Below, piece by piece: positions 1 to 64,000 of a stretch of DNA of 64,000 nt. This DNA comes from Paracamarosporium sp. OC-R06-R3 (taxonomy: Eukaryota > Ascomycota > Dothideomycetes > Pleosporales > Didymosphaeriaceae): the NCBI GenBank assembly GCA_019828545.1, contig JACVRA010000090.1, positions 1 to 64,000 of the forward strand, given 5' to 3'. The notes beneath the pieces are model-generated. The model ran no database searches, had not been told where the DNA came from, and worked only from the letters and a program-made list of their open reading frames with translations. Every line of letters starts with the position of its first letter. The stretch's first letter is position 1. A program made the position numbers and the translations under genes.

Positions 1-466
1 TTGTCCCTACACCTCTTAATCGTCCACCGTACGCGACAATCAAGGCTCGGGATTTCTCGGATCTCAGAAGTGTCAACCTCCAAAACATTGCACTGCAACT
101 GAGCCAGGCGCGAGTGATCATCGACCCGATACTCTAATCTTGCCAGTTATCAAAAATATGCAGAGTTTGAAACCCTGAAAGACTGTTTCCCCTGAACGAT
201 CTCCGCTCCGAACGTACTATGTAGAATGGCACCATCAGCGCAAGAATGGGGGTGCACCCCACTGGGCTTGAGAGCACGAATACCCTCCGAAATTTAGATA
301 CCATGCACCACTTTCGAGACTGCAATGTCCTGCAGCTATAATGTGTGAAATGCAAAGCTACTTCAGGAGCAAGACTTGTCCTGATTTTCTCTGCGTAAAA
401 CGACATCCGCCTACCATCAAACCTATCTCATAAACCACATACAAGGGGATCACATTCAATCGCAAG
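1..466. other. Upstream intergenic region
   Basis: I see no gene here. Open frames on both strands are short and have no recognisable product. The stretch just before 467 is the probable promoter and 5' leader of the NTF2-like gene, but I see no TATA box. Confidence 0.5.
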
Positions 467-909
467 AGTAGGTACCGAGTCTCACCGGCTCATCCCATCT
501 ACTAACCGAACCAGTGTCGTCCGACAAGGAACAGATCACCACGCTCCTCCACTCCTATGGAAAAGTTCTCGCCACACACTCAATGGACGACCTGCTCTCC
601 ATATACACCACAGACGGCGTCATAATGGCCCCAGGATTCCAACCAGCCGTAGGATCAGAAGCCCTAAAGTCATCTTACGAGCGCATCTTCTCTACAATCA
701 AGCTCGAGATCGACTTTACCATCGACGAGATCGTTGTCATGAACGACGAGTGGGCGTTCGCAAGGACAACAGCAGAGGGCACGAAGCACTGGTTAAAGAA
801 AGGAACGCAGGAGTTTCATCACAATCAGGAGATTTTCATCACCCAAAAAGTAGATGGGAAGTGGAAGATTGCACGGTATATATTCTCGAGTATGAAGCCT
901 GTTGTGTAG
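467..909 (+). CDS. SnoaL/NTF2-like domain protein (split start codon)
   Basis: Predicted exons are 467 (one base of coding) and 515-909, giving 131 aa. The open frame starts at a GTG (514-516) and meets an in-frame TAG at 469-471 with no ATG between. Removing 468-514 (47 nt, GTAGGT donor, CTAAC branch site at 502-506, CCAG acceptor) joins A467 to TG and creates ATG-TCG-TCC. The product reads as a small cone-shaped NTF2-like fold of the DUF4440/SnoaL type: an N-terminal helix (about 1-30), a segment with TTDGVIMAPGF near residue 32, then strands ending in DGKWKIARYIFSS. The length suits a single-domain family member. Such proteins include isomerases and steroid-ketoreductase-like or polyketide-cyclase-like enzymes, but no substrate can be read from sequence. 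It has no operon-like neighbours. Confidence 0.8.
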
Positions 910-1423
910 GAGTAGTAACAATGAGTGTAAATATTGATCAAACAATTTAAATCGGTATAGACTATAGATATAGAATCGTGGTCGATAGAAATGATTCGAT
1001 CAAGTCCTATGCGTGAAAGTGTTCCATTTCACGAAGTACTGTCCTTGATGTAAAGCATTGCTTGAACTCCATCCACCAAAATCAAGAAACGTCATTTTGG
1101 GTAAGAACTCAGCTAAAACCCGGAAACCAAACAAACCATCACACATTCTTCCTTCGAAAACACCCTTATACCTTTAATTCCCGCCAAACCCGCAAGAAGC
1201 AGTACATCTCTTCACACGACCCCCCGCGCGCGCACTAGTCACTCTAGCTATCCACCTAACCGAGCACCCCACACCACAAACCACTCGCTTCCTCCCCAAT
1301 AACAAACAGACCCTCACATGCAAGCACCACTACTCGTAACCATTCTCTCCAAACTAACAAGGATCCACTCCCGGGATATATAACCCTCAAATCCAGCGAG
1401 CTGCATCGTGATTGGTTGAATCC
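910..1423. other. Intergenic region upstream of the tRNA gene
   Basis: I find no supported gene. It contains the 3' flank of the NTF2-like gene and the 5' flank of the tRNA gene, including a TATA-like element described separately. Confidence 0.5.
1375..1383 (+). promoter_or_regulatory. TATA-like element upstream of tRNA-Val
   Basis: The sequence GATATATAA lies about 41 nt before the tRNA 5' end. Upstream TATA elements assist TFIIIB placement on tRNA genes in some fungi. That it acts here is inference. Confidence 0.4.
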
Positions 1424-1547
1424 GGCCGCTTGGTCTAGTGGTGTAAGTCCAGTCCAACGCAACCATGCACCTCCTATATACTAATCTTCCCCAGATGACG
1501 TGACCTTCACACGGTCAAGGTCCAGAGTTCGATCCTCTGAGTGGTCA
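1424..1547 (+). tRNA. tRNA-Val(CAC) interrupted in the D-loop
   Basis: Exons are 1424-1442 and 1495-1547. Joined, they give a 72-nt tRNA without CCA. The acceptor stem pairs GGCCGCT (1424-1430) with AGTGGTC (1540-1546), with two G-U pairs, and A1547 is the discriminator. The D stem pairs GTC (1433-1435) with GAC (1497-1499). The anticodon stem pairs TGACC with GGTCA around loop TTCACAC, so the anticodon is CAC (valine, GTG codons). The T arm is CAGAG-TTCGATC-CTCTG. Invariant bases T8, A14, G15-C48, G18G19, A21, T33, T54T55C56, A58 and C61 are all present. The A box (1431-1441) and B box (around 1527-1535) are intact and a T6 run follows. Without the removal the D arm cannot form. The interruption falls between positions 20 and 21, not at 37/38 where eukaryotic nuclear tRNA introns normally sit. 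Confidence 0.88.
1443..1494 (+). other. Spliceosomal-type intron inside tRNA-Val D-loop
   Basis: These 52 nt start with GTAAGT, carry an ACTAAT branch-site match at 1480-1485 and end in CCCCAG. Length, donor, branch site and branch-to-acceptor spacing match the protein-gene introns in this window, for example 6174-6228. I see no bulge-helix-bulge-like pairing of the kind used by tRNA splicing endonuclease, though I cannot fold it formally. Removal restores a complete tRNA exactly. Confidence 0.75.
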
Positions 1548-1553
1548 TTTTTT
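1548..1553 (+). terminator. Pol III T6 terminator
   Basis: A run of six T residues directly follows the discriminator base, as expected for RNA polymerase III termination. Confidence 0.8.
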
Positions 1554-1606
1554 ATGCGGATCGGCGGTGGAGTCTAACCTGACTGAGAGCTTGCCTACGA
1601 CGGATG

Positions 1607-1622
1607 GATAGATAGATAGATA
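1607..1622 (+). repeat. GATA microsatellite
   Basis: About four tandem GATA units lie about 60 nt downstream of the tRNA gene. A short TAGCA repeat also occurs near 1731-1746. Confidence 0.8.
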
Positions 1623-1759
1623 GGTACTCTTAACACGGAGCCATCTAGACGGGTAATTCTCACACATGCATGTATACATGCAACCTCATACCACCCACCG
1701 CATCCATCTACCCAGACTTATCTAGCACAGTAGCATAGCATAGCATACACCGACTCGTC

Positions 1760-2530
1760 TTAAACACTCAACCCGACCCTCCCCCTCCGCACATCCCTCT
1801 CCGCCTTCTTCCAAATAGCCATCAAGCTCCCCACCGCAACACGCACCACGTCCTCCCTAGGCTCGACCAGAAAATGCAATCGCCCCACCTTCTTAAAGCT
1901 CTTGTGGAACGCCGTAAGCAGCACGGCTTGCACCCGCCTCTCCTCGTCCATCAGCTCGAAGTTGCCCACCCCGCGGGCAGACGCGCCGTAGTTGCGCGAG
2001 CCCATTTCCCAGAAAAGTGGTGGGATGGAAGATTGGTCCTGCTGTGGGGTCTCCATGTCGAGCCGGAAAAGACGCACGTCTTGCTGTAGCGAGGCGCGCG
2101 GTACGACGGAGATGCGCGCTGTGCGGGAATCCGTGAGGTGAAGCGTGCTGGCGCCGAAGTCGGGGTCGAAGGAGGCGGTGCCGAGGGGGGAGGGGGAGGA
2201 TGTGTCGGGGCCGGCGTACATGAGCATTTTGTCTGCGTGCGGGCCTTCGGTGGGGAATTCGAAGGTGTAGCAGGGCGTGGTGGAGTTGAGGTGGTTTATG
2301 TGTGCGGTCTTGAGCTTGCGCATGTAGTTTTGCTCGAGGTAGATGTGGTAGGTTGTGTGTACTTTTTTGGGGCCCATGGTGCTGGGGATTGTGGCGGGGT
2401 TGCGCTCATCGTGGTCTTCGTTGGGGGTGGGGGATGGTGTTGAGGCGGGTTGGGGTGTGTATGCGGGTGGGGGATCGAGGGTTGTGGAGGGTGTTTGAGG
2501 GCCGGCTTCTGATTTCTCGGATGGGTCCAT
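1760..2530 (-). CDS. Tubby C-terminal/LURP-one-like hypothetical protein
   Basis: This is an uninterrupted frame of 256 aa from an ATG at 2530. Residues 1-50 are rich in Pro, Thr and Ser and contain a PPAY motif (PPxY type, a possible WW-domain ligand). From about residue 58 the chain alternates predicted strands and turns (VHTTYHIYLEQNYMRKL, PCYTFEFPTEG, GTASFDPDFGASTLHL) and ends in a basic helix (AIWKKAERDVRRGR). This pattern resembles fungal proteins of the tubby-like/LURP-one superfamily, in which a beta-barrel wraps a helix. I infer the fold from pattern only. A second protein that may share the fold is at 56800-57378. Function is unknown. Confidence 0.65.
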   Translation of the reverse strand: MDPSEKSEAGPQTPSTTLDPPPAYTPQPASTPSPTPNEDHDERNPATIPSTMGPKKVHTTYHIYLEQNYMRKLKTAHINHLNSTTPCYTFEFPTEGPHADKMLMYAGPDTSSPSPLGTASFDPDFGASTLHLTDSRTARISVVPRASLQQDVRLFRLDMETPQQDQSSIPPLFWEMGSRNYGASARGVGNFELMDEERRVQAVLLTAFHKSFKKVGRLHFLVEPREDVVRVAVGSLMAIWKKAERDVRRGRVGLSV

Positions 2531-3271
2531 TGTGAAGAGTTGGGAGTGTTGTTGACAAACTTCTGGGTTTGGTGGATACTGGGTATGTGGGTTAGCGGAG
2601 TTGCGGCTCTTAGTAGACCCACAGGGTGATCATACCCGTTCCAGTAAAGACGATATCGCAAAGGGATGATCACTGTAGGGATAGGTCCGGTGAATGAACC
2701 TCTACACAATTTTGGTGTTGCGATTAAAGGATTTGGGGGCGATGTAAGATGATAGGATTGTGAGTACTGAATAGGCAGTAGCTCTCCAAAAATCTCACGG
2801 GCGGATATACTGTTGATTAAGGTTTCTTTCTATCAAAGAAGGATAACCTGTGACTTGTAGCTAGGAAGAGCAGGTACTGGTAAAGGTTGAGTATGTGCAT
2901 CCCTCATACTCGCGAATTACTGATAGCAACGCGTATCAAGACTTTCCACGCGAGTGAGACCTGATAACTCTCTTTTTTTCGAAGTAAAATTAATATCGTA
3001 TTCTCTTCTCATGTATTCATCTAGTCCCTCAAAAGACACTCCCTCGCAATAATACTGAATGCCTGCCGCCTGTTCATAGTATCAAAACTCTACTGTCGTG
3101 CCGTCCATGAAATGCTAGAGAAAGTCAAAAAAGCCATAACCAAGTAAATCTAGAAGAGGCCAATACCTGGAAAGAAGTACTGCTGCAGAACCCGCGTCCG
3201 CGCCTAATTCAGCAATGACGCTGGCGTAACCCCGAGTCCCAGACCTCCTACTTGTATTGAACCCAAGAACA
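2531..3271. other. Intergenic region
   Basis: This is the shared stretch between the LURP-like gene start (2530, minus strand) and the 3' end of the first RING gene. No coding frame is convincing. Confidence 0.5.
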
Positions 3272-4196
3272 TCAACGGAACTGTGAATTCACCCGCACAA
3301 CCTCCCTCCGGATGACCATAACCGTAGTCATGATATACACAATCATTTCCACGGTGAGCAAAACCGCCAAAAACCTCGCCGGCGTACCAAGCAAGCTGCA
3401 ATAATGCAGATCCGTCCCAGCGCGAAGGGCGGCATACGAATCCGCCCAGTCCTCCCAAATCGGCCTGAAGCCGCCGTCTGAGAAATACCGCTTTATTACG
3501 AAGCCTAGATAGACGACCGGTACGTACATGCAATACAGGGAGAGGTGTACCATGTGCAGGTAGTACAGCGTATCGGATAGACGCACTGTTACCAGGGAGA
3601 GAAATTGCTTGGTGGTGTGGTATTCGCCGCGGTAAAGGCTCCGATAGAGCAAAGTGTGAGGGTGGTGCGGGTTCGCGGTCCTGTCGTTGCATAGCATGCG
3701 CTCTGGGAATTGATACCATCGAGTCTCGGATATTCGCTGGAAGATCTCTTGAGGCAGAGAGAGACAAGCTGGCCAGGCTGGACGGGTGTTTTTGGCGACT
3801 ATTTGTCGACACTGAGCTCGTAGGAATAGAGTTAGCGTATACCAAATGTTAAGAATAGGGACCATGTTCCTCCCTTTCGATCGGGAAGAGATGCCTTCTT
3901 CAGCACTGCCAAACAAACTTCGCCTGTTGATCACTTACGTAAGGACAGCGAGAACTTCTCGTTCGATTTCGATGCTCCATCAAACAACGCCTTCCAAAGA
4001 CGTGGCCGCAGGGAAGTAGACGCACTGCGGTGCAGGGAGGACCTTCTTCGCCCTTCTCGGCTTTGCCGAATGGGCGGAAGCAAATGGAACACTCCTCATC
4101 TTTGGGTAGTCCAGTGACGAGTTCATAGGCAAAATCCAAACCATTCCGAGGAATAAGATGTAAGGTGGAGAGGTTGACGAGCTCGGGTGGGGACAT
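3272..4196 (-). CDS. RING finger protein (two exons)
   Basis: Predicted exons are 4196-3939 and 3811-3272, giving 265 aa. The intron 3812-3938 (127 nt) has a GTAAGT donor, a GCTAAC branch site and a CTCAG acceptor. It joins RCPY to CRQ and so completes the last zinc ligand pair CPYC. The RING reads CSIC at about residues 36-39, then PCGHVFGRRCL, then CPYC, which is consistent with an E3 ubiquitin ligase-type domain. The remaining 170 residues include a hydrophobic stretch near the C terminus (LAVLLTVEMIVYIMTTVMVI), so a membrane anchor is possible. I chose the ATG at 4196; an earlier in-frame ATG at 4286 would add 30 residues. The gene is related to the RING gene at 8791. Substrate is unknown. 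Confidence 0.7.
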
Positions 4197-5988
4197 GTTT
4201 GCACAGTTGATCCGGGTGTGTGGTGGTTGCTCGGATTGTTCGGTACGTGGGAGCTTCATATCTCGTGCGTCTCTGGCGCGGCTCATCTAGAAGTTGTATG
4301 TGCTCTTCTCTATTTTCACCAGAGGAGGTGGGTGTGGTCTGTTGTCACGCAGGTGAATCAAATGCATAGGCCTGCGTGGTCAGTAGTGAAAAGGACTGGT
4401 ATCCTGAAGATACAAGTACGTCGCTGGTGGTTTCTTGACATGAGGAATCAGGGTCAAGCGCGTTTGGTCTGGTTCAAGTGTGGGCTGCATGCTACCAAGG
4501 TATCTTTGAAAGACGTCCATATTGATGACAGCCGCGGGGGTAGAGCATTGTCGAGTTTGTGGGTCGACAAGATAAAGCAACCAGTCGACAATATATATAC
4601 ATGCAGTCTTCGGTCAAGCAATGTAAAAGGGCTTTTGTCTACAGCCATTGTGAGAGACGATATCCAAGATGGAACCGCTGGGTAATCTAGAACCAAGGCG
4701 ACGAAAAGCTCCGTGACTTGACCTTCAGAGAGCGAGCCGCGATTTGCTTGAAGAGAATGGTCAAAGGAATGATGAATGATCTGCTACTTTGTCAAAGCGT
4801 AGTCGTTTGCGTAACATGGTCGAAACGAGCGGCATTCGGACCGCCTCTTGTCAGTGTCTAGCGGTTTGGGTAGGGCAGTGGGTTACAAGTCTACACCAAA
4901 CGTCCCCCACAATAATGCTCCTTCTGCATACAGCGCCAAGCGTGTCCCTGCGGCCTACTCGACTAGGTGGCGAGACCGTCATTGGTGTGCACTGGAGATT
5001 CCATGTCGGCAGGGTCCCAACAACGGCTGAGCAACGGCGCTGTGGGTCATTCCCAGGGCGTCGCAGGGTGGTGGGTTCAACTGGTTGTTAGAGATGGATC
5101 GAACGAGAGGAGATCAGGCGATACGATGACCGTCTCTTCCGGAGCAGCGGTAATGGTCACGATATCGAGTGCGGAGGACGTCGATGGTGTTGGCTACGCC
5201 GTGGTTGGGTGACGTCGTCATGGTGCAGGCAGTGGGGAAAAGGTTCTTGATCCTTTTCACGGAGAAGGACAGATCTCACCCTGAGATGGCAGGAGATGCA
5301 AGGCGCTAGGGATGCAGAGTGATGTAGGCTGCTAAGTCCGCGTGCGGTTGTCGATGCCGAGGTCACCCCATCTCAGACGACCGCTCACGACGGCATTTCA
5401 TCACGGGGCGGTGCCTGGGTCCGGGCGCCCTGCCGCGGCCGCTGCCGCGTTTAGGCTGTGGCCGCCCACTCTCGCTGCACGCCCGCCTGAGATGCGCGGC
5501 CGAGAAGCAGCAGCAGCGCACACGAGCAGCGTACGTCAACGGGCGCAGTGTGTCTGGGGACGCGCTCAGGGCTTGGGCTGGGGTTGCGACACACGAAAAT
5601 GTATCGGATTGGGCCGCGGGTGGTGTAGGGCACCGCGGGCCGACCTGCTGATTGGTGGGGTGACGCTTTGGGATGCGGAGTCGACCATTGTCACGAGCAT
5701 GCATGCCATTGTCTCCCCACCGCGCTCAGCCGCCTGATGCTCGTATATACATTTCCGTCTGCCCACGCCGACCGAGCCCTTTCTTAGACAATTGCCGTAT
5801 CGGATCTCAACCAACACGCTACCTCAACTTACATCCACACCACCACCGCCCACTGCACCCACTACACCAAGACATATAAGCACACCAACATCCCCATAAG
5901 GATAACACACCGCAACTGCCACCCAACAACCAAGCAATCAATCAATCAATCAACCTACTTCACACACACAATCCACATCCACATCAAC
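4197..5988. other. Long intergenic region
   Basis: About 1.8 kb without a supported gene. Open frames on both strands lack start context, domains or consistent splicing. The 5' leader of the next gene (about 5750-5988) is C/A-rich and ends with a CAAT tandem run at about 5934-5952. The GC-rich part at 5390-5650 may be its promoter. Confidence 0.45.
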
Positions 5989-6607
5989 ATGTCTCCGCGA
6001 ATCCCAGCCTCAATGGCCAGACGCTTCGCCTCGACTGCGACCCACGCACCACCCACCACCTTCGCTGCCTCCCGAGCAGCCGCTCCCTTGATCGCAGCCA
6101 CCGCAGCCGCCACCGCAGCCACAGCCGTCACTGCCTCAAGAGCCGCCCCAAGACTAGGCCGCGTAGCAAAATGGTAATCCACCACCTGTCCACCCACTCA
6201 CTATCAACCCACCACTAACCCACCCCAGGTACCTCCCAACCATGGCCGCCGTCGCCTTCGGCATGCTCTACATCCCAGAGACCCTCTTCGTGGAGCCAAC
6301 CAAGCGCACGGTAACCCTCGACCAAGCCAACCGCTTCATCGGCATGGGCATCGACCAGCAGCTCTCGGACCACAACCACCGCGCAAACTCAGGCTACGAG
6401 ATGACGCAGGAGGAGCGCAACCAGGCCATGCTCGACTCGTACGGCTCGCGCTCCAGCCTCGACGACATGGAGAAGGCTATCGCGGGGTACGAGGCCACGC
6501 GTCCGAAGGGCCCGCTGGAGCGCCGCATTGCCATGGAGCATGCGTATGGCGAGAGGGAGAGCTTGCACCATTTGAGGCGCGCTATGGAGATGTATGAGGT
6601 GCAGTGA
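5989..6607 (+). CDS. Small mitochondrial membrane protein with internal repeat
   Basis: Exons are 5989-6173 and 6229-6607, giving 187 aa. The 55-nt intron has GTAATC, CTAAC and CCCCAG and joins AAATG to GTAC (K-W-Y). Residues 1-61 are rich in Arg, Ala, Ser and Thr with no acidic residues, typical of a mitochondrial presequence. Residues about 64-83 (LPTMAAVAFGMLYIPETLFV) form one probable transmembrane segment. The soluble tail carries two copies of a 26-residue unit at 125-150 and 160-185, sharing the pattern R-x2-AM-x3-YG-x-R-x-SL-x5-A-x3-YE. I do not recognise the family. An inner-membrane protein with the tail in matrix or intermembrane space is inference. Confidence 0.75.
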
Positions 6608-8790
6608 GTGAGATGTGAGGATGATGTAGGGGATGGATGAATGGATGAAAGAAAGAAAGCGGAATTCAAATTAGCGGTTCGATTGGGTGCCCTGGTGGAC
6701 ACCGATCGCTCGAACGCATGCGTGCATACATGCATGCAAAGGAGAAGAAAGACGTCACGCGACGGGCGCGCGGACGCAGCCTGGAGGCATCAGGAATATA
6801 CCAGGGGCTCACTCGCTGTCTGGCATGGCGGCGAAGAAAGAGCCCTGCGACGCTCGTTCGCAGCGAGGGAACTGAGGCGTTTTGGCAAGGAAAGGGAGGG
6901 AGTAGGGGTTGTGTATGAATAGGTGTGAGTGAATGCGGATAGGGGATTCTGTATATATAACGATGTGACGAATTTCATTTGTGCATTTTTGATTGTGTAC
7001 TGCTTGGGCGCGTGATGCGTTGTGGATTGATTGTGCATGTGAGATACATTGATTTGAAAGGGGTAGGGGTAGAGGTGAGAGAAGATGTGCCTTGTAGTGC
7101 CTAGCTAGCTAGCGCCTGGTAGCGTGAATATATCTTCGCTGTGGAAAAGATATAACGTCGGTCGACTTCTACTCTACGGCGTTGGACGCAATTAACTAAC
7201 TCCACGCATACGTCCATCCATCCAGCCGTCCGTCCCTGAGATTTTCTCCCCTCTGCTGTTATTTTATTTCAGTGCCGAGGTGTATACCCGTGATTAAGCA
7301 GCAGTATATGCACACATACTAACTTAGTCGATGACGGCATCTAGCGTACTACGCATGATCTTTCTGAAATCTGCGTCTGGGAGTTACGGTTTTCGTGGTA
7401 TACGTGTTAGGAGGGGGTTGGAACGGCGAGAGTACTTGGGTTCGGCATGTCGTGAATGATGGCTTTGTAAGTGTGTGGGATATATCCTTAAAGTATGTAT
7501 AGTGAAAGTTTAAGCGCTTTGGAATGTACTTGGCTTTGGTTTTAAGGGTGATGTCATGGCGTCTATTGTTTCTGCGACTTCGATTTGTGCTTCTGGATAT
7601 TGGGATGCACGGGGTACGTCGTGCGCTAAATGGGTGCAGCCACCACTCAAGGCGGGTGTACAAAGTCGTGTGATGTTGAAAAACCAAAGGAGTGGATGGA
7701 AGAAGGTAGCTTAGCTGGCTGTCATAATACGAAAAGTTTGGATACAAGTGGAAAGTCTGAGGGTGTTAGATAGTCGCTAGCACGAAGTACTTTGTACTCT
7801 TGCACTACTTTAGTCTGGTATATTCCTCGTTTACTTGGGTGGAACGAACATTCGAGTATCCTCTCCGCTGGTGTTTATGATATTCTTGGTCTTTTCGTTA
7901 CTCTTAGTCTTTTCGTTTCATAGCTTCAGTCAACGTCGATACGAAAGCAACCTGCGTCGTTGATACCCTTGTTCAATTTTATATTCTTATCTGGTGGAAT
8001 GAAAGTCTGTTTCAGATGTCTGTACAATAGACACTGGTTCGACGATTTTCTTTCGTTTTTTAATCGAAGAGCTTGTGATTTGCTAAATGAGGCGATTCAA
8101 GGCCAACCCTGCCGATAGTGTCGCAAAATTTGACCATCTGCCTGCTCGGCTTGCTCGACTTGTCACTCGCTGTAAGGAGCGCTTGTACGGTTGTCGAACA
8201 CTGGCGCAGATTGAATACGCATTCTATGGGTGAGGCGCTTGACCTTGTGGCAAGACGATGGCTAGGGACTACACATCTTGTAGAATATATAATGCTGTTG
8301 TAGCATAGCGGCCTGCAGACTTTGTTTCTGGCGTACCTGTTATATCCAGATCTTATGACAACCGCACGGATAGAGGTAGTCTACCCCCCCTTGATGTTGC
8401 TTGCATACCGGCGAAATAGCGTACAAGGCTTGGAGTTTGGTGTTTGTGAGTATGTGCGTCTGCTTTTGTAGGTATCTGGAGTGCCAATAGACTACTGTAC
8501 TTTTGGTGGACTGCTATACGAGAAGGGGTAGAGAACCTGACCCTTCATTCACCAAATCTTCACACCGCCTTACATGAAAAAGTTTGACCGCCGCCTGGTG
8601 TTTATCCGATCAAAGGCAACAGTGCGTACCTCCCGTGAATGACTGCCATAGCAACGAAAAAGTTTCACTCGCGTCCTATATAAACAGGCCGCAGAACCCT
8701 CACACTCTCACTCCACACCCTCGATTTCACACCGAGCTCACGCAACGTACACACACACCAGCGAACTACACATAAAAAAAAAAGGTAACA
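6608..8790. other. Long intergenic region
   Basis: About 2.2 kb with no supported gene. The longest minus-strand frame (7349-7747) has no domain, no splice logic and biased composition. The last 200 nt form the promoter of the RING gene at 8791. A non-coding transcript is possible but not visible from sequence. Confidence 0.45.
8677..8684 (+). promoter_or_regulatory. TATA box of the RING gene at 8791
   Basis: A perfect TATATAAA lies 107 nt upstream of the ATG, so transcription should start near 8705-8715. Two GAAAAAGTTT copies (near 8577 and 8657) flank the upstream region. Strong TATA boxes often mark inducible genes; that is inference here. Confidence 0.55.
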
Positions 8791-9768
8791 ATGCCGGCCC
8801 CCAACCTCCCCCACCCCCAAAAGGTAGATTTCCCTTTCATCTGCTTTTATTTCACCATAATCCTCGAAGAGGCCATAGATCTTCTCAACGAGGGTCTTCT
8901 TCCCGCAGATATCAACACATATCTGCTATCCCCTGAGAGCTCTGAAATTCCGCCCCTCCCCAGCTACGACTTTCGCTTGCGCGTAGAAGATGACATCTTC
9001 TACCTTTGCATCGCACCGCAGAACGGCTGGGACAATGCGCCCGACGCACGCTTCGAGGTGCCGCATTCGATGGAGGATTTCGAATCCAAGAAGGATGAGT
9101 TTTTGATATGGCTGAAAACGGTTGTTGATGAGAGGGACTCCGCGTACGAGATCGAGGAGGCGAATCATTGGATTCACGTGCAGGACGAAATTGACCGGCT
9201 CTATCTTATTGAGAAGAAGCAGCAGGAGGTGCATGCGCTCTTTCTGCAACAGAACAGTGAGTTGTTCGCGATTCAGGAAGCGTATCATTGGGATCACGTG
9301 CAGTCTGCGGCGGATGACGGATGGCTGGCTAGCATTGACGTTGAGTCTTTGTATGCGGCTTCGGAAGTGGATTGGGATGACATGTTCATGGATGACGATG
9401 AAGAGGAGTCCTACGAAGACTTTGTGGCGGATTGGAATTCGTATGTCAGAGAGCCTTCACGGGGAAGAGAGACCAGAGAGACGTGGGCGCGCAACTTCGT
9501 CGAGGGATTGCCTTTTGTCGACCACGAGTCCATCGCGCCGGAGAACCGCAGGTGTTCGTTCTGCTGGCTGCCATTCGGAGAGACGGACGAATTCCACGAG
9601 CTATACGAGCCGCTTGCCCCACCAGAGGACTCCCCCGGAGATGTCCGTCGTCCGAACAACGACGCTGTCAAGCTGCCGTGTGAGCACATCTTCGGCAGGG
9701 ACTGTCTCATCGAGTCCCTGGCTGCCAACTCCACCTGCCCGATCTGCCGCACCGAGCTCCGCAAGTAG
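8791..9768 (+). CDS. RING finger protein, acidic
   Basis: Single-exon frame of 325 aa. The C-terminal RING (about 254-322) has CSFC, then LPCEHIFGRDCL, then CPIC, which is consistent with ubiquitin ligase activity. The wording LPCxHxFGRxCL is shared with the gene at 3272-4196, so the two are relatives. The middle of the protein is very acidic (MDDDEEESYEDF near 200). It also contains a duplicated element, EANHWIHVQ and EAYHWDHVQ, 36 residues apart. Its DNA copies are nearly identical, so the duplication may be recent. The N-terminal third (1-110) shows no domain I can name. The TATA box at 8677 fits this start. Confidence 0.75.
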   Translation: MPAPNLPHPQKVDFPFICFYFTIILEEAIDLLNEGLLPADINTYLLSPESSEIPPLPSYDFRLRVEDDIFYLCIAPQNGWDNAPDARFEVPHSMEDFESKKDEFLIWLKTVVDERDSAYEIEEANHWIHVQDEIDRLYLIEKKQQEVHALFLQQNSELFAIQEAYHWDHVQSAADDGWLASIDVESLYAASEVDWDDMFMDDDEEESYEDFVADWNSYVREPSRGRETRETWARNFVEGLPFVDHESIAPENRRCSFCWLPFGETDEFHELYEPLAPPEDSPGDVRRPNNDAVKLPCEHIFGRDCLIESLAANSTCPICRTELRK

Positions 9769-9991
9769 AGCGTTTTTGGAGACGAGGACGTGGAAGAAAG
9801 ATGTAAGTTGAGGCTGTCATAGACGACAGAGCTTATTTTTAGGGTACTGACAAAGCAGGCTATAATGCATCCTGGTTGACTTCAAATACCCAACGCACTT
9901 GCGGTTAGGGTCATAATTTTGCGAGATCATGCTCTTGCATAGCGTGTGTAGATAGTAGATGAACGAAGTCCAGCACGTTTGACAGTGCTCT
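9769..9991. other. 3' flank of the RING gene
   Basis: Short non-coding interval before the tandem repeat. I see nothing else in it. Confidence 0.5.
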
Positions 9992-10310
9992 GAGTCCACT
10001 CATGATACCTTATCGTCTCAGTTGCTCCAGATATCGAGTCCACCCAGGATACATTATCATTCCAGCCGTCGCGATTTGTTTGAACCGTTAAGTCTACCCA
10101 AGCTACACTATCACCCAGCAGTCGCAATTTCTGTCACACACATCAAGTCCATCTAGAACATATTCTTACCTCAGCAGCCGTGATCTGCTCCAGGCGTCAA
10201 GTCCACCCAAGCTCCATCACCACCCCACCCACCTTGGTCCGTTTAAGCCCTTAAATCAACCCAAGCTCCACCACCATCCATTCATTCCAGCCGTCGGCTC
10301 CACCCAGCTC
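9992..10310 (+). repeat. Degenerate 54-bp tandem repeat
   Basis: Units begin with variants of AAGTCCACCCAAGCTACA at 9992, 10036, 10090, 10145, 10199 and 10253. The steps are 44, 54, 55, 54 and 54 bp. Each unit continues with a variant of CCAGCCGTCGCGATTTGTT. Divergence between units is clear, so the array is old. The rest of the interval to 10814 holds no gene I can support. Confidence 0.75.
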
Positions 10311-10814
10311 AGCATACACCCCCCACCCTTTCACAACTATACAAAAAATGTAGCTCTCTCAAATTGTGCACCAGCCCGACAGATGCCCAGGCAGCGCAGA
10401 AGACTACAAGAGCCGCACGGACATTGCTGTTCCCCGCCTCAGTAACACGCGCAGCCACGGCTCGTCCGCAGAGTGTCAGCTCGGCGGCGGGCGAAGACTG
10501 GGTGTCTAATATGGCGGGGTGTTGTGGTAGAGGGGTGGCTGTGTGAGCTGGGGTGGACCGTCATGATTTAAGTGGGAGGGTATAGGTGAGAAGGATGAGG
10601 GCGAGGAAGAAGATGACGGTGTGTGAATGGATGAATCTCGACTGAACATGTCACGAGCGACCGAAGACGAAGAAAGAAGTTGGAGGGACAGAAAGTTGGA
10701 TAAAGTTACCTACCGACGCCGTGCGATGCAGATGCAGTAATCTCGTCTAGTCTATGCGTAATCCCAGTATCGTACACCTACCATTACAAAATATACATGT
10801 TGACATATCTTCGA
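10311..10814. other. Intergenic region between repeat and MRH4 3' end
   Basis: A short plus-strand frame at 10364-10546 starts without ATG and has no recognisable product. It is treated as non-coding. The 3' UTR of the helicase gene lies at the right side. Confidence 0.45.
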
Positions 10815-12755
10815 TTAGATCAGGGCCTCGCCTCTGAACATAGCATCCCGAACCTCCTTCACGACATCGGCTCGGTCACCAGGACCAACGAGCACGATGC
10901 CTCTTCCTCTCCTGCCCATGCGACCGGTTCTGCCCAGTCGATGGATGAAGTCGATTGTGGTGTGCGGTACATCGAACAAGATGACGTGTCTTACGGAGAC
11001 TGTGTCGATACCTCGCGAGCCAAGATCGGTTGTGACGATGACTTTGGTGTTGGATAGTTGTCGGGTGTTACTGCTGGCATTCGGCTTGGCAGATTCCTTT
11101 TGAGCTTCACCTTCTTTAGGCTCCTTGATCTTCTCCGTGCCAGTAAAGGATGCGAGAGCCTTAGCTTGACGATTCGGATCAGTGTCGCGGTGGAATGCCA
11201 TGGCGTCAATGCCCTTCTTGGTAAGGTACTCAGCCACCTTGTCGGTGTCCTCACGCTCGTTCACAAAGACAAGGATGCGCTTTGTGGGAACTGCTTCTTT
11301 GCCATCCGCGGGATCGTAGTCGGCGGTGGCCTTGCCTATCTGCCAGATAGTATCGGCGCAAGCCAGCATCTTGTTGCCGCGGTACGGCTCTTTGTTGACA
11401 TCAACGACACCGAGTTGGACACGTCGAGGGATAGCATGGAGATTGGGCGTGACTAATCGCTGCATTTCTGGGAACTTCTCTGCCAAATACTTGTCGAGAT
11501 ACTTTGGAATGGTCGCTGAGCACAGCATGAGCTTCTTCAAGGATGGCGTGGCCCTTTCTAGGATTTCCGTAGTGCTGGGCTTGAAGGAGCGGTCGAAGAG
11601 AGAGTCTGCTTCATCAACAATGAGGTGCGTGACGCGTGCCAGAATGTTGGGGTTGCTCTCGGCGATGCTGGCGAGGAGGGGCGGCGTGCTGATGACAATA
11701 TCGACGCCATTCTCGTTGAAGAGGCGACTTCGGATAACGGTGGCCGAATTCTTTGCTGATATGGGAGCCGCGCGAAACTTAACCTCGTGGGATAGCGATT
11801 TGGCGACTGCACCAACTTGAGCGACGAGCTCGGCGGAGGGGACAAGAATGATGGCGCGAGGGCGCGCAGGGTCGACCGCCTTGTTGAGGTCGGGTTCTTC
11901 CACGTCGAAGATGTCATCCCTGCGAGTCTTGTCGGCAGCTTTGGCAGCGGCGTCCTCTGCTGCTTTGCGCTCAGATTCCTCCTTGTCTGCTGCTTCTTCT
12001 CGTTTTATGGCGTCAATAACCGGCAGCAAGTATGCTAGTGTCTTTCCGGAACCCGTCTCTGCAGCCAGGAGAAAAGAGTCAGGACCGCTCTTTTGCGATG
12101 GGTTCCTCGTCCGTCGCTGCTTCTGCAGTCCCAGAAGAGCAGGTATTGCCACAGCTTGAGCTGGGGTTGGCTGTCGATACTCTAGGTCTGGCAGTGCGTC
12201 CTTGATGGCCTGCTGGACACTCTCCATCAACGGGAGGCTCTGGAACGACTCCACCTGCTCCACCTTCTGCTTGATTGCTGATCTGAGCTTGTAGGGTATC
12301 TCTTGAAGCGACTTCTGCATCTTCAGTGCATGGAACGGCTCCGAGCCGGTCCGTCTGTTGTCGTACCTCCTGTCTCCATCTCTCCGCTCGGACGTGAATG
12401 ATGTTCTCCGGTCTTGGTTTCGGTTCTGATCTTGCGGTAGTATCCCCGTAGCTCTGGTCCGGTTCAGGTAGGAGAAGGGGTCGCGCGACTTCTTCTTGGG
12501 GGGGCGTCCATCCGTCGATGGGCGAGCTGGACGGGCGACGGTATCCGACAGGACCATGCGCGACGGGCGTGGCGCATCAGGCCTGCGTCGAGAGGGCCCT
12601 CCGGAGCGGCGTGAGGCAGCAGCATCGTAGCGGGCTGCTCTGTCGCGCTGTATCTGGGCGTAGAGGCGCGTCTGCTGGAGGAGCGGCCGGCGGGCCAGGG
12701 AGGCGCGCACCTCGCACAACGGGCAGACACGGGCGGCCGGGCGCAAAGCCAACAT
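10815..12755 (-). CDS. MRH4: Mitochondrial DEAD-box RNA helicase MRH4
   Basis: Single-exon frame of 646 aa from the ATG at 12755. I prefer this start to the one 37 codons upstream because it opens with an Arg-rich presequence (MLALRPAARVCPLCEVRA). Helicase motifs in order: AAETGSGKT (Walker A), PSAELVAQ, VDEADSLF (DEAD box), LCSATIPK (SAT) and HRLGRTGRMGRRG (motif VI). A long charged insertion (KREEAADKEESE...) lies between motifs I and Ia. Gene order of motifs, presequence and size match the MRH4 branch of mitochondrial DEAD-box proteins, which in yeast acts in late assembly of the mitoribosomal large subunit. It is head-to-head with BUD4, 571 bp apart. Confidence 0.88.
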   Translation of the reverse strand: MLALRPAARVCPLCEVRASLARRPLLQQTRLYAQIQRDRAARYDAAASRRSGGPSRRRPDAPRPSRMVLSDTVARPARPSTDGRPPKKKSRDPFSYLNRTRATGILPQDQNRNQDRRTSFTSERRDGDRRYDNRRTGSEPFHALKMQKSLQEIPYKLRSAIKQKVEQVESFQSLPLMESVQQAIKDALPDLEYRQPTPAQAVAIPALLGLQKQRRTRNPSQKSGPDSFLLAAETGSGKTLAYLLPVIDAIKREEAADKEESERKAAEDAAAKAADKTRRDDIFDVEEPDLNKAVDPARPRAIILVPSAELVAQVGAVAKSLSHEVKFRAAPISAKNSATVIRSRLFNENGVDIVISTPPLLASIAESNPNILARVTHLIVDEADSLFDRSFKPSTTEILERATPSLKKLMLCSATIPKYLDKYLAEKFPEMQRLVTPNLHAIPRRVQLGVVDVNKEPYRGNKMLACADTIWQIGKATADYDPADGKEAVPTKRILVFVNEREDTDKVAEYLTKKGIDAMAFHRDTDPNRQAKALASFTGTEKIKEPKEGEAQKESAKPNASSNTRQLSNTKVIVTTDLGSRGIDTVSVRHVILFDVPHTTIDFIHRLGRTGRMGRRGRGIVLVGPGDRADVVKEVRDAMFRGEALI

Positions 12756-13326
12756 GATGGACAGGCTAAAAGAACTGCGCAGCGCTCTATGACAAGAATC
12801 AAGGACGGCCGTCGTTGCACGGCTGGGGTTCCGAAACTTTTTGGGGCCGCTTATCGCGGCTACCAATCATGGCGGGGCGGCAGGCGCAACCAGGCCGTTG
12901 CCCCTCGCAACGGCGCATCCCCGACGCAACCCATGCTTGTGTTGTCGCGCACTCATGTCCAGGCCCATTTCAGCAGCGCATCCTCTTCCTTCCAACATCC
13001 TCAGCCAACAGTTCGCGAGGCCGTCGTTCACTTCTGCTGCAATATTAAATAGCGTGCATCCCACCAGTTGCGCGCACTCCTCGACGGAGGCCCGCTCTTC
13101 ACCGCATTCCTCGCCAACGCCCGCGCCCGTTGCCGACGTGCAGCCACTCTTCCAGGCCGACGCTGGTCGAGTCCAATGTCCCGCAACCAGACAGTGAGTC
13201 GTGCCATCCCAGAGACATCGCAGCGCGCACTGCGAATCGACAGTGGCAGCCAGGTACTGACCGCAGCAGGTGTCACCGCTGCGCATAAACAAAACACCGA
13301 CCTCCCCACCCAGCAAAGGCAGCAGC
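12756..13326. promoter_or_regulatory. Divergent promoter MRH4 / BUD4
   Basis: 571 bp separate the two start codons on opposite strands, so the interval must contain both promoters. It is GC-rich with no TATA box, as expected for steadily expressed genes. Confidence 0.5.
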
Positions 13327-16300
13327 ATGTCGCGCCCGCTCTCTGAGATCGGTTCCACCGAGAGCCGGCGGAACTCTGGCAACTTCAACCAGCCTACCAA
13401 GGTAACCAACATTGCATTCCAGCGCTGTGACATGCTGCTAACGTGGCCAAGAAAATATTCTTAACCAAGGAGTCCTCGCCTTTCGACTCGTCTCCGTACA
13501 CAAACAGTCCGCGCCTGTTCTGGAAGGAGCAGACCATCTCGCCCAAGAATCGCTTTGGCTCCGAAAACGAGTACGAGCACGAGCCATCGCTCTCGCCGAA
13601 GCGCAACTCCATTGAGAACCTCAAGAAGGCGTCTCGTGTCAAGAACAGCAGCATGTTCGCCCGCGAGCAGAAGAACGAGTACGACCCGACCTCTGTCCAA
13701 GCGCCGAACCGACCACTGGCTGCTGGACGCCCATTGAGCACTCAGGTGCAGGGCAACGCTTACGGTGGTAGCGGTCTCGCGGGACTGCGCCATCATCGCG
13801 GCGAGAGCTTGAGCAAGATCCCCACACTCAGCTCCCCGCTCAGCTCCCCGAAGATGTCTCCGACCAAGATCCCATCCTTGGCTGCCAGCACAGGCTCACC
13901 CTCACGGGATAAACCTTCCCCATCTGAAGGGCGTGCCTCACCAACAAAGTCTTCTCTTGCCAGCCCAGGACGATTCAACGCCATTGAGTACAACCCAGAT
14001 TCTAGCGTGTGGTCTGAGGACGATGAGACGTTCCCCCAAACACCTCGTCCACTCCGCCGCCATGCAAAGAGTGTAACGTTTGATGCTGCGCCGCCAACCA
14101 TCAACGAGTACGAAATGGTCACGCCCGACCCTTCGTCTGTTGCGTCTGGGTCGCGGGAAGGTAGCTACGAATCAGACGAAGAGGAGCTGAGCTTCGATCA
14201 GGACGACAGCTTCGATGCATCCCTGGAGGATACAGACAAGACTCCGGTCGTGCTTCCCGAAGATTGGCGCCACATGAGCCCTGACGCCGCGAACACATCG
14301 CTCATTGACAACTACGACGATGTCTTCGGTCGCGACAACAGTCCTATGCCAAATGCTCATCCTAATGGCAGGATGAACCACTCTCGTACCGGCTCTACTG
14401 CTTCCGACGGCGAATCAAGGCCACTCCCTCCATTGCCAGGTATGGACCGCCGTGATTCAAGCGTTGGCCTTTCTACAGCTGCGGAGCGCGCGGGATCCCG
14501 GAGATCACTTCCTCAACTTCCACCGGCTGTTGGCATCTCAAAAGCCGACCTTTTGAACATGCGCGAGGGTTCAATGTCTTTGGAGGATAGGCTTCGGTTG
14601 ATGAACTTTGACGACGAGCGCGATACCAGCACTCCGACTCAAGAGAGCCATAACAAGAAGGTCGAGTTAGGCGTACAGGTTGAGGTGGCTGAGCTTGACG
14701 ACGTGACCGAGAGTGATTTGGCTACCGATGGACCAAAGACACCTCGGATATCTCGCGAGTCTATACTTCGGAAAGTTCAGGGTGGTAACTTCGACGAACG
14801 CGACAGCTACAGTTACAACTATGACGCGGATTCCAGCCCTGAGCGGAGTTATGGCGATCTGGCGGATCTAGACCCCGACGTCCCAATTCCTTCGCGCGAA
14901 GTCTCCTCCAACTTTGATGATCACCCGGAAGCACCAAGCGAGGCTGATAGTGTTATCGACGCTTATTCCTTCGCGGAGACGACTGAAGTGTATACTGAGG
15001 CTGAGGTATCCGAGCTCGAAGACCATGAAACATCTGTGATCCATCATGACATCTACCGGCAAAGTCAAGATGATTCCGATGCAAGCGAGTATTCGCTCCA
15101 GCCAGAGGAGCAGCAAGAGGAGCAGACAGAAGAGCAGCCGACTTCCCAGAGCACTATTGACACCTCCGGACCTTCAACACCCACGGCAGACGCTTCCTCT
15201 CCGACGGTCGCTGAGAAGGAAACTAGAGGAAATGAGCTTTTCGCCAACTTCCAAGAAAATGAAATGGATCTGACTCTTGATCCGCTTAAGTCTTCATTCC
15301 AGACCGCGATCAGCCCCATGGACACTGCACCTAAGCTCAATGCCATGCGTCAGTTCCTGCAGCGGCCAGAGACTCCAGAAACCGTTGATCCAGAGGCTGA
15401 AGTTGAGGACCCCGGAACTCCCGATTCAGTGATTCGCCATCCAGTCGTTATTTCGCCACCTGAGGATGAGGAGGAGGAGGAGGAGGAGGAGACACCTGTT
15501 CCCGAGGAAGAGTCCACCGTTAAGGGTGCCGGCGGCAAGCTCAGGACACGCCCGTCGCTGATCCCTGCAGATGTTGACATGGCTGCAACACGCCGACAAG
15601 TCAGTGGCGAACATCCTCCTCCCGTTCCCAGGCGCAGCCCCGCACGGCAGTCATTGAGCACTGACTTCGGCCATGTTGATGACGAAGATACCCAGATCAG
15701 CATCTCCACCAAGGAGAACCTCATGCTTGACTTCAAGATTGGCGATGATTCGAACGATCTTAGCTTCGGACTAGACAAAGAATTCGATAACATCATCGAA
15801 GCGCAGAAGGTAGACAACCTTTTTCCTTTACCCCCTTTTGCCAAATTTCCGCCGTCCACTGCTACAAAGCAAGATGGAGCATACCATATGTCTGGCGAAG
15901 GCTTCGTTTATAGGTACACCCACGCTAACGGCAGTTCCAACTTACAGAAGGGATATCTCATGCGTCAGAACACCAAGGTTGTTGTTGCCAGCAGTCGCCA
16001 GTTCAGCGATGAAAAGCCTCCGGCCAAAACTGAACAAGCTACGGAGACAGACCTAAAGCCACCAAGCAGCAGTCCTCGAAAAACTAGCGCAGAACGTAAG
16101 CCCGCTTGGACCACGGAGCCTTGGAATGGCAAGGCAAGGCGGCGAAGTATCCGAACTGCCTCTGGTTCACGACGTGCCATGACTTCGGGCCCAGTTCCTC
16201 CTCTTCCAGGACAGGAATCTGCGGTCGCTGGCGGTCTCGATTCAGTAGCGGAGGGAGAAGTCGACGAGTTCGAGGATGGCCAAGAACGAGGAAGACTGTT

Positions 16301-17850
16301 TGTCAAGGTTGTCGGTGTCAAAGATCTTGACCTACCTTTACCCAAGAGTAAGTTGCCGCCTCGCTCACTGCGATTGTTTGCTAACTTGATGCTTCAGCCG
16401 AGCGCACGTGGTTCCAGCTTACGCTCGACAACGGTCTGCATTGTGTGACGACGACGTGGCTAGAGCTTGGCCATTCTGCTCCTATTGGCCAGGAATTTGA
16501 GCTCGTTGTTTTGGACGACCTAGAGTTCCAACTCACTTTGCAGACCAAACTTGAGCCGCCTACTCAGCCAACTGTTACTGCAGCTCCAGTCAAGATTGTC
16601 AATCACAAAAAATCGCACTCTGCATTCCGCAACCTTCTCTCATCTCCCAAGAAGCGAAAGGAACAGGAGCGCAAGCAACAGGAAGAAGCCGAGCGTCTCG
16701 CTCTTCAGCAGCAGCAAGAAGCACAGGAGAAGGCGAAGCGGAACCATAAAGCAACTGCTTGGGACCTTCTCCATGACCTGGTCGGTCCTGATGGGTCTTT
16801 TGCTCGTGCCTACGTCTGCCTTAACAACCACGAAAACCAAGCCTACGGTCGACCGCTCAACGTCGATATTCCTTGCTTCAATGAGTGGGCCGTTGACAAT
16901 ACCGGTGCAAGCAGTGTAAAGAGCAAGCGTGGTGGTGTGGTTCGGCGTCCGCCTTACCGAGTCGGCAAGCTTGCTCTTCAGCTGCTATACGTCCCGAAGC
17001 CCAAGAATGCGAAGGACGAGGACATGCCCAAGAGCATGAACGCCTGCATTCGTGAGCTACGAGAAGCAGAAGACGTCAAGAACCAGTCTTGGGAAGGACC
17101 TCTAAGCCAACAGGGTGGTGACTGCCCAGTAAGTGCTCATGATATAGGACCCCATACGAATCAATGCTAACATTCAATTAGTACTGGCGTCGCCGATTCT
17201 TCCGACTCAACGGCACCAAGTTGACCGCTTATCACGAAGCCACTCGGCAACCACGTGCAACAATCAACCTTGCCAAAGCGACTAAGCTCATCGATGACAA
17301 GTCTGCTCTCCAGCAGCCATCATCAACGAAGAGCGGTGGTCGTCGCAAGTCCGCCTTTGCTGAGGAAGAAGAAGGCTACATGTTTGTTGAAGAGGGCTTC
17401 CGTATACGATTCGCCAATGGCGAGGTCATCGACTTCTATGCCGACAGCCGCGAACAGAAGGAAGGCTGGATGAAGGTACTATCGGAGTGCGTCGGTAAAG
17501 ACATTGCCGGCGGTCGTGGCTGGGCTGAAATGGTGCTCGACAAGGAGCGACGAGAAAAGCGATCTCAGCCAGAGCCCTCACCAGCGAAGACAAAGCGAGA
17601 AAGCACCGCAGTAAACGGACAGCCACCGCTACAGCGACCGCGCTCACACGAAGGTACTGCTGGTAGCCAATCCATGCCTTCAAGTCCCGTCAAGCGCCCT
17701 GGACACTCGCGGACAAAGTCAGCCATGCCCGCTCCTCCGCCCCCGATCTCAAAAGATGATCAGCACAAGAGCGGGACTGCACCTCGGCGGAAGGAAGTTC
17801 CTGGTGGAGTGGCAAACCGCAGAGATCAGGTTCGATCGATGATTTTCTAA
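13327..17850 (+). CDS. BUD4: Bud site selection protein BUD4 (anillin-like, PH domain)
   Basis: Predicted exons 13327-13401, 13452-16347, 16398-17128 and 17182-17850 give 1456 aa. Introns are 50-53 nt with CTAAC branch sites. The first acceptor may instead be 13469, which would drop six residues. The N-terminal 800 residues are disordered, Ser/Pro-rich and acidic, with a run of eight Glu encoded by a GAG repeat near 15470-15491. The C-terminal third has the anillin-type region (from TERTWFQLTLDNGLHC), a Gln/Glu/Lys coiled coil (KRKEQERKQQEEAERLALQQ) and a PH domain starting YWRRRFFRLNGTKL and ending KEGWMKVLSECV. Fungal Bud4 organises septin and actomyosin rings at the septum. The full domain order makes this a firm call. 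Confidence 0.9.
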
Positions 17851-18913
17851 TCTCCTGTTCCTTACCTCTCGTTCCACTTCCCAGAGATGCATCTTTACAT
17901 ACCTTCATCGATACCTAGAAACCTTTGGACTACTCTCACTTCATTTTTCGCTTACGCTTTCTTTGCGTGCTAGGGAAACCGTTTTTATCCATTGCTGGAT
18001 AGGTTTAGGTTGGAATTGTGGCCATTCAAAGACTCATGGAAGAGGAGAGGCGCTGTGCGCTGAATACTATCGCTGAGGGTGCGTGTGGATACGCTACGTA
18101 TGCTGGAATACACTGGACCACCGTGTACATCACGCGGGATCTCATTTGTTGTTGTGTCTCCATGGGAGAAGTGCGCATCGGCGCGTCAGGAGAGGTGGGG
18201 TGCGTGACGAGAAACGACGGAGCAACAAGTCGGAGTTTTGTATTCTTGTCACTGATTTTGGGTACTGGTTGTTTGATTTGGCGTTCACCGCGGGTATATG
18301 ACTAGGGTATACGGATCGACTCTGTTTAATGATTGAAGATGGATTTGATGCTGCAGAGGACGACGTGTAGGCTTAGGTTCAGCGTGTATAATGGATTATT
18401 TCAAAACTTATGTGTACTATGTATGTTGGTGTGATACCTGTGATACATGGAAAGACTTGCTAAACAGGTGCCAAGCTCTGAGTCTAACAGGAGCTTGTCG
18501 CACACAACCAAAGATACATGATTGCTTCACGCAGCACCCTATTTTCTTCCATTTCAGAGGTCCAGAAGGCCATCTTGTCGTGTTTGCCTCGTTCGAATGG
18601 CAGATGATGTCTGTCCTTGGGTTCTCCATCGCCGCCGTGCGACAGAACGTCAAGCAAACAATCGCCAGCGCATGCACGCTCACGCTGCCTCTTGTTTTAC
18701 TCCAGGCCTCCATCTCACCCCGAGCGTCACCCCGGTTTTCCGTTCCTCACATAACACCCTCATTATCATCAAGTCCTTCTCTCATCCCATGGCTCCCACA
18801 CGTATTCCACTAACCTTCTAATACGTACCGCCCATCACAAAGCGCTCGCAACACCACGCACATCCACCCAGCCAAACCAACCCATTCCTTCCTCCCAACC
18901 ACACCACCAGACC
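17851..18913. other. Intergenic region
   Basis: About 1.06 kb. It contains the BUD4 3' UTR and the promoter and pyrimidine-rich leader of the gene at 18914. Frames here are short and unsupported. Confidence 0.5.
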
Positions 18914-20931
18914 ATGGGCGCCTCCTCCTCGCACCCCCAACCAACCCCCCTCATAGCCCTCAACGGCGGCCTCGGAAAACACAACACCATCCTCGTCCCG
19001 CCCGAAGCCTTCCTAGGCCCACACGCACACTTCGGGAAGAACGCAAGGAATAACAAGGCGCTTAGGTATGTGCCTGAGTATCATCGTGTGAAGGACTTGC
19101 TTGCGGAGGGGTACGCGTATCGGCCGAGGGCAAGGCCGAGGGTGAGGAGGGGGAGGGGAGTCGTGGTTGATGAGACGGTTAGTGAGGGGGATTTGAGGCC
19201 GAGGGTTAGGAGGAGCGTGAGGAAGGGTGGGTTGGTTGGGATGGGGTATCCTGGGGTGGGTGTGGGGATGCAGGGTGGGATTCCTGCTGTGCCTATATGG
19301 TATGATCCGCGGGGTGCCAGGGCGATGTCTGCGCCGGATCTTCCGATGGGATATGTGCCTCCGGTTCCTCCGGTAGGAAAAGGGAAGACTCCTATGATGG
19401 GGATAGGAATGCAGCCTGGTATGGCGCCTGGATTCGTTCCCACAGTTGGGATGCCGGGTCCTGCGCAGTACGCATATCCTCCTCCAGCAGGCTCGCCGTA
19501 TCCAGCACAGCCTCAGCCCCGAATACCACGGCGAGCACCGCTGCAGCAGAAGCCGATGCGTGCTCCGCCTGGGGTCCACGAGATCCCCCAAGGAGCCTTC
19601 ACCGCGCAACCGCAAGCCAAACCCCCACGACGCAAACCCCCACCCCTAGCATCAGATCAGATGAACAGGAAGCAACCACCGAATAAGCGCGCCGGCCCAT
19701 CAGGCCAAGAATGGTACCCAGGCGGAGACCCCTTCCTAGACGCATGCACCTGCACCACGAACTGCCATTGCCGAAAAGGAGCACGCGTGCTCTACCGCGC
19801 GCAGGGAGAAAACGACAGCGAGCAGAATACCTGGGGCGAAATACGCTACATCGTCAAAGACGACCTCGGGAGAGACTGCGGCGACCATTCCAAGTGTCGT
19901 GTCCATGATGACGATGACGACGACGACGATAGCGACGCGGGGAAGAAGAAGGGCAAGAAGAAGGGGAAGGGGAAGGGCAAAGCGGATGGAGATGTCAGGA
20001 AGATGCGGGAGGAAATGGCGGGGTTGAGGAGCGATCTCGCGAATATGAAGATTGGGGGTGGGAAGATGGGGATGGATACCATGATGGGGATGGGCTCGGT
20101 GGATGGACTGGATCCTCGTGTGGCGTTTGGCGGTGCGCCGTCGGGGAGGATGCATCAGGGTGGGTTCCCGGGTATGATGGATGGATTGGATCCTCACGTG
20201 GCGCAACGGATGGGCGTGGGGGATCCTTTCGATGTGAATCTTGATCCTCGCATGCAGCAGCGTATGGGAAACATGATGAAACGAAGATCGAATCGCGTGC
20301 CGGGTATGGGCATGGGCATGCACGGCATGGGAGACATCAGCTTCGAAGACGACATGTCGTTCCCGGATGTAGACGGTGGGATGATGGATCCCATGCTGAA
20401 CCCGATGATGGACGACGAAATGATGGACATGCCTCCGCCGTTGCGGAAAATAGGCGGTAGACGTTCGAAACAACGCAGAGGGCTGCGTGCTAGACCCGGC
20501 GGGCCTCCTAGAAGACCACTTGATGTAGATCCGCGCTTGGAGTACGGCCCGCTACCTGGGCGACGACCAGGTATGAATGGGCCTCGTCAAAGGGGTGGAG
20601 GCCCGCACCCGCCGCCTGGGTTCGATCTTGATGGAGATAGCTTGGGGAGTGAACTCGGTGGAGCTCGTCGTCGCTTTGGCCCAATGGGTGACGACGAGGG
20701 TAATTGGCCTCCGATGGGTGCCCGTCCAGGTAAGGCTCCAAGCAAGAAGAACGAAGCATTAATGACAGATAATCCACAGGTATACAAGATGACTTCGACA
20801 TGGCTCCGCCGGCGCCAAGAGAGAGCCCCCGTGGCAGAGGGAGAGGCAGCGGGTCCCACGACGGACGGCCAATGGGCGTAGAAGGCCGCAGACCGAACCA
20901 GGCGCATGTGGACGATGGAGACGATTACTAG
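18914..20931 (+). CDS. Met/Gly/Pro-rich protein with myristoylation signal and Cys cluster
   Basis: Predicted exons are 18914-20729 and 20780-20931, giving 655 aa. The 50-nt intron (GTAAGG...CCACAG) joins CCA-G to GT and gives an RG-rich, acidic end (SPRGRGRGSG...HVDDGDDY). Without splicing the frame ends at 20881, also after 655 residues. The N terminus MGASSSHPQ fits an N-myristoylation signal (Gly2, Ser6). Residues 1-70 look ordered, then comes a long Pro/Gly/Met-rich linker. Around 277-285 a CTCTTNCHC cluster, followed by DCGDHSKC, could bind metal. Then come an Asp run, a KKKGKKKGKGKGK stretch, and several (G)LDPxV/M repeats. I do not recognise the family. A membrane-tethered scaffold is only inference. 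Confidence 0.65.
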
Positions 20932-22069
20932 GCTTCGGCCGAGTAATCGAGACAAGAATGATGAACGCGGGACGGATCCTCGTATGTCTCGGGACAGGTG
21001 GAACTACATTGACCCTTATAACCTCAAGATCATCGCAGTATCCCCAGTGCACGACAACCCAGCGTGTCCCAGCACCAAGCCAATCCCGCCTTTATTTCAT
21101 CCCCAAAACAACGCTCCTCGTCGTCGATACGCTACCAACCCGATACCTTCGACCACCTCCTCTCAAACATATCTACCACGTAAACCGTACGAAGCCACAC
21201 ATCCGTCCCAGTTACACAAACACCACGCCGCATCCCATCTCGCGCTTGAAGCCCAAGCGAGCATGCCAAATCCGTCAGACACACGTCAGACCACCAGCAA
21301 GTCTCCGAAGTGACGCAAAACACACCGCAAACGGAAGTCCATGGGTGGGCAGAACGGCGTGCATCCGTGACGTAAGGCGAGGCGCATCTACTGCAGGTGC
21401 GTGCGCAAATCGCACGAGAATCTGCAGACAGGGTCCTGCGCAGCATGAATCAAGTTTGAATCAAAGAAGAAAATGCGACAGACCACAAGACGGAGAGAGC
21501 ATAGCAGAGCGAGGAAGAATAACGTATCAGAGATTGCATTTGACCGATTGATCGCGAGACCATGCATCCATACCCACAGTCGACTCTGTGTCCCAATGTC
21601 TGCCACCAAGTCTAAACCCATACGGCAAAGGAATCAACCAGCATGCCAGCTGGAAGGAAAGCAAAACTCCTCGAAGACGTAAGCCCCAGAAGAGGCGGGC
21701 GTGTACGCGTGAGACTAGATCATCCGTAGACGCCGACCTGTAGACTAGAGACAGAAGAGACCGAGATATGCTGTTCCCAAATATCTCGCTCCCGGTCCAT
21801 ACATAGGTTTACCATGTCCGTCCAAAACTCCTCGCTCGAAATGCACATAATGACACAAGTCCACCCCTAGGAAACAAGGTGCCGAAGCTCAGCTGTCGAG
21901 AAAAAAAGGAAACAATGCTGCAAGTGGAAGGAAGGTGGTGGCCAAAGAAAGCCTCCTTCTCAGTAACATGTCCGAGTTGTGATAGTTTGTGCCTGGTACA
22001 ACCCGTAGAACATCTCTCGTGGTGAGCAGGTCGGGGGTTTGATGCAGTGAAGCTCTACCTCACTAGCAT
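20932..22069. other. Intergenic region
   Basis: About 1.1 kb between convergent genes. Overlapping short frames on both strands show no domain, so I annotate nothing beyond the two 3' UTRs. Confidence 0.5.
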
Positions 22070-23084
22070 CTACGGCGCCGTCCAGCCCAAACCGTTGGGT
22101 GAGATGTTGAAATTGTTGCTCAGCTGCATGCCCTGGTCATAGAGCCTCTGGATCCTGCTCTTACTGTCGACCAACCACTCGTCGAAGGCAGCAATGTCGC
22201 CAATAGGAATGTGATGGGTGGTTTCATTGATGCGCTTGGCTTCGCGCCACTCTGATTCAAGTTTGAGACAGCCATGCTTGAGCCGGGGAAGAGCCTCGGT
22301 GCGCAAGGAAGACAGCTCGAGCGCATAGCCTTGGTCCCGAGGATCGATAGGGGTGATGAAAGAGCCCTCGCGGGAATAGTCGCACTTCTCTGCGGGCGGA
22401 GCAGCGGAAGGACCAAGACAAATGGGCGAAACGGGATTCGTGCTCTGCGAGGATGCCAGTGACGGAGAGTCTGCCTCAACGTGCGAAGTCTCGGTGAAGA
22501 CTGGCGAAGCGGCATCGGACAGGTCCACGCTGCTAGCATTGCTAGCCGTACGCATCTTGGGTGGTGGCAGAGCATCGAGCTTAGCGATCAACTCATCATC
22601 TTCGAACTTGGGCTTGTGACGATCAATGTCATGCTGTGACGTATGCACGTCGAGTCGCCCGAAGCCTAACAAAGATGATCAGTTTCGGGTCGAGGATGCT
22701 TGTGAGGAACGGGGACGTGCTAGGGGACGTGCTTCGTGAGATCTTCAACTCCGCCGCGTTGTGATGTCAGACCAAAACCAAAGATGCTACCTGTTACTTA
22801 CCGGTCAGCACGGCCGCCCCAGCCCGTTGCAAAGCGGCGAGAGGTGTCTGGATGTCCGAGGGAAGACGCTCCCAGAGATCTTGAGCAATGTACCAGGACT
22901 GTAGGTGGGCGCGATCGTAGGTGAAGGCGTCGCCATCGCGAGGACATAGAGTACGTGGTGATTCCATTTGAGGGGAAGCAAAGGGGGAGGAGGTGAAGCT
23001 CCGGCGGGTAGAAGCACGACGCTCGCGGTACTTGGAGAAGGCGGGATTGTTGTAGACGAGGTTGGGGGAGCTAGGAGCTGTCAT
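22070..23084 (-). CDS. Conserved-looking hypothetical protein, two exons
   Basis: Predicted exons 23084-22802 and 22665-22070 give 292 aa. The intron 22666-22801 (136 nt) has GTAAGT and TTAG and joins ACC-G to GC (LTGFGRLDVH). Residues 1-50 are Ser/Arg-rich (RERRASTRRSFTSSPFASP), then an ordered part (FTYDRAHLQSWYIAQDLWERLPSDIQTPLAALQ, which I quote as two short blocks: FTYDRAHLQSWYIAQ and DLWERLPSDIQ). A Ser-rich linker (130-190) is followed by a C-terminal helical domain (LKHGCLKLESEWREA, AAFDEWLVDSKSRI). I do not recognise the family. Coding is supported by the clean splice and by codon-like composition in both exons. Function is unknown. Confidence 0.65.
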
Positions 23085-24336
23085 GGTGTTTTACAGGGAG
23101 TGTGTTGTAGTCAAACGAGTGTTGGGCAGGAACGGTTTGATACTGCTGTTGCTTGGTGCAGCACGTACAGGAAATGTAGGATGGTATTTGTATTGTAGTG
23201 AAGGAGTGAGGAGTAGTGCCGAGTCCAAGGAAGAGACGTGTTTGGTGAAGGGATCGCGGCGCAAGGTGAGGATCGAGCGCTTGGCAGGCGCGGACAGGCA
23301 GGGGCCAGGGTGTTGACGCTCTATCAGTGCGTAATTCTCGAGCTTTCTACTACGGGCGAGGGGTAAGCAGATGCGGTTTCCTCAATTGCCATATCCACTG
23401 ACGTCGGTTCGGCGTGGTCTGCAGACGAGAGGGTGAGAATCCGATGCCGATTGGGGAGACGGGCTGTCTTGTACTGGTAGAGGAATTGGGCTACCACATG
23501 TGTGCTGCCAGGATATGCCTCTTTTCAAATGAAGGTCGACGAAGCATTGGTGTCCAGCGGCCGGCCTCACGCAACAAGCGAGATGTGCTGGAATAACATG
23601 GACGCCAACGGCGACTAGGCGGATGAAGTCGCAGCAGCCAACGAATGACGACAAACAAAAGCGAAAAGCGAAAAGCTCACGTACCAAAACGGGACAGGCC
23701 GCCAATGCTCGGAAGGAGCCGGCGTGCGAAGCCGGGTTCGGCACCCGCTAGCAGGACCCTGCCCTGTTGCTACTACAGCGTTGGGCGTGCGTTTGCCGTT
23801 TGTCGACCAAGCTTGTGAGCGTAGTCGTGAGCGTAGTCGTGCGCGATGATGGGATGAGGGAGAAAATGCCGTGGCGTGTGATGCGTATACGGACAGACAA
23901 AACGGCGCGACTGATAAAACATGAGGGTGCCTTTTGCGTCTCCACCGCAACCAAAAGACTCCACTATTCCACCCGTCCTTTACCTGGGTTGCTACGTTGC
24001 GCATTAGTGACCACCCACTAGCCTACCGGCTGCCGGGCCTGCGATAACAAGATCATGCGAGATGTTGAAGAGAATCGCGCGGTAACGGGGATAGGAAACA
24101 CGGTTCCATTCTTGATACCTACTGGCCGGTACCCCCAAGTTGCCTAGCCGCACGCTTGAGAGCCATTGCATGGCCCGGCGTTGTTTTCCATAGAACCGCG
24201 TCTCCTGTGTAAGCGTGCTTCAATGCCAATGCAGAGCACCGCAAGCCCATACTCCAAGGACAACCCCCCATGCTTTTCCGTAGTGCGCCATGTATATGTA
24301 TGTACTTGGTCGCAGAGGCGGCATCGCTACAAACAC
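23085..24336. other. Intergenic region
   Basis: About 1.25 kb with no supported gene. The left side is the promoter of the gene at 23084 (minus strand), the right side the 3' flank of the PIN1 gene. Confidence 0.5.
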
Positions 24337-25065
24337 TCATTCCAGCCTAGTGTGCCTTGCAGTTAGCTTTGTTGCTATACGGCCTTCGAAAGGAGAACGC
24401 AAACCTCTGAATCAAATGCACCCCGGATGCTGTCTCAACAATCCCGCTAACCTCACCCTTGTTGAGCCGGAAGGCAGCCTCCTCAAACTCCTTTTGCATG
24501 TCTCCCCGTCCAAAGAAGCCCCTGGCCGACTCTGTCAGTGGAACGTTCAACCGCAGCTTCCTAAAATCACTCACAAGTCTCCGCCCTTCCGCGCACTGCT
24601 GCAGTCCGACTCGGTCATGGCGAGCTCCGAGAGCGATTTTCCATTGGGATCGCTTGGGTCGTTCTCGTATGCCGTGACCTGCTCAAGGTACACCTTTATA
24701 GCCTCGATTGCGTCCTCCTTGGACCGCGTGATGCGCGGCTCCCGCCAACTGGCCGGTCGCCGACTGTCCCGGTGTTTTACAAGCAGATGTGCAGCGCGTA
24801 TCTTGTCGCCTTGGTTTGGGAGATTCGCCGGTGCGACCCCCTGGGAGCTATGGTACTTGGCCATGTACGCCTTCAGCTTGTCGGGATCCGTCCCGGCCGG
24901 TGGCTCCCATCGCGAGTCTTTGGTAGAAGGATGGAAGTAGTAGGGGAGGTTTTTGCTGTTGGAATGACGGATCTCCCAGCCCTTGGGGAGGCCTGTGTCC
25001 AGTCCCGACGACTAACAGTGTCAGTGTCGTGCGCCGTTGCTATGGAGATGCGCTGAACCTACCAT
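24337..25065 (-). CDS. PIN1: Pin1-type peptidyl-prolyl cis-trans isomerase (WW + parvulin)
   Basis: Predicted exons are 25065-25063 (ATG only), 25011-24575, 24521-24405 and 24346-24337, giving 188 aa. The WW domain reads GLPKGWEIRHSNSKN and YYFHPSTKDSRWEPP. The parvulin domain follows: RAAHLLVKHRDSRRPASW, a helix (SKEDAIEAIKVYLEQV), SDCSSARKGGDLG, FFGRGDMQKEFEEAAF and VETASGVHLIQR. These include the catalytic His, Cys/Ser-Asp-type and His positions and the basic phosphate-binding loop. The enzyme isomerises pSer/pThr-Pro bonds, including in the RNA polymerase II C-terminal domain. The last 10-nt exon gives the family-typical ending RLE; its donor (GTTTGC) is weak. Intron 1 has GTAGGT, CTGAC and TTAG. 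It is head-to-head with RPB9, another Pol II-linked gene, 455 bp apart. Confidence 0.85.
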
Positions 25066-25520
25066 TATTGAAGTGCAGCGTTTGCGTGTGTGGAAAAACC
25101 AATAAGGAAGTCCAGCACGTCAGGCCTGTTTAGAGTTCGTGCAATAGGTGATGCAGAGGCTGCGGTGTGCAGAAGCTTGCAGGGCGGAGGCGCTGAACTG
25201 CCGGCTAGGACGATCGCTGCGAGCTCTTGACGCGGGGGAGCATTGGTTTGTGCACCGTCCCACCAACAAAGCAAGCACCGCGCCCGGCCCGCTCTGCGCC
25301 ACCGCCTGAGTCAGCCTTCGAGGCACCACACCGGCCGACATCATGTTTCACCACTCTGTTCCGCGATAGCTGCAAACGTCTGCTACCTCCCGCTACACGA
25401 TCGCCTGGTTCTCGCCCATCGACACACCGCAGTAATCGCGGCAGAAGGTAGAACTAGCACACACGAACGCGCGACCTTCCCACCTTGACCCTACGAAAAA
25501 TACCACACGAGCCATTCACC
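25066..25520. promoter_or_regulatory. Divergent promoter PIN1 / RPB9
   Basis: 455 bp lie between the two start codons. No TATA box is seen. Both products act on transcription, so shared control is plausible but unproven. Confidence 0.45.
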
Positions 25521-26275
25521 ATGTCGTCCCCTGCTGCGGAACAGAACCAGGAGACAGACGAGAACAAGAAGATCCTCTTCCGCTTCTGCTCTGAATGGTA
25601 AGCTGCATCCGCAAGGCGTGCACAACTGCTAACCCTCACAGCTCCAACCTGCTATTCCCGCGCGAAGACAAAGCCGAGAGCAAGCTGCTTTTCGCCTGCC
25701 GCACATGCTCCTTCTCCGAGGAAGCTCCCTCCGCATGCGTCATGCGTAACGAAATCGCATCGTCTGCCGGCGACACGGCCGGTGTCACTGCGGATATTGG
25801 ACAGGATCCTACGGTTGGTCTTGCCCGCTCCTTTTCACGCGCCAGCCTCATGGAGCTGGACGGCTTTCCGAATTTCTGCACCATGTGCGGGCAGGATATA
25901 GTCTGCGTGGACTGTGGCGAGGAGAGCGCGCCGGGCCTCGTTCTCGAAGCAGAGGATGAGCACTCGTTGCATACAAACATCCAGAGAGGGGACGGCGAGC
26001 ATTCCTCGAAGAAATGAGCACAGTCGCGCGTTGCGTTCGTCGCTTGCCTGCTCCTCTTTGAGCCTGCTTGCTGACTCTTGTCGCATCTAGTTGCCTCGCA
26101 TCAAGGATAGAGCCTGCCCCTCGTGCGGCGAGCAGGACATCGTCTACTTCCAGTCCCAGCAGCGAACCACACACACCGGCATGGTAAGCTTGATCCCTTC
26201 TGTGTGTCGGCTGTACTCATGCATTGGCAGAAACTCTATTACGTGTGCACCCAGTGCAGTCATGTGTGGCAGTAG
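25521..26275 (+). CDS. RPB9: RNA polymerase II subunit RPB9
   Basis: Predicted exons 25521-25597, 25642-25813, 26091-26183 and 26231-26275 give 128 aa. The first zinc ribbon is FRFCSEC plus CRTC, the second CPSCGEQDIVYFQSQQRTTH plus CTQCSHVWQ. The linker DIGQDPT-LPR is family-typical and sets the phase of intron 2. Introns 1 and 3 are 44 and 47 nt with good signals. Intron 2 is unusually long here (277 nt) with a weaker GTTGGT donor and a CTGAC...TCTAG end; its first 204 nt stay open in frame. RPB9 sits at the jaw of Pol II and supports start-site choice, elongation with TFIIS and fidelity. Length agrees with the family (about 120 aa). Confidence 0.9.
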
Positions 26276-26491
26276 GAGGATTTTGTTTCATGCCCTCTAC
26301 GGGCGATAGAATTCAGCATTGGGTTGGAGTTTAGTGTCTTTTTCTCTATGAACGGTGTCCGGAATGGTATCTTATACCCAGCGATATTGTACAATGGCAT
26401 ATACATGTTTTGTACAGCAGCTCCAGCAGCTATATCCCCTTACTCCTGAAAATGCAATGTCTCTTTCAAATCCAACGTCTTCCACCCGTTC

Positions 26492-27007
26492 CTACACATG
26501 CATCGGGGCCAACGAAAGAATCTTTGACCATTGTTTTTGCCTGAGTTCTGCCGCCACGACGCCGCTCACTCGCGATCCGATGGGCTCGCCGGCCTTGTTG
26601 ATGAGCACGCACGCGTTGTCGTCGAACTTGACGACGCTGCCGTCCGGTCTCTGCCACTTCTTCGCCGTCCGCACCACTACCGCGTGCCGTACATCTCCGC
26701 GTCGCACCTTGTTCGCTGCGCTGATGGAGACGCTGTTGCCCGTTTCGGGGCCAAAGTTTCGCTGCTTCTTCACGACCACGACTATCCGGTCGCCTGCTCC
26801 TATTAACATTCTCGTCCCACCGAAACGCTGGCCAGCTCACGTACCGACTTTGGCGGGGCGCTTCGAGCGCAGGACGTTGACGCACTCGACTATGGCGGCG
26901 CCCGAGTTGTCGATGCAATTAATGAGGGTCTAGATTGCGCTGAGTGAGTTGAGTGGCTTTGGGCTGACGGGGGGCTGGGTCGCCTGCCGTACCTTGAGCT
27001 GGATCAT
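26492..27007 (-). CDS. MRPL38: Mitochondrial ribosomal protein uL14m
   Basis: Predicted exons 27007-26993 (15 nt), 26929-26845 and 26799-26492 give 135 aa. Introns are 63 and 45 nt. The joined N terminus [16 protein letters not shown] and VECVNVL is the hallmark of the L14 family, followed by [12 protein letters not shown] and [22 protein letters not shown]. The C-terminal part ([19 protein letters not shown]) matches L14 too. In fungi the mitochondrial version is nuclear-encoded and short, often without a clear presequence, as here. It binds at the subunit interface of the mitoribosome. It is convergent with RPB9 (216 bp between stops) and head-to-head with SET9. Confidence 0.88.
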
Positions 27008-27557
27008 GGTGCGGCCCTGTTTCGTCGCACAACTTTTTTCCCTTCCTGCGACGTCGCGACGCGGATGCTGGCAGTGCTGCTGGTGATGATAGTCGACGTC
27101 TCAGTTTGCAGTGAGGTGGACCTCATCGCCCAGGATTCCGCGCGTCCGAGCGCCTCCTCGCTTGGTCCCGCCGTCGCTCTCCGCGCTTGTCCTCCAGCCG
27201 ATGCAGCCGCAAGGGTCAAAGGCCAGGCCGCGTTTGCGCTGATCCACCCAGCCTCAAGTCTCACACCGTCTTGCGCTTGCGCGATTTGCGGCTCGCGTGG
27301 TCCAGGACACTGTCGCTCTCTCCTTTCCTTTGCGCCTTCTTCGCGCTCACTACGGTCGCTCCTTCCGTTTGCGCGCATTCCTATTGCGACCAAGTGAACA
27401 GCACACACGGAGAAACTCGGGCCTCGCTCTCTACGAATACGTCACCCAACAGCCCCTATCACTCCACCAAAACTGCGTGATAACTGCGGCACAGCGCGCC
27501 CGACGCTCTCTTGGTTGCACTGCTCTCTTTACCGCCGGATCTGACCTTTGCGCAAAC
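27008..27557. promoter_or_regulatory. Divergent promoter uL14m / SET9
   Basis: 550 bp between the two ATGs. It is rich in GC with pyrimidine tracts and no TATA box. No gene is seen inside. Confidence 0.45.
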
Positions 27558-29646
27558 ATGGCTCCGAAAGAGACGGCCAAAAAGGGCGCACTGACGCTCG
27601 AGAAGCTGGCACTGTACGACGACGTACTAACGGACGCGCTCGTCGACAAGGTAATCTTATCCTTCGCGCATGTGCCGGCGCGAGTCGCCGAGCTGTGGGG
27701 AGTGCTTTCGCTAACTCGCGCGTCTGCAGGTCTACTACTGGACCACTATCAGGAAGAACCGCGGCGGTCGCTTTTCGGGATCGAGAGGCTTGAACGAGGA
27801 GGAAATCGCCAACATTCTGCGGGAACATGTTATTGTCGACAAGAACCTCGCCGAGGCTATGCAGCGTCTCGTACAGCTGCCGGGTCTGAAAAAGTTCCTC
27901 GCGACATTGAAGGATGAGACGGAGAGAGAGCACTTTAAGAGGCACTTGCGCAGATATGTTTCTATATATTTGCCAGATTGCCCTTTTGAAGTGACTACAA
28001 CGAACCGCTATACCATCACGGAACACGAGGCATCCATCACCGCTCGTCGGGACATCCAGCCGCGCGAGGAGATTAAATACCTTACCGGAGTGCAGGTCGC
28101 TATGACCGAGGAGCAAGAGAAGAGCTTGGAAATGGCACGCAAAGACTTTAGTCTCGTCATCTCGGCACGCAAGAAGACCCGCTCTTTGTTTCTTGGCCCA
28201 GCGCGTTTCGCCAACCATGACTGCGACGCAAACGCCAGGCTATCGACCAAAGGTTATGACGGCATGCAGATTGTTGCAGTGAAACCAATCAAGGAAGGCG
28301 AGGAGATCACAGTATCGTATGGCGAGGATTATTTCGGGATCGACAACGAAGAATGCTTGTGCCACAGCTGCGAAGACCGAATGATCCATGGATGGGCACC
28401 CTTCCGACCAATCGAAGACAGCAGCGAGGATGAAGATGAAGACGAAGAAGAGGAGGGGAACAATGAGAAAACCTTATCCAACGAAAATGAAGTAAGCCCA
28501 TACTCGCTTCGACAGAAGCGCAAGCACGAAGAGACCAGCGACGCTACCGAACACGAAACAACACCTCCATCCAAGCGTCGGAAATCAGAAATCAAGATCA
28601 AACTGAGTTCCCCCACGCGGCGGCAAGCACCTGTGATCGCAACATCGCAAGAATCGACTCTGAAGAAATCAGCCAGCACTTCTTGTCTACGACACGAGCT
28701 GCCCGTCTCCAGCATCGAAGATCCGGCTGTTAACCTCCCACCAATATCACGAAATATCCGCACTCAGCAGCGCGACAGTCTATTCAACATCATTCTCAAC
28801 GACGCTGACGACTCATCTCGGCATACGACGCCCCATTCTTCTGCAGATGTTGCTTCACCAAAATCAACACAGTCTACCGATGCTACTTCAGTAGATGATG
28901 ATCAACCCATGACTGGTCTAGATAACCCAAAGATCAAAGTTGATCCCGACATAATTCGCGAGAAGCCAGCTCTGGGTGTAGCTATTGTCAAAGATGAAGT
29001 AACAACGGTAAATACTCCTTGGTCCTCACTCTTCGCCGACGATACCACGTCTGAGCTGAGTGACCTTTCTGACAACTTGGATCTTGACGACGTGCTACAG
29101 CAAATCGTCAAGCGAAAACGACCGAAACTGCCTTTGATACCTCGCAACACCCGATCAAGCTCGCGTAACATGATGCATAACCGCGTTGGAACACCTGTCA
29201 TTGATCAACAACCTGAAGAAGGTATGGTGGAAAACAAGCGGAAACCGGGTGATTATATGACGTCCAAATCCCGCTTATCGGGCAAGGACAGCAAGTGGGT
29301 CGAATGTCAGACATGCGACGACCAATTTGTGCAAGAAGACAGCCATCGAGGGACACGTAAGGAGTGTCCACGATGCGAGCGCCATTCGAAGCTCTACGGT
29401 TATCCCTGGCCCAAGACGGACAAAGAAGGCAAGCACGATACCGAAGAGCGCGTACTCGATCACCGGACCATTCACCGCTTCGTTGACCCAGAGGAAGAGA
29501 AAGAGCTCAAGAAGGAGAAGCCGAAGCGCAGGTTCAAAGAGGAGATCATGGAGCGGTTTTCAACACCGCGATCGACTCGTGACTCGTCGATGAGCATGGA
29601 GGTTGAGAGTGGCCGAAAGAGGCGGCGGACGAGGCAAACAATGTAA
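27558..29646 (+). CDS. SET9: Histone H4-K20 methyltransferase SET9
   Basis: Exons 27558-27650 and 27730-29646 give 669 aa. The 79-nt intron (GTAATC, CTAAC, CTGCAG) joins LVDK to VYYWTTIRKN. The SET domain occupies about residues 120-250 with RRDIQPREEIKYLTG, GPARFANHDCDANA (substrate/cofactor NHxC core) and ITVSYGEDYFG. The post-SET-like zinc site is CLCHSC. The following 250 residues are acidic and Ser-rich and probably disordered. A second Cys cluster near residue 560 (ECQTCDDQF and CPRCERH) could form another zinc site. The C terminus is basic (GRKRRRTRQ). SUV420/SET9 enzymes methylate H4 lysine 20 and support DNA damage signalling. Confidence 0.9.
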
Positions 29647-31348
29647 AAAAGGAAAGGACAAGTAGGGGTGTCCCCTTACGACGATATATGAGATACTTCA
29701 ACAGCATGTATTCACCGACACTATATTTACGAGGCTTTCGACGTAGGCGAAAGCTATTGGACACTACGTCCTTTTGCTCTGCAAAGGACGGCCGTTGCAG
29801 TGTCCTGTGCTGCACATTGTAGCCAACGCAACGGCCAATGAAAATCAGCCTTTTCAACTATGGCTACGAATGCCACACATGAATTCAAGCATCAAGCATA
29901 CACTTTGAACGCTGAAGGGGAGTTGGATCAGCACGAGCATAGACTTTGCACCTTGATGGAGAGCATTGGACCCTGCATTTGCCCTTGCACTAGTTATCTT
30001 ATTCTTTTCCTACAATCTAGCTTTTCTGACATTGCATTGTACTATAGCATGGGTGTTCCGAAGTGGAGGTAGCATTGGTAGCCTCTGGGTTAATTTTCAC
30101 GTGTATAATGTTGTGCTATATAGCAGCATCTCTGTGGGAACGTGAAGTGAGGCGTGGAAATGCGGGCTTTGGTGCATGTAGACGGTTGTGGGGTTAGTGA
30201 TGAGATTTTGGTGTGGATGCGTGGGGGTGAGAGGGTACTAAGAGGAAACGTCGTGTAGGGTAATATATCGTGAGGATGAGTTGAGTTGTAGAAGTGTGTG
30301 TGTTTGAGTACTTGTTCTTCGTGACGCGGAGAAAACATCGTAGGGCAGCACTTGCTTGGAATGCCCACGATTTCCAAATATCTACTGCAAGTGTCTAGGG
30401 CGGGCAGTATTCGTTCGACATAAACGTACTTGCGTGAGAGGCAATGTTACTCACGATATTTGCCGACGCATGCATACAGGGGAAGGTTTGAACGACCAGT
30501 CAGATCTATTTTGCATTGGCCAAGGAAATCGGCAGATCTTCCTGCTTACCAAATCTACTGGTTTTTCACCTGGATCTGTCTTCATGCGTGTTTTACGCTT
30601 TCCAAAGTGGATGGCGAAGGATTCGCAGAAGCTTCCGAAAAGGGTTCGTCTGTTTGGCAGAGCGCCGACGCGGCGAAACGAAGCGCTGTGACGGCTCGTC
30701 AGCTTGTCTGATATATAAAGAGGTTTGTCGGTCCTCTCTTTTAGTGTTTCCCTTGGCTTCGCGCGTCTTTTGAGAGCATCTACTGCGAACTGTTGTCCTC
30801 AAGCTGAGGAGGCCCTTCTTCGTCACGTGTCTGCACTAACCGGATTTTCCAGGTGTCACGTTTCTTTCAATGTTCCCTATCATTCATCGCCGCGCTTTTT
30901 CATCTTGACATCCATCATCTTTGCATTCTTCTTTTCCCTTTTCTCTTGTCAAATTCAAGATTTCAAGTTCTTCCTCATTTCGTCACGGGTGGGAACGGTC
31001 GTCAGGATGCATGCTTCCTGTGGCTCCGCAGCCGAGCTTTCGAAACATGCAAAAGCAAACAAGAATAGAAGTCCGAGGAGGGTGGCATCAGTGGCAGGTG
31101 GCTAAGAGAGCTGTCAAACCGTGCGATTGGCCGCCGTTGAACATGGCGCGCTCCTTGGCCGCTGAGGGCCGTTAGCGTCACCCGTTGCCAGGCTAATTCG
31201 GTCCTTCTCCTCATCGTAGACAGTATCAGGCATCGAACGGCTCATAGACGTATCTTACTTTCCTTCGGACGATATCAGAAGTGCCGTCAGTGCAGCGAGA
31301 CGACTCCAGCAGGTTCTACAGCAATCTTAGCAGGTCAGAAATAGCCCA
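29647..31348. other. Long intergenic region
   Basis: About 1.7 kb. No gene is supported. A TATA box at 30711 and a pyrimidine-rich stretch after it suggest that the long 5' leader of the Zn2Cys6 gene begins near 30740. Confidence 0.45.
30711..30718 (+). promoter_or_regulatory. TATA box, probable promoter of the gene at 31349
   Basis: ATATATAAAG at 30711-30720 is followed by C/T-rich DNA. A CACGTG lies near 30825. If used, the leader would be about 600 nt and contain upstream ATGs. An unseen leader intron is possible. Confidence 0.35.
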
Positions 31349-32974
31349 ATGCCAAAGCGTTCGACAGGCTGTTTCGAGTGCCGGAAACGAAAAGTCCGCT
31401 GCGACGAGGCGAAGCCGGAGTGCAATACCTGTCTTCGACGAGGCACAAAATGTCCCGGATATCGACCGCTTCAGTCGTTCATTTTGCACAAATTCGAAGA
31501 CCAGAATGAGAGGCCTTCGATCATCAAGGAAGATGACAACCGCTACAGGTATGCGAACCAGAGGGCTCAGGAGGAGGAACCGGCATCAGCAAATTCAGAG
31601 CAAGGGGTAGTCGGGTTCTTGCGACCACCAGATCGAAGACCATCCGATGCCCCTATTGTGCGACAAGTCAGTCCTATCGCGATCGAGCGTGTACAGCACG
31701 TTGGAGAGTTGATATGGCTATACCTACCCAGATCCGACCCCCACACGTTACCTCCTCCCTCGGCTCTGATGCTCACGCTACCGCAACTCCCTGCCAGGAG
31801 CGATGTCCTTTTGGCCGCCGTCGACGCATTATCGGCGGCGCAACTTGCTGTTGCCAATCGAAATTACCCTTTAATCAATAGATCGCGATCGCTCTACGGA
31901 ACTGCGCTTTCGAAGATGATGAACACGATTCAGTATCCGGATCGTGCGGTAGAAGATGAAACGCTTTTAGCGACTTACTTACTTACACTATATGAAGTAG
32001 GTGGCTTTATTCGTGCATGGCAAATCTTGAATCTAACCGTCGACATAGGTGTTCGTAGGCATTTCAAGCGGACATGGCTTCTTCTATCACGTGCAGGGTC
32101 TGCTGCATCTCCTCAAGCAACGCGGCCCGAAATCCTTCGGCAATCGGCTCAACATGCAGATATTCCATGCGATACGGTATAACTCTGTATGACTCCACTG
32201 TTTTTATCATAAAAGCCAACGTTAACCAGAACTATCCAGCTAAGCATAGGTTATCACGTTCGCAAAGGGTCAATGCTCGACACAGACGAATGGATGGCCG
32301 TGACGGCCAAAGCCGCCAAGGTCGATCCCTACGTTGCACTCATAGACATCTGCATCCGCATACCACGATTATTGGAAAGAAGCGACAAGCTCGTCGCAGG
32401 TGATCAAGAAGCCGTGAACAAGCTCATTGAAGATTCACTCTCGCTTGCCACGCAGGCGAAACAGTGGTTTGCCAACTTCGAGAAGCATGGCCCCAGATAC
32501 ACCACAGTCGATGTTTCTGAATTTGAAGGCTTCCCGGAAATATGTTCTGACCGCACGTTCGACTACGCTTTCAACTTCTACGCCTTCGGTGCCGGCATCT
32601 GCTACATGATCTACTGGATGAGCATGCTCATCATGCAGTCCAACACTTTCAAGCTCCTCCGTCAACACAGGCAGCTCGAGCTGAAAGATCTTTATATATG
32701 GGACCAAGAGCTCGGCAGCTATGCTGACTGCAGTTGCCGAAGCGTGCCGTACAATTGCCGCACGGAGGTCGGATATGTGGGCAGATTTGGCAGCTTGACG
32801 CCGCTGGTGGTAGCAAGGAAGTACTTCGAGGCGAAAAAGATGGAAAAGGAGATTGGGTGGTGTGAGAAGGTGTATCAGAATGCGAGGATTCCTGGTTTGT
32901 ACTCGACGCCTATTCCTATGGAGCCGTTGAAGAGTATGCAAAGGCTTGTGCAGCATAGCGATCGGTATATCTAG
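31349..32974 (+). CDS. Zn2Cys6 transcription factor
   Basis: Exons 31349-31996, 32049-32176 and 32245-32974 give 501 aa. Introns are 52 and 68 nt; the second ends in CTAAG because the nearer CCAG would put a stop in frame. The binuclear cluster is at residues 8-36: C-FE-C-RKRKVR-C-DEAKPE-C-NT-C-LRRGTK-C. A linker and the fungal factor middle region follow (LLAAVDALSAAQLA, LLATYLLTLYEVFVGISSGH quoted in part), which is typical for this class. The C-terminal part continues the same helical domain. It lacks a clear acidic activation tail. Target genes cannot be read from sequence; the adjacent kinase-like gene is on the opposite strand. Confidence 0.82.
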
Positions 32975-33064
32975 ATATTAGCAACGAGAATATTTAGTTC
33001 TTGGAAACTGCAACTTTACGTACGCATATTTTCTAAATCTACCAGTGCAACACATCACGAGCAT

Positions 33065-33934
33065 CTACCGCTCATAGATATCCGTAGTAGGAAAAATCAA
33101 CTTCCTCCAACGATCATGCGAACTAGACCGCCCATTATCATATACCTCCTTCCTCAATTCCGCCCTCAAATCCTTGACACTAATCCTACAACCCTGATCC
33201 GTACGCAAGCAACGACCCAAAAGCCGATTCAGCGCATCAGTATACTTCGCACCAGCCACCAGCCTAGGCCTACTCCCACGCGCCGGCCTCACAACCATAA
33301 GCGGTGTCCCCGTCAACCGACACATCGCCACGATCACAAGACCAACCTGATAGACATCCGACCTATCATTCACCTCCCTCTCCGGGACTCGAAAGTCTCC
33401 TCCCCGCACATCCACCTCCCCCCCACCACCCCGCCAACCTCTACCCACAGCCGCGCTCAACCCCCCAAGAACAACACGAAGTCCCCGCCTACTCCCCGTC
33501 ACAAACACATTCCCAGGATGCACGTCCCGGTGGAAAATCCCGTTCCACGCTGCGTCACCGTCAGGTCCATATTGCATGTAATGCACGGCTTCTACAAGCG
33601 AGAAAAACACGTGCCAGATAAACGTTTCTGGAATGGGCTTCTCGCGCTGTGCATGCTCTCTTATGAGGGCCTTTATCGTTCCTTTTCCGCTGCAGTCTAG
33701 GAGGATTTCTCTGGTGGTGGGGCTGATGTGCCAGGTGTGGAGGCGGGCTATGTAAGGGCATTCTGAGAGTTGGTGTAGGATGGTGATTTCGCGGTGGGTG
33801 TCGGTGGGGAGATGCTGCTGGTGGGAGGTTTTCTTGATTAGGAGCTTGCCTTGGGTGTCGTCTGTTTGCCAGAGTTGTATGCTGTCGTTGGGAGGAGTTT
33901 GTGGGTTGTGGTGGCTAGGAGGCGTTGGGGACAT
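33065..33934 (-). CDS. Protein kinase-like protein lacking DFG (probable pseudokinase)
   Basis: Single-exon frame of 289 aa. A protein kinase fold is visible: a Lys in GKLLIKKTS (VAIK-like), a Glu in the following helix (HREITILHQL), the catalytic loop HRDVHPGNVFV and a helix F-like DVYQVGLVIVAM. The DFG motif is absent. Its place reads VVLGGLSAAVGR, where relatives would show L-G-D-F-G-L-S-A. Thus two residues seem deleted and the magnesium-binding Asp is gone. A glycine-rich insert (GWRGGGGEVDVRGGDF) precedes a VPE that may stand for APE. The glycine-rich ATP loop is not evident either. The protein could be a scaffold, a decayed kinase or an unusual active one. The frame is fully open. Confidence 0.75.
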   Translation of the reverse strand: MSPTPPSHHNPQTPPNDSIQLWQTDDTQGKLLIKKTSHQQHLPTDTHREITILHQLSECPYIARLHTWHISPTTREILLDCSGKGTIKALIREHAQREKPIPETFIWHVFFSLVEAVHYMQYGPDGDAAWNGIFHRDVHPGNVFVTGSRRGLRVVLGGLSAAVGRGWRGGGGEVDVRGGDFRVPEREVNDRSDVYQVGLVIVAMCRLTGTPLMVVRPARGSRPRLVAGAKYTDALNRLLGRCLRTDQGCRISVKDLRAELRKEVYDNGRSSSHDRWRKLIFPTTDIYER

Positions 33935-34611
33935 GTTACGTGTGATTTGGAGAGGCTTAGAATTATTTTTGATTTGATGGTGTTTTGGGAGGGATGTTAG
34001 TTGTTTGACGGTTGGGCATGGTAGTTGCTGGAGAAGAAACCATTATGTAGCTTCTGGAGAAAAGAAAATAGCTGGACCTAGGTAGCCAATGCCTGTACGT
34101 TTCGTGGTAGGATGAATTGTTAAGATGCCACCGATGCACACGAACGAAACGTGGATGTCATGATGAAGGTAAACAACTTGGGACAACGCAAAGAGATTCA
34201 TGTTGAGTTTGGCGAGGTATCCTGGATGTTGATCACCCAAGCGTTGGCGCATGGAGCATATGCCACGACAGCAAGATGCTGAACACGTTGGTTCAAAGCA
34301 ACCTTCATCAAGACTAAACCATGAATTTTATGAAAATGCGTCTACACTGACACAAATTCAATGATCGGCATGCACTGAATGGCAGTATTCATCGCCGCGT
34401 AGCTATGCTCAGTTAATCATCAAGTGCGTCCCTACAGCGCTGTCGGCGGACGATATGTTGAATGTTTACGATACTGTATTCCAGTTAAGTTTTAGCACAG
34501 CACACGATCGACGTATACCGGCTCTGCGATTGTGCCATCCTCTTGAAGTGAAGGTTCTCGGCAAAAACAAAGGCAAAGGTGCCCTACCGACGAATGCTGA
34601 TATCGAATTTC
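33935..34611. other. Intergenic region
   Basis: About 680 bp with no supported gene. It contains the promoter of the kinase-like gene and the 3' flank of the monooxygenase gene. Confidence 0.5.
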
Positions 34612-35673
34612 TCATAACCGGCTTCCTTTCCAATATAGATTAGAACGCTGTAGAATGGCCCTAGTGCCCTCTAGAGTCTCTCGCATGATGCTTTCGGCCG
34701 GCTGAGTTTTGCTGAGCAGACCAACGCCAGTCCCAGAATAGGTTACCATCCTTCCGTGGCCACCCCAAGCATCGTCTCCCTGCTTTACTCCTTCTCTATA
34801 CAATCTTGCGTTCTCCTCATCTGACATACCGTCTTCCTCGTCTTCATGACCTTTGTTCCTAATTGCTCGCCCGTCATACAAAGTCGGCCAGTCGTAGTTC
34901 TGCTTGAGACGATCGCTCAAAGTGGACCTTACTGTCGTGACTCCGCCGTCATTTGTCCTGATCAGTTCTCGTTTCCATCCTGGTGGAATCCCGGACTCTT
35001 CGGCCACCAGAAACCGCGTACCCATTACAGCTCCATCTGCGCCAAGCGCCATTGCAGCGGCCACCCCGCGAGCATCTGTTATGCCGCCAGCAGCGAGTAC
35101 CGGAATCTCAGCTTGGCCTATCGCTGCAAGCCTATCTTTGACCTCGGGCACCAGCGAGATGATACTAGCAGACAGGCGTCGACCGTGCCCTCCTGCATCC
35201 GCACCTTGCATGACGAGAAAATCAGGCTCTGCAAGAGCCACACTCCTCTCTGCTTCAGCCACGCTTCCAACCTGTACACAAATTCGAGATAAACCCTCCG
35301 TCGCATTGCGGATTTTCCTAGCCCACACACGCAGATCTTCTTCGACCTTGGGTGCAAAAAGCCACACCACCGCCGGCTTGTGCGAGGCGAGGGGATGCAC
35401 CAAGACATCGAGATTGCAGTTGAAGAGTTGGAATCCAACCCCAATCGGCAAGACGCCTGGCCGTGCATCCAGCTTTTCTCCTGCCTGGTCTGACAAAAGT
35501 CGTTTTGCTTCATCGAGCATCTTGTTGAGGTTTTCGGGATCGGTTCCGCCGGCTATGAAGCCGAGACCTCCTGCGCGACTTACGTTGACTGCGAGGTGGG
35601 GCGTGGACGCGCCTAGCATAGGCGCTGAAACTATCAAGGGTAGCTTCGTCCATGGGAAGAATTTCTTCAGCAT
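34612..35673 (-). CDS. Nitronate monooxygenase (2-nitropropane dioxygenase family)
   Basis: Single-exon frame of 353 aa from the ATG at 35673. An in-frame ORF extends upstream but lacks this family's N terminus. Residues 10-45 (PLIVSAPMLGAS...GLGFIAGG) form the first beta-alpha unit of a TIM barrel. The FMN site shows GADAGGHGR near 183 and PVLAAGGITDARGV plus LGADGAVMGTRFL. These motifs define the family, which oxidises alkyl nitronates with FMN and oxygen and protects against toxic nitro compounds such as 3-nitropropionate. The C-terminal part is acidic (HEDEEDGMSDEE). The next gene (MFS carrier) is divergent, so shared control is possible but not shown. Confidence 0.87.
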   Translation of the reverse strand: MLKKFFPWTKLPLIVSAPMLGASTPHLAVNVSRAGGLGFIAGGTDPENLNKMLDEAKRLLSDQAGEKLDARPGVLPIGVGFQLFNCNLDVLVHPLASHKPAVVWLFAPKVEEDLRVWARKIRNATEGLSRICVQVGSVAEAERSVALAEPDFLVMQGADAGGHGRRLSASIISLVPEVKDRLAAIGQAEIPVLAAGGITDARGVAAAMALGADGAVMGTRFLVAEESGIPPGWKRELIRTNDGGVTTVRSTLSDRLKQNYDWPTLYDGRAIRNKGHEDEEDGMSDEENARLYREGVKQGDDAWGGHGRMVTYSGTGVGLLSKTQPAESIMRETLEGTRAILQRSNLYWKGSRL

Positions 35674-36042
35674 GATATGAGATTTGAGTAGCAATGTAGG
35701 CGCAAGTGTTGTTGTACAGGTATCTGGAGCAGAGGACCACTTTTTGAAGTGCTGATGCAATGGTCGGTACAGACAAGCGGATCTACAATGATAGAGAGTA
35801 GTGGTGGTTAGTTAGCGCGTATGCGGTCATTGCGAAAACGCTACATCCGCAGTTCCGCACACGGCCGCTATATCCGCAAGAGTCATAATAACCGGGGTGC
35901 CATATGTTTTTGATGTCTTGGATCAGTCTTGAATTCGTTGCAATCTGAATATCGTGCATTATACGGTCCCTGACGCTCTTTACGTACGTTTGCGATACGA
36001 CCATACGCGATCATCTTGACGAGACTATACGAGTCAACCACC
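35674..36042. promoter_or_regulatory. Divergent promoter of monooxygenase and MFS genes
   Basis: 369 bp separate the two start codons. No TATA box is obvious. Confidence 0.4.
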
Positions 36043-37721
36043 ATGCGAAATCCGCCGATCGAAAAAGAGCGTTCAAAGTCTGAAGATAGATGGTTGTCTA
36101 TGGGAAATAACCGACCGTTCCCGGATGCTATCACAAACCGCCAGGCGTACGTTGTATTGTTTGATGGACCGAACGACCCGTGGCATCCCATGAGCTGGTC
36201 ATTCCGGAAAAAGTAAGAGCATTATAGCTTTTTCCTTTTCTAGTGAACCTCCTTTGCTAACGAGATTCGGAAAGATTGTGCATAGCATCCATCGCGTGCT
36301 ATAGCACATTCGTTTCCACTTTCGACAGCGCATTATTCTCACCAGCCGCGGCACAAGCAAGTCGAGATTTCTTAGTAGGCAAAGAGGTCGGTTCCCTGGG
36401 AACATGTCTATACGTGCTTGGATTTGCATTGGGGCCGCTGCTCTGGGGTCCTGGGTGTGAGCTCAAGGGACGCCGAATGCCACTTGTTGTGGGCTCCTTC
36501 GGATGTGCAGTGTTCACACTAGCATGCGCTGTTGCGAAAGATATCCAAACGCTGATCATCTGTCGATTTTTCGGGGGAGTTTTTGGATCTAGCCCGCTTT
36601 GTGTTGTTCCAGGGGTTCTCTCGGATATTTTTGACGACTACCAGCGAGGACCGTCGATCGCTTTATATGCACTCACGGTATTCGTCGGGCCTTTGGCAGC
36701 GCCTTTCATTGGAGGCTTCATTGCAGAAAGTTACCTCGGGTGGCGATGGACTCTCTACCTGCCAGCGATCATGGGCTTCTTTGCGGTGGTATTACTCGTG
36801 ATATTCTTGGAAGAAACACATGCCGGTGCTGTCTTGGCTGCGAAAGCCGTTCGCATTCGTCACGAGACTGGCAATTGGAGCATTCATGCAGAGCATGAAA
36901 TTATTGAGGTTGACATGCATGGCTTGGTCCGGAAGTATCTGATAAGACCTCTGCATATGTTAGCCACAGAACCAATTGTGCTGATTGTGTCCATCTACAT
37001 GTCTTTCATTTATGGATTGACATATTGTTTGGTAGGAGCGTATCCATATGTATTTCAGCACACATATGGCATGAGTAAGGGAGTAGCTGGCTTACCACTC
37101 ATTGCAGTTATTATTGGAGTTGCCTTCGCAGTTTGGTTCATTATTTTGCAGCAACGTCGAAGCCACGAGACATGCTCGTTAGGGAAAAAACAATCCGGCC
37201 CAGAAGCTCGACTATTTCCTGTCATAGTAGGAGCCTTTGTCTTTCCGATCGGGCTGTTTTGGTACGTGCCACGTTCGATGGATCCCTTGATAATTCTAAC
37301 AATGGAAAAAGGTTTGCTTGGACCGCTTTTACGCCGTCAATACACTGGATCGTACCGACGTCATCGGGTCTTTTTAGTGGTTTCGGCCTTCTCTGCATAT
37401 TTATGCCCTGTTTTAACTATCTGGTGGAAGCGTACCTGCCGCTGTGAGTCCACTATTCACACTCTGCATTTTCCGCAAACACTGACCTCAAACAGAGCAG
37501 CTTCAACGGTGGCCGCAAATGTCATGCTTCGTTCAGCAGTTGCTTCTGGGTTCCCATTATTTTCGGCTCAGATGTTTCAAGGCCTCGCGATCCAGTGGGC
37601 CGGTACGCTACTAGGCTGCGTCGCTGTGGCGATGATCCCAATTCCAATTGTTTTCCAAGCATACGGTTCTGGACTGCGAGAGAGGCGTAAGCTCGTGTCT
37701 GGACATCAGCCCACCGTGTGA
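36043..37721 (+). CDS. MFS transporter, DHA1 (polyamine/drug type)
   Basis: Predicted exons 36043-36212, 36275-37261, 37312-37443 and 37496-37721 give 504 aa. Introns of 50-62 nt have CTAAC-type branch sites. Splicing turns a garbled stretch into the normal FWFAWT and LVEAYLPLAASTVAANVMLR of this family. The N-terminal DGPNDPWHPMSWSFRKK precedes TM1, as in Tpo1/Flr1-like carriers. Motif A-like KGRRMPLVVGS follows TM2, and FVGPLAAPFIGGFI is the motif C region. Twelve membrane segments can be traced. Such pumps export polyamines, fungicides or metabolites using the proton gradient. Its substrate is unknown. Confidence 0.85.
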
Positions 37722-38047
37722 CGAGGCAGTCGGTTTATTACATTTGGGGTCCGATTACGTCCGATTATCAGCCAACCTGCATTGGGCTGCGCGGGACATC
37801 ACCCGGGCCCACCCGCGGCGCTGGACCCAATCAGACACGGCATCTTGTACGCCTTGCGCGCGTCGGCCACTGCTAGGGCCCGACGTGCTCGTAACATCGG
37901 TGAATGGCAATGTCCGATAACGTAAGCCTCACACGGGCAATAAATATGGTCCGACCTGACGTCGCGTATTTCCCTTGTCAAGTTTTGTTTACTCTCACAC
38001 ACTGCAAAGCACTCCTTCGAGTTGACATAGCCCTTCACATATATGCC
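37722..38047. other. Intergenic region between MFS and reductase genes
   Basis: 326 bp containing the promoter of the reductase gene. I see no gene. Confidence 0.5.
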
Positions 38048-39015
38048 ATGGCGCTGCCCGTGCGACGACGAACCGTTGCCGCTGGGCTCACAGCAGGTAC
38101 TCTCGGCGCCGCATTCCTACTTTCAAGACTGGGCCGGGATGTAGATGCAGACACTAATGCGCCTCAAAAAGTGTTTGGCCGCGGACCAGCCTTTGTATCC
38201 TTGCCGCTCGAGAGCTCACAACAAGTCAGCGATGACACCAAGCGGTTACGATTCTCGCTGCCTCGCTCGACTGATGTTAGCGGCCTTTCACTGACATGTA
38301 AGCCATCTTGTACCAAACCGAGATTGCATTCGCTAATTTCAGCATAGCCGCTGTGCTCACATTGTCTTGGCCCCAGGGCAGATTCACGCCGGTTGCTAGG
38401 CCCTACACTCCAATCAGTCCACTAGGTATTTTCACTACAGCCTCATAGCATGTGGATGTTAATATCGTCTCAGATGAACCCGGCGTGCTCGAATTGATGG
38501 TCAAGAAATACCCCAACGGAAAGCAAAGCACGCACCTCCACTCCCTCAAGCCGGGCGACAAACTGCTCTTCGCTGCCGCCCTTCGCGGCACCAACTGGGT
38601 TCCCAACAGCGTTCCCCATGTAACCCTCATAGCCGGTGGTTCTGGCATCACACCCCTCTTCCAACTCGCACAAGGCATCTTACGGAACCCCGACGACAAG
38701 ACGGCGGTGACCCTCGTGTATGGTGTCAACACAAACAAGGATTGCCTCCTAACAGAAGAGTTCCAACAGTTCGAGAGCGAATTCAAGGATCGATTCAAGG
38801 TCGTGTACACGGTGAGCCAACCAGATGAGAACACGACCTTACGGAAGGGCCGCGTGACGAAAGAGCTGCTGGAGGAGGTGTTGCCAAAGGACGGCAAGAC
38901 AAAGCTGTTTGTATGCGGTCCGCCAGCTATGGAGTCAAGCTTGGTTGGCACCCGCTTCTCAGGCGGAATACTACAGCAGCTCGGATATCGGAGAGACCAG
39001 ATTACGACATTTTGA
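38048..39015 (+). CDS. NADH-cytochrome b5 reductase, membrane-anchored
   Basis: Predicted exons 38048-38297, 38348-38425 and 38474-39015 give 289 aa. The first acceptor must be the second AG (CATAG, 38347), because the nearer CAG would create TCA-TAG. Intron 2 (48 nt) joins ISPL to DEPGVLEL and removes a stop. The N terminus RRRTVAAGLTAGTLGAAFLL is a signal-anchor, as in MCR1 of the outer membrane/intermembrane space. FAD-binding RPYTPISP, the KKYPNGKQSTHLHSLKPGD stretch, NADH-binding GGSGITPLFQL and the C-terminal CGPPAM follow. The enzyme passes electrons from NADH to cytochrome b5 or related acceptors. The sequence suits an accessory copy of the family beside the MFS gene. Confidence 0.85.
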
Positions 39016-39263
39016 GCGGATTGCGACGATAGACTTTTCGAACACAGCCGAAAAAATTGAAGACGCTTTCAATGATTCTCTAGCTCGGACTTTTTTTTTG
39101 TAAAGGATTTGGGAAGGAATTGTAGTACCAATTAGCCGAGATACCGCCGTGTCACTGATCGACCACTCCTTAGCCTAGATGTAGGAGACACATTTGCATA
39201 TACTGTAGGAATAGAATGCATCCTCTTATAGATTTGAGTTCGCGTCTTTCTAATCTGAAAACT

Positions 39264-40919
39264 TCAAGCCGTCCCATTGACGAAATTCGCAATCTCCATG
39301 TCAGTAAAGAATTCGTTGAACCATGGTACATCGGCGAAAGTCTGAGCTTGATCATAAGAAAATTGACCCAGTATGTCCTGTCCTGTCGGTGCACCCATAG
39401 GGTAAAGCTTCAGCATTTCCGATTGTTTCATGACATTCGCTTCTCGCCGTTTTTGGTGCATTGAAATGAGTGCGCGAGATGCAGTATATGCATCCTGGGT
39501 AGCTTTCGTGTGGTAGGTTTCGCTCACGGTTGCGAGACACGACATGGTGGGCCCCAGTAAGGAGAATGATTTCGTTGTATCGATTGCGAGAAGCGTGCAA
39601 ACAGATTGAAATGGAACGTTAGCCATGTGGTGCCAAGGACATCCGGATCCTAACAACGTATGTACGGCTTGTATGCCTTGTTCGATGAGTTGCACAACCT
39701 TGTCCAATACGTTGTCTTTAACAGGCCATCTTAGCGTATATAGTCTGCGGAAAAGACAGAGAGTCAAGTTGCATTGAGCTAGAACAGAGGGGGGTCTGGT
39801 ATGGGTACGATCAAGCACTTCTGATACAGCTGTTACCAGTTCAGGTCCACTTATGCTCTTGGTTGGGTCCAGATTTTCAGTATAGGACAGGAGTTCGAGG
39901 AGCTCAGTGGTGTAATCATTGGACCGTGGCGACGCAGGGACGGTCGACATGTTCTGTAGGATAACACGAGTACGTCCTAGATCGAAAGACAGCCAGACAT
40001 TGAGGTGACGCGCCACGCCCAAGAGTCTTCGCCTCATGTCCGGTGTTGAGGGTCGACCGGCTCGACGAAAAGAAGTATCCGAGCCGGTTTCGCAATGCAG
40101 GCCGGCAGCATCTATAAGATGTAGCGCTACGCAGCTTGCCATCCAGGTCTCGTCAGGTCTTCCCGTGAGTCGTAAGTATACTGTACGGAGAACCCAGGCC
40201 GTGGCAGTATCAACGGAGATGTCCTCAGTAGCCAAATCAAGCAGGAGCTTTGCCAGAATGAAGAGATTTGTCTCTGTCTGCAGGTCTTGCAAATTTGAGA
40301 AAACACAACCCAAGGCCGCAATTCCACACAACACCGCTTCAGAAACCGAATGACCGCTTTCAGGAAGCCAAGTCTGCCGTACAGTCCGCTCCACGAGTTC
40401 CCGATCGATGAAACCGTAGCACGGGTCGATTTTGTCAAAGTAAACGGCGACAAGATCTTGCATTTCTGTCTGCGTGACAATATCTGTTACGCTGCGCAAC
40501 GGCAAGGACGTGGAGACCTGACGCTGACCAAGAAATACATTCCAGCCCAACATCTGAGATGGGGGAGCATTGCTTGGATCGACGGTTATAGCAAAGGTTC
40601 GAACAAAGGCCGATCCCGAGTTGCTCTCAAGTCTGTGTGCAAATGGTGTCGAGGCTAATGTTGGAGCTGGCGTTTGGTCTAGAAGGGCCACGCTATTTTC
40701 CTGCGGACTTGACGGATACGGCTGAGCTGGCAATGCGCTTCCGCCGTCGCGCTTTCGCTTGCGTGGATGGGAGCGATACGAGCAATCATATCCGAAGTTG
40801 CGGCACAGCTCGCACGGCTGGTCTCCATCGCATCTTCGCTTACGTTCGCGACATGGCTCGCATGCGATCCGCGATCTTTGTCGTGGTCGTCGTGGTCTTG
40901 TCTCGCTGACTTCGCTCAT
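39264..40919 (-). CDS. Zn2Cys6 transcription factor
   Basis: Single-exon frame of 551 aa from the ATG at 40919. The zinc cluster lies at residues 19-46: C-EP-C-RERKRR-C-DGDQP-C-EL-C-RNFGYD-C, followed by the basic stretch RSHPRKRKRDGG (probable nuclear signal). A fungal-specific factor domain (about 130-400) contains LVAVYFDKIDPCYGFIDRE and the conserved ALGCVFSNLQDL. The C terminus lacks a clear domain. It is convergent with the cytochrome b5 reductase gene. With the adjacent reductase and MFS genes it could regulate a small metabolic or efflux group; that is inference from position only. Confidence 0.85.
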   Translation of the reverse strand: MSEVSETRPRRPRQRSRIACEPCRERKRRCDGDQPCELCRNFGYDCSYRSHPRKRKRDGGSALPAQPYPSSPQENSVALLDQTPAPTLASTPFAHRLESNSGSAFVRTFAITVDPSNAPPSQMLGWNVFLGQRQVSTSLPLRSVTDIVTQTEMQDLVAVYFDKIDPCYGFIDRELVERTVRQTWLPESGHSVSEAVLCGIAALGCVFSNLQDLQTETNLFILAKLLLDLATEDISVDTATAWVLRTVYLRLTGRPDETWMASCVALHLIDAAGLHCETGSDTSFRRAGRPSTPDMRRRLLGVARHLNVWLSFDLGRTRVILQNMSTVPASPRSNDYTTELLELLSYTENLDPTKSISGPELVTAVSEVLDRTHTRPPSVLAQCNLTLCLFRRLYTLRWPVKDNVLDKVVQLIEQGIQAVHTLLGSGCPWHHMANVPFQSVCTLLAIDTTKSFSLLGPTMSCLATVSETYHTKATQDAYTASRALISMHQKRREANVMKQSEMLKLYPMGAPTGQDILGQFSYDQAQTFADVPWFNEFFTDMEIANFVNGTA

Positions 40920-41508
40920 GACTTCGCCCAATAATGTCAAATGTTGTGAGGCAGAAATACGGAAATGGCGGATCTTGCGGCTTTAGGTCCCTCCAAAGCT
41001 AATTGAGACGCTAAGAGAACACGTGATTCTCAACCGTATCCCGGTTTTCTCCAGTCCGTTGATCCGCATCTGTGGATGAATCTTATAACGAAACTTTGAA
41101 CATTTATTTGCAAAAGGAAATCTCTAAGCTTAATATTCATTTATCAGACGGTACAGACCATTATTCGATCTGATATCTGCCATCCTCAGAAGTGACTTAG
41201 TCCTACGCTGATTGATAAGAAGCTACGATTGTGACAAGGGAATTTTTATTCATGATGGAAATTATTAGATGGTGCGATTGAGTACTCCATATGAAGACTC
41301 TCAGAAGATTGAGAACCACGCTAGGCCATGCTTGGCTAGGCTTACGCCACATCACACATTCACAATGTGTACAACACTCAAGGTTTCACAGGGAATTGGC
41401 TTAGTGCACACTGAGGAGTGATAGGACTTTGTGCAAGTAGATGTTGCTGGTAGTTCGAGATATAACTAGCAACATCACGGCGCTCGAGAGAGGGCCAACT
41501 AAAGCACT
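40920..41508. other. Intergenic region, AT-richer
   Basis: 589 bp between divergent genes. A CACGTG E-box lies near 41019. No gene is seen. Confidence 0.45.
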
Positions 41509-42476
41509 ATGGCAACACCAACAACAATTCCGCCCAAGGAAGATATCCTCTCGACGTTCGACCAGCTAGTGGCGGCAGGAATCATCGCCTTCGGCTCTTA
41601 CCGCACCGTAAAACATGATGCTGGCGGCTACCCGGTAACCCTACCCCACTCACCCTGCACCACAACCCCAAGACTAACATGTCCCAGCTCGAATTCCGTA
41701 TCTGTCCCGCCTTCTCCCGCAAACCACACACCATCGGCGCAAAGCTAGACATCATCTTCAGCACCACCGCACAATGGGGCCCAGGAAGCGATCTCTTCTG
41801 TCCGGATCCACGTATGAAACTCGCCCAGCTAAACGGCACACACGATCTCGCCTTCAACATGTTCTGCGTGGACAGACCGCAATTTCTACTCTTAACGCTA
41901 GATTCGTATCGTCGGCAAGACGAGTTGCTAGACGCTTCGGATTTCGAGGCCGCACTGCAGATGCTGGCAATTCCCGGCTTGGGCGATGACTTATATGTTA
42001 TCTTCAACGGCGGGAGGGAAGCGGGATGTAGTCGTGTGCATAAACATCTTCAGGGTCTTCGTGGTCCTCCGCCGGCTTTTCATAACTTTGTCGACCCGTC
42101 TCTACACAGCTCCGTCCCGTTCAAGTTCTTCTCGCATCACTTTCCGGAAGGCTTCGGCGCTGTGACGAGCGCGCACGTAGCGGAGATCTATCTCACTCTG
42201 ATTGAAAATGCGAAAGAAGCACTGGGACTGCAGAAAAGTGCAACTGTCTGCCCACATGGACTGTTCATGTGGAAGTACTGGATGGTCGTGATTCCTAGGA
42301 GGATGTCAGGGATTGAGGGGACGAGAGCTAGTGCGGCTACGGCGGGCATGCTGGGTTCCGTTTGGTTAAGTGAGGAGGGACCAGTAGAGGACTGGGTGAG
42401 GTTGGGGCTAAGGAATGTGTTGATGCAGCTTGGAGTACCGGCTGACAATGCGAGAAGCGATAAGCGTATAGAATAG
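41509..42476 (+). CDS. Ap4A phosphorylase / ATP adenylyltransferase family
   Basis: Exons 41509-41634 and 41688-42476 give 304 aa. The 53-nt intron (GTAACC, CTAAC, CCCAG) joins GGYP to LEFRICPAF. The HIT-like catalytic stretch is GCSRVHKHLQ near residue 180, close to the family form GxSxxHKHLQ, with the nucleophilic His in HKH. Upstream LYVIFNGGREAG and downstream KFFSHHFPEGFG fit the N-terminal and C-terminal lobes. The terminal part has HGLFMWKYWMVVIPRR, as in yeast APA1/APA2. These enzymes cleave diadenosine tetraphosphate with phosphate to ATP and ADP, or act as sulfate-adenylate recyclers. The substrate preference is not visible. Confidence 0.85.
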
Positions 42477-42680
42477 ATATTTATCATTATGATTACGATC
42501 AACATAATCCATCAGAGCATCATGCAACGTTTCAGACTCCAGACGCCTTGCGAAGAACTCCTCTACGCGCGTACAATAATCTCCTCCGTTTATACGTCTT
42601 GCTAAAATCACTTCATAGACGTCTCGTCTGCAAGCGCCATGCTAGCCGTCTAGACATTGAGTGGAAAACCGTTCAGATCT

Positions 42681-43870
42681 TTAGTGACCTCCAGTTGTGG
42701 GCAACTGCAATTGCTGGTTAATTCAACTTTCCTTGGTATTTTTTCTTGTGGAGACACTTACACCCAGATAAACCTTGAATGAGTCGTAGATGAGCCATTG
42801 GAACGCCGTTAATGTACCGATCATGAAGATACGAACGGGAAGACCATTCCAGAGACCAGCAAAGCCAATCTTGCCGTAAATCCTCGTCATTGCCTGTCCG
42901 GCACCTTCACCGGCTTTGCGATCCGAATTCAGCTTGGACACCATGACATCTGCAGTGGGTCAGTTTATAAATCGCCGATGTTGATCAAAGTAAGATGACA
43001 TACCAGCAGGATGAGAAACAACTGCGCAACCAATACCTGCAATATAACCACCCAAGAATGACACACCCGTTTGCTGCAGGCTGTTGTACGATTCCTTAGG
43101 CTTGCCGAGATACTTGTAGATCTGCTCCACCGTCTTTTCAAACGTGGTAAACTTCACCATCGTATACGGAATCTGTCGTCCCCACAGCGGATAAAGCCCT
43201 TTGTACAGTCCCGCAACACCTTCCTGGCTAACTACTTTGCCCCAGCCTTCCCTGAGACTGTGCGCAAACGGCGGCAGTGTTGTCTGCATGCGGACCTTAA
43301 TTGCTTCAAGTGGGCAGAGCGCGATATCAGCCAGGAATTCAGCGGAGGCGGAGGCGGCAAGGTAGACGACGGTTTTGTTGGCGTTTGGCGCGAGCTTATC
43401 ACCGTAGAGGTACTTGAATACTTCGTAAAAACCATATTTGCCGGCGCCCTGGAGGGAATAGCCGACGAAAGTAGGTGTCCAGCCGAAGAAAACACCGCGA
43501 AGGCCTTCTTTGGAGTAAATCATGCGCCAGGCTTGCGTGTTAGATTTGTAGATTTTGTCGTCGACTTGCCGACGGCATTTTACCTATGGCAAGACTATCA
43601 GCAAACGTCCACCTAGGAATTGAATTATGTGTCGTCGAATGCGGATGGTGTGGAGAAATCTCGACATACCAGATCTAGAGGAGTGACCATTGTGTGTGTA
43701 GGGCCGCAAGCTGTGTTCATTAGTATTCAGTGTTCGTCATACATACGGATCTGGGAAGAACTCAACATACCAACAATACCACCCACAGTGCACGCAGCAA
43801 AGTAAGTCCCAGAAAACAACTCAATCTTCCTTTGCGCACCGCGCTCTAACTTTCCACTTGTGCTTGTCAT
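42681..43870 (-). CDS. MIR1: Mitochondrial phosphate carrier
   Basis: Predicted exons 43870-43771, 43710-43670, 43583-43004, 42949-42762 and 42704-42681 give 310 aa. Introns are 54-86 nt. The three mitochondrial-carrier repeats show [24 protein letters not shown] and [23 protein letters not shown] is typical of the phosphate carrier. The last 24-nt exon supplies the ending LPTTGGH, which matches the family. The carrier moves phosphate with protons across the inner membrane for ATP synthesis and can also carry copper in related proteins. The N terminus lacks a long presequence. Its intron-rich structure suggests an old, conserved gene. Confidence 0.88.
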
Positions 43871-44649
43871 TGCTGCTGAGCTTCAATTGCAATCAGGCAC
43901 AGCTCTTATCCGATAGCTATTGCGCGTGTCGCGTGCTCCTTGGCTCTCAGCGTTTGTCTTAACAGAGAATTTCAGGGCAAAGCCTAAAACTCAACAATAG
44001 GCAGACGGATAGACGAGGGAGTGAAATTAATCAAGTAGAAGTCTGAATGTGAGGCTGAAGCCGGAGATATTTATTATGGCAATCTTGGTAGTGCATTGGA
44101 AGCTCCCGCAACATCCGTCGTAATGACGTCGATCGCTTAACCGACGCGCTAGTGCCGCTGACGCGCGCGCTCACCAGCCCTTGTCAGCACGCTAAACCAT
44201 GCCTGTGGATTGAACTTCCGCCCAGTGGCTTCGTACGAACGACGTCCTCAACGATAAGAAAACGGCAATTTGCGTTGTTTTTGGATGATTGCTCGTACGG
44301 GGAGTTGTGGGCCGGTTATTCCGAATTATCTGCGGTCGTTGTAATGGAGATATTTTTACTCCCACGAATACATCTCGAAAGTTTCTATTGTTCAGACCGC
44401 CTATTTCTTTTCGGCTCACGGAAGAAAGTGCAGGCTATTATACTGGTGGACAGTCAAGCGCACCTTTTGTTATACTTGTTATACATATCTACACCACACC
44501 TCCAAGCCCGATCCAATACCACTTATTCAAACATGAACATGTCGAAGAATTATCCTACAATATTTGGTATTACCCAGAACACTGCTTGGTCATTAATCCA
44601 TTTCCCTTTCCGAAACGACACTTTAGCCAACGCCGAAGAAATGCTGCGG
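43871..44649. other. Intergenic region
   Basis: About 780 bp between the phosphate carrier start and the ZIP gene's 3' end. No supported gene; plus-strand frames here have no domain. Confidence 0.45.
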
Positions 44650-46109
44650 TCAATGGTGATGTCCGACCTGTGTGAGGAGTGGCACGAGCATGCCAGATAG
44701 CACGATGGCGATGTCGGACTTGGAAAGACCATTTGATTGCGAGGTATGGTGGTCAATGTAGCCGTTGATCACGGGCTCTTCGTGGGAATTTGTGGCTTCA
44801 GTCATGGAGTGCATGGCCACATACCTATCCCGGTTAGTAACTTGCGATGCCGACAAAACAAATACAATACTCACAAGAACGTTCCACCAGAGAACAATAA
44901 GACCCATCCGGTTGTCCATGCCAGGCCATCGTCTCCGCCAAGGCGCCCACGACCAAGCAGGTGCACAATGGACCATGTCAACACCGCACCTGCCGGTGCT
45001 GCCAAGCTGAAGATGGCGAGATGCGTCCGTATTCTCCGTTTTGAAAACCCCTGCTTCAGTAAAACGGAAGTGAGACCAAATGCGGCAGGAGCTTTATGTA
45101 GCATGATAGCCAGGAAGATGACGAGGGATAGCGAAGTAGACGGAGCAGTCGAAGACGCTCCCAGCGCGATACCATCAGCGCATGAATGAATCACTAGTCC
45201 GATGGTAGTCGCGGATGAGCGTGGAGGCTTCGAAACGTGAGGCGGAAGAGGCGTGAGCGGTTCGGGCGGCGGAGATCCAGCATTCAATGCGTTCAAACTC
45301 ATGGAAGATGAGTTGTGTGGACCGCGGTGGAGGTTTGATAGCGAGATATGCAGTGATTGGTATTGCGGCTTTGCAGTCGACAGCGCTTCTGGGAGGTGAT
45401 CTACAACGAACATGAGAATGAAGCCGAGGATTAGCGCAACGCCGATATATCCGTGCGGCCCTTCGATGTCTGTTGCTACTGGCGCTGCCTCTTGTTCGTC
45501 CTCATCAGGCCCATGCACGCGCGTATGTCCCTCTTTGTGGCCTTCGGTTGAGTCGTCGTCACCGCCTTTCTGAGGTTGTGCATGTTCCTCTTCCGTCTTG
45601 CCCTTCTGTTCTGTGTTTTTCTTGTCCGAAGCGCGCTGCTTGTAGCTATCCGAGGGTGCTTCCGTCGTCCTCTTCACGACGATGCTGGCCACATCTGGAG
45701 CCTTGATGGCACCAGTTTTTGTGAAGTCCGTACGCAATGCTTCTGCTCTTACATGGTCGGGTACGAACTCGGTCGGGTTGAGGGTTCCTTTTTGCTGGTT
45801 GTGTACGGAAGGTATCTTGGGCTGCGGGTGAGGGACATCGTGGGCATGAGTCTTGATGGCAGCGCTGTACATAGTCTCGATGCCTTCTGGTATGATTACA
45901 ATGAGCGATGCGCCTACGAGAACGCCGGTGCCGAGCAGTGAAACGGTACGGATCTGGCGAGGAGATAGGGTGAAAGAGAGCGGGAGGATGCCGGCGAGGA
46001 AGGATCTGTCGCTGTTAAGAATTACACCAGGGTATATAAAGATACCTTGTACTCACGCAATTCCCATGATGGCGCTCAGGGCGAGCAGCATAAACAGACC
46101 GTCCCACAT
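44650..46109 (-). CDS. ZIP-family metal transporter
   Basis: Predicted exons 46109-46057, 46005-44875 and 44824-44650 give 452 aa. Intron 1 (51 nt) ends at the second of two AGs (AACAGCGACAG), giving GIASFLAGILPLSF; intron 2 is 50 nt. TM1 is MWDGLFMLLALSAIMGIA. A 150-residue loop is His- and Asp/Glu-rich (HKEGHTRVHGPDEDEQ) and could bind metal. TM4 has HSCADGIALGAS and TM5 has MLHKAPAAFGL, both diagnostic of ZIP proteins. The tail ends in HHH. The family member most like this is SLC39A9/Atx2 type, working at Golgi or secretory membranes. It imports zinc or manganese to the cytosol. It is head-to-head with HAT1, 391 bp apart. Confidence 0.85.
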
Positions 46110-46342
46110 AGCGGCGGGGGACCCGTGTCGGGCTTTCTCTGAAAGAAAAGGAAAAGTGAGAGAAACAAGAACAGGTTGAACAACGTTAAGCAAGGTTGGC
46201 TGTCATTACCCGCAGCCCGCACCTGTCACGGACGTGTGGGTAAATGTTTGGGAAGGGGCTAAGACTGGTGGAGCAGAGAGACAGCCGGTCAACGCCAAGG
46301 CGCGCATCCTCCAGGGTTCGTAAGGCTGAGCGAACGGCGCTA

Positions 46343-46400
46343 AAGCTAAAGCACGCGTCTTCTCGCGCCTGAGCTTTAGCTTCTGAGACGCGACTCGCGA
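46343..46400. promoter_or_regulatory. Inverted repeat and MCB-type sites upstream of HAT1
   Basis: AAGCTAAAGC (46343-46352) and GCTTTAGCTT (46373-46382) form a 10-bp perfect inverted repeat with a 20-nt spacer. The spacer starts with ACGCGT (46353-46358), the MluI cell-cycle box read by MBF-type factors. ACGCGA (46388-46393) and TCGCGA (46395-46400) follow. The ATG of HAT1 is about 100-150 bp away. MCB use at S phase fits an enzyme for new histone H4, but this is inference. Confidence 0.45.
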
Positions 46401-46500
46401 TTTTACTTCTAAGCAGCTCTCTCTACCATCCTCCGAGCGCAACAAAGCCAGCTCCTTCGGCGCATCTGGTGTGAGGCACTGTTGCCTCCTGTCGCCTATC

Positions 46501-48192
46501 ATGAATGTCAATCTAGAGGACTGTGAGTGCGATGATACCTTGCGATACTCAACCGCGCTGACTCTCCTAGACATTACCAACGGGAACGAGTGCTTCGAGC
46601 TTAATCTTACCCGTCCTTCCAAAGATGCAGTCGGCGAGCCCATATTCAGCGAGTCGTTCAATCCTGCCTGGACGTACCCGTTCTTCGGCGAGGAACAGGA
46701 AATCATTGGCTACAAAGAACCTAGCATACAGCTGAGCTTTCGTGCAAACGACATGAAACCATCGTTGCAAGCAGGGTTTGAAGAGAAGGTGGAGTTGCCT
46801 GATGAGGTGTATTCCGAGAAACACCTCAAGATTGACTTCCAGACTGTCTTTGAGGAGTACCTTCCGGCTTGTATGTTATCCCTCACAACCAACGAGCATG
46901 CGCGCGCGCTTTTACTGACCCAAAACACAGCTGTGTTCAACTCCTCCGACGCCCCGACCGATACCGCACAGACCGATCCTACGTCGAAAGACTGGAGACC
47001 GCCCGGCAAATCGCTGCACAGTTTCTCCCTTCATGGCAAACAATTCGAAATATGGACCGCGAAATTGTCAGATCCAGCTGCAAAGCAACTATGGGAGAAC
47101 ATCCAGATATTACCTATGCTGTTCATCGAAGGTGCTTCACTTCCTGAGCTCGACGCGGAATGGTCTCTGGAAAGGTGGTCTCTGTATATGCTGTACGAGG
47201 TCACACCCATCGACGAGGATACCTCGCCGTATACACTAGCAGGATTTTCCACTACTTATCGCTTCTGGCTCCTTCCGTCTTTTGAGATTATGCGCGCTAC
47301 CAAGTCGCTTCCTTCACCACCTGCGAGTACCAACGGCGACGCTGGCAAATGGAGTCCTCCGCGACTGACACAAGACCCCGAAACATTTCTCATCAATGAG
47401 CACATCGACCCTCTGGAGCAGCCTTCGCGCGAACGAATCTCACAGTACTTGATTTTACCACCGTATCAAGGCCAATCTCTCGGAGCGACGCTATATGAAA
47501 CAATATTCGCAGAGCTTACAAAGAGGCCGTATATCTACGAGATACCCGTCGAAGACCCAAGCGAGGCATTTGACGCAATGCGCGACTACAGCGACATTGT
47601 TTACCTCCGCACGCTACCCTCTTTCCAATCGCTCACTATACCTGCGACCATACCGAAAGAGAAGCTTGCGAAAGGCGCCCCAATTCCCCGCGGCGAGATA
47701 CTAGGAAACGGTGTGGATCTTACCCAGCTGCAACGTGACACGAAAATAGTGTCGCGCCAGTTTAATCGCATGCTAGAGCTCCACCTCCTATCAACAATAT
47801 CACCTGCCAACAGAAAAAGAACTCGCATCACCCGTAAAGATAGATCTGCGAACGAGAACGACCGTAGATACTATTTCTGGCGGCTAGCCCTCAAAGACAG
47901 GATATACCGCCAAAACCGTGACTCATTAGAGAACATGCAAGACGGAGAAGAAGCTCTCACATCCGCACAAAAAGTGGACATGGTTGAGAATGCGGTAGAT
48001 AACCAGCAGGCCGAATACGAAGAGCGACTGCAGGGTCTAGAGACGAGGGCGAAGTGGAGGAGTGGAGAGGTGCAAGAGGGGTCGAAATCTAAATCGAAGC
48101 GGAAGAGGATGGTCGTGGAGGATGACGAAGATGATGAATGGGAAGACATGGACGAGGACAGTGTAGCGAGCTCTAAGAGAGCGAGAATCTGA
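46501..48192 (+). CDS. HAT1: Histone acetyltransferase type B catalytic subunit HAT1
   Basis: Predicted exons 46501-46522, 46571-46870 and 46931-48192 give 527 aa. Introns of 48 and 60 nt are multiples of three without in-frame stops, so the unspliced frame is open. I call them introns because GTGAGT/GTATGT donors, CTGAC branch sites and CTAG/ACAG acceptors are all present. Splicing also gives MNVNLEDYITNGNECFEL, as in HAT1. Later motifs are WSLYMLYEVTPIDED, TTYRFWLLPSFE and the acetyl-CoA loop PPYQGQSLGATLYETIF. HAT1 acetylates new histone H4 at K5 and K12 before chromatin assembly. The C terminus is Lys-rich then acidic (DDEDDEWEDMDED). Confidence 0.9.
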   Translation: MNVNLEDCECDDTLRYSTALTLLDITNGNECFELNLTRPSKDAVGEPIFSESFNPAWTYPFFGEEQEIIGYKEPSIQLSFRANDMKPSLQAGFEEKVELPDEVYSEKHLKIDFQTVFEEYLPACMLSLTTNEHARALLLTQNTAVFNSSDAPTDTAQTDPTSKDWRPPGKSLHSFSLHGKQFEIWTAKLSDPAAKQLWENIQILPMLFIEGASLPELDAEWSLERWSLYMLYEVTPIDEDTSPYTLAGFSTTYRFWLLPSFEIMRATKSLPSPPASTNGDAGKWSPPRLTQDPETFLINEHIDPLEQPSRERISQYLILPPYQGQSLGATLYETIFAELTKRPYIYEIPVEDPSEAFDAMRDYSDIVYLRTLPSFQSLTIPATIPKEKLAKGAPIPRGEILGNGVDLTQLQRDTKIVSRQFNRMLELHLLSTISPANRKRTRITRKDRSANENDRRYYFWRLALKDRIYRQNRDSLENMQDGEEALTSAQKVDMVENAVDNQQAEYEERLQGLETRAKWRSGEVQEGSKSKSKRKRMVVEDDEDDEWEDMDEDSVASSKRARI

Positions 48193-48510
48193 AGAAAACG
48201 GGGCGGCGTTCAAGGCGTCTTGCAGCAGCAACGGGTTTTGGATGCTACGTTGCAAGCTGGAGTATTAGTACGAATTTCGCGTAGTATACCAAGATGAATT
48301 CGGAGGCCTTGCCTTCTGTTTAGCATTTCCAAAAAAGAATATTTACACGAGGCAAGCAGATGACAATACACGTGAATAGCTGCATTGTAAGCTCTGATGC
48401 CCCTCTATCGATAACACCACACCCCGCGTAAAACTTTAGTCCCGCATTGCGGAGCTACATCGCACTTCCGCTTCTTCACACAAATCACATCAGTACTCCT
48501 CACAGCCACA
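48193..48510. other. Intergenic region between HAT1 and GAR transformylase
   Basis: 318 bp between two same-strand genes. It contains the HAT1 3' UTR and the promoter of the next gene. Confidence 0.5.
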
Positions 48511-49219
48511 ATGCCACAGTCACAATACAATCTCGTCGTTCTCATATCCGGCAATGGGTCCAATCTACAAGCCCTCATCGACGCCTGCGCATCGTCCACA
48601 CTCCCAGACACCCGCATAACCCACGTAATATCTAAGTACTGCTCCACCACTCTAGATCTGCTGCAACAAGAGCTAATGCAGGAGGAATAGCCGCAAAGCA
48701 GCATACGGTCTCGAACGTGCGGCGAAAGCCTCGATTCCCACATCCTACCACAACCTCGTCCCCTTCAAGCGGAAACATCCCCAGACCGAGGAAGGCACGG
48801 CCGCAGCCCGCACCGAGTACGACGCCTCGCTAGCGGACCTCATACTGAAGCTCGAGCCGCGGCCGGACGTCATCGTTTGCGCGGGTTGGATGCACATCCT
48901 TACGCCTGATTTTCTAAACCCCATTGCGGAAGCTGGGATCAAGGTTATAAACCTACATCCTGCGCTGCCGGGCGAGTTTGCGGGCGCAGGCGCTATTGAA
49001 AGGGCGTGGGAGGCGGGGCGCAAAGAGGGACTCAAGAGGACGGGTGTTATGATACATGAAGTTATTGCTGAGGTGGATGCAGGTGATGCGATTATCACGC
49101 AGGAGGTGCCGTTGAAGGAGGATGAGAGTCTAGATGACTTGGAGACGAGGATACATCAAGTTGAGCATGGGCTGATTGTGGAGGGAACGAGGAAGACATT
49201 GGAGAAGATTAAGAAATGA
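48511..49219 (+). CDS. ADE8: Phosphoribosylglycinamide formyltransferase (GAR transformylase)
   Basis: Exons 48511-48635 and 48691-49219 give 217 aa. The 55-nt intron (GTACTG, CTAAT, AATAG) joins SN to RKAAYGLERA. The N-terminal SGNGSNLQALIDA binds the GAR phosphate. INLHPALPGEFAGAGAIERA carries the formyltransferase His. The C-terminal HEVIAEVDAGDAIITQEVP carries the catalytic Asp region. The enzyme formylates GAR with 10-formyl-THF in step 3 of purine synthesis. Fungi keep it as a separate protein, as here. Length agrees with yeast ADE8 (about 210 aa). The first exon's donor is non-consensus but the frame match is strong. Confidence 0.9.
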
Positions 49220-50176
49220 GACAAAAAAGATGGGCTGATTGGATCAATGGCGAGACACCGAGCTTAAGAAAGGTGATCATTTTCCAAAGATAAAGCGCAG
49301 GCGCAAGAAAAATTCGCGTTGTTTGGAATAGTATCTGAGGCATTATCGTTGGGATTGAGGCCAAGAACCCATGACTTGATCTAGTAACAAGTTGCAGTAA
49401 CCTGCGAAAGCGCTGATATTTAGATCTTCCGGTCGCATGGGTTTATCGACAAAAATCCTTCATAGTCGCTCTCTACGTTACAGAGTAAGGTCACGACCGA
49501 AGGAACGCTTTACAAGCACAAATCTCTTACAAGACTACACCGTGTTTGGCAAACCCATCAAGAGTCTTTCTGAGCTATCGAACGTCATACAGTCCAGTTA
49601 GCCTCGCCGTGAAGCCGAACAAAACGCTCTTTCTATAGCCGTAGGGTCAGCAATTGATCGAATCGAGATTCTCATCTCAATTATTCTTGAACAAAAGTCG
49701 TGGACCGTCAGAATGGACACGTGGTTATACTGGCGGTCAAGTACTTTCGCGTTGCCTCCACTCGCCAACATATCTACGTTTCTTATAGCGAAGTAATTTT
49801 TCCATCCAATGACTTCCCCCTACGATGATTGGCTGGCCGATATCCATGACAAGTCTAGACTAATCGAGTGTCTGGGTAGCATAAGATCCATGCGTCAAAG
49901 GATCATTTCCGTACGACTATCGGGCGCCCGGACCCTCACAACATTCAGTTAGAAACGCCCGATGAGGATCCTGATCAGCTTATCGTTACGCCTTTATCCA
50001 TTTGGAGATTCGAGCGCTACTTATCTTTCTGGGCTACATTGGCAGAATTCCTATATAAAGTCCATCCACCTGCTGTTACACCAGGTAAGTCGACACAGGT
50101 CCACACACAGATTTTTCACGGGCTTCTTCATATATATACCATCCATAAATCTCCAGAAGTCATTTCTCGAGTAACT
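49220..50176. other. Intergenic region
   Basis: About 960 bp without a supported gene. It ends in the promoter of the secreted-protein gene, with the TATA box at 50052. Confidence 0.5.
50052..50059 (+). promoter_or_regulatory. TATA box of the secreted-protein gene
   Basis: A perfect TATATAAA lies about 125 nt before the ATG at 50177. Strong, inducible expression is an inference. Confidence 0.5.
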
Positions 50177-50761
50177 ATGCGCCTAACCTCTGTCATCGGC
50201 CTCCTGGCCGCCAGTATCACATCCACGACAGCTCAAGATTGCTGGTCCAGCTCCCCGGTCACCTGCCGGGGCTACTTCGCGGACCACGACGTAGCGCTTA
50301 CCGCTATCACCAGTGCGTGTTCGCAGATTTCTTGCACGCCCGGTACGACGCCGAATCCGGCTCTTGCCCAAGGTAAGTCCTCTTCTCTTACTGTCTTCGG
50401 ATCTGCAAAGCCGGGCTAACATGAGCATCGAATAGGCCGGGTCCCCAACTACACGGCCGTTCTTCGCGTAGGCGACCAATGCGCCGGTCTCAGTACCTGG
50501 ACTACCGACGCTTGCGTGGCCCTGTTCGACGGGTTGTTGTATCCTGCGTGCAAGACGAACGAGAGTCTACCATACCCTGACTTCCCGCCGAACCCTTGGC
50601 CACCGGTGGCACCTGTAGACTTTCCCTGTAAGTATTTTCGGATTTGCAGTGTACTGAGTGAAGGGGAAATTGGAACAGGAATCTGGGCTAACTATCAAGC
50701 AGTGAGCGGCATATCGTCGACGTGCGATGGTAGCTCGTTGAGCTTCAACTTTGGTGGCTAG
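50177..50761 (+). CDS. Small secreted cysteine-rich protein
   Basis: Predicted exons 50177-50372, 50436-50627 and 50703-50761 give 148 aa. Introns are 63 and 75 nt with GTAAGT donors and CTAAC branch sites. Residues 1-19 (MRLTSVIGLLAASITSTTA) form a signal peptide with cleavage likely before QDCW. The mature chain has about nine Cys (for instance CWSSSPVTCRGYF, ACSQISCTPG, CAGLSTW, DACVALF, YPACKTNE and STCDGSS). An NYT near 75 and an NES near 107 are candidate N-glycosylation sites. I do not recognise the family. Small size, signal peptide and cysteines fit an effector-like or cell-wall protein, but only as a class. Confidence 0.72.
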
Positions 50762-51448
50762 ACAGTCGCTCGGGCGTTGAACGAGGTATCAGTGATGAGC
50801 GGGTATTGCAATGTGATAGAATGCAAGTGGAGTCTATGAGAGAAGGTATGGTCTGATGGGTACATGAGCTATGAGGATCTGGCTTCAAGCATGCCAGCCA
50901 GTTGGGTTGGATAAATGTTTAAGTATTGATATACGTTAGAAAAAAACTATGAGAATCTAGACAAGAATCTCTTACTGAGGAGGCCACGCTAGCTTGCAAC
51001 TTGAAGCCGATTTCTTTGGGTCAGAGAATTGCGTACGGTTCGTCCAGCGGAATACTTAACAATACGCAGCGAGTATAGGCCAGGGGATGCATAATGCCTA
51101 GCCAGGGTGGTAGGAGGCTCAAATCTAATATTAGTAGCGCATAAATCAACCTCTACCGTAGGTTTCTGCAATTCCCGGCTGCCCAGGGAAGGTTGGGGGC
51201 TAACCAGAAAACAGCAAGAAGCCTGGGGGTAGGGCTTCAGGATAATGGGCAGGTGGCGCTTGGCTTATTGAGGAATCGCAAAAATCTACGGTATGAGGAA
51301 AGATGCGGTGTGAGGGTGTCGAAGAGTGAGCGATGAGGTGTCCGTAGGAGCGCTCTTCCAGAATAGGGCATACTAGGCCTAGCTAGTTAGTTACCTAGGC
51401 TCTTTACCTCCGAGGGATCCCACGTCTCGATCCCACCGTTCAAATGCT
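50762..51448. other. Intergenic region
   Basis: About 690 bp. It holds the 3' UTR of the secreted-protein gene and the promoter of the Zn2Cys6 gene. No gene is seen. Confidence 0.5.
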
Positions 51449-53562
51449 ATGGAGCGCAAATCTTCCCAGGGGCAGTCGCCCAGTAATTCCAAAAAGAGGA
51501 AAATACCGCCATCAAGCAGTTGGCTACCCCACAAAGCCGAATTTCAACGCAAGCGCTCTGCCACTGCTTGTCAGCTTTGTCGCACTCGGAAGACAAAATG
51601 TGACAACAACCGCCCAATTTGCTCGAAGTGTGGTGAACTTGGTGCAGAGTGCGTTTACCAGGACCAGCCTACTACTGAACCGTATGTGGTTTCTCATGCC
51701 AGTACCGCTGATGCAAAGCATTGATTCCATTCAGTTCCGCAAGTCACATTCTCCAACGGCTGGAGTATTTGGTTGGACTAGTTGAATTCGGACTGCCCAA
51801 CCATAATCACGATCTGTCTGTAGATGATGGTTCTGGGGCACCCTTACCAATTATCGAAGACTCCAACGGAGTTTTGCAGGATCCGTCTCTTCCCCGCTTG
51901 GTCATTGAACGTGGTTCTACAGTCGATAGCTCGGCGCAGTTGACTCAGGCTCCTCGACACGAATACTTCGGTTCTAGCGAAGATGTGCTGGCCTGGCCGA
52001 TATTTGGAGGCAAATACGATCGTCGTTGGATTGAGGCTTTGATTTTTGACCCTACATTGCCCAGCGATGATCTGTCTGGGACGCCTACTTCTCCCAGAGT
52101 AAACGACGATTCGATACGTAACATATTCGAGGATCCACGGCAGGGATCGAATTCCGGTTCTGACATCCGCGAAGAGGACGTACCACATCTTGTCGAAGCT
52201 TTCCTTTTGAATGTTCACGTCAAGAATCCAATATTTGATCCTAACTATTTACGAAGCATGGCCAAAGCTGTGGTCGATAAAGGCTTTGACTGGGGAGCGC
52301 CTAGCTGTCTGGTGTTGACTGTGTGCGCGCTTGCTGCGATTTCTTCCGCATTCGCCTGCCACCCCATACACGAAACAAACAGAGGGTCAGAGAATACTAT
52401 CCAGCCGGAAAGCAGCTTGTCCTCTACACCAGGATATCATATGGCAGAGGCATACTATACCGCCTCACGTAAACGAATAGGTCTATTGAAGGACACTTTA
52501 CTCGCAACAGAATGCCATTTCATGTCTGGTGTCTATGAGATGTACTCTCTACGTCCCCTCCAAGCCGCCATCTCGTTCAACCGGGCATGCGTAACATTTC
52601 AAACACTGACCTGGATGCGAACGGAATTCTACATCACCGAAAGCCAGCTCGCTAAAGCCAGAGCAAGTCGATTATATTGGTCCTGCCTCAAGTCAGAACA
52701 CGAGGTTTCCATCGAGATACAGTTCCCATCCTCAGGCTTAACCAAATTAAATTATACAAGTGCATTCCCGCCGCCACCTTTGGCAGCAAACACCGAGGAA
52801 TGGTACCGCATGCATGCTGAGGTAAAGGCCGAGTCTCCTCATTCGTTACACTCGGTATGGACGCAAAATGAATTCGAACATGGGTGGTACTACTATCTAG
52901 CAGATATTGCAGCTCGCCGGCTCTTGCAGCGAGTCATTGAGCTCTTTTATAAGACGAATGAAGCTGCATGGTTAGAACTGCCGTTCTTGACCCTAGTTCA
53001 CACAGTCGAAGAGCTGGACAGACAGCTCACAGAATGGTAATCTTCTCCCAAGACGCAAGTGGTCCTGGGCAATCCGTTGACTCGAAGCAGGCACCGTGCT
53101 CTGCCCCGGTTGATTTCCTTTGACATCGATGGCATTGCCAATGATGAACTCGCATACCATCTCCAAGCTCGAGCTTTAGAAGTCAAAGAGCGCATCTATC
53201 GCCCGTTTCTGTACCGGATAATATATCAAGAGGGCGATTTTTCGCTTTCCGAGCGGGAGGCCCTCCAGCCGTTAGTTGCGTTGCATGCGGCCATCTGCTC
53301 GAAACTGATCCAACAATGGAACGTACGACATCGCCATCACGGTACATGGTTGATGTCGAGACAAAGTTTCACATGCGCCCTTCTCCTTCTCGCAGGGCGA
53401 CGGGCTGGCATTGAAGTAATCTCAGACGAGAAATGTGGTGAGAGCGTACAGGCGTCTATAGCTACTTTGAAGTTTTGGGAAGACGAGGCACCTGACCTTA
53501 AAGCGTCCCGTCAAATTTTGGAGGACATCTACGGGCAAGTGCAAAAATCAACACAACTTTGA
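51449..53562 (+). CDS. Zn2Cys6 transcription factor
   Basis: Predicted exons 51449-51681, 51735-53036 and 53091-53562 give 668 aa. At first sight the frame is broken by TAA at 53038. The 54-nt intron 53037-53090 (GTAATC, TTGAC, AGCAG) removes it and gives LTEWHRALPRLISF, as this class normally shows. The cluster is C-QL-C-RTRKTK-C-DNNRPI-C-SK-C-GELGAE-C at about 41-68. Basic residues precede it (NSKKRKIPP). The middle domain continues with MAEAYYTASRKRIGLL and IEIQFPSSGL. Target genes are unknown. The neighbouring sugar transporter could be a target, since such pairs are common in fungi, but this is inference. Confidence 0.83.
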
Positions 53563-54291
53563 AAGAGTCCAGCGACATACCGCAAAAGTCCGGCAACCGA
53601 AATATTTGTACTTGATGATGCATGTGCGATGATATGGCCGATTGTATTTTGGAGTACAACCTTGTTTTTCGCATTGGTCTCGTACCGAGGCGAGTTTCGA
53701 GTGCGTCACCAACATTGGCAACGAGCCATTAATAGCGCTACGGAGGTCGTATGATAGCCGCGAGAGATGTGACCATGGAAAGAGACTGATTGTTCGTCCG
53801 AATAGCCCCGTCCAATCACATCTGGGCCATGTGCCGTAGCTCGACACGGGAAGCAGGTGGGGAGTTAGCGTGGACGCCGGCCAACGCATGCAAGCTTCCT
53901 CTCAAATGCGCTCAACGTCCCCGAATACCCGCGACCAATGAAGACGGCGTATTATCTCTAGGATCTTGTGGCCGAATGCCTTCTACATCGCCAAGCCATC
54001 TCAAGAACCGTCTCCAAGCCAGCTTGATCGGATTAAGGCGCGAACGTCACAGCTCAGACCCCGCAGCTAGCATGGAAGCCTCTTGTGGGGATGAGATCTC
54101 CACATTTCGCTTGTTTCTAGAGCCGCAGGAACTAGGATGGCGCTAAGCATATGCCCAGTTCATGGACTTCTATAAGTAAGGATCGTCTTCGTGGTTTGTC
54201 TAGCGATTTCTCCTTCACAGAGGACGACTTCCTTTTGTCTCGTCTTTGATACCATATTCCTAGGCGAAGAAAATCTTCGCAGTATTCCAAT
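53563..54291. other. Intergenic region between TF and sugar transporter
   Basis: About 730 bp on the same-strand interval. No supported gene. It contains the transporter's promoter. Confidence 0.5.
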
Positions 54292-56122
54292 ATGGACAAG
54301 ATTCACAAGTTTAACGTGGTGCATCGCCTAGAAAAGCGAGCATTGCTCATTGCGTAAGAATGTCGTGCCAACATTTGGTCCATCCGCTGATGAGACATGA
54401 TCAGCATCAACTGCATCGCCGGCCTTTCCATCCTCTTCTTCGGTTATGATCAAGGGATGATGGGTGGAGTCAATACTGCATACGATTACTACACCCGTAT
54501 GGGCTTCGGCCACAGGGGACCAGATGGTGGCGTGGTCGTTACAAACGATATACTCCAAGGCGGCATTGTGTCTGTATACTACCTAGGCACACTTGTCGGA
54601 GCTCTCGGCGGCGGCTACTTTGGTGACCGCTTTGGGCGCATTAAATCGGTCTTTCTTGGATCAGCAATTGGAGTTGTCGGTGCAGCACTACAAACTTCTG
54701 CGATGAACCACAGTTGGATGATCTGCGCTCGTCTCATCAATGGCTGGGGAACCGGGATCCTCAACGCAATTATTCCTGTGTGGGCAACAGAGACCGCAGA
54801 GCATACTTCGCGTGGCCAATTTATTGCCATTGAGTTTACGCTTAATATATTCGGTAAGATTTAACACATATCGCTCTCACCAGTTTAGACACTATCTAAT
54901 AATCATTACTTATAGGTGTTGTGTTGGCGTATTGGATTGAATACGGATGCTCATTTTACGGCGACGGAACTTCATCTTTTATCTGGCGCTTTCCCATCGC
55001 GTTCCAGATCCCCATGCTTCTTGCGCTTATGAGTATGGTTCTTTTCTTCCCAGAATCGCCCCGTTGGCTCGTCAAAGTAGGCCGAGAGGACGAAGCGCGC
55101 TACATTCTCGGACGGCTCCGTGGTAACACTGGAGAAGATAAGGAAAAGGCAGAGGCCGAATTTCAGGACATTATGACCTCATGTGAGATTGAGCGCTCGG
55201 GACGCTCTGGGCCTCAATCGTATTTCCACATGCTGTTCGGCATCGGCTCAGGGAAGCTGCACACAGGCAGACGTGTTCAGTTGGTAGTTTGGCTCCAGAT
55301 CATGCAGGAATGGGTTGGAATTGCAGGTGAGTTATTCGGTTAAGTGACAGAGCCTTTGTACTCACCAACACAGGTGTAACTATATACGCTCCTACTATCT
55401 TTGGGATTGCCGGCATGTCCCCTGAAAAGCGCCAATGGATCGCGGGACTCAACAACATCTTCTACATGTTCTCTACGCTGATCTGCGTGTTCACTTTGGA
55501 CAGGATAGGACGACGCTGGACACTCTACTGGGGGTCGGTTGGGCAGGGTATCGCTATGGCTTTAGCAGGCGGATTTTCGTACCTTGGTCAACAAGGTGCC
55601 AACCAAGGCAACCCCAGCAAAGCCTCAGGATATGGAGACGCTGCTGTAGCGATGGTCTTCATCTTTACGTTTATCTTCGGTGCGACCTGGTTGACGGTCC
55701 CATGGCTCTATCCAGCCGAGATTTTTCCTCTCGAAGTGCGCGCAAAGGGCAACGCATGGGGCGTCGTAGGTTGGTCTATCGGCAACGGGTGGCTCACACT
55801 CCTGTGCCCGGTCATGTTCAAGGCACTCAACGAGAAGACGCTATACATCTTTGCGGCTTGCAATGCGATTACCATTCCGATGGTATGGGCGTTGTACCCT
55901 GAGACGAACCAGCGCACGCTAGAGGAGATTGATCTATTGTTTGCGGCGGACAGTATCTGGAATTGGGAGGCAGAGAAGAATTTCACAAGGCTACACGAGC
56001 AGATGGGTGGGCCGATGCCAGGTTCGGGTGCGGATGAAGAATCACAGCCAAGTCGGAAGGGAAGTGTGGTGCGTGGAATGAGCCTTCATTATGAGTCGAG
56101 GCCGCAAGAGAAGGGCATGTAG
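54292..56122 (+). CDS. MFS sugar transporter
   Basis: Predicted exons 54292-54353, 54405-54853, 54916-55326 and 55374-56122 give 556 aa. Introns of 47-62 nt remove stops and restore the frame at AINCIAG, NIFGVVLAY and GIAGVTIYAP. The sugar-porter signatures are present: GDRFGRIKS, PESPRWLVKVGREDEARYIL, DRIGRRW and the closing PETNQRTLEEIDLLF. Twelve membrane segments can be traced. An early FFGYDQGMMGGV matches TM1 of the family. It should import hexoses or another sugar or polyol with protons. Its gene lies 729 bp downstream of the Zn2Cys6 gene on the same strand. Confidence 0.88.
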
Positions 56123-56799
56123 AATGAGGTGACTGGATGATATCAGAAGATACGAGATGTTGATGAATGCTCTTGGTATCGTAAGTATTAGTGGTTCTGT
56201 AAAATGCTCGAAGGCCCATAATCACGTTCATCGCAACCTGGAGAAATGACTATCAACACATTATTACAACCAACTCAGAGGCACGTGAAGGACATTAGAC
56301 AGTAGTCCATACTCGTGAGATTTGCTCCCCTAAGCCACCGAAAAGCGGAAGATGACATACTGTGTGTAAACCGTGATTGAGGCTTACACAATATGCACAT
56401 ATGGTCGATATTTACTCTCTTACCCCATTTGAAATGTTACTGTACAGCCACCCAGCGCAACTTTTCCTACCATTTGAGGACATGCGCTAACCGTAAGCGG
56501 ATAAAACTGTGCAGGTAGCCGGGCTGAGTTCAAGATGTCATTGTAGGCGCAATCTTATTGGACGATAAGTCCCGACTAGGAACGGACCACGAAAGCACTG
56601 CTCCACTGCTGGAGGGTAATCCTTAGCTACCGTGCGCTTGGCATAGCTGAAAGCGAGGCAATGCAACAATATGTTTAATATATAACATTCAGCACTCCCA
56701 AGTTGTGCTCACAGTACATCAGTTCTTGTGCTGTTTTGAAAGACTAATTCCAAACATATCTTCACCCGATCCCCATCATTGGTCTGCATCTACCTCAAC
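56123..56799. other. Intergenic region
   Basis: About 680 bp without a supported gene. It holds the 3' flank of the transporter and the promoter of the next gene. Confidence 0.5.
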
Positions 56800-57378
56800 A
56801 TGTCATGCTTCAGCACCCGACCCCAAGCCGCCTCTATACCGCATCTCACATTCATCGGTCCGGATGCACGTAACACAATATGCATCGAGAATGCCCAAGG
56901 CATGCGCACGCCCATCTTCGCTCTTAACATCGCAAAACACTCCAAGCCAAGTCTCTCCGTCTACCGCATCACTCCCACGGGCTACCAACAACCCTTCTTC
57001 ACCTCTTCTACATCCTCCATGTCCGGAACCTCAACCATCAATTTACATAACCAAGAAATGAAGATGAAACTCAGCTATGAGGGGATGCAGCTACGAAGAG
57101 AGTTCCAGGGGCCGATGGGGAAACTGAGCTGGTTTCCTGCGGGCATGGGTAACGACCACAAGCTGAAAGATAAGAATGGGGTGGTATTGGCGAGCTTCAA
57201 GACGAAGATTGATAGTGGGTCTGGAGAAGAGCCGCGCTTGATGATTTTGGTACCGTGTGATGATTATCTCGTGGATTTGATCGTGGCGACAGGGTTAACG
57301 GTGTATAAAGATACGGTGAATGAAGTCGAGCAGTTCACGAAGGCGAGTAAGATCCTTGGGCATGTGCTTGGGGCGTGA
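56800..57378 (+). CDS. LURP-one/tubby-like hypothetical protein
   Basis: Single-exon frame of 192 aa from the ATG at 56800 (the frame is open further upstream but without ATG). Predicted strands alternate with turns: IPHLTFIGPD, TICIENAQGM, PIFALNIAKHSKPSLSVYRI, KLSWFPAGMGNDHKLKD, GVVLASFKTKI and LMILVPCDDYLVDLIVATG. This suits the beta-barrel of LURP-one-related/tubby-like proteins, ending in the helix that threads the barrel. The protein at 1760-2530 may share the fold. In plants LURP-one genes respond to pathogens, but the role in fungi is unknown. The call is by pattern only. Confidence 0.65.
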   Translation: MSCFSTRPQAASIPHLTFIGPDARNTICIENAQGMRTPIFALNIAKHSKPSLSVYRITPTGYQQPFFTSSTSSMSGTSTINLHNQEMKMKLSYEGMQLRREFQGPMGKLSWFPAGMGNDHKLKDKNGVVLASFKTKIDSGSGEEPRLMILVPCDDYLVDLIVATGLTVYKDTVNEVEQFTKASKILGHVLGA

Positions 57379-57513
57379 GATGTTCAATGCTAGTGGAAGA
57401 TGTCAGCAGTTGGGGTTGATCATTATATTCATAACTACATACTTATTCCACGAGCCCTTTTGATGGTGCTGAACATCGCGGGGTGAGACTGAATCAAAAA
57501 ACAATTACATTAA

Positions 57514-58699
57514 CTATACATGTTTAACGGATGCAGTCGGCTTTCTTTCCTCTACATAAGTTCCTGCTAGAGTTTCTTCGTTCGGATTTTCCGGTTCGGG
57601 CTGCATACCCTTCTTCGCTGCATTGTGCATCAAGATTGACATGTCCTCATCCTGATCTGTTGTGATTCTAAACACTTTGTAAAGATAGGATTGCAGCTTG
57701 TTCGGGGCCGTGTTGGATCCAACCAAAGTTGAGCGATATACTGTTAGCGATCCCATGATAATTGCGATACAAGCCTCGACTTGGCACCAATATGACTGCC
57801 ATCTGCAATCGACGATTCCCTGGTAGTATACACCAGCGGCGCGGACGATGGAGCAGGCGAGCATAAAGACGGAGAGCATAAGGAAAATGCCGACACCGAG
57901 CTTGACAGTCCCATGTATCGCGGATTTGCGGAGGATAAAGATGGGTATGATGACAATGGTTAGGTTGGTGAGGCCATCGAGGGTAGCAGTAACGGCGAGG
58001 AGGGTGAGCATGCCCTGGCGGCTGTTCTTGAAGTAACATCGCACTGGTCACAGTTAAAGAGGATCCCCTTTGGGGCATGCTTTATCTTACCTGCTGCAGT
58101 TCCAAGTTCTTTACAAAGAATGAAATTAGAACCAAAAGCCAGCACGAACCAAGAGACGGTTGTGAGGGCCACTGCGGCCCAGTAGAACCATATCACTCGT
58201 TTAGACATGACGCTCATCATCGGATAAAAGAGCGCGAAGTAACTCCCTTTTACACCGAACACAGCTGACCATGAAAGGATAATATTTGCGAATGACCAGT
58301 TATAATGCTGCGTGAGCTTCTTCAACTGTCCTGAAGCAATTATCGTGGCAGCCGGGTCACCTCGGATCAGTGCCTGTACAAGGTAGTACTTGGGCGCTAT
58401 CTTGAACACTATCGCGGTACTGAAGGCAAGGCAAACAAGCGCGAAGATGAGAAGCGCATCGTCAAGTAGGAGCCGTCCGCGCGTCGAGAGACGAATGATC
58501 ACGCGGCCAATGCACGTCAAGACCGCAAAACCAAATAAGATACCAATAGAGAGCTAGAAAGTTGTTAGCATTGCAGCCAATGTGCAAGGCCTTTCGTGAC
58601 ACTCACCTCCAAAGATAGCATGGGTATTCTGCCAGCATTTCTGAACCTCTGCTCGGCTTCCGCCACCTGTTCAGGCGTGAGCGCGCCTATGGCAGGCAT
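57514..58699 (-). CDS. PTH11-like rhodopsin-domain membrane protein
   Basis: Predicted exons 58699-58607, 58553-58091 and 58043-57514 give 361 aa. Introns of 53 and 47 nt restore the frame at LSLELSIGIL and TAAVRCYFKN. Hydrophobic helices follow in order: SIGILFGFAVLTCIGRVI, LLLDDALLIFALVCLAF, WSFANIILSWSAVFGV, IWFYWAAVALTTVSWF, LTIVIIPIFILRK, GVGIFLMLSVFMLACSIV and VEACIAIIMGSL. That is about seven spans, with the acidic LDDALL typical of the fungal rhodopsin-domain family. The cytosolic tail is Glu-rich. Such proteins include the PTH11 receptor of plant pathogens. No CFEM domain is present. Confidence 0.8.
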
Positions 58700-60350
58700 G
58701 GCTGCCCTGAATGTCGAATCTGAATGCCGGTTTCAAAGACGAGTAGTGAACGGCAGGGAAAAACTTCACATATATGTCGCGGACATTCAGAGTTTCAATC
58801 ACCTGTTCAAAGAAGAGTAGGGCCGTGAAGACCGCCGTCACCTTCCTTCTTGTTCTTTGGCGCTCGAGGTGAGCCTCGCAACAGTCTAAGCCCGGTGCAT
58901 CTGAAACAGCAAAGCCCATGTGCCGGCTATTTCATCTTGTTGCAGAACATGCTGTCAGTTAAGGGGCGTGTTGTTGAACTGTGCTTACGCGCGAGAGTTG
59001 ATTGTGGTATGCGCACCGCCCCGATCCTGGCCGTTTCCCGCATCCCGGACATTGCGCCACCCGGTAAGATCCGCTGGAGAACTGCAGCCAAACGATCGTT
59101 TTGGACGACTGCCAGAAACTGGAGCTGGGCCAGGAAATTCCGGTTATTATAAGGGCGAGCATTCGACATCTAGATCTGTCTTCGGGCAAACACAAGGCTT
59201 ACTCTGTGAGGTCGATTTCCGCCGCCGCCACGTGAAGTCCATGCGACCACGGCCCCCCTAAAGAAGACCTAGTGCATAGTATCTATTTGATACATGCCGC
59301 CTCTCGCGATGTAGTGTCATCGCCATTTGCACATCGTACGCTTCTGCGGCTACTTTACCTTCCGGTCTCTAAAGGAATGAGCATGAAATCGTCAAAAGTT
59401 GTCGCATTTTCAAGAATTTGAAAGGCCTGATTAAACAGCTTTCAAGGTGATGCAAAGGAGGCGAAGTATCGTGAGTGATGAAAACGGGCCAGAAGGATGT
59501 TGGTTGAATGGATGGATCGACTGTTAGCTTCGGGTCTACCCGGATCTGGCGGGCCTCCGGCGACCTTGTCAGCACTGCTTCCTGCGAGATCTCCGCTGAC
59601 AAACTGGCGTAAATGTAAGTGTAAGAGACGAGGAATATATGCTCTGACTATTACGTTGAATCATCTCTAATTCTTAGATCAAGATTGGGTTTCTCTATAC
59701 ACCTTTTTGTGCTACAACTTTGCCCGTCGTGACTGAGGACGAGTCTCTGATTGACTTTCCTTGTAATGCGCGTCTTCAGTAAGCCAGCTCTCACAATCTC
59801 TCTTGTTACACGTTGCTGGATGTGATCCCGAATGCAAGGCGTTACAACAGGATCAATATACCACCACATAGTCGCACGGTACACGAAGAACGTCTGTTTC
59901 ATGTTTATGCGTGTAAGCTTGCATCACCATGTGTCGAGCCCGACGCATGACCAACATCCAGACTGTAGAGCGGGCTTTCTTCGCAGGTGGGGTTATGAGT
60001 CCAGATAAACAACTAGCTAGCGAAGATTCCTAGAGAAATGAAGACCTTTAGGTTACTCTGCAACAGGTGGATTCGTTAGAGATGGCTTTGTACACCGCCC
60101 CCACACCTCTCGTACCTGGTTGTACAGCCCCATCATCCCGTAGTCCAATCGCACGAGTGTTCAATCGAGGAACCAATCAATCTAGAACACCTTTATATAG
60201 GTTTATGTCGGTAACACCCAATCAAAATTGAATGAACGCAAAGAACACAACAGCACAGCCTGGCACCTCTCAGTCTCTGAAAAGAGGTTCGTGCCCACAT
60301 GCACTATGCGACCTTCGAGATCATCCCTCGCGTAGGACCATCAGCAAACT
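58700..60350. other. Long intergenic region
   Basis: About 1.65 kb. Frames on either strand have no recognised domain. A TATA-like element at 60192 belongs to the next gene. Confidence 0.45.
60192..60199 (+). promoter_or_regulatory. TATA-like element of the gene at 60351
   Basis: TTTATATA lies about 155 nt before the ATG, a usual distance for a fungal promoter. Confidence 0.4.
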
Positions 60351-61399
60351 ATGACGAGCAGTGTTCGTATTGCCTTGCTGTTGCTATACACATTGCAAAG
60401 GGCAACTGCACTCCCGGAACCCCAAGTTACTGCTCGCGCTCTGCTTCCTCGTGCCGTTTCTACATGGGGCTGGTATTCCGTAGGTTCGGATTCGCGAGGC
60501 ACTAAATGTATGTTCGTAACGAATGTTTGGACAAATTCAGGCCTTAGAGACTGTATTGATTATAATCTCGACACACAGGGAGCCCCATAACACAGGACCC
60601 CGATAATCCTACACTCTCCTCAACCTCCGGCTACTGGATTGATGCGTGTGGGAACGGTTGGTGTCCGTACTGGACCTCGTGCTCAGGATCATCAGTGTAC
60701 GGCCCTAGCACCGCCAAAAGTTGGTGAGTGCATGCCCGAACATTGCTTGTCAAGAAAGAGAGAGAATGGCTCATGCATGGAATTAGTGCACCCAATGCCT
60801 GCGGAACAGAGTTCCAGTACCCTACTTATGGCGCGCAAGAAGCACTCTTGAGTAAAGTGTACTGTCAGGAAGGTTGGGTAGCTCGGACGTATTACAAAGA
60901 GTCTCCGCCAGCGTTTGTTGGTACGTTCCTCTTTTTTCGACCCCTTGGCCGTCACTGATCTCTATTAGAATCGACTACGTCTTCCACAGAATCCACACAG
61001 TCAACGAGTACGCTTTCAAGCTCTTCAGCATCGCCACCTACGTCGACGCCGCCTTCGCCGACATCCTCTACTCCGATCCCGACACCTTCGTCCAGCTTCC
61101 CAGTCACGGCACCCGGAAGCAATGATAACACTCGCACTGGCATCATAGCTGGAAGTGTAGTGGGAGGAGTCGTCGCACTTGGTATCATCGGGCTGCTAGC
61201 ATTTATTGTACACAGGCGTACGAAGAACAAACCAGAAGTCTATCAAGATAGAGATATGATGCAGAAGCCATACCATGATGTATATCAATCTGTGGTTCAG
61301 GATGCGGTTCCAGGGCAGAAAGGGCACAACAGTGGTTACGAGGACATGCCCGAATTAGCAGACGGGCGTGTACATGAATTGCCTGGGCAGGGAAAGTAG
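60351..61399 (+). CDS. Single-pass cell-surface protein, Cys-rich ectodomain
   Basis: Predicted exons 60351-60507, 60579-60723, 60787-60920 and 60969-61399 give 288 aa. The four-exon model removes stops in each gap. Residues 1-20 (MTSSVRIALLLLYTLQRATA) form a signal peptide. The ectodomain has DACGNGWCPYWTSC, APNACGTEFQYP and KVYCQEGW, so at least six Cys. A Ser/Thr/Pro stalk (about 145-205) is likely O-glycosylated. The membrane helix is GIIAGSVVGGVVALGIIGLL, then the basic stop-transfer HRRTKNK. The short tail has Tyr and Glu residues. The architecture resembles Mid2/WSC-like wall sensors but I do not see a WSC domain. Function is inferred by layout only. Confidence 0.72.
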
Positions 61400-61718
61400 C
61401 TGCTTTGAGCGTTAAGCTAGGATAGCGTGCTTAGGCATTTTAGTTTGCAATCGCATTAATGGACTGGTCACAAGGTGTGCAGTCACCTGTCGGAAACTTG
61501 GACGCACATATTGTACTTCAATGTGGGCCTTAAAGCTATAGATCGCATCACTGCTAGCTTCTAAAAGAATCCCATAGGGAAAACGGTAACTTGTAACATG
61601 GTCGAACAGGACCAAAAGCAGCTTCTGCGTCATACCTCGTACGAAAAAGAACCATTGCCTGGCACATAAAACCTTACTCCCAACACCAAAACGCCGTGTG
61701 CGCTTGAACCATGGCCAG
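61400..61718. other. Intergenic region between convergent genes
   Basis: 319 bp that hold the 3' ends of the surface-protein gene and the Ku70 gene. No gene is seen. Confidence 0.5.
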
Positions 61719-63749
61719 TTACAAACCCTTGTCCTCTAGATACTCTTGTACCCGATCCACTAGATCTGCTTTCTTTCCGCTGATCGCCTGTCCCCTGGCA
61801 GCTAAGTACTCTTTAAGCACAGCAACAGTCTGCTTAGTGATTTGACCCTTGTCGTTGATATCAGCCATCTGTTGGTCCGTCAGTCCTTCACCTCCGTCCT
61901 CATTCTTGACTTTAGGCTCCTTTTTAACACGCTTCTTCGGTTTCGGTTCATCATCGTCGTCATCTTGCGCTGCAGCTGCAGGACGCTTCTTCGCTGCAGG
62001 CTTCGGACGGGAGGATAATGCGGAGCGACCCACGGTAGTAAAAACGCGGTCAAACTCCTCGCCATACGCTTGTATGTATTCTCCCGCGCGTTTATTGATC
62101 TGCTTGTATTTGGGTAGTGTCTTGTCATCTGGTTTAGTGGGAACCTCTTCTTCGAGGGCCATAGCCTGCAAGATGCGATAAAACCACTGCAGATCCGGAT
62201 TCGGGTATTTGCTCGGGTCGTACACACCCTTCGGTAGTTGTAGCTGCTCGACGATGATACGCATCTTGTCCGTAAGCTCATCCGTTGTCCGTGGTTCCGC
62301 GGGCTGTTCGGGGCATTGGCGAAGGTCGTCTGCATATGGGAGCTGGATAAGCCACAATCCGGGCGGCATTGTTTGCTCGCCATTCTCATCGTAACGTTCT
62401 TCGCCCGGAATTATCGCTGCCATTACGGGCGCTGCGTTTTTGCGTGCTACAAACCATGCCAGAGCCATTTTCTTGGACTTGATTAACTTTTGCTGGAGAG
62501 CGGAGAAGACGCGTGTTGAACCGATGAAGTCGGCTTCGGAGGGATACATAAAAGTCGCCTTGCCTATATTTGCCCAGAGGGGAAGGAAGGAAAGCGGCTT
62601 GAAGCCGACAATGCGGATGATGGGCTCACCGAAGCACTGCCGGATTTGAACGAACTCTTCTGGGGTAAAAGTTATGGTGTCGCCTCCAAACTTATACGCT
62701 TTGCGTATTTCAGTCTTTTCCACTACACGGGCTGTGTCGTCAGCCATATGTGAGGTGGAGCTCTGCACAATTTGCGGCTTCTCGCCGCCAACCCAAACGT
62801 AGCATGACTTGACGTGCTCTTGGCGCTTGATGAGGATAAAGCCCTTGACCCCTATTTGCAGACCAGGTCCGATCTCAAAGGGGAGGCTAAACAATGCTCT
62901 TCGCGGTGCAGCTTTTGAGTTTATGGAAGAAAGGAGTTGTTTGAGAAGGGTGAGACCATCTCCGCTTTTTGCGACTTTGGTAGTAGATGGGATAGCCACA
63001 GGTGCGTCCGGGTCCGATGGAGACGTGGGATATACCAAGTCGTCATAGAACCTCGTCCGATCAAAACTGTGGTCTGGTTTGGAAATAGGAAACAGGTCAA
63101 TTGTGCATCCTAAGTCATATAAATCACGGGCTCGTGTTATCGCCGTGTCCTTGTCCTGCTTGACTGCGGCCGGACTATCGTTGTCCGTGACTAAGAAAAG
63201 TCGTCGTGAGGAAAAATTGGGAGCCTTTGTCGTAAAGATTTGGTTTGCGCAGAATAGCACCGTCGCAATGCTAGCTGGACCTTTCGCAGGTTTGAGGATC
63301 TCTTGGGCCTCATCCTCGTTTTCCAATAGGTCTCGCAGCTGCTTCACATCCCCTGCAGACGGTATATCCAGATCTGATAGCAGATAACAATGCTGAAACG
63401 TGTTGTCCCCGTCTTTCAAGTCCGTCTTTTCGGTACCAAACAAGAGGATGCCCATCATATCTTTTGGGTTCGAGATAATGCGCTGCTGCATAAGATGGTA
63501 AGCGCATTTGAGGGCAGCGGATGCTGGGGAATCGCGTTCGGCTTTCTTGTCGTCTGAGAGCGGGGGGCGTTCCAGCATGGATGCGCTGATATCGATCGCG
63601 AAGAGGACGGCATCTTTAATGGTTTTGTAGCTCTATTGTGCGTCAACATACGGTTCCCACTGAAGGCGTAGGAATGCCCATACGGTATCATCAATCTCCT
63701 CCTCTTCGTCTTCCTCCTCACCGGGTCGGTGATCTTGAGTGTCAGCCAT
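61719..63749 (-). CDS. KU70: Ku70 DNA end-binding protein
   Basis: Predicted exons 63749-63684 and 63632-61719 give 659 aa. The 51-nt intron (GTATGG, TTGAC, AATAG) joins the acidic EEEEIDDT to SYKTIKDAVLFAIDISASML, the start of the von Willebrand-like domain with its DISAS metal-site-like motif. The core beta-barrel follows (LKQLLSSINSKAAPRRALFS and FTPEEFVQIRQCFGEPIIRI). A linker DDDDDEPKPKKRVKKEPKVK is nuclear-signal-like. The C-terminal SAP domain is TVAVLKEYLAARGQAISGKK through LVDRVQEYLEDKG. Ku70 pairs with Ku80 on DNA ends for non-homologous end joining and telomere care. The full domain order makes the call firm. Confidence 0.92.
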
Positions 63750-64000
63750 GCTTGGGTGTGCGATACGCTGGCTGCTGCCGGAATACGGAGTGGGGTGACC
63801 GTAGACACTGCAATTGAGCGCGTACTATAATCCAGCACAGAGCTCCTGTGGAGTTGAGGTTGAGAAAGCAACAATGCAGCGCATCGTAAGTCTGTGTTTG
63901 CGGCGCGGTGGCTCCTTCTCAGGCAGCAGCGCGCTCCTGCCTAGCTTCCAGCGCGTGATCACATGACGTCGCCCCTCTGAGGACAGCCACGATCCACACC

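Follow-up and report, generated by a model that had tools for sequence, protein, structure and literature searches.

Whether a nuclear tRNA gene can carry an intron of the mRNA type is the question raised by a locus near the start of the window, by which we mean the entire stretch of 64,000 nucleotides that was analyzed. The window is the start of a 189-kb contig (G000:C331) in a genome of 43.09 Mb and 337 contigs. To our knowledge, the nuclear tRNA introns of eukaryotes are described as essentially one class, located at 37/38 and cut by Sen, with rare algal exceptions, and we know of no spliceosomal intron in a nuclear tRNA gene.

A tRNA-Val(CAC) gene with a GT-AG insert

An earlier note on this DNA had described a tRNA-Val(CAC) gene at 1424-1547 in which positions 20 and 21 are separated by a GT-AG insert of 52 nt with the signals GTAAGT, ACTAAT and CCCCAG, and which is followed by a T6 terminator. 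All of these features are present (Table 1), and ARAGORN identified the joined exons as tRNA-Val(cac) with a length of 72 nt. The joined tRNA has U8, A14, G15, C48 and the GG of the D-loop. The note had also counted all four stems, which holds for the acceptor stem (7/7 pairs, including two G.U), the anticodon stem (5/5) and the T-stem (5/5) but not for the D-stem, which has three pairs and a T13.T22 mismatch. Among alternative registers of the insert, up to 3 nt to either side, none had both GT and AG ends.

In the unjoined window sequence, no tRNA was found by ARAGORN, and with long introns allowed the program assigned the wrong name, tRNA-Gly(tcc), to the unjoined gene at 1424-1547. The Rfam tRNA model stayed below threshold on the unjoined window, with only a partial 16-bit match at 1493-1539. 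A search of the genome with the joined Val tRNA returned the gene itself and no other match.

Table 1. Features of the tRNA-Val(CAC) gene, in window coordinates, and the eight tRNA genes with GT-AG inserts, by contig and locus.
Feature	Location	Strand	Length or insert	Remark
tRNA-Val(CAC) exon 1 (positions 1-20)	1424-1442	+	19 nt	direct reading
Putative GT-AG intron between tRNA positions 20 and 21	1443-1494	+	52 nt	direct reading
5' splice site GTAAGT	1443-1448	+		direct reading
ACTAAT, branch-site-like	1480-1485	+		branch A at 1484, 10 nt upstream of intron end
3' splice site CAG	1492-1494	+		intron end reads CCCCAG
tRNA-Val(CAC) exon 2 (positions 21-73)	1495-1547	+	53 nt	direct reading
Anticodon CAC	1508-1510	+		gene without 37/38 intron
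A box TGGTCTAGTGG	1431-1441	+		uninterrupted
B box GTTCGATCC	1527-1535	+		also matched by the T-arm search patterns
T6 Pol III terminator	1548-1553	+		direct reading
TATATAA box	1377-1383	+		47 nt 5' of tRNA start
Val(CAC)	C331 (window)		52 nt at 20/21	
Ala(CGC)	C37 (L065)		53 nt at 25/26	also 37/38 intron
Ala(CGC)	C18 (L160)		48 nt at 25/26	also 37/38 intron
Pro(CGG)	C69 (L135)		57 nt at 34/35	between first and second anticodon base; also 37/38 intron
Leu(CAA)	C306 (L151)		48 nt at 18/19	also 37/38 intron
Glu(TTC)	C22 (L162)		54 nt at 13/14	also 37/38 intron
Ser(GCT)	C327 (L183)		53 nt at 18/19	
Ser(GCT)	C333 (L184)		52 nt at 18/19	

Several other features were recorded around the gene. A short GATA tandem repeat lies just 3' of it at 1605-1623, and a blastn search of the window region against plasmids gave no match. 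The long ORF at 61719-63578 (minus strand) encodes Ku70. Its nearest named relatives, with 90% identity, are Bimuria novae-zelandiae and Paraphaeosphaeria sporulosa, by which the organism is placed in the Pleosporales, within or close to Didymosphaeriaceae, the lineage to which Bimuria belongs. The acceptor stem and discriminator of a tRNA-Trp(CCA) gene (L120, C155:33111-33193), GGCCGCT/AGTGGTCA, are the same as those of the window Val(CAC).

Survey of tRNA genes with GT-AG inserts

The tRNA genes were surveyed with patterns for the T arm, which are blind to interruptions elsewhere in the gene, and the matches were then read individually. At least eight nuclear tRNA genes with a GT-AG insert were identified among approximately 101 nuclear tRNA gene places read, each on a different contig. 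The 101 places represent 97 ARAGORN calls, which include four miscalled insert genes and one or two doubtful loci, and four uncalled places (the window gene, L151, L162 and L183), with identical sequences on the same contig counted once. The census omitted contigs C26 and C300, in which many tRNAs look mitochondrial, as well as contig C316. The census is a lower bound, since the RF00005 search scored 63 of 1284 candidates, and genes that have neither a nearby T4/T5 run nor a GGG/CCC T-stem were reached only through that search or by luck.

The joined tRNAs of the eight genes are complete or nearly complete, and ARAGORN assigned the expected identity to the joined exons of each (Val cac, Ala cgc twice, Pro cgg, Glu ttc, Ser gct twice and Leu caa). 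In the anticodon stem of the Leu(CAA) tRNA, T29 and T41 are mismatched. The Glu(TTC) tRNA departs from the consensus at T15 and G48 and has a variable loop of 4 nt; with these bases and a broken A box, it may be a poor gene. Introns at 37/38 are found in most tRNA genes read in this genome, and five of the eight genes (both Ala, Pro, Leu and Glu) contain such an intron of 13-31 nt in addition to the insert. In Pro(CGG), the two introns flank an exon of only 3 nt, GGG, which completes the anticodon.

None of the eight inserts is located at 37/38, the position of Sen-type introns. The five different insertion sites suggest that there were probably at least five intron gains. Seven more genes, with inserts of the same anatomy at four other tRNA positions, support what had been proposed for the Val gene, namely an mRNA-type intron within a tRNA transcript of Pol III. 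After four genes had been found, a restriction of the inserts to anticodons with C34 was considered; this idea was ruled out by Glu(TTC) and Ser(GCT).

Variation in the anticodon region was also observed at other loci. Five Ala(AGC) genes (L071, L084, L119, L121 and L122) share one tRNA body and have 37/38 introns that differ in length and sequence, with one gene lacking the intron. Three tRNA-like loci, L155 (C61:163312-163533), L159 (C53:686080-686253) and L136 (C81:55225-55452), each have a good T arm, acceptor ends that pair and a terminator, with about 45-140 nt extra in the anticodon region and, as we read them, no U33 at the expected place in the loop. The anticodon stem of L159 could be extended to 8 pairs. 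These three loci may be more interrupted tRNA genes, or decayed copies.

Splice signals of the inserts

All eight inserts are 48-57 nt long, start with GTA[AT]G[TA], contain CTAAY and end in YAG. The 5' ends are GTAAGT in five, GTATGT in two and GTAAGA in one, and the 3' ends are equally divided between CAG and TAG (four each). Every insert contains CTAAC or CTAAT, with the branch A located 9-13 nt from the end. No family likeness among the eight could be distinguished from the background of the aligner.

We defined the full motif as GTA[AT]G[TA] at the start, CTAAY 9-13 nt before a YAG end, and a length of 48-57 nt. It occurred in 4 of the 1,278,950 segments of the window (both strands), namely the Val insert, two joins of successive long ORFs and a segment at 2579-2635 on the minus strand. 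The remark in the earlier note that the Val insert is like the protein introns here is borne out by the two joins. The ends of the motif coincide with the tRNA junctions in all eight tRNA inserts. Based on the rarity of the motif in the window and the position of its ends, we rejected chance occurrence of GT-AG.

With wider limits, 32 intron-like matches were predicted in the window, as compared to 18.4 +/- 4.3 (maximum 31) in 40 shuffles; the 32 are predictions within set limits and include the Val tRNA intron and two overlapping pairs. Their lengths are 45-75 nt, mostly 47-63, and the distance from the branch A to the 3' splice site is 6-18 nt. Some join successive long ORFs, for example those at 16348-16397 (50 nt) and 17129-17181 (53 nt). 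The other tRNA introns were also inspected, as cut by ARAGORN and thus with those of miscalled genes wrongly cut. Of these 82, none starts with GTRNGW and 15 contain CTRAY, while a single one, of 11 nt, has both a GT start and an AG end.

The splice signals also bear on how the inserts could be removed. Self-splicing introns of group I, which are known from tRNA genes of bacteria and organelles, or of group II might be considered here as well. The core of either ribozyme requires some 200 nt or more, and 48-57 nt is far too short for both; nor did Rfam at its curated thresholds give any match in the window. We therefore rejected self-splicing on length and give it practically no credence.

Alternatively, the tRNA-splicing endonuclease could cut the inserts, which would then be ectopic introns like those of the red alga Cyanidioschyzon merolae and of cryptomonad nucleomorphs, with GT-AG ends that are incidental. 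Introns in the D arm and at other ectopic positions of eukaryotic tRNAs do exist in these organisms, according to the accessible parts of two papers (PMC3978253, PMC4090602). We searched for a strict bulge-helix-bulge (BHB) in the eight genes at three registers each, and the central 4-bp helix reached at most three pairs in all 24 tests, by which an endonuclease intron with the strict motif was rejected. The accessible text of PMC3978253 states that many nucleomorph tRNA introns form no defined BHB, so the absence of the motif is not decisive. However, a BHB has no need of GTAAGT, of CTAAY or of a spacing of 9-13 nt, and these signals are retained in pairs of introns that have otherwise diverged (see below). 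We consider cleavage of the inserts by the endonuclease highly unlikely.

Comparison of paralogous genes

The inserts might also be dead, in the sense that the genes are pseudogene copies and the cell uses others. For the Val gene, the earlier note had named as signs of a dead insert a lack of the insert in relatives and intact tRNA-Val(CAC) genes elsewhere. Half of this was found, in the form of another Val(CAC) gene without the insert at C334:256116-256205. This second gene has only an ordinary 37/38 intron and has diverged from the window gene (56 matches in an alignment of 78 columns). It rules out the window gene as the sole Val(CAC), and with this copy present the window gene by itself would not be essential. 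Second genes with only a 37/38 intron were found for Glu(TTC) and Pro(CGG) as well, and the insert-bearing copies of Val, Glu and Pro could thus be dispensable. Such insert-free copies, together with the non-consensus features of the Glu and Leu genes, are what speaks for dead inserts.

The paralogue pairs point in the other direction. On C90 there is a Pro(CGG) gene without the insert whose mature tRNA of 72 nt is identical to that of the insert-bearing gene on C69; by this sequence comparison, the genome itself contains an empty site. Between the two Ser(GCT) genes, the exons are identical (81/81), while the aligned introns agree at 38 of 51 bases, which is within the range for shuffled introns (mean 0.72, 95th percentile 0.84). 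Likewise, the mature tRNAs of the two Ala(CGC) genes are identical over 72 nt, and their GT-AG introns match at 31 of 44 bases (shuffle mean 0.71). Unlike their GT-AG introns, the short introns at 37/38 in the two Ala genes differ little from each other. In the 60 nt upstream, the matches are 34/52 for the Ser pair and 38/49 for the Ala pair, given here as raw counts with no shuffle control. Constant exons around drifting introns argue for selection on the spliced RNA. Gene conversion of exons may add to the identity of the paralogues.

The case for necessity rests on Ser(GCT), since both copies found carry the intron. This is the only tRNA that reads the codons AGC and AGU. In the complete list of 57 T-arm matches (Y48, GTTCRA, A52-T62 and a nearby T4), the Ser(GCT) T arm occurred in these two genes only. 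Seven intronless tRNAs found with the T-arm patterns (on C213, C111, C334, C337, C32, C95 and C78) are also present in the RF00005 list, and this overlap suggests that an insert-free Ser(GCT) gene would have been seen. The Ser(GCT) exon pattern had no match in viral and prokaryote contigs.

Random insertions would moreover not be expected to have spliceosomal ends in eight genes out of eight. Dead inserts were thus rejected as a general explanation, on the Ser and Ala pairs and on Ser(GCT) as the sole reader of AGY codons, and we regard this explanation as very improbable.

Pol III signals and the predicted maturation pathway

As Pol II transcripts are the usual substrates of the spliceosome, the tRNAs could be embedded in transcripts of this polymerase, spliced as mRNA-like precursors and then trimmed out. 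The signals in and around the genes are those of Pol III. The B box is intact in all eight genes, and a run of T4-T6 begins within 8 nt of the 3' end in each of them. The A box is present in seven of the eight unspliced genes, the exception being Glu(TTC), where it is broken by the insert at 13/14. At 18/19, the first GT of the intron is the same as the next GT of the exon, and this coincidence explains why the A box survives the insert in the Leu and Ser genes. The upstream flanks were examined in six genes (all but Pro and Glu), and TATA boxes were found 39-47 nt upstream in four: Val, both Ala(CGC) genes and Leu(CAA), in the last three as TATATA at -39 to -44. A Pol II route would furthermore have to arise in eight unrelated contexts. 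These results argue against transcription by Pol II, to which we assign only a very small probability.

Other Pol III-like elements were observed during the survey. We take C302:51952-52330 (L147, L156), recognized by eye, to be the U6 snRNA gene, and no intron was found in it. In U6, this fungus thus offers no example of its own of the known Pol III precedent, which counts against our interpretation. About 100 nt 3' of this gene lie a B-box-like GGGTTCGAGTCC and a T-run; SNR6 of S. cerevisiae has such an arrangement of B box and T-run downstream. Some Val(AAC) genes and Arg(CCT) have on their 3' side a second T-arm-like hairpin followed by a T-run (L114 on C203, L142 on C131, L115 on C334 and L088 at C327:244154-244186). 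The hairpin is CTGCGTTCGATTCGCAG in L114 and L142, differs by one base in L115, and is GCAGGTTCAATTCCTGT in L088; it is possibly an additional B box or a terminator feature. A repeat that ends in a B box (about TGCGCGTTCGAACCCTGGTCCAGCC) and a T-run, with an unpaired T-stem, was seen on C118, C202, C214, C241, C260, C298, C335 and C112, and is possibly derived from a tRNA.

Based on the anatomy of the inserts and the comparison of paralogues, we infer removal by the spliceosome, and we consider it likely that the inserts are U2-type spliceosomal introns in functional nuclear Pol III tRNA genes. In the pathway that we propose, Pol III would transcribe the genes from their internal boxes, and U1 and U2 would recognize GTAAGT and CTAAY on the uncapped pre-tRNA, as in U6 genes with introns. 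The spliceosome would then excise the 48-57 nt in the nucleus, and only thereafter could the cloverleaf fold, RNase P act and the tRNA be exported. In five of the eight, Sen and Trl1 would finally take out the additional intron at 37/38. The folded tRNA body is the reference from which Sen measures, and the D arm is interrupted or adjoined by the inserts at 13/14, 18/19, 20/21 and 25/26, for which reason the spliceosome should act first.

In a broader reading, translation in this fungus would depend directly on the spliceosome. Maturation of all Ser(GCT), and probably of all Ala(CGC) and Leu(CAA), would proceed through U2-type splicing of their Pol III transcripts. Several tRNAs would pass through the spliceosome and then Sen/Trl1, in Pro(CGG) around an exon of 3 nt. 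We find this combined picture plausible, with the balance somewhat in its favor.

If true, a second class of tRNA introns, removed by the spliceosome, would link mRNA splicing to the supply of tRNA. It would also mean that the spliceosome can process small, highly structured and uncapped Pol III RNAs other than U6. The paired genes with and without the intron would represent a set for studying intron gain. For annotation, it predicts that essential tRNAs reported missing may be interrupted by GT-AG introns, for which tRNA finders have no model. Since the finders used here missed or misnamed such genes, the class may be widespread in Pleosporales and have gone unnoticed, its members being taken for missing tRNAs.

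Comparison with known systems

A literature search that covered few of the subscription papers found, among the titles and abstracts listed, no report of a spliceosomal intron in a nuclear tRNA gene. The text of a review of tRNA introns has no word beginning with "spliceosom" (PMC4090602), and noncanonical introns are modeled for archaea in tRNAscan-SE 2.0, according to the part of its description available (PMC8450103). As introns, the inserts fit a known kind by every feature tested, whereas as tRNA introns they would, judged by their sequence, form a class for which we found no description.

Canonical 37/38 introns, which are removed by the Sen endonuclease and the Trl1 ligase, likewise interrupt tRNA genes and must be removed before the tRNA is used. 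The inserts differ from them in position, in their ends, in their uniform length of about 50 nt and in their splice signals. The ectopic introns of C. merolae and of nucleomorphs are likewise eukaryotic; they occur in the D arm and at other positions, and some genes contain two or three of them. In the accessible parts of two papers, the tRNA endonuclease is described as acting on those of C. merolae as BHB substrates, and those of the Guillardia nucleomorph are given as 3-24 nt long, with a mode of removal described as unknown (PMC3978253, PMC4090602). Unlike the inserts here, neither is described in these parts as having GT-AG ends and a branch site.

The introners of Pezizomycotina represent recent gain of spliceosomal introns in ascomycetes, and the main text of the source contains no word beginning with "tRNA" (PMC9860276). 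Introners are repeated copies; among themselves, the eight tRNA introns show no clear family likeness. A parallel in a structural RNA is found in the rDNA of lichen fungi, which has short U2-type spliceosomal introns that are spliced out; one of 57 bp was also removed from yeast rRNA, according to the accessible text (PMC8527467). The inserts are likewise short and of putative U2 type. The lichen introns differ in that they reside in a Pol I transcript, not in a tRNA, and that their precursor undergoes no second splicing of the Sen type.

The U6 snRNA genes of S. pombe and other fungi contain mRNA-type introns, as the tRNA genes here appear to do. For U6, itself an RNA of the spliceosome, the introns have been attributed to accidental splicing at the active site. 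No comparable connection with the spliceosome exists for tRNAs, and an intron of the Sen type is found in addition in five of the eight tRNA genes. In S. pombe U6, the spliceosome acts on a Pol III transcript, as described in the accessible part of the source (PMC8917221), and this is the action that we propose for the tRNA genes described here.
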